Positions 1 to 64,000 of a stretch of 64,000 bases of DNA are shown in pieces (the stretch's first letter is position 1; each line of letters starts with the position of its first letter). The stretch is from Trogon surrucura. Its lineage: Eukaryota; Chordata; Aves; Trogoniformes; Trogonidae. The translations under genes and the position numbers were made by a program. The notes under the pieces were generated by a model. That model was not told where the DNA came from. It did not search any database and saw only the letters and a list, made by a program, of their open reading frames with translations. The stretch covers positions 1,452,582 to 1,516,581 of the forward strand of contig CM036634.1 in NCBI GenBank assembly GCA_020746105.1, given 5' to 3'.

Positions 1-3000
1 CCCCCCCCATAAAAATGGCCATCGGCAGCTGGAGGAGATGGAAATGGAGCATGCCCAAGCTTCTGAAGAGAGATGATACAATATTTTATCTCAGATCTCA
101 TTCCACCTACATGCAGCCCAGGATGGTGGAGAGAAGTATGTTGTCAGCCTTTCAAGAGTAGGAGGAACGTGGCTATGCAGTGCTTTGCTGGCAGTTAACC
201 CGTAAAAAAAGAGTAACTTGAGGAGAATGTTACTGTGAGGCTGCTGGAGTACCGGGCAGAAGCCTGAGGAGGCTGCAGTGGCAAGAAGAAGGAGTCGTCT
301 GTGTGGATTGAATCGGAGGCGCTGGGTTAGCGTCCAGCCCAAGGTGCGAGATCTTTTCATCTGCAGAGGTCAGAACGATGTGGCGGCTGTTTCTGGCCTG
401 GTGGCTTCCTGCTGGGCTGTGTCACTGGATGTGATGAGATAGAACTCTTCTGCCTGATATTGGTGGTGTCTTCCAGAGCGCGCCGACTCCGGATTAGTGT
501 TTGTCAAATACTGTAAACTGGAAGGAAAAGGTTGAAGTATGCACTCGTTTCATAGTTGCTTTCCTTGGCTGAATCAAAATAATGCAAGTTAATATTTCTT
601 TCCAAATAAGCTTCTAAAGTACTAAATTGTCTAAGGCACAGCGTGCAACCGTTCTTCGTTTATCTCTAGCCTGTGCAGCTGGTGATGTAAAGATCTACTG
701 TTAGATCCCATATGAGTTTTAACTCTGAGAAATGAGCTTCATGATTTGTAATTCCACCTCTCTTCCAGATATTGGTGCCATAACTTCCCAGTGTTGTCAG
801 GAGGACTTGAGAAATAGGTCCAGCATTAAATTCATGCTGTAATTCTTGTGAATTAACTGTGTTGCTAAAAGATAAGTACTACCTTTATCTTTGTGGTGCT
901 TCAAAATTTCGAGGTGATTGAATGGCTTGCATGAAAGACTTAAAAGTGAAGTTAGTGCTAATTGAGGGATTTCAAATACTGGCTTTCTACTGAGGCCTGC
1001 TATGACCAGTAAAGAACCGAAGACCTCAGCCCCTAATGCATTTGGATGTGTTAATCCTGAACGGTGCAGGACTGCCGTATCCAGGCTGGTGGAGTGACTT
1101 GCATGTGTGTCAGCGTCTCGTGCCTGCGACTTGTGGGCAGGGCAGAAGTCACAAACTGCAGCATTGTTTGGCATCGACTGTCCTACTTCAGAATGGAGCT
1201 GGTAACAGAAACAGTCAAGGCTTTTTCCCCTTGCTTTGAGGTGTGAGCAGTTGAGAAGGACTGACGGGATATACTTGAAACCATAGAAATCTGATTGTAC
1301 GGTAGAGCATGAGTAGCCCAGACCTGTTCTTCCCCTCCTGTGATTAATAGTTCCTGGTAGTGGTGTAAAGGAGGTGAACACCAGCTGGCTGTAGTGATTC
1401 TGGGAGATAATGTGTTACCCTGTAAGGAAGGCCTCAGGTCAGTCCCTGCTGTTCAGAGCTAGAGGCAAGAACTGCCTGTAGTAGCAGGGCAGTAGTGGGT
1501 GTTCCCTTGTGGAAACAAATAGTACCTTTCACCTCTGGTCTCTTGGGAAGTCTCTGGATGGTGTTGCTCTGCTTGCCTTCAGTAAGTAGCAGTGTGCACC
1601 TAGAAGTGAAGCTTGGAATGGCAGTGCCACGGCGTGCAAGGTGAGCCAGGGAGGAGGAGCAAAGCAGAGGGCTTTCTGGAATGTTGGAGCGAATCAACTA
1701 TTTTTGGTGTTGTCGGTGTCTGTCAAAACCCACCGTTTTTAAAGGCTTAATTTAAAATACAGTTGCTGATTTCTAGCTTTGTTTTGTTTTCTGAAACACC
1801 TCTGACTTAGAAATGTAATCCTAAGTTTAGAAAGCAGCGATTGGTTTGACATGTGAATGTGACTGCCAGTTAAGCCAGTAGCTGGAGGTGTGCACTGTAG
1901 GTCTTACTGGGGGCAGCAGAATCCTTCAAGAGGGGTTTTTCCTCCTCGGGGGTGTTAATGCTGAAGCTGGTTGCAACAAAATATCCTTGGTGTATGATCC
2001 AGTTGGAAGGCTTTCTGAAATATTTGTGTGTACGTGTGTGAGTGAGGCAACTAATGACACTAATAGCTATCATGTAGGGGCCAGAACCCTTCCAAACTCT
2101 GGGAAAGGCTGCCTGAATAGGTGGTGCTTGCCCTTCTTTAGAAGAGTTGGATTTCAAAAGACTTGAAGCTGGGTAGCCCTTGTTAGGTGGTGTTGCAACT
2201 GAACTCATGCTGTACTGCTGAAAAAGTTAATACTTTGAACAAGGTTCTAGTGGAACTTAACTTTCCCAAAGTTACTCTGTTATTTTTCCTTCTGACTAGG
2301 AATGAAGTGAAAAGCTATAAAGCAGCGTTGATGGGATGGCTCGGGGGCAGGCTGTTGTACAAGCTATGCCAGTAATGGAATGTGTCCTCAGTAACACATG
2401 CTGATAGATCTGAAGTAGGATGGAACCTCTCTTTTTAGATAAATCAAACCAAAAAATACTGAATTGCAAATACAAGAAGAAGGTAACTTTGCAGCTCAGT
2501 GTTAGTTGAAAGAACAGAACATTAAAGAAATCAAACTTTAGAGAAGTACTGATAGGCGAAAAAACAAAGCGAGTTGTCTTTGGCCACACTCAACACACCT
2601 CGCCGTCATTTTCCATGTTTATTGTGGTGGGCTGGCTGGCCATGATGAAAATGAAGTTGGATGTGCCATTGACGGCTCTCATCTCGGATGCTGATCTAGC
2701 TGATCCTTTTACTGACTTTTGCAACATTGGTTCTTCATCGAGTTGCTCTCTGGTGTATGAACAGTGTGGTAGTGGTGAGCTTCAGAGTTTTTAGCTATTA
2801 TGTATCTTGGGAAGCGTTAGAACTAGTGCTAGCTGTGAAGCCTGAGCTTAGCTTCAAAAATTCTCCTGTTACCTGTGGAATTAGCTTGAAGCTAGAATGA
2901 AACCAGAAGCTTGGTGTCGGTCCTTGGCTGCTTGGGAAGAGCTGGGCCTTTGGCAGGGTGGGTGGAACAGCCCATCGCCCTGCCTGGGGCTGTTCTTTAT

Positions 3001-6000
3001 TAGTGAGAGCTGTAACAGGGAATGGTCAAATGTTTGAACTTCAGAGTCTGGGCAGCGAGGCAGCCTGCCGTGGGCCTCTCAACTTCCAGAGTGTGGACTA
3101 ACAGATGGTGAATATCCATGTAGAAAAGACTTGTGTTCTGATATATGAACTTGGATATCTAAGTGCATTCTTTTCTCCTGTTGTGTATGTTTCTCTCAAG
3201 CTGTATATTCTGTACTCGCCTCCATTTGATTTTAGTCCAGTCACTGCTGCATTTTCTGCAGAGTGAGAGTTTCCACAGGGTTGGATGGGGCTTCTCCACA
3301 GGATCTTCTCTAGTGTGGTGGCTGGTGTGTGCTTCTGGGGAGAATAAGTGGAAGCCCCCGGTGTGAGGAGAGCTGGAAAGCTCTTCTGCTTCACAGACAA
3401 GCGCACAAATGTCAAAGCTCTTGTAGTACTGTCTTTTTTTATCTTCTGGCAGAGCTTTAAAGTAAGAAGCTGTGATTGCATTTTAACTTGGTTACAGGAA
3501 GAATCAATTTAAATGTGCTTTTCTGCCTGCTCGGATTAGGTTCCTGAGAAGGCTTGGGCTGCTCACCCTACCTGTTAGATACAGTGAGGTAGAAGCAGGG
3601 TCGAGGTACTTGGTTTTTTGAGCTGGGGCAGTTCTGCAGGTGCATGGATCTACAGCTGCAGGCACCTGGTAAACTCAAGGCTGAATGTATTTGGGGGCTG
3701 TTGGATCTATTGAGCTTATTTGTCTTGGTTTAATTTCCGAACTCAAGTTATTCTTGACTGAGGCTATTTCTAGCAGATGTGCAGGACTTGACCTCTCAGG
3801 TCCTGCTTTGTTTAGCCCTTACTGGGAGAAATAATTGGAAAAAGACATTTTTCTCTGTAATCACAGCTTCCTACTTTACAAGGAGACAACACTGACAAAA
3901 TAACTTACCTGTATGTGCTTCTCCTGTGCTGCGAGTACTCTATTCCCCTGGATAAGACGTCTACCAAAGGCTCTCTTGTTTGTGCTCTTTCTCACCCTAT
4001 TTTAAGATTATGGAAAGATTTTCTTTAGGAAAACCCAGTGAAAAGCTGTACATCATGCTTTAACTGAGACTTCTGAAAACAAAATATCTCAAGATCTCTA
4101 GGGTGCCTGTCTGAATGATGAGGCCTCTTGTGTATAGAGGTGTAATAGTCTCTTTCAGTATTTTTGATTGTTCCGGTCGGTACCTGACAAGGTTTAGTGC
4201 CCAGAATAGTCAGTATGCGGGGAAGTAACGCACTTCAGGTTGAATTTGTGGAGGCAGGCTGCTGCATTGCCATAATTAAGTCTTTGTAGTTTTTCTTTCT
4301 AATACCAGAGATTTAGGCACTGGTATAGACATTATTTATAGAAACACTGTTAGAACAGTTTTCTGTTGCCCTTTTGTGGGCCTCATTTGCTTCGCCAACT
4401 TTGGGACTGGAAACTAGGGCTATAATCAAAGCATTAATTTTGTAGTGTTACCTGCAAGAATAGAGCTTCAGGAAGAAATAAAAATAGCTTCTTTTCCCCT
4501 ATGCCTTTAAAAGCAAGCTCTGACTCCTGTGTCAACTATGAAAGGGCAGGCTTTTGACAGAATTAAGACTTGTTTTCTCTCGTGCTGCTTTCTCTGCTTG
4601 GGGCAGTACCTGGGGGAAGCTGCTCCCAGCCGCCGGTGCGGGGGGAGGACAGAAAGGCCTGCCTGCCCGCTGAGAGGTGCAGGTTGCAAGCGAGTCTGAA
4701 GACAAGATGCACTTGGGTGGTTTTCTGACTGCCCTTGCAGAGCGAGGCAAAGGCAGGACTCGCCTGCGGGACATGTCATGCTGGCCATCTCCCCAGCTCA
4801 CCCCTGTGAGCAGCCTTTCATGTAGGGGTGATGTGGATCACAAGCCTTCCAAACCCTGTGAGTATGACTCCTCGGGTTGTCTGTGGTTTGACTGTTCTGT
4901 GCAAGTAGGAATCTTACTTTTGGGGGGATTTCTGTACAGCTGGATTTTAGAAAGTAGATGGAAAAGCAGATCTTTCCTCGAGTCTTTGTCATGCAGAGTT
5001 TAGCACCTTATAGGTCAAGGGTAGGCTGTTAGAATTTTGATTTATTTGGTAGAAATTATAGTTGAAAATGTCGAAGGCTGAGTTTCTCAGTTGAAAAGCC
5101 GAAGGCTGAATTAAAGAAATGGTAACAAAAAGACTGAGCACCCAGGGAGAATTGAAACTATTTATTTGCCCCTACTGTAATGCTGGAACTGCTTACGACT
5201 GTGGAGTCTCAATACCTTTAATGTCTTAGAGTAGATGTGCTATGGGCAGGATAATTTGTGGTGCTTTTGAAGTGAGGCATCAATTTTGTTGCCCAGAAGA
5301 TGTTACAATGATACAGTCTACAAGTTGATCTGGTATTAAGCTCTGTCTTATCATGCTTATGCTCCCACTCTGTGCTTTCAAAATGAGTTTGTCCTAAGCT
5401 GCTCTGGAAGTGGTTGCAGGTGGGTTCGAAATTGGTGTAAAGAGTTTCCCTGGAATTTCCTATCTGTGGTTAGAAGGGGAGGAGCAGCCTCACTCTCCTT
5501 GTTTTCTCTGCAAGTAGATCAGGAAAGGGAGTAAGCTAGTTGCTGTGGCTGTCTGATTTCATCTCGCGTAGCCGTAATTGACCTAAATGTGTACCTGTGA
5601 AAGCCTTACTTACTGCATTGCTATCTGTAAGCGTGTAATTGCTATCATTGAAACTTAAACCTGAGATGAAATGAGATGCTGTTTGTAATTATACTGTTTG
5701 TTTCATCCTTGATACGGTGTTTGCTCTGAGACCTTTTCAGACTTGATTCCCAATTTGTTACAGCTGAAAACTATCTTCTGTTTTACTTGCCTTCAGTGTC
5801 TTTTAACCTTCAAAGTGACTGGCATCGAAGCTGACTTTTACTGTTCTGTGGGTTTTCTGTAAGCTCAGGCTTTTAAAATACTTGTCCATCTCTTCAGAGA
5901 GAACAGATGAGCCAAAAGGAGAAGCTGTGAGGAGAAAACTTACCTGCCATATTGCAGAGGAACTTGAAAATTAATGTGAGGACATTGCTCTATATCCGTT

Positions 6001-9000
6001 CTGCTGTCAAAGTTTGCTAGGGTTTGACTAGACTAGAAACACCTCTTAAGTGTTGTGAGCCGAGAGCTTTGATTTTATTGTTCTATTTGAGTTTTCTTTA
6101 TTTCCTCCTTTCGCTTTTGAGAACAAATACGTTAGCATAATGTAGACGTTGAACTTCTGACCTGAGAAACCTGACTAAAATGTCTAACCAGATGGCATTT
6201 CTAGGTTATCTTGATTATTTTCTGTTATTAAGTGGAAGCTGAAAGCAAGTGAAGTGCACTTAATGTAAACTTGCAAGTTTATTGCCTCTGCCTGCAGACC
6301 TTTTACTTTCCGTCTAAGCACTGTGCATGTTTGTTTTGTTTTTTTGGATGGATAAACTTTTTGTCAAATTAATGACTCATCCTTATCAAACAAGTGTTCA
6401 TCCTTAAGTGTCCTTTAATTGTATGGTGACTGGCGGACATACCAGTCATGAGTACATTTCAGAATTCAGCTTCTTAATTTTCTCTCACTGCTGGTAGCAG
6501 GAATTTGCTGTGAACGGGGCATTATATTCTGGTTGGGTACCCATTATAATTAAATTACCATCTTTGTCTATGTTCAGTGAACCTTTCTTTGAGTAACTTC
6601 CGAAAGAATGCACCTTTTTGCACTTTGGGGAAAATCTGAACTCTCTGAGGAAAAAGGAGGAAGATGGAGCAAAGTAAATATTTTGAGGTCTGCTAGGCTT
6701 TCCTTGTAGGTTTGGCTAATGGATTATGGTCAAGGCATAGTTGTGTTCTAATGCAGAATACAATAGCTTGCTTGTTTTCTTTTACTCTGGACTGGAATCT
6801 CTTAATCCCCTCAGACTCAAGCGTGAGTATCACATGGTTTGGAGGTGTTTGGTTAACGTACGTCGCTGCTGCAGAGCATCCCTGTGCATAACAGAGGAGT
6901 AAATTGGGACTGCAGAGAGAAGCCACATGGAAATTTTCAGGTTTTGGAGACCGATGTCGAAGCGTTTAGTGTTTTGTTACCGGGTTGTGCTCTGGCAAAA
7001 CCGAGGGGAAGCGTTTGGTGGGTTAGACCTCTGAGTAAAGAGTTGAGATTTCTGCTCTAAACCTCCTAATGTGTGATAACAAGGACTATAACTTCAGTAC
7101 GCTGATAGTGTACCTACAAATGTTCAAACCAGGTATTAGGATATTTGTACGGAAAAGTCCTTGCAGGAAAACTTGTGGAAAATCTTATTGTGGTTCCTTC
7201 TTTTAGAATCTGTGGCCATATGGGACATCAGTGGATGTATAGCTGTCTAAGTAATACTTATAAACCCTTGTTAAAGAGTAATAAATATTCATTAACAGAT
7301 AATTTAAGAAAATAGTAGCTTCTTATATGACTGTGTAATGGTACCAGCATGCCTGTCATTTGCTTTCCCTCCCCCCCTTCAGTTTTGCAGGCTTTAGTAG
7401 CTGCAATCAAAATGTCCTCTGCACGTCAAACTGGAATTGTAGCTTGGAAATGACAGGGGGAATGCTGATACTTGATGAGGGTAACTGCTGAACACTGATC
7501 TAGTGAGAGGGCTGGACAAAATGAGTATGTTGTGGGGGTTTTCTGAAATAGAACAGAATTCCCTGAAATGCTGAAATATGGTAATGAACTGAGGATGGTA
7601 GAAAAACCTCCAGTGATTTAGGAGATGCTGATCTTGACTCTTGGTGCTACTTTTGCAGAACATGGTGTGTTAAGTGCAAGATTGCTCTTGCTTTGCTGGG
7701 AGCGGCTTCAGTAACTGATTCTCCCGGCAGCTGAAGCCTGCTCCTTCCCAAGCTGTTTCACTCGCATCAAAAGAAATGCAAAAAACAATTGGGGAGCTCG
7801 AGTCATGGAGGCTCTATACTTAGCTCATTACTCCAGGCAAATTATCTTTTGCTTCTCAAGTGTTGACTGGTGGCCTGGTTTAAGAGCTGTCTAGCTCTCA
7901 ACTACTCGGTCATTCTAACTCCTCTGCAATACTTGCATTTCTTAAGTATTTCTTCCTATGAACTCTTGACAGGCTGGCGACAACCTAACAGTGAAAGGAT
8001 TGAAGGATGGGAAATCTATAGTAATTCCCTGAGAAAAAAAGCAGTGCCAAACCTGCTGGTGTAATGAGCTTGGAGTAGGAAGCAGTTTCAAAACCAGCTT
8101 GATGCGATGCTCACCCACAGAGGGTGGTTCGGGCATCACTGTCACTGGCCGATGCCGGAACCTGAAGGGGCAGGGCGTGGTGCTCCCATGGAGGACTCAG
8201 CCTGGGGGTTGTGGACAGAGGATGAAGGAATTGAGCTTGATTTGACAAGGGTAAGATTGGTAAAATGAGGACAATAAGAGCTATTGCTTGCTTGCTTTAT
8301 TTTTTTTAAGACTAGTTTTCTGATGAGCTGTTTGTACGAGTTTAGGTGCTCCTGTCCTTTCTGCGGGTCACACCCAGAAGGAGAATAGGAGCAGTCCTAT
8401 TAAAATTAATAGTGCTGTTGCATCATTCTGTAGAGTGCCGTGCTCTCATTCAGCACTAAGGTATGAAGACTTTTCCTCTTGCATAAGACAACTTGATTTG
8501 TTCTGGTGGGGAGGGAAACAGTTTGGCAGTTCGCTCAAGAGTAAACTGCATGCTGCTGTGCCCTGTAGCTTCTTTTCCTAAATGTTTACTCTGTATGTAC
8601 ACCTGCCTCAGACTGGACCACTGCTCCCATGTGGACAGCGATTATCTGGCCAGCCCTTGCTGAATCCAGTTTCTGCCCTTGCTTATAGACCTGGATGGTT
8701 TGGCTTTTAAATTAGAGACCTAGTAGGCCTAAGCCTCATGTACCTGAATGTGCTTCAAGAACCCCCAAATTGGGATATGGCTTAGTCTACCTCGTCTTCT
8801 TTCCATTTGTAAGTATTTATAACAACTGTTACTGTTTTTTCTAGTTCTTCCGACAAAATTCAGATTTTAGTCTCATTGTAAATACTAACTTATGTCAATC
8901 CCAGCAAACAAAGTAATGTACTGGTTAAGAAATAAAATATGCTGCAGAACCAGTAACATTTGTTATTGAGATAAATTGACTTCAAGACACGGAATGATAA

Positions 9001-9074
9001 GTTAAAACATGCCTTGTCCAAAGTAGTGAGTCTTAAGTGACTCAAAAAGGGCAAAGAGGCACTTAAGGTTTGTG

Positions 9075-9103
9075 GTTTGTTTTTGTTTGTTTGTTTGTTT
9101 TGT
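9075..9103. repeat. (TTTG)n simple repeat
   Basis: A short run of TTTG units, interrupted by one longer T stretch. Nothing indicates a function. Confidence 0.8.
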
Positions 9104-12100
9104 GCAGGAATTACCGTATTAGGAGTAAGCTGGTGGGTTGGGGAGAATCTAGTTAAGCTTACAGTTTAAAGAAAGGCCTAGTGTGAAAAAACCCTCCAAA
9201 AACTAATTTATGTGCATAAACTTCACAATTTTTATACTGACTCTTGCCAATGAAAGCATTCCTGGAGCTAGTTTGAATTTCCAGGTGCTGGGTTTGGAGC
9301 ACGATAGCTGCTTCTGCAGGTGCAGAGAACACTCAGGTCTGTTTGGGTAGGTTGGTGAGTCTTGGTGCTTTTATTGTTGGAAGGATTTTTAGGAGTCTGA
9401 AGACGTTGCTGTGAAGCACGCTTGTGGTCAGTTACAGATGTAGCCAGCTGAGGTTTTTACTGCTTGTGAAAGGTCAGCTTAGGAAATTTGTTGAATCAAT
9501 GAACAGTAAACTTTAAACAGGTGCTGTAGCACTTGTTTTTTAGAGTTGTAAGCCTCCTTGTTTGGTGGTGGAAAACTTAGGAGGAAGAGTAGGGTCCCTG
9601 TGTGGGGTTAGTGTTCTTAAGATCTGTTTAACTGTTTGTAGCTAACAAAAATGCAAAAGGTGAGGGAATACCTGGGGCCAATTCAGAGCAGGCTTGTGCA
9701 GCTGAACAAAGATCAGTTGTGGTAAAACAGCTCAGTGCATCCATCGTGTTTGTAAAGGAAGCATTGTCAGCACCCAATTAGTCAGGCTTTGCCGTTGTGT
9801 TCTCTCCTAGGTGACTTTATGCGAAGTCTTCTTGAAAGACTTGACTTAGCAGAGCTTGTACGTGTTGGAACAAATAGGATGGCTTGTAACTTGTCTGAAG
9901 AATCTGCTGATTGTTGGCTGACTTCTGAAGAACCACTTCACCCATAACCCCTCCAAAAATCATGCTGATGACTACATTGCTTTGGGTTTGGGTTGGTGTT
10001 GTTTTTTTTTTTTTTAGTAACTCTTTTTAACTCAAGCTCAGAAGAGTTTAAACAACATACTGATAGCTTCTTGCACACAAGGATATGGAAGAGAAAGTTG
10101 TGAATCTTTGTGTGAAGCTGGGAATCCATAGATCATGCTGTGTGAGTGACAGCTCGACCTCTGCATGGAATTCAGAGCATCTTTGCCATGTTATAAAAAG
10201 CTCATTGCCTGGTGCTGGTCTGTTTGGTTGACACAGAGCTTTTTGTAGCATTTAAACTGCAAGTATAGAATAGGAATTTATCCTGTTAAAACCTGCATTT
10301 GTTTAAAGAGTTAGCTCCTACTTACTCACCTATGTCCCACATCTCTACATCTCAGTTATTTAAATACCAAGGTGTGTGTCACGCTAAACTTACTGGGTAG
10401 GTAAGTTTTTCTTTTTACAGAAAGGAGTAAATGTGACCTGTAGCAGGAGACTGTGCCTGACACCTTTGTCATTCTTCAGTTTTATGTCCAGCACTGAACT
10501 TCTGAATTAGGGTTGAGGAGTTGGTCTGTGGGTGTATTTTTGCCTGTGAAATCCTGGAGATTTGTCCAAACGCTTCTGAGATGAAGAGTGTCTAACTTCA
10601 ACCCTGCTGTGGAAGTGATGTCATTTATGTTTATGTATGTCAATTTTACAGGCTTTCTTTTTTGAGGAGGAACGGGGAAAAGCCCTTACTGATGTCTCAT
10701 CGAAACAAAATAGGCTGGGTGAATACTACAACATATACTGGGTATATGGAATGTCTGAAACATGAAGTGCTTAATGAAGAAGTGGGTGGAGTGGAAGGGT
10801 CCGTAGGCTTCAATTCTGAAGTAAGGAATAACCCTTCTCATTTGTCTAGTTAGGTTTGCCCTATGTTTAAGTCTCGTGGAATTTTTGGGGGGAGAAGCAA
10901 GAGATTTTTTTTGTGTAAACAGTAGACTTGGATTATATCCTTTCTGAGTGTTTTGAGGTAGCTTGGTGTAAAGTTTTCACAGAAATATTGCTCATACTTA
11001 GCTGGTGGAATGGGAGTTAAGGTGAGTTAAGTTCACAACTCAAATGTGGCTCTTTCTCTTCCTTCCAGCATTTTCATTCCTTGTCTTAAATGACCCAGTG
11101 TTCCTTGCAGACACATTTGAGGTAGAAATCTGCAGCTTAACTTTTCTTTCGGTGTTGTGTCAGCCCATTGCTGCTTTGGAGTTTAATTTGCAGTCTTAGC
11201 GCTGCGTTCAGCATGACTAGACTGACGTACTCTGAAGGTGAATTTCTGGTACAGTGCTTCTAGTAAACGAGAGTTGTTGCAAGGAAAGTGTTTCAAGTGC
11301 TTCCGCAGTGCTTTGTTTTGCTTCTCTAGGTAAAATGGTCTGTATCCTAAATTTGCTGGCTTAAACAGCCTTGCCTAGGTAGCGTGCCGTCACCTAGGAT
11401 AGGTGCTGTGCGGTAGGGCTGCTTTGTGGATCGTGGAGCTCTGGAGCTCTGGGGTACTGTGTGCCTTGCAGCACTGGGCTGCGGGGCTGGATTTCTGGTA
11501 CAGGAAAGCCTAAATGCTGAAAGGGTGGTCCCTCAAAACTGCGACTGCTGAAACTGCTCTGTATCTCCGACTGAGTCTGAAAGCGTTGCCAGAACACGAA
11601 GCAATCCTCAGGTTTGCTCTGCTGCTGGCTGGCACTGGACTGTGTGCTGGTGGTGCTACTGGAGTTGTACTTGAGATGGATGTAGGAAGTGGGAGCAGAC
11701 GCATTCCTTTTTCTCAGAACTATTTTATTAATTATTAGCTGAAGCGGTTGAGTTGCTGGTTTTTGTTTAGTCTCAGTGGTAGGGTTTGATATGCTACCTG
11801 ATAAATGCTGGTGTGTGTTCCACAGGTAAAATGTGCTGAGCCCTTACGGGTTGTGGCATAGGGGGTTATTGGATTTCTGGATGTTAAGGTATTGCAGTAA
11901 TGAGAACTAATGCACTGAAATGTTGGACAGTTAGTTTGTAACTCTGTTGTTGTCCCTGAGCTACAAAAAAAACCTGCTTGTGAACTTGGCAAGGTTAATG
12001 AAAAATGGACAAAACACAAATGTATGTATATCAGAGCCTTTTCCTAGAGGCAATAAAGCCTCTTTGGTAACTGTACTCAAGCGTTTTTTTCTTCTGATTC

Positions 12101-15100
12101 TAACAAGACTAAAAAATTGTTTCCTACTCATACAGTTAGCTCTTAATTTTGAGGTTTTTTCTTGACTGTAAGCAAACTGATTACCTGTCAGCTTACTGTA
12201 ACATTGAAAAGATGTGATTTGCTTCAAACTTCATACAAGGAAAATAGAACATATGCATCGCTGTGTTTGTGCTGGTGTAAGTTACTTCGGAGTATTGGCA
12301 GATCCCTTCCGCGAGATCATGTATCAGTCTGTGAGGCAGGAGCTAGTCTGCCAGCACATTTAATCTATTTTTGATTTGTCAAGATCTCAGAGGTAGAAAC
12401 AAAAAGCGTTTTGTTCTGGCTATTCTCGGGAAGACTGCCACTCGAATTGCCTTCTGATTGTCTGTTCACTTACTTCCTTGGCGCGCTGCTCTTGCGGAAT
12501 GAAGGGCATGGTTTTGTAGAAGTGGAAGTTCGAGGGCTTTCATCTGTAGATTGAATGCCTCGTGCTGTTAGTTTCTAGTGAGGTACAGGTTTGAACAGCT
12601 CCAAGTTCAACCTCATCAGCCAAAGTCAGTTGTAACTACTCTGACAACTGGTAGCCCTTCTGTAAGGGCTGTGCCAGGGCTGAATCTTCACTGCTGCTTT
12701 CCATCAGACCCTTGATGCTGTATCTCCTTTCCCTCAATCCAGTGAGAGAAGGATATGACCAAAGGCACTTCTGGATCAGTGTGGAAGAAGCTGTAGAGAA
12801 CCAGTATCTCTGGAGTTTTGTTGGACTCTTCAGAGAGAATCAAAGTCTCATAGAATATGCTGGAAATACTGCATCCAGGTTCTAGTTCTTTATATATGTA
12901 TAAATGATAAATCTTCATTGCTAATTGCAAGTGTCTAGATACAGTAAAAAGTCTGAGTCTTTACCTCGCTGTATCGTTTTCATGTGGCCGTTTTCTGAAG
13001 CTCAGGGCTTTGCGTATCTCCTGCATATTAGAGCTGTGTGAGAATTTCCCTGACGCTTGCAGGTGATCCTCAAGTGGTCAGTTCATCTTTAAGTAGTTGA
13101 ACTTGGTTTCCTGCTGTTCATTCCATACTTCTCAGGTTTCTGTTTGCATTTACCTGAGGTAAGCAATAATAATTAACTCAAAGCATTGAACTGATTGAGT
13201 TAGATTGGGAGAACAAACCAATAGCCATAATGCAATTAGCGTTATTGTAACTTCCTGGTAATGAAAATTCCACTAGTGGAATACTTGATTTAATTTTTAA
13301 GCTTTGAGAAATAGTGGCGGTGATAGAATGACTTTATAACACACTCTCACTTAGGCAGCTACTGAATGCTAGTGAAAAGCTTAGGGTGTGTAGGAAGAAT
13401 TGTAGTGACTTGACAGCTGCTGAGGATACCAGCTGTTTATGTTAATAGAGGGAATGTTTGGTGAGCTGCTTGTTCTTTGCATGTGAACACCAAAGAATGT
13501 GGTGTGCAATATGGTTTTTAATTACTGATGCTTCCATGGACAGTCTGGATGACATTGTTTACTTCCTTCTAGTGATTTTGTCTTCGATGTACTTAAACTA
13601 GAAACTGCGGAGTTGAGGACGCTTGGATGTTGCTGTCCTGTCCTCCCACCAAACTGCACAGTTGAATCAAGCGTGGGTCTGTCTCCTGACGTGGGTTGCC
13701 AAAATGGGTAAGAACTGCTCATGAGGTGATAGAGTGTGGGGCTTTTTAAGAAGAGACAAAGTCAGACGTGAAATCTGGCTTTGGGTGAGAAAAATATTAC
13801 TTAAGGTCTCTGGGGCTGTTTTTGTGGACAGTTGGTGTGGACCCGACACTAAGGATGCTTCCAGGAAAGGTGAGACTCTTGGCTGCAGGTGACCTTGGCA
13901 GTTTTCTTGGCCTGAAAACTTGGTTAGCCAACACTGCTGTAGAACTAGTATCGATACGACCTCTTAAGACCCCACTGAAAAGCTCTGCAGAACTTTGATG
14001 TCTTGATTTGCTGTGCAAGGACAGCTCTGACTCTTTGGGGAATGTAAGCACGTGGCTAAACTTCAAACAGTACCACTGTACGAGTCAGGATTGGTACGGC
14101 TTCCAGCCTGGCAAGTGAGGGCATCAGTTCCACCCTGTTACCCTCTCCAATTGCACACCCCACTCTGGACCATTGTGCTTACTTTTTGGCAGCGATTTGG
14201 TGTTCTCTGCTGATCAGCTGGGAGGTTGGTGAGTGTTAACTGGTCAGGCAGTGCTTGCACACAGGTGCCCTTCGCATACAGGGAGATGCTGTTCACTGGC
14301 AGAACTGGGTGTTTGTGTTGCTCTGTGCCAGTTCAGAAGCTTCTAGTGTAATAAACTCGCACCAAAGCAAGCTTTTGGTAGCGTACCCCACTGAATTTCC
14401 CATCAATTTTGCAGATACTGCCATGGGATTGGTATTGTATCTTAAATACAGGTATTTTGAGCAGTTACTGAAGAATTTAAGATGAATACTTATAGAACAA
14501 TAGTGCGTTTAGAGCCCAGGATAACTGAGTGGCATTATGGAAGCTAGCTGAGATATTAATGGAATCATTCTAAATATATTTCAGCATTGCGATCTCGACA
14601 GGGCGATTGTGACTCCAGGACTTGAACGTGAATACATCTTGTGTGCACACACTCATGTGAGAATTACAGAACAGCATGTGCTAGGCTTGAAGATAGTGTT
14701 TCTTTTGGTGTGATTTGGAGCATGGTACGATAAGCTCTGCAAAAGTGGAGGTGAGGCGAGAGGAAAGCGTGAAGAGCTGACCTGTTCTTACTGCATTGAT
14801 TTCCATACCTGTGCAAGGCCTGTACGTGAGATGCACGCTGCTGACATCCCCAGCCCCCCTCTTCTGGAGGGCGAAATGACAGGCTGCAGTTCCTCTCTCT
14901 TGCTGCTTTAATTCTTCGTAAGGCTGCTGCTGGAAGCTTCGCTTCATGCTCCGGCAGCCTTGCTCGAGCTGTCGCTGTGGTCTGTGAACCCCACTGGCGC
15001 AGCACTTGGCTGAGCGGGGGAAGCCGCAGTAAGGATCACTGGCTGCTTCTCAAGTCTGACATCATATCCAAGAATTAGATGGCTCTCTTTCACCATGGGG

Positions 15101-18100
15101 GTAATGAAATAATTCCTGCTGTGTTATTCATTAACTCACATTTCATTCAGTGGCTCCTAAGAGGATAACAAGTATGTTAGAGGTGAACTTGCATAAGACT
15201 TCTGACATCCTTTTGATAAGATAACTGAGTTAAGGCCGTGACAGACAAAGTTTAAGCATGGCAGTGATGCCTCACTGTGGCAGGTGGCATGAGGTGTATT
15301 ATATCTCCCGACTTGAAAATTGATTTAATGGCTTTTTCTTTCACAGTTTAACAGCCTGCTTCTAAAGTTGTTGGAGAAATAGCTAGTGTCCAAAGCTAGA
15401 TAAAGGCCTGCCTTAGCGTGGAGTGCACCCGACTGGCTGGCTGTATGGAAAAGGGGGTGCCCAGCCCTGCGGTGCTTCAGGGCAGGGGTGGGAGCCCAGC
15501 AAATAATGGGGGGACCTGCGACAATAAAAGCGTATGGGGAGGAAAAGCAAGTTGGTGAAGGACAGCTGCTGCTGGTTTATATAAAATATTTTGATACAGG
15601 GGCCTGTGAAACCTCGTTGGGTTTCTAGTTTTAGCATTAATGTAGCTTGAGACTGCGTAAAATTTGAGTATCTCTTAAATGCTGGTGGTGTGCCCTCTTC
15701 TCCCTTATGCATGCAGCTGTCAGCTTAAACTGCACTGTGCTGCTCTGCAAGAAAACTTTCAAGGGGAGAAAGATTACCTGGTTTGCTAAGGGATTTTTAC
15801 TGACATTATGTTGCAAATATTAAGACTGGAGACCTCTACGCCTGGCTTTGGGGCTGATTGTTTTAAAGGAGGCTGTGGGAGTTGGGTGCACTGGCTCTTA
15901 CGTGAGTCCGTGATGGCCTGGGCTTCCTGACAGACCTGGCTGTGGCTGCTGATGAAGCTGCCATAGCAAATGTGAGTACTGGTCTGTTCTGGAGGCTTGC
16001 CAGGGAGTTCATCTCCCTCCAAAAGAGGTTTATCTGTGCTGTGCATTTGAGCTAATAAATGAATATAATCAGATTAGGCTGTTTGTGGGAGGAATGATGA
16101 TTGGATATTCAAATGCCTGACTAATGGCCTGATCTTTTGACTGTTGCTGCGAACGCGCTGGCATCGGTGCGGTTCATCCCCACGTGTAATAACTGAGATC
16201 ACTTTAAGCGGAGGCTGCAATAGCCTTGGACGCCTGAAGAAATCCAGAACTTCAGGGTGGCCCAGTAAGATCTTCAATTACCTGGTATTTGCAGAAGCAC
16301 TGGGTGAGGGAACAGTGACTTTATCTGGGAAGAAGTTCTAGGTGGTGGTCTGGTGAGTCAGGTGTCTGCCATCCTGGAGAACTAGCTGTGTCCCTGCCCT
16401 GTTGTGGGTTGTGGCACTGGCTTAGGAAGTTACTGGAAGCCTTTGCAGGTGTGTGTAGAGTTCAGGTTTTGATGTTAAGTACACAGCTCCAGGCTCGAGT
16501 GCTCATCTCTGCAGCTCGGACTCCAGCTAGTGGAGTTGTTTCCCAAACGCAGAGCAGAATACTGTAAAAACTGGGACCATTTGGATAGCTCTAGATGTTT
16601 GTTCTGGGTACCAAAACTAGAAGATCCTTCTGATGCCTTGAACTCTTACTCTGCTTAGTTTTCCAGCCTTTTAGAAATACATTATTACTACTGCTTCACC
16701 ATGTGGGACAGTGAAAGCGGTGGATCTTTAGCAGAAGAGGCGCTATAAAATGAGCGATGTAGAAAAGATTGACTTCATTCACAACTCCGCCGTGACTACA
16801 AGCTTTGTTAAAAATGAGTGTACTGAAAGGTTCTAGGTACAAGCAGCGTTGTCCATCTAGTTCAGGGAGTGAGGATGGGGGGTTTTGGGAAGGAAAGGCT
16901 GGAGAAGGAAATAAGGGATCAGACAGATTCCAAGAGAAGCTGACCTAATGCTTCGCCGGTGGCCATAGCGCTTGTGTTTCCTAATATGTAATTCTTTGCT
17001 CCATGCTTTTTGTACATAGTTGTTTTAAGATGCAATTACAGGTTGAATTCCCTGGTATGCATGAGTGGTGAAAATATCTGCTGTGTCATTCGTACGCGGG
17101 TCCCAGGCTGTCAGATTTGCCTCTCTTGTTTACTTTATTGTGCAACTACCTGTAACAGCCTAATCCAAAAATCCGTCCCCGACAGAATGCCTGCCCTGTC
17201 AAGGATCTCTCTCCTTACAGCAGAATTTACACACCAGTGCTCTGACTGCTTGAGCTGTTGCATGTGAAGTAGTAAAATACCTAAAGAGGCCATTATGTCT
17301 TACTGGTTCTTTGCAATATCTGTTTTTCAGCACCCGTGGTAATGGTAATGGGAAGAAAAATCTTCAGTTAATGTCAAGCTTTAAGTTATTCAGACTGAAC
17401 GTAGAAGCTTGGCTGTGAGCGCTGGTTCATGGATTTCATTGGTTGTTCTGGAAGCCTCCATCAGGGGAGACTTTCAAAGCAGTTCTGTTGACTGCACCTG
17501 AAACTGGTGCAGACATGTTTTATTTCCAAGCTAATGACACAGATGTGATACTTTTAATAAAACATACATACCCTGGCTCCTTGTACTTGGTTGACAGACT
17601 AAGTTAAGGTTGCCAAGTAAACCTGAGTACGTAAAGATGGAATCTTTTGTCCAGGAAGGGAGTTTGGCTATTTCTTAAGCATTTGACTCTAGATGTACAA
17701 AACTGGATGCAAGCTCTTCCAGAAATACAAGCGGTGATTTCTGAGGTGGTTCCTTCAGCGAGCTGTTATTCATCGAAATTACAAATGCTTTTTTATCTTG
17801 GCTCTGAGCATTTGCTTCTAGATTTGTCTTCCCATACAGATTTGTTACACCAACTGCACAACCTCTTGAAATAAAGGCTTACTGTAAAAGCGAGGTAGAC
17901 TTCAGTGTTCTGAATGTTCTTATCTTTGTTGCTTTCCCCGGTTTTACTCAGCATGAGGGCTTCCTTTGAGTATTTTTCTGAACTTAAGATTCCAACCTTA
18001 ATATTGGAACACGCTGTCTAGAAAGAAAGTGCTTGGAGATATTAAAACTCTGTCTGGGCAGTTCTTTGAGCAGCTTGATCTAATGGGAACTGTATCAAGT

Positions 18101-18155
18101 AGGGGCTTGGACTAACAGATGTTCACTTGTTCCATTTAATCCAAATTGGTCTGAA

Positions 18156-18182
18156 TTTTTTTTTTTTTTTTTTTTTTTTTTT
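18156..18182. repeat. 27-T homopolymer
   Basis: An uninterrupted run of 27 T, followed by CCCCC. It is the longest homopolymer seen in the window. It could be an old poly(A) tail on the minus strand, but no recognisable element body lies next to it. Confidence 0.9.
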
Positions 18183-21100
18183 CCCCCTGCATGTGTATCT
18201 ATCCTGGTTCTTTATGCTTTCCCATTTGGACCTAAAGGGGCAGGAGTAACTCTTTTTTTGTAATTGAATATCGAGTCTTATTTCTGTGACTGACAGTGCA
18301 GAAATCTCTGGTGTTGAATTCGAGCCTCGGAAGGAAAGTTTGCTGCAAAGTCCAGTCCTCCAGGGCCGGATGTCAAGCTTCACTGCAGGCAGCTTTTATA
18401 GGTATGGGAAGGGAAGAATTTCCAGCCCTTTTTTGGTTTGGACTTTGATCAAGGTTGACACCTCTCAAGATCTTTAAGGAGTGCCTGAGCAGACTGAGTC
18501 TCGCCGTTGTGTCCGTTCATTGTCAGCAGCTTCGTCCTGCGTGGTACATCTTGAAACAAGACGTTGTCAGTTGGGGTCAGGATTTCTTGCTCTTTAATTT
18601 TATCAGGAGCAAAACAGTAAGTTAAGAATAAAACCCCAAGTGCTGAACCTCTTATTGCTCCTTATTGACGTTGTATTTATTTTTTTGTCAAAACTTGTGA
18701 TTTACTTTTTGAATCCAAGCAAATGCAGCTTGAGCGTCTTATCCTCATGGGTTGCAGACAGGCCTCTCGGGGCTCATGTTCAGCGAGTACAGACATGGTT
18801 CTCTTGTTAAGCTGGTTACCAGAGGGTACTTCAAATTGAAGGATAAGGAATAAAAATAGACCAATTTAGTTGATTTCGCTTGATTTTTACTGTGAAATGC
18901 TACTTCTTTGCATTTAATTGAAGATTGATATCTAAGTCACAGGTAAAAATTGAAGTGTTACAGATGGCTGACTTGGGCTCTTTTCATGTCTTGAAGCAAG
19001 CTCATGGACTAGCATATACATGTTCTTGCCTGTCTTCATGAAATACAAATTGAGGGGGACATGCTAAATTTACTTTAAGGGTGGGTATGAATCCCTTTAT
19101 TTCTTTAAAGGAGGGTTAAGTCTTGCTGACTGATAACCATTCACATGTGAAACAAAATCGCAGTGGATAACTGAAGTTTCCTGCGTACTGGCGTACGTAT
19201 TGTTTAAAAAAAATCAAGGATTAAACCATATTTAAAATGGAAGTGCCCTTGCTTGATGCATCAGTAACAGAATTAACTGTTAAACTGCACTCACTTCTAC
19301 AATGTCTGTGGGAAAGGTGTGCATGCGTTGTGTTTAGGTAACTTGCTCAAGAGCCCAAACTTTTTGTTTCTTTAAAATGATGATTTGTCTCTTAATTACA
19401 TCCAAGTCTGGTTTAGTAAACTAGAGTTGTTCTGAGTCACACAGGGAAGGAGCAAATGTTCTCTAAAGGATAAAACGCTTAAATGATGACTTGTGTTCTT
19501 TGTATTGCTAGGGTTCCTGCTTCTGGGGGTTTGTTGTATCCACCAATGTGAATGAGTTTCTCCGGGGAAAATAGAGAGAGGTTTTAAGTTGGGGTTTGCC
19601 TGACTTGAATGAATCCACACTAAACCAAATCTGGGGGAAAAGTGTGTTCTGGATAGTTGCAGTAGAGTTCACAGGGACATAAGCATCTGTATATACAGAA
19701 TTCCTGCAACAATTCAACCTGAGAAACAAAGGCTGCTGTGAATTAAGTGCTTCTTGTGATCATCTGTTGTGGTTACTATCTTGGACTGATAGTTTGTTGT
19801 GCCCTTTTTTAAAAGGGCATTTAGTACAAAATAGGATGCTGGAGTAATACCTCCTTTTTGGTAAAAACTAATCAGCTATACAGGACCTGGTGTGGGTTGA
19901 CTTAAGTGAGCAGGTAGGAAATGCAGGCTGAAATCTCTGTGTTCCCGGAGAAGCTCATTCCTGTTGGCTCATCTTGCTATTGAATCAGGGCTTTCAGAGG
20001 AGACACAGTTACTGTACGGGATTGATTCGTTTTGCCATGTAAGGCAGATATCTGCTGGCATCCTCCTAGGGAAGCTGTGAACATTTAGGTCAATGGATTT
20101 TTAACTTTAAATCTAGAAGGGTAGAGGGCGGCGATGGTCTGTGGCTGGTAAATATCACCAGGGCACGTGTCAAACCCTGTTTCACTAGCAGAGTTGCAGT
20201 TTATTGCAGAACTTAATTTCAATTCTATCTGAAACTCGGTGTTTTGGTATTCATGTGTGCCTTAAACAACCACAGAACCCTCTTTGGTGCTTCTCTGAAG
20301 TTTGTAAGTATATTTAACTTTGGCTTCGTGCTGTTTAGCTTTTTAGAATAAGCATATTCTGTTATTCCAAGTAAATCCTGGCTCTGAATATCTGTGCTGC
20401 TTCAATGTGAACTGACGAACTTGTATACCTTCAGTATTATGGATGTTGTTCTGTAGAGGAAAGATTGTAGGGAGTTGTTGTGACTAAGCTCAGCCTCCCT
20501 AAACAGTCTGGAAAAATGAGTTCAGAAATTGTAATTGTTTTTGCCTGTGACAAGATTTGAACGAGGTGGTTACATAGCATGCTCACTCACTTTAGTAGCT
20601 GAAGGGCTGCTGGACTTAAACATATATAAGCTTTTAAAAAATATACATAATAAAGCCAAGTGGTTCTGAGCCACCACCGTTGTGCCTCTAGAGGGGTAAG
20701 CTTTGCAGTGTGACACCATTAACTAATCTGTTGAAGACCTAAGTATTCAGTACTGGATGCTCACAATGTATGTAACTGATCTTCAAAACTAGTTACGGAA
20801 ATTGAAGCACATGAAGAGCAGCTTCAGATTTCTTTAGGCGCTGTTAAGGGATGTGAGACAACTTCCTGTGCCTCCTGCCTCCCGTGTCGAAGAAGAGCCG
20901 TGTACAAACGCCGTTTCGGTCCTTGCTGTTTGATTGAGCGACCTGCAGCCTCGACTGCTCAGAGCTCCCCTCCCCACTTCCATCAGCAGACAGCTCCGTC
21001 CTTTTCCAGCGTATGTTCGTGGGACCCTTTTTAAGACTCTTTGTTTGCTTGTCTTTAATTTTCTCCAGGTCTTAAGTGCAACTTGCAAATGGAAAGTAGT

Positions 21101-24100
21101 GTTTTGCCAGTTATGTTTTCCTGCTTCCAGAAGTAACTGTGACTTTCTGTGAATGGAAAAAGATGGCAATAAACAACTGTCTTAATATTTGGAAGATGCT
21201 GAAGTGATCTAACTAGAGGAGCAAAGGTAGTTGCTCTCCCTGCTTTTTCTCCTAGCTTTAGAGAACTGAATCAGCTGAGCAAAGAAAGGACATCAAGGAG
21301 CAGATTTCCTGGGGGCAGTGTGCTGGTAGATCAGCCAAACCAGTTTGTCCCCTGTGATCTAAACATAGGAAGCCTCCTTAATTGGGGAAGGCATCTGAGT
21401 TCAGCGTATGTCTTCCTGGCTGTAGGATCACTGCTGTGCCTAGCCAAAGGGCAGCGCGAGCCTGAGTCCTGTTTCTCTCTGAAGAAAACTTAACCAGTAA
21501 ACAGAGCCTGCTGCTGAGAGCTTGGAGTCTGAACTGGGAATGCATTGATGCAATAACCTGTTGGTTCCAGTCTGGAAGGGGTTAGCTGCTCAGATGGAAG
21601 GAAGGCAGTAACCTGTTCTGGTAAATCATGTGTCTGGCTTTAAACTGAAACTTGCTCTCTAAATAGGAGCTAGAAGGAAATTCCTTGTGCTCCCTTAAGC
21701 TGCTAGTGTTTCCTTACTCAGCTCTTGCTGGTCTCCTTATCATGCACAAGCACACATGGTTTAATCTCTTCATGATTTGACTTTTGCCTTACGGTATTTA
21801 CACATTCTATGTGCTTGGTTGAACACTGAGTGCTTGTCGATGCCTTGGATGATGCCCAAACAAGTCTTTGGACTGTTCTCTAGAAAACATCTATTTATGA
21901 TCCTAGAAAAGCTAGCTTGATCCTTAATTAACACCTGAAATGTGAAATTTAGGTGGTCAGTTCATAAAAAGAGATCTCTTGTGTCTAAACAAGGCTGGCT
22001 CTCTACCTAGATCAACTCTTTTAATATGGTTATTTGACTTGGTTGTTACCAGGATTGTTTTGCATATGCTAATAAACACCTGAGCTCAATGTGTTCCTTG
22101 TAGTGAATTAAGTTACTGTGTTATCCTGTAAATAAACAGTAGTGCTAATGCTGTGATCAAACATACTTATCCCCTGCCGCGGTTGGAAAAGGGTAGTTCT
22201 GCATCCCTGAGCTCACAGATGCTGGCAGAGACGTTGTTGCTGTGTGTTACACCTAAACCCCCCCCAGCTCCTGGTGGTGCAGGAGGCAGCTGTGAGCTGA
22301 AAGCTCTAATGCAGGTCAGGCCTTTTGGAGGGTAATTGGCATTTGAATTGTAAACTCTGCCGTTTAAACAACCTGCTTAATGCCTTGAGCAATAAATACG
22401 TTGAGTTTAAGAGATGAGCGAGAACTGACTTTTTCTGCAAAGAAAATGTCGCTTCTGCAGGTGTTGAAGGGATTCTTAAACCGCTTCAAATTCTGTAAAT
22501 TGTAAATGTCACACACTTGCTTTCAGCCTGTGCTTTTCATCAGTGTGTGCTCTGGAAGCGGAGAACATCTACAGCGTTGCGGAGTAGTGACTCTGTAACC
22601 TGACTTCTTTCTGTATTAGTTTTGGTCTGCGTCTAGGAGTTGGCTTATGTCATGAAGGGTCTGAAATGTCCAAGTTGGTGTAAGATAAGGAAGGGGAGGG
22701 GTACGGGAGCAGTGCCCTTTCTGCTGACTCGCCGTGTTTCAGGGAATGCAAGTGTAGTCTGTTTTTAAAGCAAAAAATACCTTAAATGTCACGTGAGGGG
22801 GGAGGAGAAAAAGGCACTTTTGGAGCATGCCACAGTTTTCCCAAGTGTTGGGCAATTTGAAATGCTTAACTTCCACAGTTGGATAAAGTAGTCCAGAGTA
22901 AGTCGTCAAACACGGAGCCTCTCGAATGACTTCCTAGATGAAGCTGCTGAAGGTGGGTATGAATCTTGCCCACATGGCTTCCTTGACAGAACAGGGTTTT
23001 TTCAATGGAGTTTAGGAATTAATGGATTAAAGCTGTACTCAGTAATTGCATTGGACAAGCTGTGTGGGAAAAGCCGTGTCTTGTTGTAGGCCTTGATAAC
23101 GGGGAAGAGCCCGTTCGTGGCTGTTGTAGCTGTGCTGGTGCTCTGAGCCTCTGCGAGGGGCTGAGTTTTCTGTTCCGGACACCTTGTAATAACCTCCTTA
23201 ATGCTTTGAGAAACGAACGTTTATTCATAGCGGGTACTTGGTATTTCCACAAAGTCGTCATATGACGGAAACATGGAGCAGTGTTTGGGTAAAGAGGTTT
23301 GAAAAGCTTTGTGCCAGACAAAGTAGGATGAAAATGAGCTCAGCTTACACACTTGAGAGCTTACAGCGGTAACTGCGTGTCTCTTGTCCCAAAGTAATTC
23401 ACTGGGGAAAAGAAATCTCCTGGGACTGTGACTAGAAACTCCAAAGGAGTCTCCCAGTCAGATTTGCTTCTTGGGTCTTACTGGTTCTTTTATTACTTGC
23501 AGCTTTCTTTAGTATCGCACTGACAAAACACAACGTGTAAGGAGCCTGTCTTAGTGTTTTGTGATGCTGCTCTCCTGGAAGAGGAGCTGCCCCTTCCCGG
23601 TGCGCATCTGCTGAACGGAAGGGACCGAGTTCAAGCAAAATGCTCAGAGGAGGGAAGGGGCCTGAGAAGGTGTTTTGGGAGGATGAGTAAAACCTTTGAA
23701 ACTTGGAATATCCCTGTTTGTTGCCTTTCTTCTAGAAAGGAAGAAATAGGGGAGGGAGCGTGACTCATGGCAAATGGGCTGTGAGGATCTTAGCGGAAAA
23801 ATGGGAAGTACGAGGAGCAAATTATTCCCGTGTTACTCTGTTCTGCCATTTCAGATGGAAACTTTTGCTGCCTGGTCTCAGTCTCGCTCACTTGCTGTTT
23901 CTGTTGCCTAACTTTAGTCTAATATTGCCCTACTTTTCATAGCCCTTCAGTTACCTCTTGACACAGGATTCCCTTCGTAGCACACTTGGTCACCTTTTCT
24001 AGTGTAGAGCCCACCCAAGGCTGCTGGATTTCCACCGGCTCGGTGAGTGTCCTGTGTCCTGTCAGCTTTCAGATGTCACCGCTAGATTCAGATCTCATCC

Positions 24101-25876
24101 TTGCAGATCTCTCCACGGTTCAGACTGATCTGTGTAGCTCGTTGGTCCTTCTTGGTAGATGTTACTTGTCTGTTATACAGGTGAAATAATGTGGAATAAT
24201 TGAAATAGAATGCTAAGAATGGGTTGTTAATTTGAGCTTTGAACTTGCAGTGGTTCATCAGAAGAGCTCGGATGGGAAAACTGTGTCCTGGCTCATCTAT
24301 GAACAGTTGCAGGATTTGGATCTTGGGATTTTATTCAAATGGAAAAGGAATTCAAAGGAAACAAAGCCTGAAATAAGAAAAAGTGACATTTTCTTTGAAT
24401 TTTAGTTTCAAACTTGCTGTGGTCTTTTCACCTGGTTTTGTTTTGGGATCAGTGGAGAACAACATTGATATATAATCTTTTATTCAGAAACACCCTTTCT
24501 GCAAAAGAAACTTATTTATTATAATAGTTACTACTATAATTCCACCTAAAGTTCTGTAGAGGTACTTCCATCAGTTATGGAAAAATTGGCCTTTCTTAGT
24601 GCAGGATCAGGTTTCTCTTTACTACTCTGAGCTATGAGACAGCCACAGGCTCCAAACTGCTCCTCCTGCTTCGCCTCTTGCCTTCTGCTGCCAGTTCACG
24701 CTTTGCTTGCTCTTTGGAGACGTTTTTCACTTGAACTTTGGAGTGTTGCTTCTGCATCTGATTTTTGAAGAGCGTAAGAAGTGATCTTTTGAAACTAGCA
24801 CGCAAAGATAATCAGCTTAATCAGACGGCTTTTTAAAACAGATTAAGGCCTCTTCTGGGTGGGAAGACGAGGGAGACGAACGTTGCTGTAAAGGGTTCCG
24901 CGGGAAACTAAATGACGTACCGTTAACGTACGAGTCGGTGCGGTGGGAAAACTTTTTGATGCTTTGGACTCTGGCAGTTAATTCTGTTCTTCACTCACAG
25001 GAGCACAAGTAGAACAGAAAATGAGAGAAGATACTGAAAACTGCCTGTTTAATGACACCTTGCCCTGCCCAGCCCTGGGAGCGGCTGTGTTTGGGGCGAC
25101 CGTCCCCGTGCACTCGTCCCCTCGGTGGTTTTTAGCTCAGCCACAAGCTGACCGCACCGGCCCACGTGGTAGGGAGCTGATAGTAGCACTCTGTTCCTGT
25201 TCCTTAGCACACTAAGAATAGGGTAGAAATAGTTCTGGAGGAAAGCAAGCTTAAAATCCACTAGGAAGAACATGAAAAGGAAAGAGCAAGCTACAGCCGA
25301 CGCAGGAGCTGAGGCTGAGCAGAAAGCAGCCGAACAAAAGGGTGGTGGAGTGGTGAGTGTGTGATCGAGTGGCGCAAGAGGAGGGTTGGTTACTGCAGCG
25401 CTGGGTTATGTGGGAGCGGGAAGGTTGTGAAGGTAGAAATGTCAACAGAAATGCAGAACTTCTGATCAGAAGCTGCACTTGCGTAACATTAAGGTTGTGA
25501 CATGGTGTGTGGCATAACCAGTGCAGAAGTGCCCTGTTTCAGCAAAGAGGGCGACGGTGGAAATACACCTTCAAAAGAGTCAATTTACAGGAGTTTGGCT
25601 GGTGTGTTTACATCTGTGAGGACAGCTTTGTCCATGGTTAGAGAAAACTTGGATTTGGTGTTTTCCACAGCTATTTCTCTCCTCTGCCCTTTCCCTTCAT
25701 GCTTATCGAACCGTACCTCTTGTGGAATCATACCTCTTCTGTTCCTGCGAGATACAGCCTTGCAGCTAGGAAACTGCTTCCCGCTCTCCTAATCAAACAT
25801 GTTTATTAAACTTCTCAAGAGTGTTTTTTTGTAGCTCTTTGCCAATGTTTTATTTAAATAAATGTCAAGAAAAGCA

Positions 25877-25980
25877 TTGTCACAGACTCATAATGTCGAT
25901 CGGCGGTCATGTAGTCCAACACCCCGCTCAGAGAAGGGGATGCCTTTGATGTTGCTTGCTCAAGGGCTGGTCAGCTCCGG
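25877..25980 (-). mobile_element. Degraded CR1 LINE 3' fragment
   Basis: Resembles the minus-strand CR1 3' end: ...GTAGTCCAAC...CCCGCTCAGAG..., followed by a TTGCTTGCTCAAGGGCTGGTCAG-like stretch that matches the common GTTGCTCAGGGC segment. The octamer tail is reduced to CACAGACTCATAATG. It directly abuts a second CR1 end at 25981. Confidence 0.55.
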
Positions 25981-26070
25981 AATCATAGAACCACAGAATG
26001 TCAGGGGTTGGAAGGGACCTCAAAAGATCATCTAGTCCAACCCCCCTGCCAGAGCAGGAGAATATCTCCA
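25981..26070 (-). mobile_element. CR1 LINE 3' end fragment
   Basis: AATCATAGAACCACAGAATG is the octamer-repeat tail of CR1 read on the opposite strand. It is followed by GGTTGGAAGGGACCTC and ATCATCTAGTCCAACCCCCC, the standard CR1 3' untranslated region. The copy is heavily 5'-truncated, as most CR1 copies are. It is a different subfamily from the copies at 31352 and 44192 (GTCAGGGGTTGG instead of GGCCGAGGTGGG). Confidence 0.88.
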
Positions 26071-29000
26071 GGAATAAAAGTTCTGCAACTTGGAAACCAT
26101 TATTCTGCAATTTCCCCCGCAGTTCACTGTAGCAGGGTGATCGATAGAACATCCCGCTCCTACTCGGTAGCATCTTCCAAGATGCAAAGCCTTTACAGAC
26201 CACATTTGACTTCCGTGGGACTTGGTGAAAGGCTCCTGAGCCCTTTTTCAACTTCTACCCTTTGCTTTCCTACTGGTGCAGGACTGGGTCTTGGTGGGTC
26301 GGACAGCAGAGCTGACAGTGGGCGCGCGCATGCTCCACCCCGTCCGCTCGCCAGTTACACGCCTCTGCTTGGCATTGCTCCTCCCTTTCAGTGAAGACTG
26401 TTTTTGAGGTGGTGGTAGAAGCCGTAGCGATGTTTCTTCTTACAGTGAGCTTGCCTGAGGAAGCGATAAGGTCGGAGGTGCTTATCTGTGCCTCGCAGCC
26501 GTGCGAGGGGAATGCCGATGAGCGCGGCGAGAAGTGTTTTCTGAGCGCTGGCAGGGATAAAGCGGAATTATTAACGCTTAGGTTGGAACGTTTTCCTCCT
26601 GTTTTTCAACTTCCCTGCAAAACTCTGGAGATTCAGTGGCTTCTTCCAAACCTCGTTAAATTCAATAAAAGGCTTGTTGCAGATTTTCTGAAGGTTTTTG
26701 TTGTTTGGTTTGGTTTTTTTTTCTCTGACCTAAACCACATAAGCTTACCTCCTGCTACCCTAAGTGTGTACCTCGCCTTTTTAAAAGCAAGGACACGGCC
26801 AGAAAAACTGTCTCTGAAGAGTCGTTCTAGAGTTTTGTGCCTTCATAGTTGGGTTTTTTGTTTGTTTAATGAGCCTGTGAATTATTCCTGTCAAAGGTGA
26901 CTTTGTACAACCAAGCGACGGGGAAGTCGAGCTTGTTGCGTGATCAAGCCGGTCCCTTCGAGTGAAACTGTGTCCTTACTCCTTCGTGTGCCGTGTTTAT
27001 TAATCAGCCCCTGAAGCTGCTGGAGTTGGCGTTTGGCTTGTGGCTTGAGAGGTGTTTTAAAATAAAAATCCCAAGTTGGCCTCTGCAGGGAACCAAATGT
27101 AGCTTTTAGAAACTCTCGTGTAAAACTGTCATTCGTCCCCAGCTGAGGTTAACAGCGGTTTTGTTAACGGGGTGTTTTCTGTTCAAGTGGAGCATCTTAA
27201 TATCACCTTTCTTTGTAAATAATAGCTGAAAGTAGGTATGTATGAGATCCCCCTAAATTATGTCAACTGTGTTAGACTTTGTTTTGCCTGATGCATTTAC
27301 ATTTGTACTTCTAAACCCATTTCTTTTCACTACATCAATCCTAAGATTATGTGCCCCTTTTCTGTCTAGTGAAGGTAATTTTTCCCCCCCATCATAAGAC
27401 GTGAGCTAAAAGACACAATAAATACAAAATAGGTACTCTTTATTTTTTTTTAAATGGACCAGAATACAAAAATTACCGCTGCCTGGGGCACAGCAGAGTA
27501 CAAGCAAACTATTTCTAGCACCAGGATTATATGTCTGTAGAAGTTCAACTTCCCGGGCACATCCAGGTGCAGCGAGCTATCGGGAGAGCTTCCAAGGTAT
27601 TGGGAGAGCAAATCTTCTGGTGCGCCGGGTCCGAGGGAGCGGGATTCCGTCAGTCTGGCTGCTCGCACGCTTCAGGAGCGGCTGGTTTGAGCGTGGCGCT
27701 TCTCCTTTTAGGGTTTGGGTCTTTTAGCGTAGAACTTTGTGTCCCAGCAGGCAGTCAGGTGCTCTAGAAGACATCTCTGAATACCTGCCCAAGCGACTGC
27801 GTAGGAATGAAGCAAATTGGATATTTTCTCCGTATGTTTGTTGGGGTTTTTTTTTTTTTGACAAATGTGTTTGTGACAAAATGCTTTATTTTTGAGGAAA
27901 TAACTGTTTGTACAGCACTTGGAGAGTCAAAAAGATAAGTCTTGGCAGGGCTGGTGTCGTGTGAGCGTTGCTGCTCACCTGGGCTTTTTTATCCAAAAGT
28001 GCTTGGGCTCCAGCCACTGTCTGGAGGAGTTCAGCCGCTTGCTTGGGAGGCAAAAAGCATAATTTCTGATGGAAAATGAAAGAAACACTTTTGAAGATCA
28101 GTACGAAACAAGCTGGATCTTCTATAAAAGAGCTCTCCTGTAGCTTTTATTGCAAAGTAGCTTTTTGGGTTTGACTTCTGCATACCAAAGACGGGTTAAA
28201 AAAACTGGAATTGCTGTGTGGCCGTGATTTCGGAGCTGTTCCTTCCCAGAACGCTTTAACCAGCACCCGTGTCCCTGTCAAAATCCAGTCGGTCCCATCA
28301 ACAAGTTCCCTCTTGGGGTGTATTAAGTCGTCGTGACTTATGTAGCAGTTGGCTCTTTTTTACTTTTCCTCTTCAGGACAAGCTAACGTAACAGCTGAGC
28401 TTCTTGTAGAAGTTGCTAGCTATTTAAGAAGAGTTTTTTGGCTTTTTTTTTCCCAAATGAAGGTTCACGTTTCAAAATACTGTCTCTTTATTTGCAGTTG
28501 CCAATGTGAAGTGTCGGAAGAATAGAGCTTGAAAAGTTGTGGGACGAAGAGGACTCTTGTATCCCTCATTCTTTGGTAAGCTAATCCTGTCAGTTTGGTA
28601 AGACGAGCTGCCTGCTGAAGGTGGACTCTACAGTTACTGATACTCTCTGAAAGCATTTTCCAAGATTTTAGACAAACGTCAACATTTTACCGAGTTGGAA
28701 TTTGCAACCTTTAATTGTAAAAACCAGACAGACTTCTGGTTCTTAGTTGTACACGGTCTCGAGCCGTGATTGCCCATCCTGCTGCTCTTCCTGAGTGACG
28801 TGCCGGTGCCCAGGTCGTTAGCTACAGTCGGTATTTTGGAAAGCTCTTCAGTTGCTTCTGCACGTGGTGCCAGGAAGGAGGGGAAACCTTGTTGTTGGGG
28901 ATTGAAATGTGGGAAACAAAGTGATTATCCTTATCTGGAGTAACTTCCTTCCGCCTGCGAGAGGGGGAGAAGTGCTTTTGGTTTGTAACAGAAGCACCTT

Positions 29001-31351
29001 TTGCTGGAGCTGGATTGCATTCTTGGGTGTTGTGCTCACGCTTTGCAATGCTTCTTTGTCAAACCCTTTCCATTCCTGTCTAGAACTTAGAGCGCAGCCG
29101 TGGCACAGTGTGAGGGTAACTGTGTTTTGAACTGAGGGTCAGCTTAATTTGGTTTTGACACTAGAATAAATGGAATTCGTGATCTGGGCAGAGAAGGCAG
29201 GGGAACAGAGTGAAATGCTTGGGTACTTCCTTTTTTCTTTTTCCCCTCCCGTTTTTCCTTCCTCTACATCCCACGTTTAAATATATGTGAATTTAAATGA
29301 TCCTTTGTTTATATAATCTTTTTTGTTTAGAATCGTGGGCAGACAGATGGTTATTGCTAGTCTTAATTATGTGCATAACTTAGACCAGAAGGCACGTCTG
29401 AAACAAAAGGTAATTAAGATGTTTCCATACTGGCTGAACAGAGTCTGAGGTTACAACCTTTACTAATCATTTATCCTTTCAAGTAGAACATAAGGATGGA
29501 GAATTAACAAGACTACCTGCTTTTTTTTTTTTTTTTAGGGGGGTGTAATTTAATATATGTGAAACTAGAGTTGCAAGGGCAGCACAGTAAATTGATAACA
29601 AAACCTTTTTTGGCCTCTCTCCTGACAAAAAGACCCACTTCTAACAAGAAAACCCAACTTTGACTGCACTATGTATAAGCTATCTCTGATTTATATGTGA
29701 TCTGATTTATACGTAGGAGCCTGTATTTGAGGGTGCTTTTTATGAAGATATTTTCTTTCTTGGTCACTTATTTTCTGAGCTTGAACGTCTCCATTTCACT
29801 TCTGGGAAGTGGCTTTTACTGTCATGGAAGAGCTGATTATTCACCAGCTGAGAATGCTGATTCTGTTCTGCAGCTAATTAAAAAAAAAAAATTAGAGTGT
29901 GGGTCCACCTGAGGATATATTTCTTCATCCAGTTTGTGCTCGTGTCACTTTGTGCCAGGCCATCCTTGGAGCAGCACGGTGCGATACTTGTCAGGGGTAA
30001 AATTCAACAGAAAAGGAGAATATGAAGAATGTTCTTGTTTTCACTTCTGAGGCAGCCCTCGGAAAACAAGGGGCAGAAGTCCCTTCCCTAGGGGTCAGGC
30101 AATCCCTGTGCTACTTTCTCCATTCGCAGGACTGACCTGGGAGTGTTTGCTAACAGCGCGGCTGGAAATGGGTTAGAAACCTTCCGTAGAGAAGGAAATA
30201 GAGACTGGAAATGTGGTTTCTGAGTTAATTCACACGCTCTGGGTCCGGGCTGCTGCTGAGCTCGGGCTGTGGGCCCTGTCCCAGAGCTGTAGTTCCCTTG
30301 TGCTCAACCTGGTGACTGTAAGATCATGAAAAGGAGTAGGATCAGCTTGTCGACATGATGGAAATTAATTATTCCTTCCAATAGATTCGCTGTCCATCAG
30401 ATCATCATCGTGGCTTGGCTTCGTGTCATCTGATCCCTCAGATCAGTGACCTTCGTTCAAACAATCAAGTATTTCTTGCCATTTTGGCCAACAATTTTAG
30501 CAGTTTTTTTGTGTGAAGCTGTTCCCCAGTACCTAGCAGCAGTGCGAGCGTGCAGGCTGTTTGTTTCAGAACCGGTCGTCTAAGTTCTTGTACCTTTTTG
30601 TCTTGGCAGCATCAGTTTATGTCTGGCAATCCCCACTAAAACCGCAACCGCCGTATTTTTCAAAAAGGCAGAGTCTCACGTTCGCGTAAAAGCCGCAGTG
30701 TTATAATAAAAGCTGGTTTGCAGCTGAATGCGGCAGTTAGAGTGAAAAAACTTGTTCTGCAGTAATTTGGATACTCTCTGCTGGTGGGTTATGCTGGGTT
30801 TTAGGAGCGCAGCTGTAAGAAATTTTAACAGACCTAATTTTCCGAGCTAATACTGTTTTTATTAATACGTAGGTGGTTATATAGCAATGTTTAAAAGCAA
30901 ATATATCTGATCAGCCCAAAGTACAAAAGAACGATTTTGTTGTAGCACAGCGCCTGGTACATTAAAACTTTTCATCACTGATGCTAAGCATGCGATAGAT
31001 TTGTAATAAAGCTCGTCTTTTTAATTACGTCGGTGTTTCTTTGATAACTGTGCTTGAAGCCGAAGGGATTTCACTGAAACAGCCAAGTGTTTTTCGTATT
31101 CAGAAAGCTCTGCCATTAATGTTAAAAGTTTCATTGGTGCCCAAAGCATCTGGATGAATTGGCCTGGAAATGTTTGGTCTTAACGACTTCTAACAGTGGC
31201 TGCTCTTCCGGAGGAGTCGGATCGGTGCTGGTGAGGAGGTTGTTGGTTGCAGTCACGCCTGCGGGAACGGGGACCCAGGTGCCTTCCTCAAAAGCGTTCG
31301 TGTAAATACGCCCTAACTCTTCGTCACTCTTCTGACTGGCAGTAGACCTGA
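26071..31351. other. Non-coding stretch without recognised features
   Basis: No exon, RNA gene or transposon recognised. CpG dinucleotides are more frequent than in the first 24 kb. T runs occur near 27849-27860 and 29521-29536. A 169-codon open frame on + (26391-26900) has no family resemblance and low-complexity segments, so I treat it as chance. Confidence 0.6.
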
Positions 31352-31904
31352 TCATAGAATCCTAGAATGGCCGAGGTGGGAAGGGACCTCAGAGATCATC
31401 CAACCCAACCCCTGCCATGGGCAGGGACGCCCTTAACCAGCCCAGGTTGCTCAAGGCTCATCCAACCTGGCCTTGAACATCTCCAGGGAGGGGGCAGCCA
31501 CAGCCTCTCTGGGCAATCTGCTCCACAGTCTGGCCACCCTTGCGCTGAAGGATTTCTTCCTAAAATCCAATCTAAACCCCTTCTCCTTCAATTTAAACCC
31601 ATTTCCCCTTGTCCTGTCGCTGGACACTCCTGTCCAAAGTCCCTCCCCACCTCCCTGTAGGTCCCTTCAGGCACTGCAGGCAGGGATAAGGTCCCCCCGG
31701 AGTCTTCTCTTCTCCAGCTGCACAACCCCAGCTCCCTCAGCCTGTCCTCGCAGCAGAGCTGCTCCAGCCCCTGGGTCATCGTTGTGGCCTCCTCTGAACA
31801 GATCCACGTCCCTCTTACAGTGGGGACACCAGAACTGGACGCAGTATTTGAGGTGGGGTCTCACCAGAGCAGAGTAAAGGGGAAGAATCCCCTCTCTTAC
31901 CCTG
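31352..31904 (-). mobile_element. CR1 LINE, 5'-truncated copy (about 550 bp)
   Basis: Starts on this strand with the 3' octamer tail ATCATAGAATCCTAGAATGG, then GGAAGGGACCTCAGAGATCATCC, the CR1 3' UTR. It continues into the C-terminal part of the ORF2 reverse transcriptase protein on the minus strand ([21 protein letters not shown] and [13 protein letters not shown] motifs). Homology ends near CTCTCTTACCCTG, about 31904. Side by side with 31352-31600, the copy at 44192 differs at only about 20 of 260 positions. It is not autonomous. Confidence 0.95.
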
Positions 31905-33628
31905 ATAACCAACCACGTAAGCTAACGCTCTGCAGTGGAAGAGGAGATTTGTGTAAACCTTAGGGTTTTTCAGCCTCTCTTTCCTTGAATCATTAGTCTT
32001 CGTTATAGCAGGACATCCTGCAAAGTTAATCCAGTCGGCGCCTCCCCTGATGGATGAGCTGCACGATAGAGGTCGATTGGACAAATGAGCCTGTTGCTCA
32101 ACCAGCCGTTGCTGGAGATTTGATTGAGCAGGAGGCTCCTCTTTCAAATCTTGTAGATGAGGGAGAACGGTGCGGCGTGTCGGCTGGAAAACAGAGCCAG
32201 AGGCTCGAAGCTGAAAGCAGACGCATCGGACAGAGCTGCTGAACCCCTCCTTTCTTGGTATCTTCGAGAGTAGACGTGGTTTTGGGAGATAAGTGTACCC
32301 GAACGCAGCGTACGTCAGGTAGCAAGTCACGCTGGAATCAAGCACTGGCTCATGCTTTGAATACACGAGTTTGAATTTTATGGCCCCCATATATTAAAAT
32401 AATCCAACCTGATGAATTCATGGCCTTTTTTAGCATTAATTGCTCTGATTATCTGAGTATTCTCATCAGATACGAACATGAGTTACATATGAACCATCTT
32501 CCTTCTGCTGCTTCTTTGGAAACAAAGATGTTTAATTCTGCGGGTTTTTTTAAGCCAATATTAACAATAACACTGTCTTCACCGTGCTGTGGGTAGATCG
32601 CATTTCTAGGTTTCCTTTGTTTCTGGTAACTTAAAAGAATGTTCCTACTCTCCATTGTTCTTGCAGGCATGGAAATTTTGGTAGTTTTTCTATTTCTCCG
32701 TAGCACTTTCTGTAGTTGGTAGATTCAGGCATTTATCAAGTCTTCTAGCTTTTGTTTTTCTTGTTTAAAACCAGGATTTTCTGTCTGCATTTTGCGTTAG
32801 TTTTTAGCGAATTAGTGGCAGTTCCAGCTCGGTTCTGACAAACTTTAAGCTTTTCTTTGCTCTCTGTCCCCTCCTGGGGACACGAAGACATTTTGGTTAT
32901 TGTGATGGTTTGGAGGGCAGCTCGATGCTTTCTTCTCATTGACTGTTTTGAGGACAGTGGGGTGCTTTAGTTGCAGAATTTGTGTGTCTGCTGCTCCTTT
33001 TCCCTTTGTAAATAATTTTTGTGTCTTTTATGTGCCGTAAACTACAAAACCCGTCAAGTGCCTGAATGAATCCTTTCTTTAAAGAAAGGGGAGGACCTAC
33101 CTGAATTGGAAAAAAAATTGGTTATAAGATACATCTTGAAAATAAAAAGATAAATCTTTGAAAAATCAAATCGTAGCCCCTAAGAGGGTCAACTGCGTAA
33201 ACTTTGAGACTCTGTCTGAAATATTTCCAGAAAATTTGCAGGTGATCCAAGATTTTTAGGTAGCGGAGAGAACAAGTTGCTGGTGTGTGGTCATCAGGAA
33301 GGGTTGGTGCAAGAAAATGGATATTTGATACGGGCATTATAGTTCCGAGTCGTAATCATAAAATGATGAGTTTTATCTGTGCACGGATTCTAATTCGTGT
33401 GCCCAAGTTGAAACAAGATTACTTCAGGAGGCTCTGACAGCGGGGGTTACGTAACGGATCGGAAGGAACGATCGCAGCGGTCCCTTTGGTTTTGTAGCCT
33501 CCGTGTTTGTGAATCACCGTCTGCAAGTTTTCTAACAGCGGAATTCTCAGTCTTCAAACGTTAATTTGTGTTTGTTTGCCAAAAGGAAACGAATTCAACT
33601 TCATCACTATGCTCTTCTGGTTTTCTAG
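31905..33628. other. Non-coding stretch before the MTMR3 5' exon
   Basis: No exon or transposon recognised. It contains a perfect 18-bp palindrome at 33072-33089 (CCTTTCTTT/AAAGAAAGG) and ends with the acceptor of the exon at 33629. Confidence 0.6.
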
Positions 33629-33706
33629 ATTTTAAGAAGTGAAGAAGAGCCTCGAAGTATTGTGAGTAAAGACGAGGATTTCTCCTCCTATCCAGGGCCT
33701 GTCATG
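33629..33706 (+). other. MTMR3: MTMR3 5' exon: 5' leader ending in the start codon
   Basis: A pyrimidine-rich tract ending TTTTCTAG precedes 33629. The exon ends at ATG (33704-33706), directly followed by a GTAAGC donor. Splicing joins ATG to GATGAAGAGACC in the next exon, giving MDEET, the expected MTMR3 N terminus. The acceptor shows that at least one more 5' exon exists upstream; I could not locate it. The exon is 78 nt and, in the frame of the ATG, has no stop anywhere upstream of the start codon, so an N-terminally extended product cannot be excluded from this exon alone. Confidence 0.88.
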
Positions 33707-36700
33707 GTAAGCAGAAGGGATTTGCAGGGTCCGTTACAGAGCAGAACAGGCTGAAATCTGAAACACGTTGGAGACCTAACGATGGCATGCGGGGCTGTTG
33801 GGTTCTGAGTGTAGCGCTCGACTAGGCTAATGCCTTTCTCCTAATACTATTACAAGGGGCTTTTAATGACTTGATTACTCAGGCTGCAGGAAGGAAACCT
33901 GTTCCTAATATGTTTAGTTGTCTGAGTGGTTATCTTGGTGGGTTGAATAACTTTAGTAAATCACTGACACCCGAATTCTCTAAACACGTCCTCCCGCTCG
34001 AGCTTTCTGCTGGGCGCTGCTGGCTTGTCGTGCGGGGAAGACGGCAGCGAGCGCCGGCGCTGACGTGAACTGTAACGCTTTGTTTCTCAGGATGAAGAGA
34101 CCCAGCACAGCCTTGAATGCATCCAGGCTAATCAGATTTTTCCCAGGAAGCAGCTGATCCGAGAGGATGAGAACCTTCAGGTAATCGCTGCGCTGCTCTT
34201 CGCCGGTTAAGATCGGAATATCTCCAGCGGAGCTGGGGGTTCTCCGGCCTCTCCCGTAGAGTTTTCATTTGCCGTTGAGCAGGGGAATAGGAGAAAAACA
34301 CTTCAAATGCTCGTGTACTGTTGTTAGGACAGAGAACTTGTGCATTATACTACAAGAATGTCTCAAAAGTGTAGCCATTACTTGTGTAATAATTTCCAAT
34401 GCTGTTGTTTGGGTTTTTTTTATGGTTTAGGACTCTTTTTTTTAAAAAAACAAAATAACACTAAGCTAGTTAAATACTACCGTTACTTCTTATTACCAAG
34501 AAGCCAAAATCTGACTGTACTGGCTTGAATTATCTTGCACAAGATGGACATTTTGTTTTCTTCTTTTTTTCCAAATTCCTTCTGAAAGCAGTTCAAATTA
34601 TTTATCCACGTAGGCATTTGAAGAGGTGGCTTGTTTCGTTTGAATAGGAAACATTTTTAATTCATTTAAGCCAAGATGGTGTAAACCCAGGTAATTTTCA
34701 AGTTGAGCATTTACCCTTTTTCCCTCAGCTGACTGGAGCTTCAGTCGTGTTTTGGAACAGTTGCAGTTTTGACGTGCAGTGTGATAGAGCTGCAGGTTTT
34801 CTAGCTCGGTACAACGGCAGCGTGTCACAGAATCACAGAATCGTGTCGCCCGTTTCCTATTTGCAGCGAGAAATAGGAAGAAAAAGTGTTTGTCTAACTG
34901 ACTTGAGCTGTGTAGTGTTTAATCTCCAGTCTACTCTGGTTACCTGAGCTTGTTTGGTGAATATTTGGGGCCGATAGCATTGAAGATTATTCATTATTGC
35001 CTCCTTCAGGATGAACGTAATAACGTTATGGAAGTAACACTCTCCATTAAGGAGTGGGAGCGTAAATCAAACCTGCTTGTCAAAAAGCGAGGATCTTTTT
35101 ACTCCGATTTTTTTTCGTAAAAATTCATTGTTTTTCCCTGACCAAGCACTTCGTACTCAGGAAAAGGAAGAGAAAATCAGGGATAACTTTTAAAAAAATT
35201 CTGCAATTAACCTCTGAATCAGTCTTACCCAAGACTTCCCTTCTGAGCTCTAATAATTGGGCAGAATTCTCAGTAGTGCTTCATTTTGCTTTTATGATGC
35301 TGTGTGCTTGAGTGTCTGCTTACAGGAAGGACATACTTTTGGGGACTGATGTCTGAAAAGGTGGTTTTTTGTTTGTTTTTTTTTTCCAATTCCGAAGGTC
35401 CCGTTCATTGAACTTCACGGCGAGAGCACGGAGTACGTAGGACGAGCAGAGGATGCCATCATTGCGCTTTCTAATTACAGGCTTCACATCAAATTCAAGG
35501 AGTCTGTTGTGAATGTAAGTGGTTTTCATACTGCTGTGGTAATACAGGGATTGTGAACTCAATCCCAGTAAGAGAATTTGGACTAAAAGGACAGTGTTCC
35601 TTCCTTTTTTAAGGTTAGTGGCAATGAAAAAATCTCTGTGACGTTCCAGTCCCTGTGTAGAGTTTGGTAGGATGTTATACATGGCACTGAAGTCTTTTTG
35701 TGGATATTTGTAATCAACTCAGTAAAATAAAGTCCAGAGAATCAAAGTAGTATTATTTTTCTGCTGGAGATGGGGTTTTATTATTTTTTTTTACCCATCA
35801 CTATGTCAAGACAAGTCCTCTTCCCGGTTGTTCACAAGTGCCACGTGTCGGTCACAAATTCTGAACTCTGCAGTGGTGAGTTAAACGTAAAAAAAAACTA
35901 CACGTCGCTCCAAAGCAGACGAAGGCAAGGAAAACAAACTGTAAGAGTCGACGAGGGTCCAGCACGTACGTGGCTGAGACACGTGGCACAGTGGTCTGGA
36001 ACGTCGGCAAGATCTCCTGTGCACCAAACTGCTTTGATACCACGTCAGTCTTTAATTTTTTTTTCATTTCTGCCGCAACCAAATTAACTCTGTAAAAATG
36101 TTTTTGACTGAACTGCAGCTTTATTGGTTTATGTTGTCTGTAATCGTACAGCTCTGTGATCTACGGCCTGTGAAACGTGGCTGTGTCATAGCGATCCCTG
36201 ATCACCTCAAGTGCTGATTTGCTTCGTGTGTTGCCCCGTCGTAGGCTGAGCAGACACCTCTCGTAGGCTGATGAATGGGCACAGCATTCAAGGGCTAAAA
36301 TCCTCTACTGGGGTTTTTCAACAAAGACAAGTATTATTTCAGGACGTGGCAATTACTGACAGTGCTGCCAAAATAAGATGACAAAAATTTAATTGGGAAT
36401 TTAAGGGCGTATTATCTTTGGCTGCCAACCCTACAGGACACAAGTACACGCAGAGGTGGTGTAGTTTTACTTTTTGCTTCTCTTATTCCCTTGTCAACCC
36501 TCAAGTGTAGCCTGAGACTTGCTGAGTTAAGCTGTAGGTGCCACTTTGTGTGGGAATGGTGGCCCAGGGCCGGCTGGGGCGCCTGGAGCGCACCTCTGCG
36601 TGCTGCTGGCAGGGGAGAGAAGGTGCGTCGAGGGGTGTGTTCTGTAGGATTCCTTTGTGATACAAACACAAGTTCTAAGGCTGAGCTCTGCCGAGGGGCC

Positions 36701-39700
36701 TGCCACAGTAAATCCGTGGTGTATTGTCTAGTGTTTATTTTTTTTGTTTAATCCAGGATCTGGATGCTGTATAACATGAGCAACTAGAATTAAGAAAGCA
36801 AAGGTCCAAATCTTTAAATAGAAGGGGCTTAGACATGAGAAACGAGCAGCCTTAGAAGTCAAGAGTTTGTCCCGAGGAGTTCCAGGGCACGATGGAGTTC
36901 CGTTATTGCAGAAGCCGTGAGCACAAGTACCACACCTGCTGTTAAATCTGCCTGTAGGATGATTGGACCTATTAATTTTAAAGAATTTTTCCATTTAATA
37001 TTTTTGAGCACTAACAAGAGCTGACGTTACCTTAAATGATATTCTTGGTATTCAGGTAAAAGTCTGTGAAAGTTTGTCCATGCTACCGTATTAATTTTGC
37101 TTCCCCGACTTTCGTTCCCCTCTCAGTCCGATATCTCCACACTTGTTAGTTCTGCTTCACGTGCCATCGTTACCCAGAAAGATTCAATTAGCTGGTGCAT
37201 GGGCTAGAACAGAACATAAATTATTTTTCTGTAACCATGCTTGGCCATCACTGACAATGTAGCATGAACTCTACTGGAACCCAAGGCAGACAGGAGGTGA
37301 CGCATCTTGAAGGATAAAACATGCTCGCAATAATTAGGAACCACATTTTGATTGTTAAAAGTCAGGGTAATAATAATTTTGATTCTTAGTGATCAAAGTT
37401 GTTGATAGGACGGTGATATGCTCAGTGAAATCTTCACAGATTGCTTGGTTGATCTTTTGTTGTTGGGGCTGTTCAGAAAACACCTGTAAGTTTTTTTTAA
37501 AAATGTCTAAACATGTATTAATGTTAGTTGGGAGTTTTTAAATTATTATTTTGATTGATTTTCATAAGAATCCCTACCCTGACTAAGTCCAGCCTCCCTA
37601 ACAACCTTGTCACCTCAGCAGAGAGAAATGCTTCCGTGTAAGAAAGAATTCTTAGCAAACACTGTATTATAGTACCTCGAAAAATTGATTCCCCATGTCT
37701 GTGTGTTCTGTGTAGGCATCTCCTCTTGAAGTAGATGTTCCCATGGGAGATGTGATCCTCCAGAGAAAGCTGAATGCGTGCAGGAAATGGAAGCCAGTTA
37801 AAGACAGATTCCTGGGCGTTGGGTTGGGTTTTGGTGTTTAACTTCACCGTTCTCTCTTTACACTTCACTAGGACAACTGTCCAAATGACACTTGTGCCAC
37901 CTCAGTGAGTGGTCCGGTGCCACTGGATCGCTTGCCGCACCGGTGCCCGACAAATCAATCAGGTTTCCAGGCTGCTCATGCTCCCATCGCGGCGCTGACA
38001 AAAAGGGCGGGATGTGTAGATCTGCTCCATGGATAACTTCCTAGATCGCAGTAGTGAGAGAACACGGTGTTTTAACTGCAAACCCAAAAGATCCAGCAGA
38101 CCGTGCGTAAACTGGAGGGATTACGCCGCTCAAAAGTGTTGACTTAGATTTATCCGTGGGATAGAAGCGCAGACTCGACAGGGATCTCTCGGCGCGCAGG
38201 GGCGGGGCGGTTCCCAGGCCGAGCTCTATTGATCGGCTTCCCTTGAGAAAATTTCAAACTTAGCAGCTGCTGAGTGTTTCTGTGAAATCGCTTTTCTTTC
38301 TGTCGCGTTCATGGGAGAAGTAAAATTTCGGTGTAGTTCACAGAGCCACGGACTCGTGTGTAGCCTCTTTCAAATAGTAGATCTTTGGAAATGGTAAAAA
38401 GTAAAAATCATCCTGGCAAGGCAAGAGAGACTTTATAAGTCTTCATGATTGAGTTTTAGTAGGGTTTTTTTTTAGTAGATTTAGAGTTTTAGATTGTTTT
38501 TTGGGTTTTTTGGAGTATGAGCTTTTCATTCCTCGGCCTTAATGGACAGAAAAGGTTGGTTTGGTCTCTTCCATGGATCTGCAGCCCAGCTGGGGTTCAT
38601 CGGTGCTGAACAATAGCTTGGCCCTTGTTTCCCCCTCGGGTCCTGACACTCAGATTCTCTGCACATTAGTTGTGAAAGCAGACAGAAGACGGAACGATTA
38701 CTTTCAAGACAAAAACCTAAGTGTCATTAGATGTAATTAAAAGCAAAATTTTCTTCAGATGCTCCTTGTAGGTTACAGGAATGGGATTGTGCCGGGGGCG
38801 GGGCGGGATTTGACTCCCACCACCTGGGGGAGTCCTTGAAGACTTTCTGGGCTGACCCAACATCTTCAGTTCCTCTGTACCTCGTCTCACGCCGCGCCTG
38901 GGGACGTGCAGCACCTCGTACTGGTCGGAGTAACCAGCCCGTGCCGTAGCCCCGCCACCAGTTCAGGCTCTGAACTGGGAAAGCAAGAAGCAAGTGCTGA
39001 TTACAGCTCAGTGGTCCCTGGGTGCCACGTGGTGTCCTGGGGAGACTGGGGCTGTGTGGAAGCCAGGGCAGGGTGCAGAGCCTTGCCCCTGGGGAAGGGA
39101 CCGACTCGCGACGTAAATGTAACCCCTGGTTTTCCTGATTACGGAGGTGTATTTCTCTAAATACGCTGTTAGATAACAGCCAGTTCCAGTAATTAAACCA
39201 ATTAAAAAAAAAAAAAAAGCTCTGAAAATGACAAGTTTGAGTTTCAGAATGCTGCTATTGTTGAAAATGAGATAATTTTCATGAAGAGACAGTCAAGAGG
39301 CAGATACTGCAAGAGCTCTAATGCTCTCTACAATGGGATATGATTGGCCCCGGCGAACAAAGCGTGTTTATTCTCACAAAAGCACAAGTGGTTGCTTCTC
39401 TGCTGCTTTATTTCGATGGCCGTTGTTCTGTGGAGAAGCGCCCGCAAATAGAATTGATGGCTCTTTCAAGAGCGGGCTGGCTGCGCCGGGCGTCGGACTC
39501 ACCGCGTGCATCAGCCGGAGAAACGTGACGACGAAAATGGAAGGTTGTCAGCGGGGAATGAAGGGAGGTGACATTACGGAGTTTTACTGGGGGGGAGAAT
39601 AATGGACAGGGAGGAGATTGAAAGGATCAGAGGACGTATTTTCATGACCGGAAAAGAAAATTAAGAAGATTGATATGATGGTTGCCCTGAAAAAATAAAC

Positions 39701-42700
39701 GGCAGATTCTAAGGAAATTGATGGCGAGCTGCGTGTTGACTGTCAAGAGCAAAAAAAGAATGACTGTTGAGCAGAGCACTGATGGAGAGGGCGTAGAACA
39801 AAGAGTGACTTTGAAAGAAGGAAATTAAAAAGAATACAGGAGTAGAAGAGCGCTCAGTGTGTGTCATTAGAGTGCAGACAGGAGGAAGAGGAGCCAGACT
39901 GCTAGGAGGAGAGAGCGAGGTGAAGAACTGCTTAAATGAAGATGGACACGGGGGAAAAAAATGCAATAGAAGAGGGCTCGGGGCAGGGGGAAGTACAGAC
40001 AAAGCAGCATTTGATTAAAAAAGCCTTAACTCATTTAGCTGGGTAAAAGCACCTTACTTGCCATGCTAGTGCTGTGCAAGTCAGGGGTAGATTATTTAAA
40101 TCTAAAATAATTTATCGGGGGTGCGTGAGGCTGTGCAGTCGGTGAGAATGGGAGATGCTCCAGTCTGAGATCTGTTCCAGTCCCTTGATTTATTAAATGA
40201 AACTATCGCAACAGTTTATCTCCCTTGCAGACTAGAATCGAGGAGGGGTGCAAGAAACCTGCAGTTAAAACAAAGAGATTAAGGATAGGAGCAGTACGTC
40301 TGATCCTGTCTGTAAGGCTTCTCGCCGAGATGAGTGACCTTGGAAGCTTCGAGGTGCCCGAGTGGAAACTCTTCTGGATTCCTGGCCCAGATCCTTGATT
40401 TGAAGGTGCTCTTCAAGGGCTTGCCCAGAGTCTTAAGAGACCAGGGGCTTAGAGCCACCCCTTGTAAGCCCCAAGCGAGACCTTCAAGCTGCTGTGTCGT
40501 GCTCCTCTGACGGCAAAGAAAACAACAGTATCTGAGTGTTTCTCCCATGGCCTGTGCCCGGCAGGATCTTGATGACTTGCTTCGTGTAATGCTCAACGTA
40601 ACCTCATGAACAATTCAGATGATTTTACGCTTTGTGTCTGTTCAGTTGTTAGCTAAACTCTCCGTGTTTGGAGTTCAGACAGTTGTATATGAGAGCTGAA
40701 CACTAACTTGTATTCAGGTCCAACAAATATTTGCCTGTCTCAAGGGAAGGCCCAAAACTAGGAATGAAAAGTGACTTTCCTTGTGTGGTTTTTTCTTTAC
40801 AGGTACTCGTATCAGCTTGTATGTTTTGCCTGATCAAACTTCTGCCAGTTACATGTGCCATAAAACATAAGTGCATGTAACTACACCTTTAAAAATGAGT
40901 GAGAGGTTCAGCATCATTGCTCTAAATGGGGCTGCTTTGATATCACACGTGGTGATGTAAACAAGCCGCAGAGTTTTTCCCTGAAGAGGAAATACAGAAT
41001 ATTTCCATGGAAGAAGCATCCAGAGTGTTAAGGGAGAACTTGCTTAGCGTTCACGTTTGACACCAGCAGCTAAAATGATATTCCCAAGATCCCTAAATTT
41101 GAACCTGGAAGAGAGAAGGATGCTTCCGCGAGAGAGGAGCTTGTGGGTTTCTGCCACTTTTTTTTTGCGTTCTCATTTATCACAGGTCTTCTCAGCCTTT
41201 TTCATGTGATCCCTTAAGATTTTGGACTATCCCACAACGGAGCAGAACCTGCTGATACATGGCGCCACCCTTCAGAGCTGCTCAAGGAGTTACACTTGGT
41301 TTCCTCTGGTTTTCTCTCTTTTCAAAACTCCACGTGGCCCTACAATAAATCCTGGTGGGGTATACAAAGATATTACAGCGTTAGTGCTGTCTGAAGTAAA
41401 ATATGATTTTTTTTTTTTTTTTTTATTTACAGGTTCCGTTGCAGCTCATAGAAAGCGTTGAGTGCCGTGATATATTTCAGCTTCATTTGACTTGCAAAGA
41501 CTGCAAGGTTATAAGGTATGGAGAGGGTGAATGTTGAGCAGGGGATAACTTTGCTTTCCACATGCTGAGATGTTCAAGGAAACATTTTTTTCTTGCTTAG
41601 TGGATTTGCCTTTTGCCTCATTTTGCGTACGATAGCTGGGTATTTGTGTAAAGAGGAGCACGCCGGTCTGCGTTACTGCTTGCTGCGGTACGGTGAGCTC
41701 CAACCAGGGTTTGCTGCCGACTTGACGTTACTCCGCAGTAAACTTTGGTCTCGCTGCCTTACAACCAGCTGTAATGCCTCAGTTAGTCCTAAGGCACAGA
41801 ACTAGGCAAACCCAGTGGTTCTTGGAAGGACAGTTGATCGAGCGCCGGGGTTTGGAGGGGTAAGGAACGGACCCGCGCGGTTTGTGGGCAGCCTTCGGTC
41901 TGGATGGCGTCGGTGTCTCTGCCGCTGTCCTCACCACGTGACGGCCCGGCGGGAAGGTGAGCGAGGGGATGAGATCAAGCCGGGTCTGCGACCCACCCTG
42001 GAACCTGGGCGAGTAGATCGCGTCGTGTAGGAGGGAGGGTGTGTTTCTGTCTGTCCTTCAGCACGCCTCAGCCTGCCCCAGGAGTCTCTGAGCTACTGAG
42101 CCTCAGCTACAGCTAGTTCCTACTGGGTTTTTTTATTTGGCTGCAGAAATTAATTTTGATCTGTAGACCTTCATTAGCAAGAAAGGAGCATTTCTTTCTG
42201 ATTAAATGTTTGCTGGCAGTACCTTTTGTATAATGAAATGAGCCCCAGTCGTATCTGAGCACTCCATGTTTAACAGGCCAGCTGCTTCCTGAAATGCTGT
42301 ATTTTGATGAGGACTGATTTTACTTTATAAGTAATGTTTAGTTTAATTTGAATTAAATATTTAACTTGTAGCTCTTGACATTTAAAAAAGTCACCTTTCC
42401 TCTCTACACTAATTCGTTATTGCTCTTCAGTTGTAGAATGAATACAAATTATTGGTATTTATGCCCTTCCTTACAAATTTCACTTCAAAATTGCATCTCC
42501 CGGAACCAATACCTGGTGGCACTGGCTGTTGAAGACATGAAGTACAGGACTGCGATACCAGATTTGGAATGTGTCCGTGCTCCTCTTTTTTATGAACAGA
42601 GTAGTTTGTTTTGAGTAATGGGGCTCGAGGGAAGATAGTGCTTGTGATTTGCAACGCTAACTTTGGAAGAATTTAGAAAGCAAATGGGGTCTTCAGGGGG

Positions 42701-45700
42701 AGATGCATCTTGTCTGACTGTGGATGTTTAATAGAGAATTACCTGGTCTGAGCTAGTAGTCTCGGCTTGCTTTATAGCCGGCGATGGGAAATAAATGCCT
42801 TCAGGCTGCAGCTCCTCGCAGCTATTCAGACTTTTCAGGAGGTGGGCACGTCTTTTTCCTTCCACTCACTGCCTTCCAGAGATTTGCAGGTAGAGCTAAT
42901 AAATCCTGCCCGTAGAGAATACAGATGCTCTCATTAAGCACAACTGCAGTAGAACCAAGTGCAAACACGCGGTGAATATTTCATCACTGTACAGTCTTGA
43001 AGGAATCTGTCGGAGCAAAATAAATCGCTGATCGTCCTTCCACCCTTGTGTTCTAAAAGGGTTCAGGAATCCCCTTTGAAAAGACAAGGTAGTGGAATTT
43101 CAATTCACTGCTTTGAAGATTAGTTTCTCCTGTGCAGGGGATGTTCTCGCTGGTTGTTGTTAATCTGTAACATGAGGCAAAGCTGGGTTTCAAAAACATT
43201 TCTTGTGCTTCTCACTGAGGCCAGAAAGAGAATCTGAGCGTATGAGATAGAGGAATAATATAAGATTTTTGGATACTGGGGTTTGTCCTCATTGTTCTCA
43301 AATCAAGTACATGGATCAAGTGGCTGTTTCTCCTCCGTCTGTTGCAAAACGCGGGAGTGTGGTGTGTAAATCACGGTCTGTGTGATGGCTTTGTGAGTTC
43401 CCATGTGAGACCACCAGTCACAAGTCCCTGTAACACGTTCCGCTCTTCGGCTGTGGGGAAGTCGCAGCCTGGAATTGGTAACGCTGCCCTTGGTTTTAGA
43501 GCAAATACCTGCATAAACATTCCCTCCTCCTTGGCCCGTGGGGCATGCTGCTGGTTTATTCACAGTCACAGAACATTGCTTTCCCGCTCGCAGTTTATTT
43601 TGGCTTCCCAAGTGTGTATTTCTTTACTGATGTCCAAAGGCTTCATTTTTTACTATCTGTTAGTTCTGCTTCTATGTACATTCTAAGTTATCAATATGAT
43701 GTTTGTTCTCGCTTTTTGCTTTCAGCGATGTTTTCCCAGTCAGCCTGTCAGAGCTCAGCCTGGCATCTTCTACTGCAAATTAACAGCCAACTGTTTGTTT
43801 CTGGGACAGGTGTCAGTTTTCTACTTTTGAGCAGTGTCAGGACTGGCTGAAGCGACTGAACAATGCCATCCGCCCTCCTGCGAAGATCGAAGACCTCTTC
43901 TCGTTTGCCTATCACGCCTGGTGCATGGAGGTGTACGCTAGTGAAAAGGAGCAGCACGGGGATTTGTGTCGGCCAGGTACGTCGCAGCACTTTGGGGATC
44001 GTCACAGATGTGTTCGCTGGCAACTGCCCGTTTGCTCAAATCCAGAACTTTGAAGAAAAAGTTCTGAACAAATTCAGTGGGTGCTGTTGCAGACTGAACC
44101 TGGAAAATTCCACTATGGATTTTTTTTATTTAGTAAGTCCTTACACATCCTACAGGCTGGTGAATATCCTGTGTGTGGTAATTATATAGAGATATAGAAT
44201 CCTAGAATGGCTTAGGTTGAAAGGGACCTCAGAGATCATCCAACCCAATCCCCGCCATGGGCAGGGACGCCCTTCACCAGCCCAGGTTGCTCAAGGCTCA
44301 TCCAACCTGGCCTTGAACATCTCCAGGGAGGGGGCAGCCACAGCTTCTCTGGGCAATCTGCTCCACAGTCTGGCCACCCTCAGGCTGAAGGATTTCTTCC
44401 CAAGATCCAACCTAAATCTGTTTTCCTTCAATTTAAATCCATTTCCCCTTGTCCTGTCCCTGGACACTCCTGTACCAAGTCCCTCCCCAGCTCCCTGTAG
44501 GTCCCTTCAGGCACTGCAGGCAGGGATAAGGTCCCCCCGGAGTCTTCTCTTCTCCAGCTGCACAACCCCAGCTCCCTCAGCCTGTCCTCGCAGCAGAGCT
44601 GCTCCAGCCCCTGGATCAGCTTTGTGGCCTCCTCTGAACGGATCCATGTCCCTCTTACAGTGGGGACACCAGAACTGGGCACAGTATTCAAGGTGGGGTC
44701 TCACAAGAGCAAAATAAAGGGGGAGAATCCCCTCTCCTGCCCTGCTGGCCACACTGCTCTGGCTGCAGCCCAGCACAGGGTTGGCCTCTGGGCTGCAGGA
44801 GTGCCCTGGTGGCTCATGTTGAGCTTCTTGTCTTTCAACACCCCCAAATCCTTCTCTCCAGGGCTGCTCTCACCCCACTCTGTGCCCAGTTTGTATTTGT
44901 GCCTGGGATTGGCCCGACCCAGGTGAAGGACCTTGCACTGTGACTTGTTGAAGCTCCTGCAGTTTGCACTGGCCCATTTCTCCAGCCTGTCCAGGTCCCT
45001 CGGGATGGCATCTCTGCCCTCAAGTGGGTCCACCGCCCCACACAGCTCGGTGTCATCGGCAAACCTGCTGAGGGTGCCCTCGATGCCGTTGTTCGTGTCG
45101 CTGTCAAAGACGTTGAACAGCGCTGGACCCAGAGCAGAGCCCTGAGGAGCCCCACTTGGCTCTGGTCTCCACGTGGACCTGGAGCCCTTGACCACAGCTC
45201 TTTGAGGGCGACCTTCCGGCCAGTCCCTTATCCACAGGGTGCTCCATCCCTCAAGTCCGTGTCTCTCCATTGTAGGGATAAGGATGTCGTGTGGGACAGT
45301 GTCAGGTGCCTTGCACAGGTCCAGGCAGATGACGTGAGTTGCTCAAAGGTACAGTTCACCTTCACTTAGGGTGAAGTGGCCTTTGATTTAGAGGGTTGTG
45401 CGTGAGACTAATAACGCCCTGTTCACCGTGGCAGCGATGTTCGATCTGAAACGTTTGGTGTTGGTTGTGGTCTCCAGCGTGGAAGTTGAGGAGCAGGAGG
45501 TGAAGGAGAAGGAGGTCGCTGGGCTGCTCCTGAGGGTCATTTGCAGCTGCAAGACAGCGACCTGCTGTAGTGAAATAACATCCGTGCCGGCGAGTTTTAG
45601 CAACCTGCGAGTAAATCAGAGCTAAAATGTGGGATGCTGGTGGTTATACCTCCTGTTTGAATATAAGGAAACCTGCGTTCCGGGCCCTCTTTGCTCGCAG

Positions 45701-48700
45701 CTCATACGTCTGAGGAAAGTGTCCCAGTCCCCCGACTGAGCAGCGTCACCGTGGTTCCGTCCTTGTTCCCGAAGCAGCTCTGGGGCTGAGCAGAGACTTC
45801 TCTCTCTGGTGCCCGAGGAGGTGCTCCGTGGTTCTGGTGCCTGTTCCTGCACTTAACACGCTTTGTGTTAGCGCTTCGAAAGACAAAATAAATCCTCAGA
45901 GCCATGTTTTGAACTTGGGTCTTTTCCCCTCTAAGTAAGTTCAGGAGCTGGAAGACGGGAGACGTGTAAAACGTGTGCTGGGTCCCCACATGGGCTTCAG
46001 CCTAAGGCTGGGTCAGGATAAGAAGCAGCATTTAACTTATTAAGAATCACATTTGTTTTTCTTACAGGTGTGTCTATCAAATAATTCTCTTTGATGTAGT
46101 AACTTTTCCTTCCCTGTAGCTTGCTGGTTTCTTCTGGTAGATAGTCTCCTTCTGAGAGCTGAATCGTCATTGAAATACATCTATGGGAATGCAATAAAAG
46201 AAGTTAATCTCAAGACTCTGTGATTTATTTTATTCTTTTTTTTTTACACCTCCAAGGAGCGCAGGATTTGGTAGATATGAACAAAACATCCTAAATTGCT
46301 TCAAAAGCCATTAAACTATCAACTTCTGGGGGGAAAAAATGTAAATTATCAATGTATGTAACAGGCAATATGAACGGTGGCTCACAAGATCAGCTCTTGG
46401 AGTCAGAAGGCACAAGTCCCCAAGATGTGTAGCTTGATTTTGCTCTGAGTTTGTGAGTCACTTTGAAGATGTTGCCCGTCTTGGCTCAAACTGCTCCCTA
46501 AAAATACCAGCAGTTCAGGAGGAACAGGCAAACTGGTAAGGCTAGGGTTCCGTCTCTCAGAGGAAAATCTAGAATTTCACGACATGCACAGTAGCCGAAA
46601 AATTAAGAGGGAGAAATCAAACAGAATCTTTCATTTTTGTGCTTCTCCTAGAAGCCGCTGGCAGTGTGCGGCAGCGGTGATGGGGGACATTCCCCATGTT
46701 CTCGTTTGCTGTTGAGAAGAATCCCTCGGGGTTTAGTGTGAGGTTTTAACGACCGTTTCTCAGGGCAGCTGGTACCGAGGCCCGTCCTCAGCGCTGCGAG
46801 AGTCTGCTGCTCTCCCCGCAAAAGGTGTTTGTTTGTTCTTAAAAGCAGAAGTCGCAGCTAAGGAGGAACATTTTCAGTGCACAGATGGACGTGTAGGAAT
46901 AAATACCATTATAGCGTTTCTTTCAGAGCTAAGTGCTGTAGTTAGGCTGAAACCCCGAGTCTTAACTTACCTGTTTCTCTGTGTTTATCTGTAATGGTTC
47001 TGTAGCATCGCATAAAAAAATCGTTTGACATATACGCGCATGTCTGAGATAATTATTTCTCAAGGGTTGAAACACTCAAAGGTTTTCTGAAATGTGTAAT
47101 GGGAAGATGTAATATTTAAAGCATTAATTTTTCAGCCTTTATTTTTTTTCTCCCCCGCTGGGAGAAGCTCTACCTTGTGATTTAAGGTCACAGTAATTTA
47201 AAGAGACAAACGATGGGCAGAATTCCAGAATCATTTTCTCCTGCGTTGCTCATATGCTCGTTAGATTTATCTCATCTCTTAGCTCCGTGAACTTGGAAAT
47301 TTGGTGTGTTATCGTCTCCTCCGCGTTGATCGAGTGCCTTCGGATTCTCTGGGCTTTGTCAGAATAATTCATCTTTATTGACATTGGATCTTTTTTAATT
47401 GTAGTTTGATACTTCTCAAAAAGTGTCTGGGAAATAAACAGAGCTCATTCCAATTCCTTGAAACATAAATGGTGGGTTTGGCCTGTCCCTTGCTCTTTTT
47501 GGTTTTTATTAAGTGTCGGTGCAATAGTATTTTGAAAGGTAGGAATCTTCTTTTGCATTTATTTTCTCTCTCTGCTTTTGATACCCAGGAGAACATGTAA
47601 CTTCGAGGTTTAAAAATGAAGTGGAGCGGATGGGGTTTGATATGAACAATGCCTGGAGGATTTCCAACATCAATGAGAAGTACAAGTAAGTTCTGTGGGC
47701 TGCTGGTTTGCAGCCAAACGGCGTCTCCAAACACCGGTTTTGTCCTAGCAGATCGCTGGAACTGTTTCCAAGTTACACAATTCCTAATAAGGGACAACTA
47801 GAGTTAGGATTTTTTTTTTTTGTTTTATATTGAAAAATGTGCTTTTAAAGTGTTATTTTGTGTTTTATTTGCTGCTACAAGTTTTGCAGGCTTCAAAATT
47901 CCAGATTGTGAGGTGCTTGCTGGCAGACTCCTTGGAGAATAAGTGTTCTAGTGAAGGAAAGGGAAGCCTTAAGTGAGCAAAGAGTGGAGTTGAACTTTTA
48001 AAAACCATTTTGTTTTACCATGTCTTATGAGAAAGGCTTGTCAGAAGCACGGGGGGTACTGGCTCATCCCAGACTCGACACAGAGCAAACCCAGCAGTGA
48101 TGCTCTGCGCGGAAATGTGTCGTTGCTATGTCTGTGGAGGATCATGACTTGCAGCTGGTGTCACTGCAAGAAGAGTAACTGTGCTGGTCTCTCAGAATCT
48201 AGGCAAGACAGGAAAAAGCTCTGTTACATATATAATACTAAAGGAAAAGGAAAAAGCTTGATGTGTTGTGTGCAAGCGGAGGAACACAAACTACTCCTTC
48301 CCTTCTTGTGGGCAGCACTTGAGGAACGAGCATTTTTTCAGGATAATCGATACATTTTTCAGAAGGTCTTAGCCGCGTGTTCGTGTCTGTCCTTGTGCAG
48401 TAAATGCATCTGGTCAGGGGCCGGGCCGGGGATGAGCTATCGATGCTGCAGCGACGTGGCGCAGTCGCTACTGACTGCTTGCGCCGTTCTTAGCAGCAGC
48501 CCTGGCCTCGTCCCTTAAATCCTGAAGCAGGAGGTGCAGCTAACAGAGGAAAGTTGCAGTTACCCCTAAGCGTCAGCCAGCGCGCTCACCTTCCCGCCTT
48601 AGCGCTTCTTCCGCCCTTACACCAGTTTTCCATCTTGAATCCAGTGGCTCTGGCTCTGCCGCTGTGTTTTGTGACCCAGAAGTGGATCATTCTTTAGTGT

Positions 48701-51700
48701 GGAATTTCCTTTCCGTGATCCAGCTTATTTCAGCAGCTGACAGTAACAGAAATCACCTCCAGGTCAATTTCCCGAGAATGCACCAGCGTGAATCTTCTGA
48801 TTCTGAAACGTGTTTCCTCGCCTCGATGTTTACGGTGCTTTTTGTGCCCGCCAAGGGGTCTGTTACCCCGGGAGTTGACAAACTGGGCTTGGGCTGGGAG
48901 GAATTGCTGGCGGGCTGGCTGCTTCTGCTGCTCCGCGTTGAACCCTTTGCACCGCTTCCCTCGCAGGCTCTGCGGCAGTTACCCCCAGGAGATCATCGTT
49001 CCCGCCTGGATCACGGATAAAGAGCTGGAGAGCGTGGCGAGCTTTCGCTCCTGGAAGCGTATCCCTGCCGTCGTGTACAGGTGAGGCTCTTGCAGGTAAC
49101 ACGGCCTGCACCGGGCTCCCACCGGGATGTTCTGGAGTCCTCGTCTCTACATTTGCCACCTGTTTGTTTGGGTTTTTTTCTACTCAAAACTGTGAAATGT
49201 CAGCGTGTGTTGGCCCTTTTCAGGCCATAAATGAGGTGAGGCAGACTCTCTACACATTCCCTCCCGAGTGGGAACGATGGTTTGTATCTGTTGAATTCTG
49301 AACGCGTTTTGTCAGAGCGCTCGGCTTTTGCGTCTCCGAGGGCGGTCACCTCAAGATGGGTTTTTATATTTGTTGATCTGAAGATACGTCAAGTGAAGGG
49401 ATCAAAGCAGCTGAAAAAATGAGGTTTTGCTCTACTTCTCCCCTGGCTAATGCTCAGACTACGTATAAACAAGGACAAATAGCAAAATTAATTAAGAATT
49501 TTTGAATTACAAAAGAATGTACCTGTTGGCTTTATCTGTGTATTTCGGATCGTTTTAATCAGTCTCTTCTTTAAATTGACTCTGGCAATTTTTCACAGCA
49601 GAATTACTTTTTTGAGATACCAGTTCTGGCAGCTTCTTTAGTAAGAGAGATATTTCAGCATCTCGATTTGTTTCTTGTTGTTGCTTCCCCCACCTCCCCC
49701 CACCCCCAAATATTCTGGAACCTGTCGTATAAGATCTTCGCCCTATTCCTGGTGCAATTGTCCTCCCATAAATGTTTAAAATCTCTTTAATAACTTTGTA
49801 ATCTGATTTTTTTTTTTTTAAAAGGTGATGAATACTGATGAAGTCTGCGTAGCCGCCCATTCCTTGTAAACAGACAGAGAGGAGAAGCTGTTCTCTGACC
49901 AGCAAGTTAATTTAGTGAGCAGTAAAGCTGACAAATTCATAAGCCCTGGGTTGAAAGAGCCAAGTGCACAAGAGCTAAGAGCTCTTAAGAGTTCTCATTC
50001 TGTGATGGGAGAACAAACAGACCCTTATCTTTAAATCCTCCTCCCTTTCCTCCTTTTTCTTCCAAGTACTGAAGGGCTTAGCGTTGTCTCTTTGGGAAAG
50101 GTGAGCGATTGCTCCACCCTCTGCTCAGCTCTGAAGGGGAAAAGAGCTTTCCAGCATCTGCTGCTCTTGTTAAAACTTCAGGTACTTTACCATCACGGTA
50201 GCTCATGTAACTGTGGATGTTCTGTATATGTTTAAAAGTGAGTGGGAGAGTGATTTAAATGTTCAAAAGACCTCACGGACTGGATTTTTTTGATCGTGGC
50301 ATTCAATTTTCTGCAGCTTTGATGAGACTGTGTATGTTAAATTACCACGTAGTCTTCTCACCCTGTTCTTAAAATCAGCGGGAGAAAATTGTTCGTCTTC
50401 TTTTTGATTTCTTTTCTTCCTTATCTGGACTTTTAGCAATAAATTCCTTTGAGACATCCGGTTCATCGTTCTGTGCTCTAATGGAACTCGCGTCAGCTCG
50501 TGCTTGATGATCCCTGTGGTTGGAAATCCATGTATAGCTTCCTCTCCAGATATTTTTCCCTAAAAATAGCACTTTTTTCTGACTTTTGGAGTAGTAAGGG
50601 ACAAAAGCTCATTCAGCACTTCTTACTTGTGGAAGGTGTTTCGGGGTCTATTCGTTTCGTTACTGATGACATTAAAAATCTGCTCGTTCTACATTTCCTC
50701 AGAGGGGAAAAAAAAGTAATAATGGTTTTTATTCAACCAATAACTTGTCCCAGCTACTGAACACCGGGACTGAGAGAAACCAGAGACACGGACTTGGCAG
50801 CAAAAACCTCCTTGTCTGTTCTTGGGGAGCTGCGGCTGAGCACAGGGCCTGAAGAGCTGAACAAGCTGAATTCGGACGGGCCGGGCTGGCGGGAGCGCCG
50901 CTTACATCTTAGGGTCAGATTTGGAGAAAAATCTCCCGCCCGGCTTCTGCCATTTCTTTGCGTTCACCATTTTTTAAGAAGCTGGGTGCGTATTTATGCA
51001 GGGAAATAGGACCTGGGACAGGTGTTTTGTAGCTTCTCTGTTGTGAGCCCGGAAAATCGGTGTTAGGAAGAAGGTTTTTTGGGGGGGGTTGTGGAAAGAC
51101 GACAGTTCAGACCTTTCCTTCCTAAACTCAACAAGAACCTGTTTGGGAACGAGCTGTGGGGACCGAAGGGAAACGGAAAATTGCCGCGTACCGTACTTGC
51201 CGAATTAAATCTGTGAATAGCAGCAGTGATTTTGTTTAATTATTTAATATTCGGGGGGGGGTTGGAAGTACTAGTAGTGACGTAATGCTATGGAGGGAGT
51301 TATTCAAACCTTCCTTACTCCTCCCTGTCTTTGTAGGTACAAGGGCTTGGGGGATTTATTGTTGTGCTTGAAGCCCGCGCGGAGGTGTCCCGTACATCCG
51401 GCAACTCTGCGATGCTTTATAAAGGGCTTTGTAGCTACCCAGTAGTGATTTACTACTTAGTTCCTGCAGGGAGGCTGCGCGTTGTTTTGTCTCTAGAAGA
51501 TCAGGAAACTTGCAGTTGAGGGTTTACTTCAGGGTTGTGAGGTTTTTTAAATCTTTTTTTTTGGTTACCGAGATCTGAGTGACACCGTCTTATCCCCAGC
51601 TCCGTCTTTGCTCTTTTTTTCTGCTCCTGGGGCTGGTTTGACTGGAATGAATGTGATTCTTCAGACCTTCAACATGACCGTAAATAGAACTGTTTGCTGA

Positions 51701-54700
51701 TTTCTCCTGCTTACATCTGAGCGTTGCGTATTTGTGCAGGCTTAGGGCTCTTAGGGCTTTGCAGCAATCAAGGAACTCAACGCTTGGCCTAGCGATTCTC
51801 TTATTTTTCTGTGATAGAAATGGAAGGCGAGGACCTGGAGATGAAAACGTAACTGTTCATGAACCCGTGAAAAGAGTTGCGCAGGCAGGTAGTAATGAAA
51901 TCCGGGAGAACATATGGGGAAACTAAATGAGCTTCTCTGAACGTTCAGAATAAATTTCTCACACGTATAGTGCTGCTCTGTTTTCCTTTGTTACTTGTGC
52001 AAGCGTAGCGGGGAGCTAGGTGGCCTTTGGTGACTGGCACGTGTTTTTTGCTCGGCTAATTCGATGCCGGCGGAGCCGTGTCTGGAAGCTGTTCGTCTCG
52101 GCAGAAATAGGTTTTTTTCCCCACGTGCGGTCGGCACCTGCTGTAAGCGCCGCGACCTCCCCGTTGCTTTCCCTTCGGTTCATGCGACGCTCCCTCTCCG
52201 CGCAGGGACTTGATTTGAAGCAATTGCAAAAGAGCTACGAAGAACATTCAAAATACCACATCACAGGCTATTTTAGAACTTCACTTCTTTGTAACAAAGA
52301 GCCGTAACCCCACGAAAGTGTTTTTGAGGGAGCGGCACGAGGCAGCTGCTGCCGCCCGCTCCTCTGCCTGGGGTGCCGGCAGCTCCCAGCACAGACTTCA
52401 CAGCTCCGACACCAGCTATAAACCAGCTTGTCACACCTCCGTGGGAGTGGTGAGAGGGGTAAAAGGTGCAGCTGTACGGGTCTGGGTGGGCTTTCTTCCC
52501 ATTCCGGGCTGTCTGGGTGTTTAAATTCACTTAAAGATTCAGCTTAACCCTCCCCATTCTGTGCAGTTGCCCGGCCTGGGAGAAGCTGCACCTCTGCTTT
52601 GGGTGCTCTGTACCAACAGCTGAGCCCTGCCCTGGTCAATTATTACTTTTTTTCCTTTTCCTGACATCACTCTCCAGAAGAATCATAGAACAGTTCAGGC
52701 TGGAAAAGCCCCTTGGGATTATCGAGTCCAACCATTAACCCTACACTACAAGTTTGCCCCTAAACCATCTCCCCCAGCCCCACATCTCAGCGACACTTAA
52801 ACACACCCAGGGATGGCGACTCAGCCCCCTCCCCGGGCAGTCTGTTCCAGTGTCTGACCACTCTTTCCATGAAGAATTTCTTCCTCATGTCCAGCCTAAA
52901 CCTACCCCCTTGCAACTTGAACCCATTCCCCCTGGTTCTATCCCTAATTAGAAGATACCTACATTCAAGTTAGGTTGTTCTTCACCACTTTTATCTCCCT
53001 GAGCTATTTTTTTTTTATTGATAGCCTCACCTCTATACTCAGTTTGCCACTCCTGAAATTTCACCACTATACAGAGCGCTTGCAATGTGTGTCACGTTGC
53101 AGAAGAAAATTTACTCTGTTAATAAACAATATTTCCTTTTTCAGTGCTGCTGAGGTGTGTGTAGCAACATTTACTTGCTTGTGGACTTTTATTTCCCAGC
53201 CTGGCACCGTCCTTCTGCTTACGTGTAGGAACAACTGTAGCTCTTCAGCAGCGAAAGGTTTTTTTCCTTCCAGCTATCGAAAAAAAACGCCCGCCAGCTT
53301 CTCAATCCGGAGCTGGAGAACTCCCGCCCGTGGTTCACGGCTGGTGCCTGGCAGTGCAGAGCATCCGCCTACGGGAGGGAGGGTTTGCCTTTGGGTTACA
53401 CGCTGTCAGACGGCAGGCGCGCCACGTTCTGCTCCTATTTCCTACCAACATTTTGCATTTAATTAGCGGTACATTTTGATATTTTTTTTAAAAAAAAAAA
53501 ACCTCATTGATAAGCGGATCTGTGGGTTTACTCCTGTCTTCTAGCTTTAAAATTAGCGTAAGTTAAATTGAACTTTTTGATTCGCTCCGGTGTGAGGAGG
53601 AGACCTGACTGTGCAGCAGGTGTTGAATACCTCTTTAACGCCTCATCTGCGGTTCCAGAACGTTCCCCAGGCAACCATATTGAGCAGGAAAACACTTAAT
53701 TTTCTCTTCCTGACCTTGGCTTTGCCTCTTCCCTTCCAGGGGCTGTGTGGTCACGGGCAGCGTTTTGCAGGGAAGCACGCGGGACACGTTGCCCCTGCAT
53801 CACAGCCCGAGGGAGCTGCTGTGGGCGACCCTAATGGGGAATTAAACTGATGGAATGCACCATTTAATTTTTTTTTTATGCCCTCGTGGTTTTGGTTTTT
53901 TTCATCCCAGTTCTTCGAGTTAACTCGGGGCTGTTGTCCCGATTCCTTTTCCAGGCACCAGAGCAACGGAGCGGTCATCTCCCGCTGCGGCCAGCCCGAG
54001 GTCAGCTGGTGGGGCTGGAGGAACGCGGATGACGAGCACCTCGTCCAGTCCGTAGCCAAAGCCTGCGCCTCGGACTCCAGGTCCAGCAGTAACAAATTAA
54101 TGAATGGGAATTGTTCCCGAGATTTCTCCAACGGAGGGGACCTCTCCGACGTGGAATTTGGTGAGTTTGTCGCTGTTCCTTTTCTGCCAAGGGCAGAGCT
54201 TTACGCAAAAGTTGATTCAGGCTTTCTCCAGTTTGTGTGCGCGGTGCCTGCGCGGTGTGGGACCTGAGCGAGCCGTTGTAGCGCGCGGGGTCAGAAATCT
54301 CCTTCTACTTACTCCTTGGCTGCGGATCTCTTCCCCAGATTCCTCAATCTCTAACGCTTCGGGAGCGGAGAGTTTGGTGATACAGCCTCAGAAGCTTTTG
54401 ATCTTGGACGCGCGATCGTACGCGGCGGCGGTGGCCAACAGGGCCAAAGGCGGAGGCTGTGAGTGCCCGGGTAAGCCACGTTTCTCCTCAGTTTTTCTAG
54501 GAAGTTAATCCAAAGGATTTGCTCAAATCTAGTGACACCGATGCGCTTCGGTACCGCCTGTTCAACAGACTGCGTGGATGCAAGCGCTGTTCATCTACGT
54601 GAATGTTCTGGATCGTTGCGACTGTCGCCCGGCCCTTCCAAAGGACGGGTTTAGCTGTTAGTTACTTCTCTTTTCTGGGAGCGTAAAACCTGCTGGAAAC

Positions 54701-57700
54701 TGTTCAGTAAATGCTGAACTGTGTGGAATATGCTGATTAGCTTTCCCCTGCTCAGTCAAACACGTAAACCAGAGCGAGACAGAGGTGTCCAGTGTGCTAA
54801 CCCCTGCAAAACCCCAACTGAACCAACTTGTGGAAGTCCACTAATTGTAGAGGACAGCAATATTTGAGGACGGTTGTGCAGAATACAGCTTGTCAGCAGT
54901 TTTTCTAGAGCTGAAACATTTTTCAGCGTTTTTATCAGAACCCAAAGCACCTGAAATCCTCATTCAGCTGGTGTTTGTAATTAGCACTTGCTGTGTTCTT
55001 CCCTATCACTTGTTGGTATTACGGACAAGATACTGATTTCTGATTGGATATGAATGCAACAGCCTGTTAAAATTCTGCGTGTGGAGAGTCTCAAAAAAAG
55101 ATACCAGACGCAAAAGCTACGGAAAACAAAAGTTATTTTGGACGTACATTCGTGCTTTGCTCTTTGCTGCAATAACTGCACTTCGATACGTAGCAAGAAG
55201 AGATGAATTTTTCATTTAACACCTCAAACCGACTAAATAGCTCCTCGTTGGAGAGTCACATTTCAAACGGAAAAGCAAAGCGCACAAGAAGTTTAATTTT
55301 CTTCCCACGTATTGGTTCTTGAATTCTCTGTAGAAAATTTCCAAACAACTTGTCACCTTCTGTAAATTTGACCTGCACTCAGCGCTGCTTTTTTGCTAAG
55401 TTTGTGGCGTTTTTCCAGCTATTGTCAAGGTTACTTCATTCTCTCTGTAAAAAAAACAAAACTCTTGTTTATGCTGTGCGTTGTTTTACATAGAATTCAG
55501 TAAAAAGACAAAAAGATGTTTAAATTGTCTGATACTGTCAAGCTGTTTCTCACTGGAGTTCCCCGGTCCGTTACTAAGAGGATGTTCTGGCTTGGGCCAG
55601 AATTTGTTGGGCTGGTGACGAGTTCAGAAATCGAGTTATACAAAACACACTCTTCTAAGTGACTGTTGCATTTTCTTCCCCAAACACTCCATATCCCGTA
55701 TTCTGAGTCCTCATTAATTTTGAAGTGGTGAACGAAGTAACTCGGCCTTTAGGAGTGGTCAGGGCAAGGGATGTGTAACATACAAAGATCAATTTACCAG
55801 ATTTCAGAGCGTCCATCAATTACCAGTTCAGTATTCGTTCTGTCCCGCAGTCTCTCAGGATGTTTCTCTCTCTTTTTCTAAACCATTCTGTAACGCCGAG
55901 CTCGCTGTTCCCGCAGGTTTGTACTCTGCTCTAGAGAACATGAGGTGAAACGTTGAAAATAAATACGCACACACTTTGCTACCTCCTTCCTGTTTTGGTG
56001 TGTTGTAACGTCTGGAATGTACCTCGCAAGCCCCGAGTGCTACCTTCTCCTCACACAACATTTGTGAGCGGGTTATTTCATGTCTCCGCAGCGACGCTGG
56101 CTTGGTGTTACCAAAAAGCTTCTTTTGGAAATGGAGCTTAGGGCAGTTTTTACTTTCTTCCCTCTTGATATTCCCCTACAGAATATTACCCAAACTGTGA
56201 AGTGGTGTTCATGGGGATGGCAAACATTCACTCCATCCGCAAGAGCTTTCAGTCGCTGCGTTTGCTCTGCACCCAAATGCCAGATCCAGGAAAGTAAGTG
56301 GATGTTTGGGGGGGTTTTACACACTTCTGCAGCTGCTTTCTTTTACACAAATCCTCAGTCGGTGGGTTTTCCCTTATACCTCAGCTGTATTTTTTTACCA
56401 CTTCCACAGAATTTGAGCTAAAGGAAGCCATTAGTTTATTACAGTCGAAGTAAACCTAGAAAATGAAATCTGAGGTGCAGCCTTGAGTATTGGTACTAGA
56501 ACATTCCTACTCCGAGGTGGGCTTCTGAGTGCTGGCACTTACGTTTCCCTGCTGTTCCTGATTCTTTAGTCTTTACAGCTTGGCTCTCCTGGAGATTCTA
56601 GTGGTGCTCCCTGTGCTTCTCACATTTACAGTGTTTTTGTAGGCCTGCAGTGCTGTGGGATGACTGATCTCTGACGGCCCCTCATCTCCGGAGCTTTTGA
56701 GGTTGGCCCCTCCCTGTAGTTGCACCGAGTCTGTTTCTCCTTCCCCTGGTTTGAATTTGCTGCTGTGAGTCTTACAGAACGGGATACGTAGGACTTCGTG
56801 GGGTAGAGATTCTTAAAATACCAGCAGCGTGCCTTGTAAAGCCTGGGAATAGTTGGGATTTCAAAGGTGCCTCTGGTCCAACCCTCTCACTGAAGCTGGG
56901 ACTCATCAGGGCCAGGCACCAGCGAGGCTGGGGACGCCGTGTCACCCACGTCTGCGGCTCAGGGGAAGGCAGAGAGCAGAGGCTGCAGAAAGTGGTGATG
57001 CCCCAGTAGCGCGTACATTGTCCGTCACTGGGAAAGTGTCGTGCTCTTGCCTGGGAAAGTGTTATTTAAGCTTCTTGCAAGTCTGACCCAGCAAACCACG
57101 TTCCAGGGGCTGCCTGTTCCGCAGCTGGGCTGCCCGGCTTTGTTTCTTACGGGTCTGGGAAAGCGTTGACGAGACATAAATGAAATCTGGTCAAGAATGA
57201 CATGCCCAGCTTACCAAAATAGGAGCTTCGACTTGATAAATTCTAAGCTCCAAACCAGAAAGCATCCTAAAAGAGCAAAAACTGTCTTCCGTTGTTTTCC
57301 TCTAGTTGGTTATCGGCTCTGGAAAGCACCAAATGGCTGCAGCACTTGTCCGTGCTTCTGAAATCCGCGCTGCTCGTAGTTCACGCCGTGGACCGAGACC
57401 AGCGACCAGTCTTGGTGCACTGCTCCGACGGCTGGGACCGAACGCCCCAGATAGTGGCACTGGCCAAGCTGCTGCTCGATCCCTATTACAGGACCACGGA
57501 GGTTTGTAGACCCTCTGCTGGGGCGGGAGGCGCTGACCGCGTTCGGGTCCTTGCCCGGGAAGCTCCGGCTGTGGCTGATTGCAGGTTTTTCCCCTGGGAA
57601 AGGCGCTGGGGCTGGCAGGAGTTTGCCAGCAGCAGTCCGCAGATACGGTTACACAGAGGTGTAAATGTAGTCTGTAATTCAACAGCAGATTATTTTTGCC

Positions 57701-60700
57701 CCTTTTACTGTCACGCACAGTCACGGTCTGTGTTTCCCTGGGTTTTGGGAGCTCAAAGCGCTGCGTAGCGTGGTTTGCGTTACACCACCGCGGTTTCCCG
57801 GCCAGCCATTGATGCAGGGCCTTTCTCTTTTCTGAATTTCCCAACTGCATGCTTTTCAAGTTTCACATTTTCCTTGTCTTCTGTCACTTGTGTTCCTCTT
57901 GGTTTTTCAGCCCCATTTCCTCCCCCTCCGTGACTTTTCAGCGTTGTGTGGTAACGTCGTGGCTGGATTTCACCAGCCGGCCCCCACACAAGATGCCCTT
58001 GTCTAGAACAGAAGCACGTGTCTGAACACTTCGCTGCTTAAAGCCTCGGACACACGAGGACCAGGAGTTTAAACCGTAGCAAATGCCTTTTGGATGAAAT
58101 CGTGGAAACTTCTCGGATCCTTTTCCGTGTGGCTCCTAGAAGTCGGCATTCATCAGGGCGAAACCGCTCTGTCCTTGGCACAGAACCTCCTCCTGGTCCT
58201 CCTGTTCAAAGTGCAGGGTCCTGCACGACGCCCTTTGCCCACTGCCTTGTCGCCGCCGCGTCAGGGGAAGCCTCAAGCTGTAGCTGCCTGCACAGACATC
58301 AGAAACCTTCAGGAAAATGAGTCTGCAGCAGTGTCACGTGTCAGGCTTTTCAGCTGTCACCTGTTATTTTTGCTTTAATTGCAACCACTGACTTAATAAG
58401 CACTTTCTACTATTTTTCTTTCCCCAAGAGTCAAACCCTTCCTAACCTGTGATGGCTTTTAGGTCCTGTAAGATGAGGCGTCGCGTTCAGGGGCTCAGCT
58501 CAGCGCTGGTTTGAAATGTCCTTTGCTTTTCTCCTTTGGAATCGCGCACGAGTCAACCTTTAACCAGCCTTGTGACCGTGCCGGCAGGTGCTCACTCTGA
58601 GCGTGGTTTTCTTTTACGACAGACAGGTCCACCCATCATTTCTAAGGGAGAGCTTTAAAATTTCCTCTCCTGGCCAGGCGTCGGTGGCCTCGATCCGGAT
58701 GGTTTTATCGAGATGAAGCTCCCCCTCACCCTTGCATAGCTGTGATAGGTCTCATCTCAGGATCTGCCCTGCTGGTCACTGAGGACTCAACCTGCCTTAT
58801 TCCCTTGCCTGTTCACGTAGGTTTGGGAATTCTTATCTGTCCTAATTTTGTCGTGCGGCGTTTTGGAATGCAGAGGCATTAGGTCAAGCAATAAAGATAA
58901 ATAATGAGGCCAGGGCTGAAGGGAAATCGGAGTGAGGACACAGCGACGAGGTGATTCCCATGAGTCAGTCTTAGAGAATTGAACCAAAGAAAAAAAAAAA
59001 TAAATAAAACAGGATCTTTTCACCTTTATTTTTACTTCTGCAGGGTTTCCAGGTGCTAGTGGAGATGGAGTGGCTGGATTTTGGCCACAAGTTTGCAGAT
59101 CGCTGTGGCCATGGTGAGAATTCGGATGACCTAAATGAGCGCTGCCCAGTGTTTTTACAGTGGCTGGACTGCGTCCATCAGCTCCAGAGGCAGTTCCCTT
59201 GCTCTTTCGAGTTTAACGAAGCATTCCTTGTGAGTTGTGGCTTGAGAGATTGCTGTTTTATAGACTGCTGCTAAACCAGTACCCGGTAGTGACGTGCTGT
59301 AGAGCCCCTGAGGGGTTTCTGATTTTTCCCACCTCTCTGTGATAACGCTGCAGCCCGGGAAATGTAACGCAGGAGACAAAAGTACTTGTGCGCTTCAGGA
59401 GGCCTCTTCACGCTTCGAACAGAAGCAGGACCCTTAAGGGCTTCTCCTAAAGAAAGAAATAAACAATATAAATTCAATAGTGTCACGTAAGGGGGGCTCA
59501 GTTAACTCTGATATAATGCACCCACACTGCGCCAACAAGAATCTGGCAATATAAGCTGCCCCCTACTTTGATCTGTTTTGATTTGAAAACTCCTCTGCAA
59601 ACAGCTCTGCCCCATACCCTTCCATGCATTTTATTTTTCTGTTTCGTTGCTGAAAATACGTAGGATATACGAGCTGTGTTGATTTCCTTTGGAAGCGGAC
59701 AGCTCTCCTCGGAGGTGTTTGCCCGGGGCGGTTAAAATCGGAGAAGCGGGTGTCCGGGCGAGTGGCGGTGACTGACCGCGGGCCCGGTGACGTGATGAAT
59801 AAATGTTTTTATGAAGTGTCTGATCCGCTGAGAGTTGTAAAGCGCATTCTTGTGATTGTGGCTGACTTGGGTTACCACTCGCCAGCTCAGCTGTGTAATA
59901 ACCGAGCTCCTGGCTTAGCTCTGTTGTGAAATGAGATACGTGAGGTTGCAACCGGCTGCAAAGCCGGTTGCAACCTCACGTATCTCATTTCACAACTGCT
60001 GCTGGTCTGCAGGAGCCGCCTGTGATCATACCCTCAGCCTTCTGGCCCTTTCAGAGGGAAATCCCTTCATTTATTAGTACTTGTCTTCATTGAAACATCT
60101 GAATAATCCCACGGAAGTCATTTATATGCTCCAAGTGAAGGTCGTATTAAGCTGTTCTGTTAGACTGCGAGCACAGCGTGGAGCGAATGGCGATGAGAAC
60201 CTCTGCGCTGCGTTAATGTTTCGTAACGGAGGCATCGTGATTCTCCCCTTTGCCTGTTCTGCAAGCTTGAGTCAGCGAGACTTTTATGCCCTGATACAAA
60301 CAAATATTTTGTCTTGGTATTTGGGTGGGATTTCCTGCATTATTTTTTTTTTTTGGTGACAATTCTAAGATTCCGCTGTGCTCGGATTCTTTTGCGCTTA
60401 GTTTACGAGGAGGTATGCCAGAAACGCTCGGTGTATTCGCGCATCGGTCTCCAGGAAAGGCGGGGTTTGTTGCTTCTGAAGCCTTTGAGTGCTGATTCTC
60501 TCAAGTTAAGCTGATCTCTTCTGCCATGTGATGCTGTTTGTGTTGGTCCACACAGGTGAAATTGGTGCAGCACACCTACTCTTGCCTCTTTGGTACATTC
60601 CTGTGCAACAACGCGAAAGAGAGAGGAGAAAAACACACTCAGGAACGGACCTGCTCCGTCTGGTCTTTGCTGCGGGCAGCAAACAAAGCCTTCAAAAACC

Positions 60701-63700
60701 TGCTCTACTCCTCCCAATCCGAATCTGTACGTATCCTCCCTTCCCCGACGCGCGGCCAGGGGCCCTTTAGGGCCTCCCAGACCCAGTGTTCTCCAAAGCT
60801 TGTCCCTAAATACCCAAACTCATGGCAGTGGGGCAGCGGGAGGGCTTTCCTGTCCTCGCAGTGCAGAGAGTGATGTGTCCAAAAACATGCTCAGCTCTCC
60901 TCAACAATTAGACATTCCCTTCTGAGCCCTCTGTTCAGTCGGACGTTTCCAGTCTTGGCATTGCTGCCTGCCGAGATTTGAGCCACATCAGACGCCACCT
61001 CAGAAATTCCTCTGCGCTGGAAACGCAGTTTTCTGTACCTGGGTATATGGCTTGGTTGTTTGTAGCAGAAAACATTTTGGCATTTCACAGGTTCTCTGTG
61101 GAGAACTAAGCTGTGTCGGAGGAAGCTCATAAAATTGCACACAAACCCGGACACGGTTCTGCATTCGCCTTAAACTGAAACAGAAAGTGTCGGGTGCCAT
61201 GAACGTAACTGTAAGGACTGCACGCTGGTTTAGCGCGTCAGATGTGGCTTTTCGTTGTTCCTCAGAGTAAGGTTAACACCTGGCTTAGCAAGAAAGAGCT
61301 CACGCGCCTGCGTTTGTTACAAAAAAGTGAATTTGGTATTGACATCACCCCTCTGTGTCCGGCTGTCTCCGCCGGACGCGCAGCCCGACTCGTGCTGCAG
61401 GCCTGTCCCGTTTGTCACCGCACCGGGCGGCGTCGGAGCGCGCCCTTCGAGACGTCTGGCGCTGGCATCCTAAGCGTGGATGCGGTGGCTGAAGGCGTGA
61501 GATGTTGCGGATTAAGATCCGGCTCGTGAGGACTTTAAAAGCTACGGGCGCCTCTCGGCTTTCCACGAAAACACAGCAGGTTTGCGCAGGAGGAGCGGGC
61601 GGTGCCGAGGGGTCGCCGTTCCGACCTTGGGCCGCCCTTCCACGCCGGGGACCGCGTCGGAGACGCGGTTTCCGTGACTTGGCTTCTGTTCTCCGTCGAT
61701 CCTACCCTGTAGCGCGCTGAGCTAATGAGGGCAATTTGTCTGCGTGTGGGAGTTGTGGTAATTTCCAGCCCTGTGTTCATCTTTTTGTGCTTTTTACCTC
61801 AGTGTTTACAAGATGCCTCTGTGACGTAGCCACGTCTGTTATAAAACCGTAGGAGTTTTAAGAGCAGCACCCATCAAACCAAGCCACCCCTCGGCTGTCC
61901 CTCTGCTCAGGGGCTTTCTTTAAAACCAAAAAAGTCTGATTCCGAAGAAGGAGGAGGAGGAGGAATGGGTTTTGAGGAGTGAGTAGGGCTATAAATTATG
62001 GGGGTTTATCACATCTACAGCTTGCCCTCCTAGAGTTTCAAAAACAGATAGCAGAGCAAATTGATAATTAAAAGGTACGTAGCTTGGAAAAACAAACATC
62101 TCTTAAATAGTGTTTATAGCTAAAGCTCTTCCACAAGAAAGTTGCCCAGGAAAAGAGTGAAATAGAGTGACTCAGGGTGTTTTTAAATGGGAGCAAGTGT
62201 ATTCCACAGGCAAAAAATGCCTTTTAAGAGCAAACTGCCTCTTCAGCAAAGTATTTCTGCATGTACTTGATTTTTAACACGCGAGTGCTGCCGCTACGGC
62301 TTTGGTGAATAGGAGCCTGCAGGAGGTCGTTAGTTCAGCTCTCGTACGGCGCGGTGTAACACCGGGCACAAGGAAATCTCTGCGCTGACACCGGGCCACT
62401 GAACCCCACAATGGTTTGAATCGCTCGGAAGCGTTACTGAGGTGTAGATTCCCCCGGAGCGTGTTGCAGGGGTTCATTCACGGGGAGCCGAAAGCCAGCG
62501 TTGTTCTGCCTCGGCCTCTCCCTGAAAGAAAAGAGAATCGTGTGTCCAAGTGTAGCTGATTAACAGCGTCGTCGCTGTGCCCAGGCCTTCAGAGCCACCT
62601 GGAGATTTAGCGAACCCGAATAATAAACCCAGAGGAGCGCGGTTTGGGCTCGAACACCTCTCTGCGGCTCGCGCTTTCTGAATGCTCCGTGCTCTGCCCC
62701 CTCAGGTGCTGTATCCCGTGTGCCACGTGCGGAACTTAATGCTCTGGAGTGCTGTTTACCTGCCGTGCTCTTCCCCCTCGACGCCCACCGATGACACCTG
62801 TGCCCCGTACCCCGTTCCAGGCTCTAGCCCCGAAGATCAGCCTCTGGGCAGGTGAGCCTAGAGCCCAGAAATCCCGTCCTGTAAAGTAAGATCAACAGAG
62901 AATATTGTGGGATATGAAGAGGAGGATACTGGTGGTGGGAGGGGAAGCATTTCTCGTAGGCTTATTTGTGGGACTGTTTGCCTGAAAGCAGTCTGTTGTC
63001 TTTTCAGTCAGGAAAGCTGTTACGTTTCGGGGGTGACAGCGTGACAGCGAGAAGAATTGGCAAAATAGAATTAATTAATTAGCAAATAGAATTAGGCTGC
63101 GGGTGTTGCGTAGCCTTGTGGGATTCCTCATATCCCTGTGGGGCGTCAGCTTTCAGTTGATTGTCTTGAACTTGAGTTTTTTCTCCATGTCGCGTAGCTC
63201 TCTCTTTATTTGTACAATTCTGAGCATGTATTAGTTGGGAGATGTGACCGGTCTGTAAGCGTTTGTGCTTTGTGGCGAAGGGATTGTTCTGGGAAGGTTT
63301 GAAGTCTGATTGAACGTATTTTCTTGATGGCAAACAAGAAATTACCGGAGCAGCCCTGCACCACAGATGGTCACGATGTTCTCCTGGATAATACTTCACA
63401 GAAGTTTGTTAGTCAGCAGGTTGTTACTGTCCGAATTTGGGGGGGGTAGGTTTTAAACCAGAGTAACTAAACATTTTGGGGAGGGGAAGAAAAAACCAAA
63501 AATCCCCTGATTTTTGGATTCTGATTTATTTGTCCCTTTCCAGGTTACCAAAGACAAGATCGTTCGACAATCTGACGACAGCCTGTGACAGCAGCGTGCC
63601 TACAGCCAACCGCCGCAGCAGCGACCCCAGCCTCAACGAGAAGTGGCAGGAGCACCGCCGGTCCCTGGAGCTGAGCAGCCTGGGCAACGCCGGCGATGAT

Positions 63701-64000
63701 CCCTTCGACGCCGACGGGCTGAGCAGTAAGCAAGGCAGGGCTCCGGTCGGGGCGGAGCTCTCTGTCGCGGCCGGCGTGGCGGAGGGACAGATGGAGAACA
63801 TTTTGCAAGAGGCCACGAAAGAAGACGTTGGGCTGGAGGAGCACTTGAGGGGAAACCTCGAGACAGTAGGTAAAGGGGAGGAGGTGGCCCTGGATAAGGA
63901 GAAGAGAACTGAAAATCCACATGGGTATCTCAGCGACCTCTGTGAAAAGGCTGAGGCAGATAAGGGTATCGCAATGAACAATCCAGCGTTCAATCCGCGG
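33704..64000 (+). CDS. MTMR3: MTMR3, myotubularin-related phosphoinositide 3-phosphatase (15 coding exons, 3' end beyond window)
   Basis: Joining 33704-33706, 34091-34180, 35398-35514, 41433-41515, 43810-43976, 47589-47685, 48967-49080, 53955-54160, 54339-54470, 56182-56293, 57306-57501, 59044-59229, 60556-60726, 62706-62851 and 63544-64000 gives 2277 nt with no stop and no frameshift. All introns are GT-AG. The order is PH-GRAM (about residues 30-135), myotubularin phosphatase (about 155-576), then the start of the long linker. The signature HCSDGWDRT puts the nucleophile at Cys413 and the arginine at Arg419, so the enzyme looks active. Family knowledge: it removes the 3-phosphate of PI(3)P and PI(3,5)P2 on endosomes and autophagosome precursors, and pairs with MTMR4 or catalytically dead relatives. 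The linker sequence [20 protein letters not shown] separates it from the paralogue MTMR4. Human MTMR3 is about 1,198 residues, so roughly 440, including the FYVE domain, lie beyond the window. Confidence 0.97.
33707..34090 (+). other. MTMR3: MTMR3 intron 1 of the seen set (384 nt)
   Basis: GTAAGC to CTCAG. No feature seen inside. Confidence 0.85.
34091..34180 (+). CDS. MTMR3: MTMR3 coding exon 2 (residues 2-31)
   Basis: The 90-nt, phase 0-0 exon lies between an acceptor (TTTCTCAG) and a GTAATC donor. It encodes [20 protein letters not shown] and then [10 protein letters not shown], the N-terminal leader just before the PH-GRAM domain. It differs from the human protein as I know it at only about one position (Q for R near residue 6). 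Confidence 0.95.
34181..35397 (+). other. MTMR3: MTMR3 intron (1217 nt)
   Basis: GTAATC to GAAG. Contains short T and A runs and a lone tail-like CACAGAATCACAGAATC at about 34828-34845 that might be a remnant of a CR1 tail. No exon seen. Confidence 0.85.
35398..35514 (+). CDS. MTMR3: MTMR3 coding exon 3 (residues 32-70, start of PH-GRAM)
   Basis: The 117-nt exon is phase 0-0. The acceptor is a T-rich tract ending CCGAAG and the donor is a consensus GTAAGT. It encodes the first PH-GRAM strands, including [10 protein letters not shown] and the [15 protein letters not shown] segment typical of the GRAM fold, which in MTMR3 binds phosphoinositides such as PI(5)P. Both flanking junctions fall between codons. 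Confidence 0.96.
35515..41432 (+). other. MTMR3: MTMR3 intron (5918 nt)
   Basis: GTAAGT to TTTACAG, the largest intron between coding exons here. It contains two GC-box-like clusters (near 38200 and 38795-38809), a 15-A run at 39204-39218, a purine-rich stretch at about 39530-40010, and the 18-T tract before the acceptor. No exon or transposon recognised. Confidence 0.85.
41433..41515 (+). CDS. MTMR3: MTMR3 coding exon 4 (residues 71-98, PH-GRAM)
   Basis: The 83-nt exon starts in phase 0 and ends after two bases of the Arg98 codon (AG, then G in the next exon). It encodes [20 protein letters not shown] and continues CKDCKVIR, the middle of PH-GRAM. An uninterrupted 18-T run at 41407-41424 sits just before the TTTACAG acceptor as its polypyrimidine tract. 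The donor is GTATGG, weaker than consensus. Confidence 0.95.
41516..43809 (+). other. MTMR3: MTMR3 intron (2294 nt)
   Basis: GTATGG to GGGACAG. It holds a CpG-dense patch at about 41838-42030; the rest is unremarkable. Confidence 0.85.
41838..42030. promoter_or_regulatory. Short CpG-dense patch in an MTMR3 intron
   Basis: About 22 CpG in about 190 bp by hand count, with CCCGCGCGG and GCCCGGCGGG. It is too short for a standard CpG island call and has no gene model. It may be regulatory or only compositional. Confidence 0.3.
43810..43976 (+). CDS. MTMR3: MTMR3 coding exon 5 (residues 98-154, end of PH-GRAM and linker)
   Basis: The 167-nt exon follows a GGGACAG acceptor and ends at a GTACGT donor after the first base of Gly154. 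It encodes [20 protein letters not shown], finishing the C-terminal helix of PH-GRAM, then [20 protein letters not shown], the linker into the phosphatase domain. It is one of the most strongly conserved stretches of the protein. Confidence 0.96.
43977..47588 (+). other. MTMR3: MTMR3 intron (3612 nt) with a CR1 insertion
   Basis: GTACGT to TACCCAG. About one third is a CR1 LINE copy (44192-45345) starting about 215 nt after the donor. The remaining sequence shows no exon. Confidence 0.85.
44192..45345 (-). mobile_element. CR1 LINE, 5'-truncated copy (about 1.15 kb) with partial reverse transcriptase
   Basis: On this strand it begins with the octamer tail (ATAGAATC CTAGAATG), then the CR1 3' UTR and ORF2 in reverse. 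On the minus strand, the frame whose first Met is at 45270 stays open for 189 codons to 44701 and upstream to the truncation point. It shows [15 protein letters not shown], then [16 protein letters not shown] and the catalytic-type FADDTELCG motif, all typical of non-LTR reverse transcriptase. The rest of ORF2 is shifted into other frames nearer the 3' end. The copy lacks the 5' UTR, ORF1, endonuclease and most of the RT domain, so it cannot move on its own. Confidence 0.96.
47589..47685 (+). CDS. MTMR3: MTMR3 coding exon 6 (residues 154-186, start of phosphatase domain)
   Basis: The 97-nt exon follows a TACCCAG acceptor and ends with AA of the Lys186 codon before GTAAGT. It encodes [20 protein letters not shown] and [12 protein letters not shown], the first helix and strand of the myotubularin phosphatase domain. 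The frame is continuous with both neighbours. Confidence 0.96.
47686..48966 (+). other. MTMR3: MTMR3 intron (1281 nt)
   Basis: GTAAGT to CTCGCAG. A 163-codon open frame (48027-48518) inside has no recognisable domain and is treated as chance. No repeat seen. Confidence 0.85.
48967..49080 (+). CDS. MTMR3: MTMR3 coding exon 7 (residues 186-224, phosphatase domain)
   Basis: The 114-nt exon follows a CTCGCAG acceptor and ends with AG of Arg224 before GTGAGG. It encodes [20 protein letters not shown], then [17 protein letters not shown]. The SYP...VP...I and FRSWKRIPA motifs are shared by all myotubularins, and the exon is strongly conserved. Confidence 0.96.
49081..53954 (+). other. MTMR3: MTMR3 intron (4874 nt) with a CR1 fragment
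   Basis: GTGAGG to TTTTCCAG. Contains a CR1 3' fragment (52680-52972), G runs at about 51077-51084 and 51253-51261, and an A run near 53490-53501. No exon recognised. Confidence 0.85.
52680..52972 (-). mobile_element. CR1-like LINE 3' fragment, older subfamily
   Basis: AATCATAGAACAGTTCAGGC, then TGGAAAAGCCC and GAGTCCAACCATTAACC, is a widespread bird CR1 3' end read on the opposite strand. It continues with CAGGGATGGCGACTC, GGGCAGTCTGTTCCAGTG and GAAGAATTTCTTCCTCATGT. It ends near 52972 and is truncated. It is clearly distinct from the copies at 31352 and 44192. Confidence 0.85.
53955..54160 (+). CDS. MTMR3: MTMR3 coding exon 8 (residues 224-293, phosphatase domain)
   Basis: The 206-nt exon follows a TTTTCCAG acceptor and ends with the first base of Asp293 before GTGAGT. 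It encodes [20 protein letters not shown] and [18 protein letters not shown], a conserved myotubularin core, and then a serine/asparagine-rich loop (residues about 267-283). That loop differs from the mammalian sequence but has the same length. The exon is noticeably CpG-rich compared with the first part of the gene. Confidence 0.96.
54339..54470 (+). CDS. MTMR3: MTMR3 coding exon 9 (residues 293-337, phosphatase domain)
   Basis: The 132-nt exon is separated from the previous one by only 178 nt. The acceptor is TTCCCCAG and the donor GTAAGC. It encodes the [20 protein letters not shown] loop and then [20 protein letters not shown], the DARSY...A.AN..KGGG motif characteristic of catalytic and inactive myotubularins alike. 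Confidence 0.96.
54471..56181 (+). other. MTMR3: MTMR3 intron (1711 nt)
   Basis: GTAAGC to CCCTACAG. No exon or repeat recognised. Confidence 0.85.
56182..56293 (+). CDS. MTMR3: MTMR3 coding exon 10 (residues 337-374, phosphatase domain)
   Basis: The 112-nt exon follows a CCCTACAG acceptor and ends with AA of Asn374 before GTAAGT. It encodes [20 protein letters not shown] and [16 protein letters not shown]. The exon is conserved, including the [10 protein letters not shown] motif that packs beneath the active-site pocket in myotubularin structures. Confidence 0.96.
56294..57305 (+). other. MTMR3: MTMR3 intron (1012 nt)
   Basis: GTAAGT to CTCTAG. Holds one possible decayed CR1 piece near 56850-56920 and nothing else recognised. 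Confidence 0.85.
56850..56920 (-). mobile_element. Possible decayed CR1 3' fragment
   Basis: TGCCTCTGGTCCAACCCTCT, then CACTGAAGC..GG and CATCAGGGCCAG, resembles the CR1 stretch CCTCTGGTCCAACCTCCCACTCAAAGCAGGG...CAGGGCC, but no octamer tail remains. Similarity is short, so this is tentative. Confidence 0.35.
57306..57501 (+). CDS. MTMR3: MTMR3 coding exon 11 (residues 374-439, catalytic exon)
   Basis: The 196-nt exon follows a CTCTAG acceptor and ends on a codon boundary. It carries the signature [15 protein letters not shown]: Cys413 is the nucleophile, Asp418 the likely general acid by comparison with MTMR2, and Arg419 binds phosphate. No catalytic residue is missing. The donor is GTTTGT, the weakest in the gene as seen here, which makes this exon a candidate for occasional skipping or intron retention. 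Skipping would remove the active site but keep the frame shifted by one base, because the exon length is not a multiple of three. Confidence 0.97.
57502..59043 (+). other. MTMR3: MTMR3 intron (1542 nt)
   Basis: Non-consensus donor GTTTGT to TTCTGCAG. An A-rich run lies at about 58989-59009, close to the acceptor. No exon or transposon recognised. Confidence 0.85.
59044..59229 (+). CDS. MTMR3: MTMR3 coding exon 12 (residues 440-501, phosphatase domain)
   Basis: The 186-nt, phase 0-0 exon lies between a TTCTGCAG acceptor and a GTGAGT donor. It encodes [20 protein letters not shown], then [20 protein letters not shown] and the helix up to FEFNEAFL. The W-x-x-FGHKF and RCPVFLQ(W/F)LD motifs are family hallmarks. 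Confidence 0.97.
59230..60555 (+). other. MTMR3: MTMR3 intron (1326 nt) with a long perfect hairpin
   Basis: GTGAGT to CACACAG. Contains the 35-bp inverted repeat at 59923-59996 and a 12-T run near 60343. No exon recognised. Confidence 0.85.
59923..59996. repeat. Perfect 35-bp inverted repeat with 4-nt spacer
   Basis: The left arm 59923-59957 (GTTGTGAAATGAG...ACCGGCT) is the exact reverse complement of the right arm 59962-59996 (AGCCGGTT...TTTCACAAC). They are separated by GCAA at 59958-59961. As DNA it can extrude a cruciform; transcribed in the MTMR3 intron on + it would form a 35-bp duplex closed by a GNRA-type tetraloop. A weak outer complement (59906-59912 with 60010-60016) may extend it. 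There is no recognisable transposon around it. Confidence 0.97.
60556..60726 (+). CDS. MTMR3: MTMR3 coding exon 13 (residues 502-558, phosphatase C-terminal part)
   Basis: The 171-nt, phase 0-0 exon lies between a CACACAG acceptor and a GTACGT donor. It encodes [20 protein letters not shown], then [20 protein letters not shown] and [17 protein letters not shown]. It covers the region described in the family as the SET-interacting segment at the end of the phosphatase domain. Confidence 0.96.
61381..61720. promoter_or_regulatory. Intragenic CpG-island-like stretch
   Basis: By hand I count about 43 CpG in 340 bp, against 4 CpG in 300 bp at 6001-6300. The sequence is strongly G+C-rich, with no exon, no TATA box that I recognise and no repeat signature. 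It could be an unmethylated intragenic CpG island, an alternative promoter, or simply locally GC-biased sequence. Function is inferred only from composition. Confidence 0.45.
61944..61963. repeat. Short (GAA)/(GGA)n tract
   Basis: GAAGAAG followed by GGA units; a small purine-only microsatellite in the intron. Confidence 0.75.
62706..62851 (+). CDS. MTMR3: MTMR3 coding exon 14 (residues 559-607, end of phosphatase domain)
   Basis: The 146-nt exon follows a CCCTCAG acceptor and ends with AG of Arg607 before GTGAGC. It encodes [20 protein letters not shown], the last part of the phosphatase fold, then a proline/serine-rich start of the linker ([10 protein letters not shown] and [13 protein letters not shown]). 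The linker half is more diverged from the mammalian protein than the folded half. Confidence 0.95.
62852..63543 (+). other. MTMR3: MTMR3 intron (692 nt)
   Basis: GTGAGC to CTTTCCAG. Contains an 8-G run near 63439-63446. No exon or repeat recognised. Confidence 0.85.
63544..64000 (+). CDS. MTMR3: MTMR3 coding exon 15, long linker exon (residues 607-759, cut by window end)
   Basis: The exon follows a CTTTCCAG acceptor and stays open for 457 nt up to the window edge, so it is incomplete. It starts [20 protein letters not shown] and continues through [20 protein letters not shown], which identifies MTMR3. After that comes an acidic, low-conservation linker. KTRSFDN around Ser613 and the RRSSDP motif look like sites for a basophilic kinase (inference). 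In mammals the corresponding exon is the largest of the gene. FYVE and coiled coil are not in view. Confidence 0.95.

Follow-up and report, generated by a model that had tools for sequence, protein, structure and literature searches.

A perfect 35-bp hairpin in an intron of a myotubularin-related gene of Trogon surrucura, probably formed by a recent short-range template switch

Inspection of a 64,000-nucleotide stretch of the Trogon surrucura genome (the window; free of N) revealed a perfect inverted repeat that, in our view, probably stems from one recent event, either a short-range template switch or foldback-primed copying, a reading to which we assign a probability of roughly 0.68. The left arm (59923..59957, + strand) and the right arm (59962..59996, + strand) are 35 nt each and complementary at 35 of 35 positions, the right arm being the exact reverse complement of the left, and they enclose the 4-nt loop GCAA (59958..59961; TTGC when read on the - strand), which we take to be a GNRA-type tetraloop on the + strand. 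The hairpin is thus real in the assembly, just as the preliminary description had reported it. The copying event itself, its seed and its youth are what we infer from this arrangement.

A scan that allowed loops of 0-60 nt found four inverted repeats in the whole window whose perfect arms reach 10 bp or more; in the other three the arms are only 11, 10 and 10 bp. From base composition, perfect arms of 35 bp are expected about 3e-15 times per window (loops 0-60), and the longest arms in 10 windows simulated with an order-1 Markov model (loops 0-20) were 9-12 bp, so that the arms show, beyond chance, the exact reverse complementarity looked for in a template-switch product. Folded as DNA, the 74 nt of the hairpin give -45.3 (z -17.2). 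Where perfect inverted repeats were surveyed with spacers of up to 8 nt, the longest human arm was 140 bp, so that the 35-bp arm, though long, sets no record; eukaryotic perfect inverted repeats are described there as mostly lacking a spacer, a 4-nt spacer being commonest in bacteria (PMC13155455).

The hairpin lies within an intron of 1,326 bp (59230..60555, + strand), 693 nt from the donor GTGAGT, which starts at 59230, and 559 nt from the acceptor CCACACAG, which ends at 60555. Coding frames lie on either side: the upstream exon, whose last base is 59229, reaches 110 bits against the Pfam Myotub-related profile, and the exon starting at 60556 matches the final positions of the same profile with 25.5 bits, at a cut-off of 25. 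Upstream, a frame at 57418 with the catalytic motif HCSDGWDRT also matches Myotub-related, and its closest PDB structures are those of MTMR2, 8, 6 and 1. These splice sites and flanking frames bear out the intronic position proposed earlier, and the host is a myotubularin-related gene on the + strand. It is putatively MTMR3, as assumed in the preliminary description, and not a paralogue: the frame at 63.5-64.0 kb, which has no Pfam match, would agree with the human protein.

A foldback artefact of sequencing, library preparation or assembly, with a second arm synthesised in vitro and then carried into the consensus, would give the same appearance as a template switch. Long reads are known to contain foldback artefacts (PMC12870357), and inverted-repeat chimeras have been described from ligation libraries (PMC13141652). 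Against this origin, the sequence on either side of the hairpin belongs to a single intron whose splice sites and coding frames are coherent, and the scan with loops of 0-60 showed no further perfect arm above 11 bp anywhere in the 64 kb. Moreover, foldback artefacts are usually single-read events that are outvoted by the consensus, and we regard an artefact as unlikely.

If the hairpin arose by template switching, a nascent 3' end would, during replication or repair, have paired back on its own strand or switched to the opposite one, using a short GC-rich inverted repeat such as GGCT-GCAA-AGCC that spans the present loop. Reverse copying of the remaining ~30 nt of the arm would have followed before synthesis returned to the proper template, leaving one arm ancestral and the other as its copied reverse complement. 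A candidate seed is seen at the hairpin tip (59944..59973, + strand), which consists of ~2.7 imperfect 12-nt tandem units with a TRF score of 37, below the default cut-off of 50 and recovered with the minimum score lowered to 30. By eye the units read GGTTGCAACC / GGCTGCAAAGCC / GGTTGCAA.., each of them itself near-palindromic, and these self-complementary units could have served as a foldback seed. The perfect arms, the 4-nt loop and the lack of a second copy in the window together argue for copying rather than convergence, and among the origins offered earlier the template switch is the best fit.

Published events point in the same direction. In great apes, template switches often leave perfect inverted repeats, 65.0% of 1503 gold-standard events lengthen the sequence, and the copied length among these 1503 events has a median of 12 and a maximum of 128 nt (PMC7954356). 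The copied length of at most 35 nt here is within this published range, in its upper part given that median and maximum; that it exceeds most of these events (PMC7954356) has to be counted against a template switch. In a second study, mutation patterns at the birth of microRNA stems are consistent with template switching, hairpin-loop priming on the nascent strand is proposed, and exceptionally stable loop motifs are enriched in rRNA hairpins (PMC8794818). Two further points weigh against a template switch: the largest template-switch-like rRNA pattern of that study, reaching 59 bp, did not pass its quality control (PMC8794818), and the return junction of the presumed switch in the trogon intron carries no recognisable signature.

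The preliminary description had reasoned that perfect arms mean a structure that is young, maintained or artificial, and this reasoning is sound. Either the hairpin is of recent origin or its stem has undergone repair in the meantime. From the 70 unchanged arm sites, and on the assumption of unrepaired arms and neutral rates of 1.5e-9 to 3e-9 per site per year, we obtain a rough median age of ~1.6-6.6 million years, depending on the assumed CpG rate, with a rough 95% upper bound of ~7-29 million years. A later template switch could reset this estimate. CpG is only mildly depleted in 59401-60500 (51 observed versus ~62 expected), so that CpG decay in the arms is perhaps slower than assumed and the hairpin may be somewhat older than the CpG-adjusted estimate.

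Greater age is also what would follow if the arms were part of an older quasi-palindromic stem of more than 35 bp that included outer segments and was perfected by template-switch correction. The outer match noted earlier between GCTCCTG (59906..59912, + strand) and CAGGAGC (60010..60016, + strand) is indeed present, and the two segments can pair in the predicted RNA fold as a possible lower stem. In that fold, predicted for the + strand only, the 25-nt flanks add -20.6 kcal/mol to the core. Flank pairs drawn at random from the window gained -10.2 kcal/mol on average, and 25 of 1000 were as good as the real flanks; among local flank pairs, of which 106 of 1000 draws were dropped for lying within 200 nt of the hairpin, 37 of 894 were as good; shuffled flanks gained a mean of -14.1 kcal/mol, with 33 of 1000 as good. 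The predicted outer pairing is hence mildly unusual and weakly significant. With this weak significance, and with internal loops interrupting the lower stem, we judge an older stem to be improbable.

Copying at a single locus would leave one hairpin, whereas a foldback or MITE-like transposon, as suggested by the hairpin shape, should be accompanied by further copies and by a target-site duplication. A 16-nt inner arm piece, searched with up to 3 mismatches, matched only the two arms in the 64-kb window. Comparison of 59232-60552 with the window by blastn gave five matches. Two are self-matches, one of the stretch with itself and one of the hairpin with its own opposite strand; the other three are weak and do not involve the hairpin, one being 31 nt long at 81% (E 0.07) and two being exact 14-mers (E 0.86). 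A second copy is thus lacking within the 64 kb, and near the hairpin ends no flanking direct repeat is longer than 3 nt. The multi-copy foldback transposon considered in the preliminary description is therefore disfavoured by what the 64-kb window shows, and we rate a transposon copy of either type as very improbable.

Repeats also occur elsewhere in the window. Over 551 bp, the stretches 44194-44744 and 31354-31904 are 93.1% identical, and a shorter one, 25985-26058, matches over 75 bp at 76%. A reverse-transcriptase fragment on the - strand (44704-45342; Pfam RVT_1, 49.8 bits) adjoins the 44194-44744 stretch. We presume this to be a CR1 LINE, and the fragment is compatible with a bird as host.

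Prokaryotic, phage and vector origins of the hairpin were considered and rejected. The segment 59900-60020 has no match in phage, plasmid or E. coli sequence (word-11 blastn, E up to 1); one 19-nt arm piece has no exact match in viral contigs, and one 21-nt arm piece has none in prokaryote contigs. Literature searches found no paper on the hairpin site, and MTMR3 is absent from the main text of a zebra finch microRNA paper (PMC3585881).

A stem produced by template switching might act as a functional hairpin RNA, as the precursor of a new microRNA or endo-siRNA transcribed with its host gene, and several properties of the trogon hairpin fit such a role. It lies within the intron of a protein-coding gene, and its predicted fold is very stable on both strands: RNA from 59890-60030 folds with -89.9 kcal/mol (z -12.4) on the + strand and -84.0 kcal/mol (z -13.0) on the opposite strand. 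New microRNA stems are moreover reported to arise by template switching (PMC8794818). Many microRNA models align to the hairpin at relaxed thresholds, the lowest E value being 1.5e-8.

These alignments do not amount to a known RNA family. Rfam at gathering scores matches nothing in the whole window, a result that a new family would share, and the 55 matches of the relaxed search (E up to 10), the best at E 1.5e-8, all fall short of the cut-offs of their families, which include plant, animal, viral and bacterial ones alike; in our reading they reflect the shape of the hairpin, not kinship. The loop of 4 nt also speaks against a functional hairpin RNA. Drosha substrates carry a basal UG and a CNNC motif at 16-18 nt, although many true microRNAs lack some of these motifs. 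In the trogon hairpin CNNC is absent at 16-18 nt from four assumed cut sites on either strand, and the basal UG fits one of the four assumed cuts on the + strand and none of the four on the - strand, so the expected motif spacing is not seen. Six arm pieces of 17 nt are absent from the main texts of the papers searched. As a canonical microRNA, the hairpin RNA raised in the preliminary description thus finds weak support at best, with no Rfam gathering match, a 4-nt loop and misplaced CNNC, and a functional hairpin RNA strikes us as highly doubtful.

Double-stranded RNA could nevertheless be formed at the site. A transcript of the intron would, judged by its sequence, hold a 35-bp duplex, and the A bases of the arms (18 of 70 on either strand) are possible ADAR sites. 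The boldest proposal is a long shot: a template switch seeded by the 12-nt tip units would have produced, in one step, a perfect stem in a transcribed intron, and this newborn and not yet decayed hairpin would already undergo processing or editing as double-stranded RNA, making it a nascent microRNA or endo-siRNA gene of a bird. Our default is a neutral intronic mutation.

The hairpin, read as the product of template switching, is probably young and the result of an ordinary kind of event, belonging to a mutation class that is documented in two studies (PMC7954356, PMC8794818). The hairpin alone leaves existing knowledge unchanged. Should it prove genuine, it would provide a clean, probably recent case in which one mutation, of a documented type, produced a perfect stem of considerable length. 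Such a case could help to date these events in birds and to find out whether newly formed intronic hairpins enter small-RNA or editing pathways.

Its closest likeness is to the short-range template switches of the four-point model, with which it shares a perfect inverted repeat, a tiny spacer, a single locus and a length within the published range (PMC7954356, PMC8794818); it differs from them in a copied length above the typical one and in being known from the present-day sequence alone. Template-switch-born microRNA stems such as MIR633 offer a second likeness, in a perfect stem that a single event at one locus could produce (PMC8794818), whereas the trogon hairpin has a loop of 4 nt and is known as DNA sequence. 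Finally, foldback-primed inverted duplications also arise at double-strand breaks: there a strand folds back at inverted repeats and so becomes the primer for fill-in synthesis along itself. Those events end in hairpin-capped and then dicentric chromosomes (PMC10622511), in contrast to the 74-bp local hairpin in the trogon intron.
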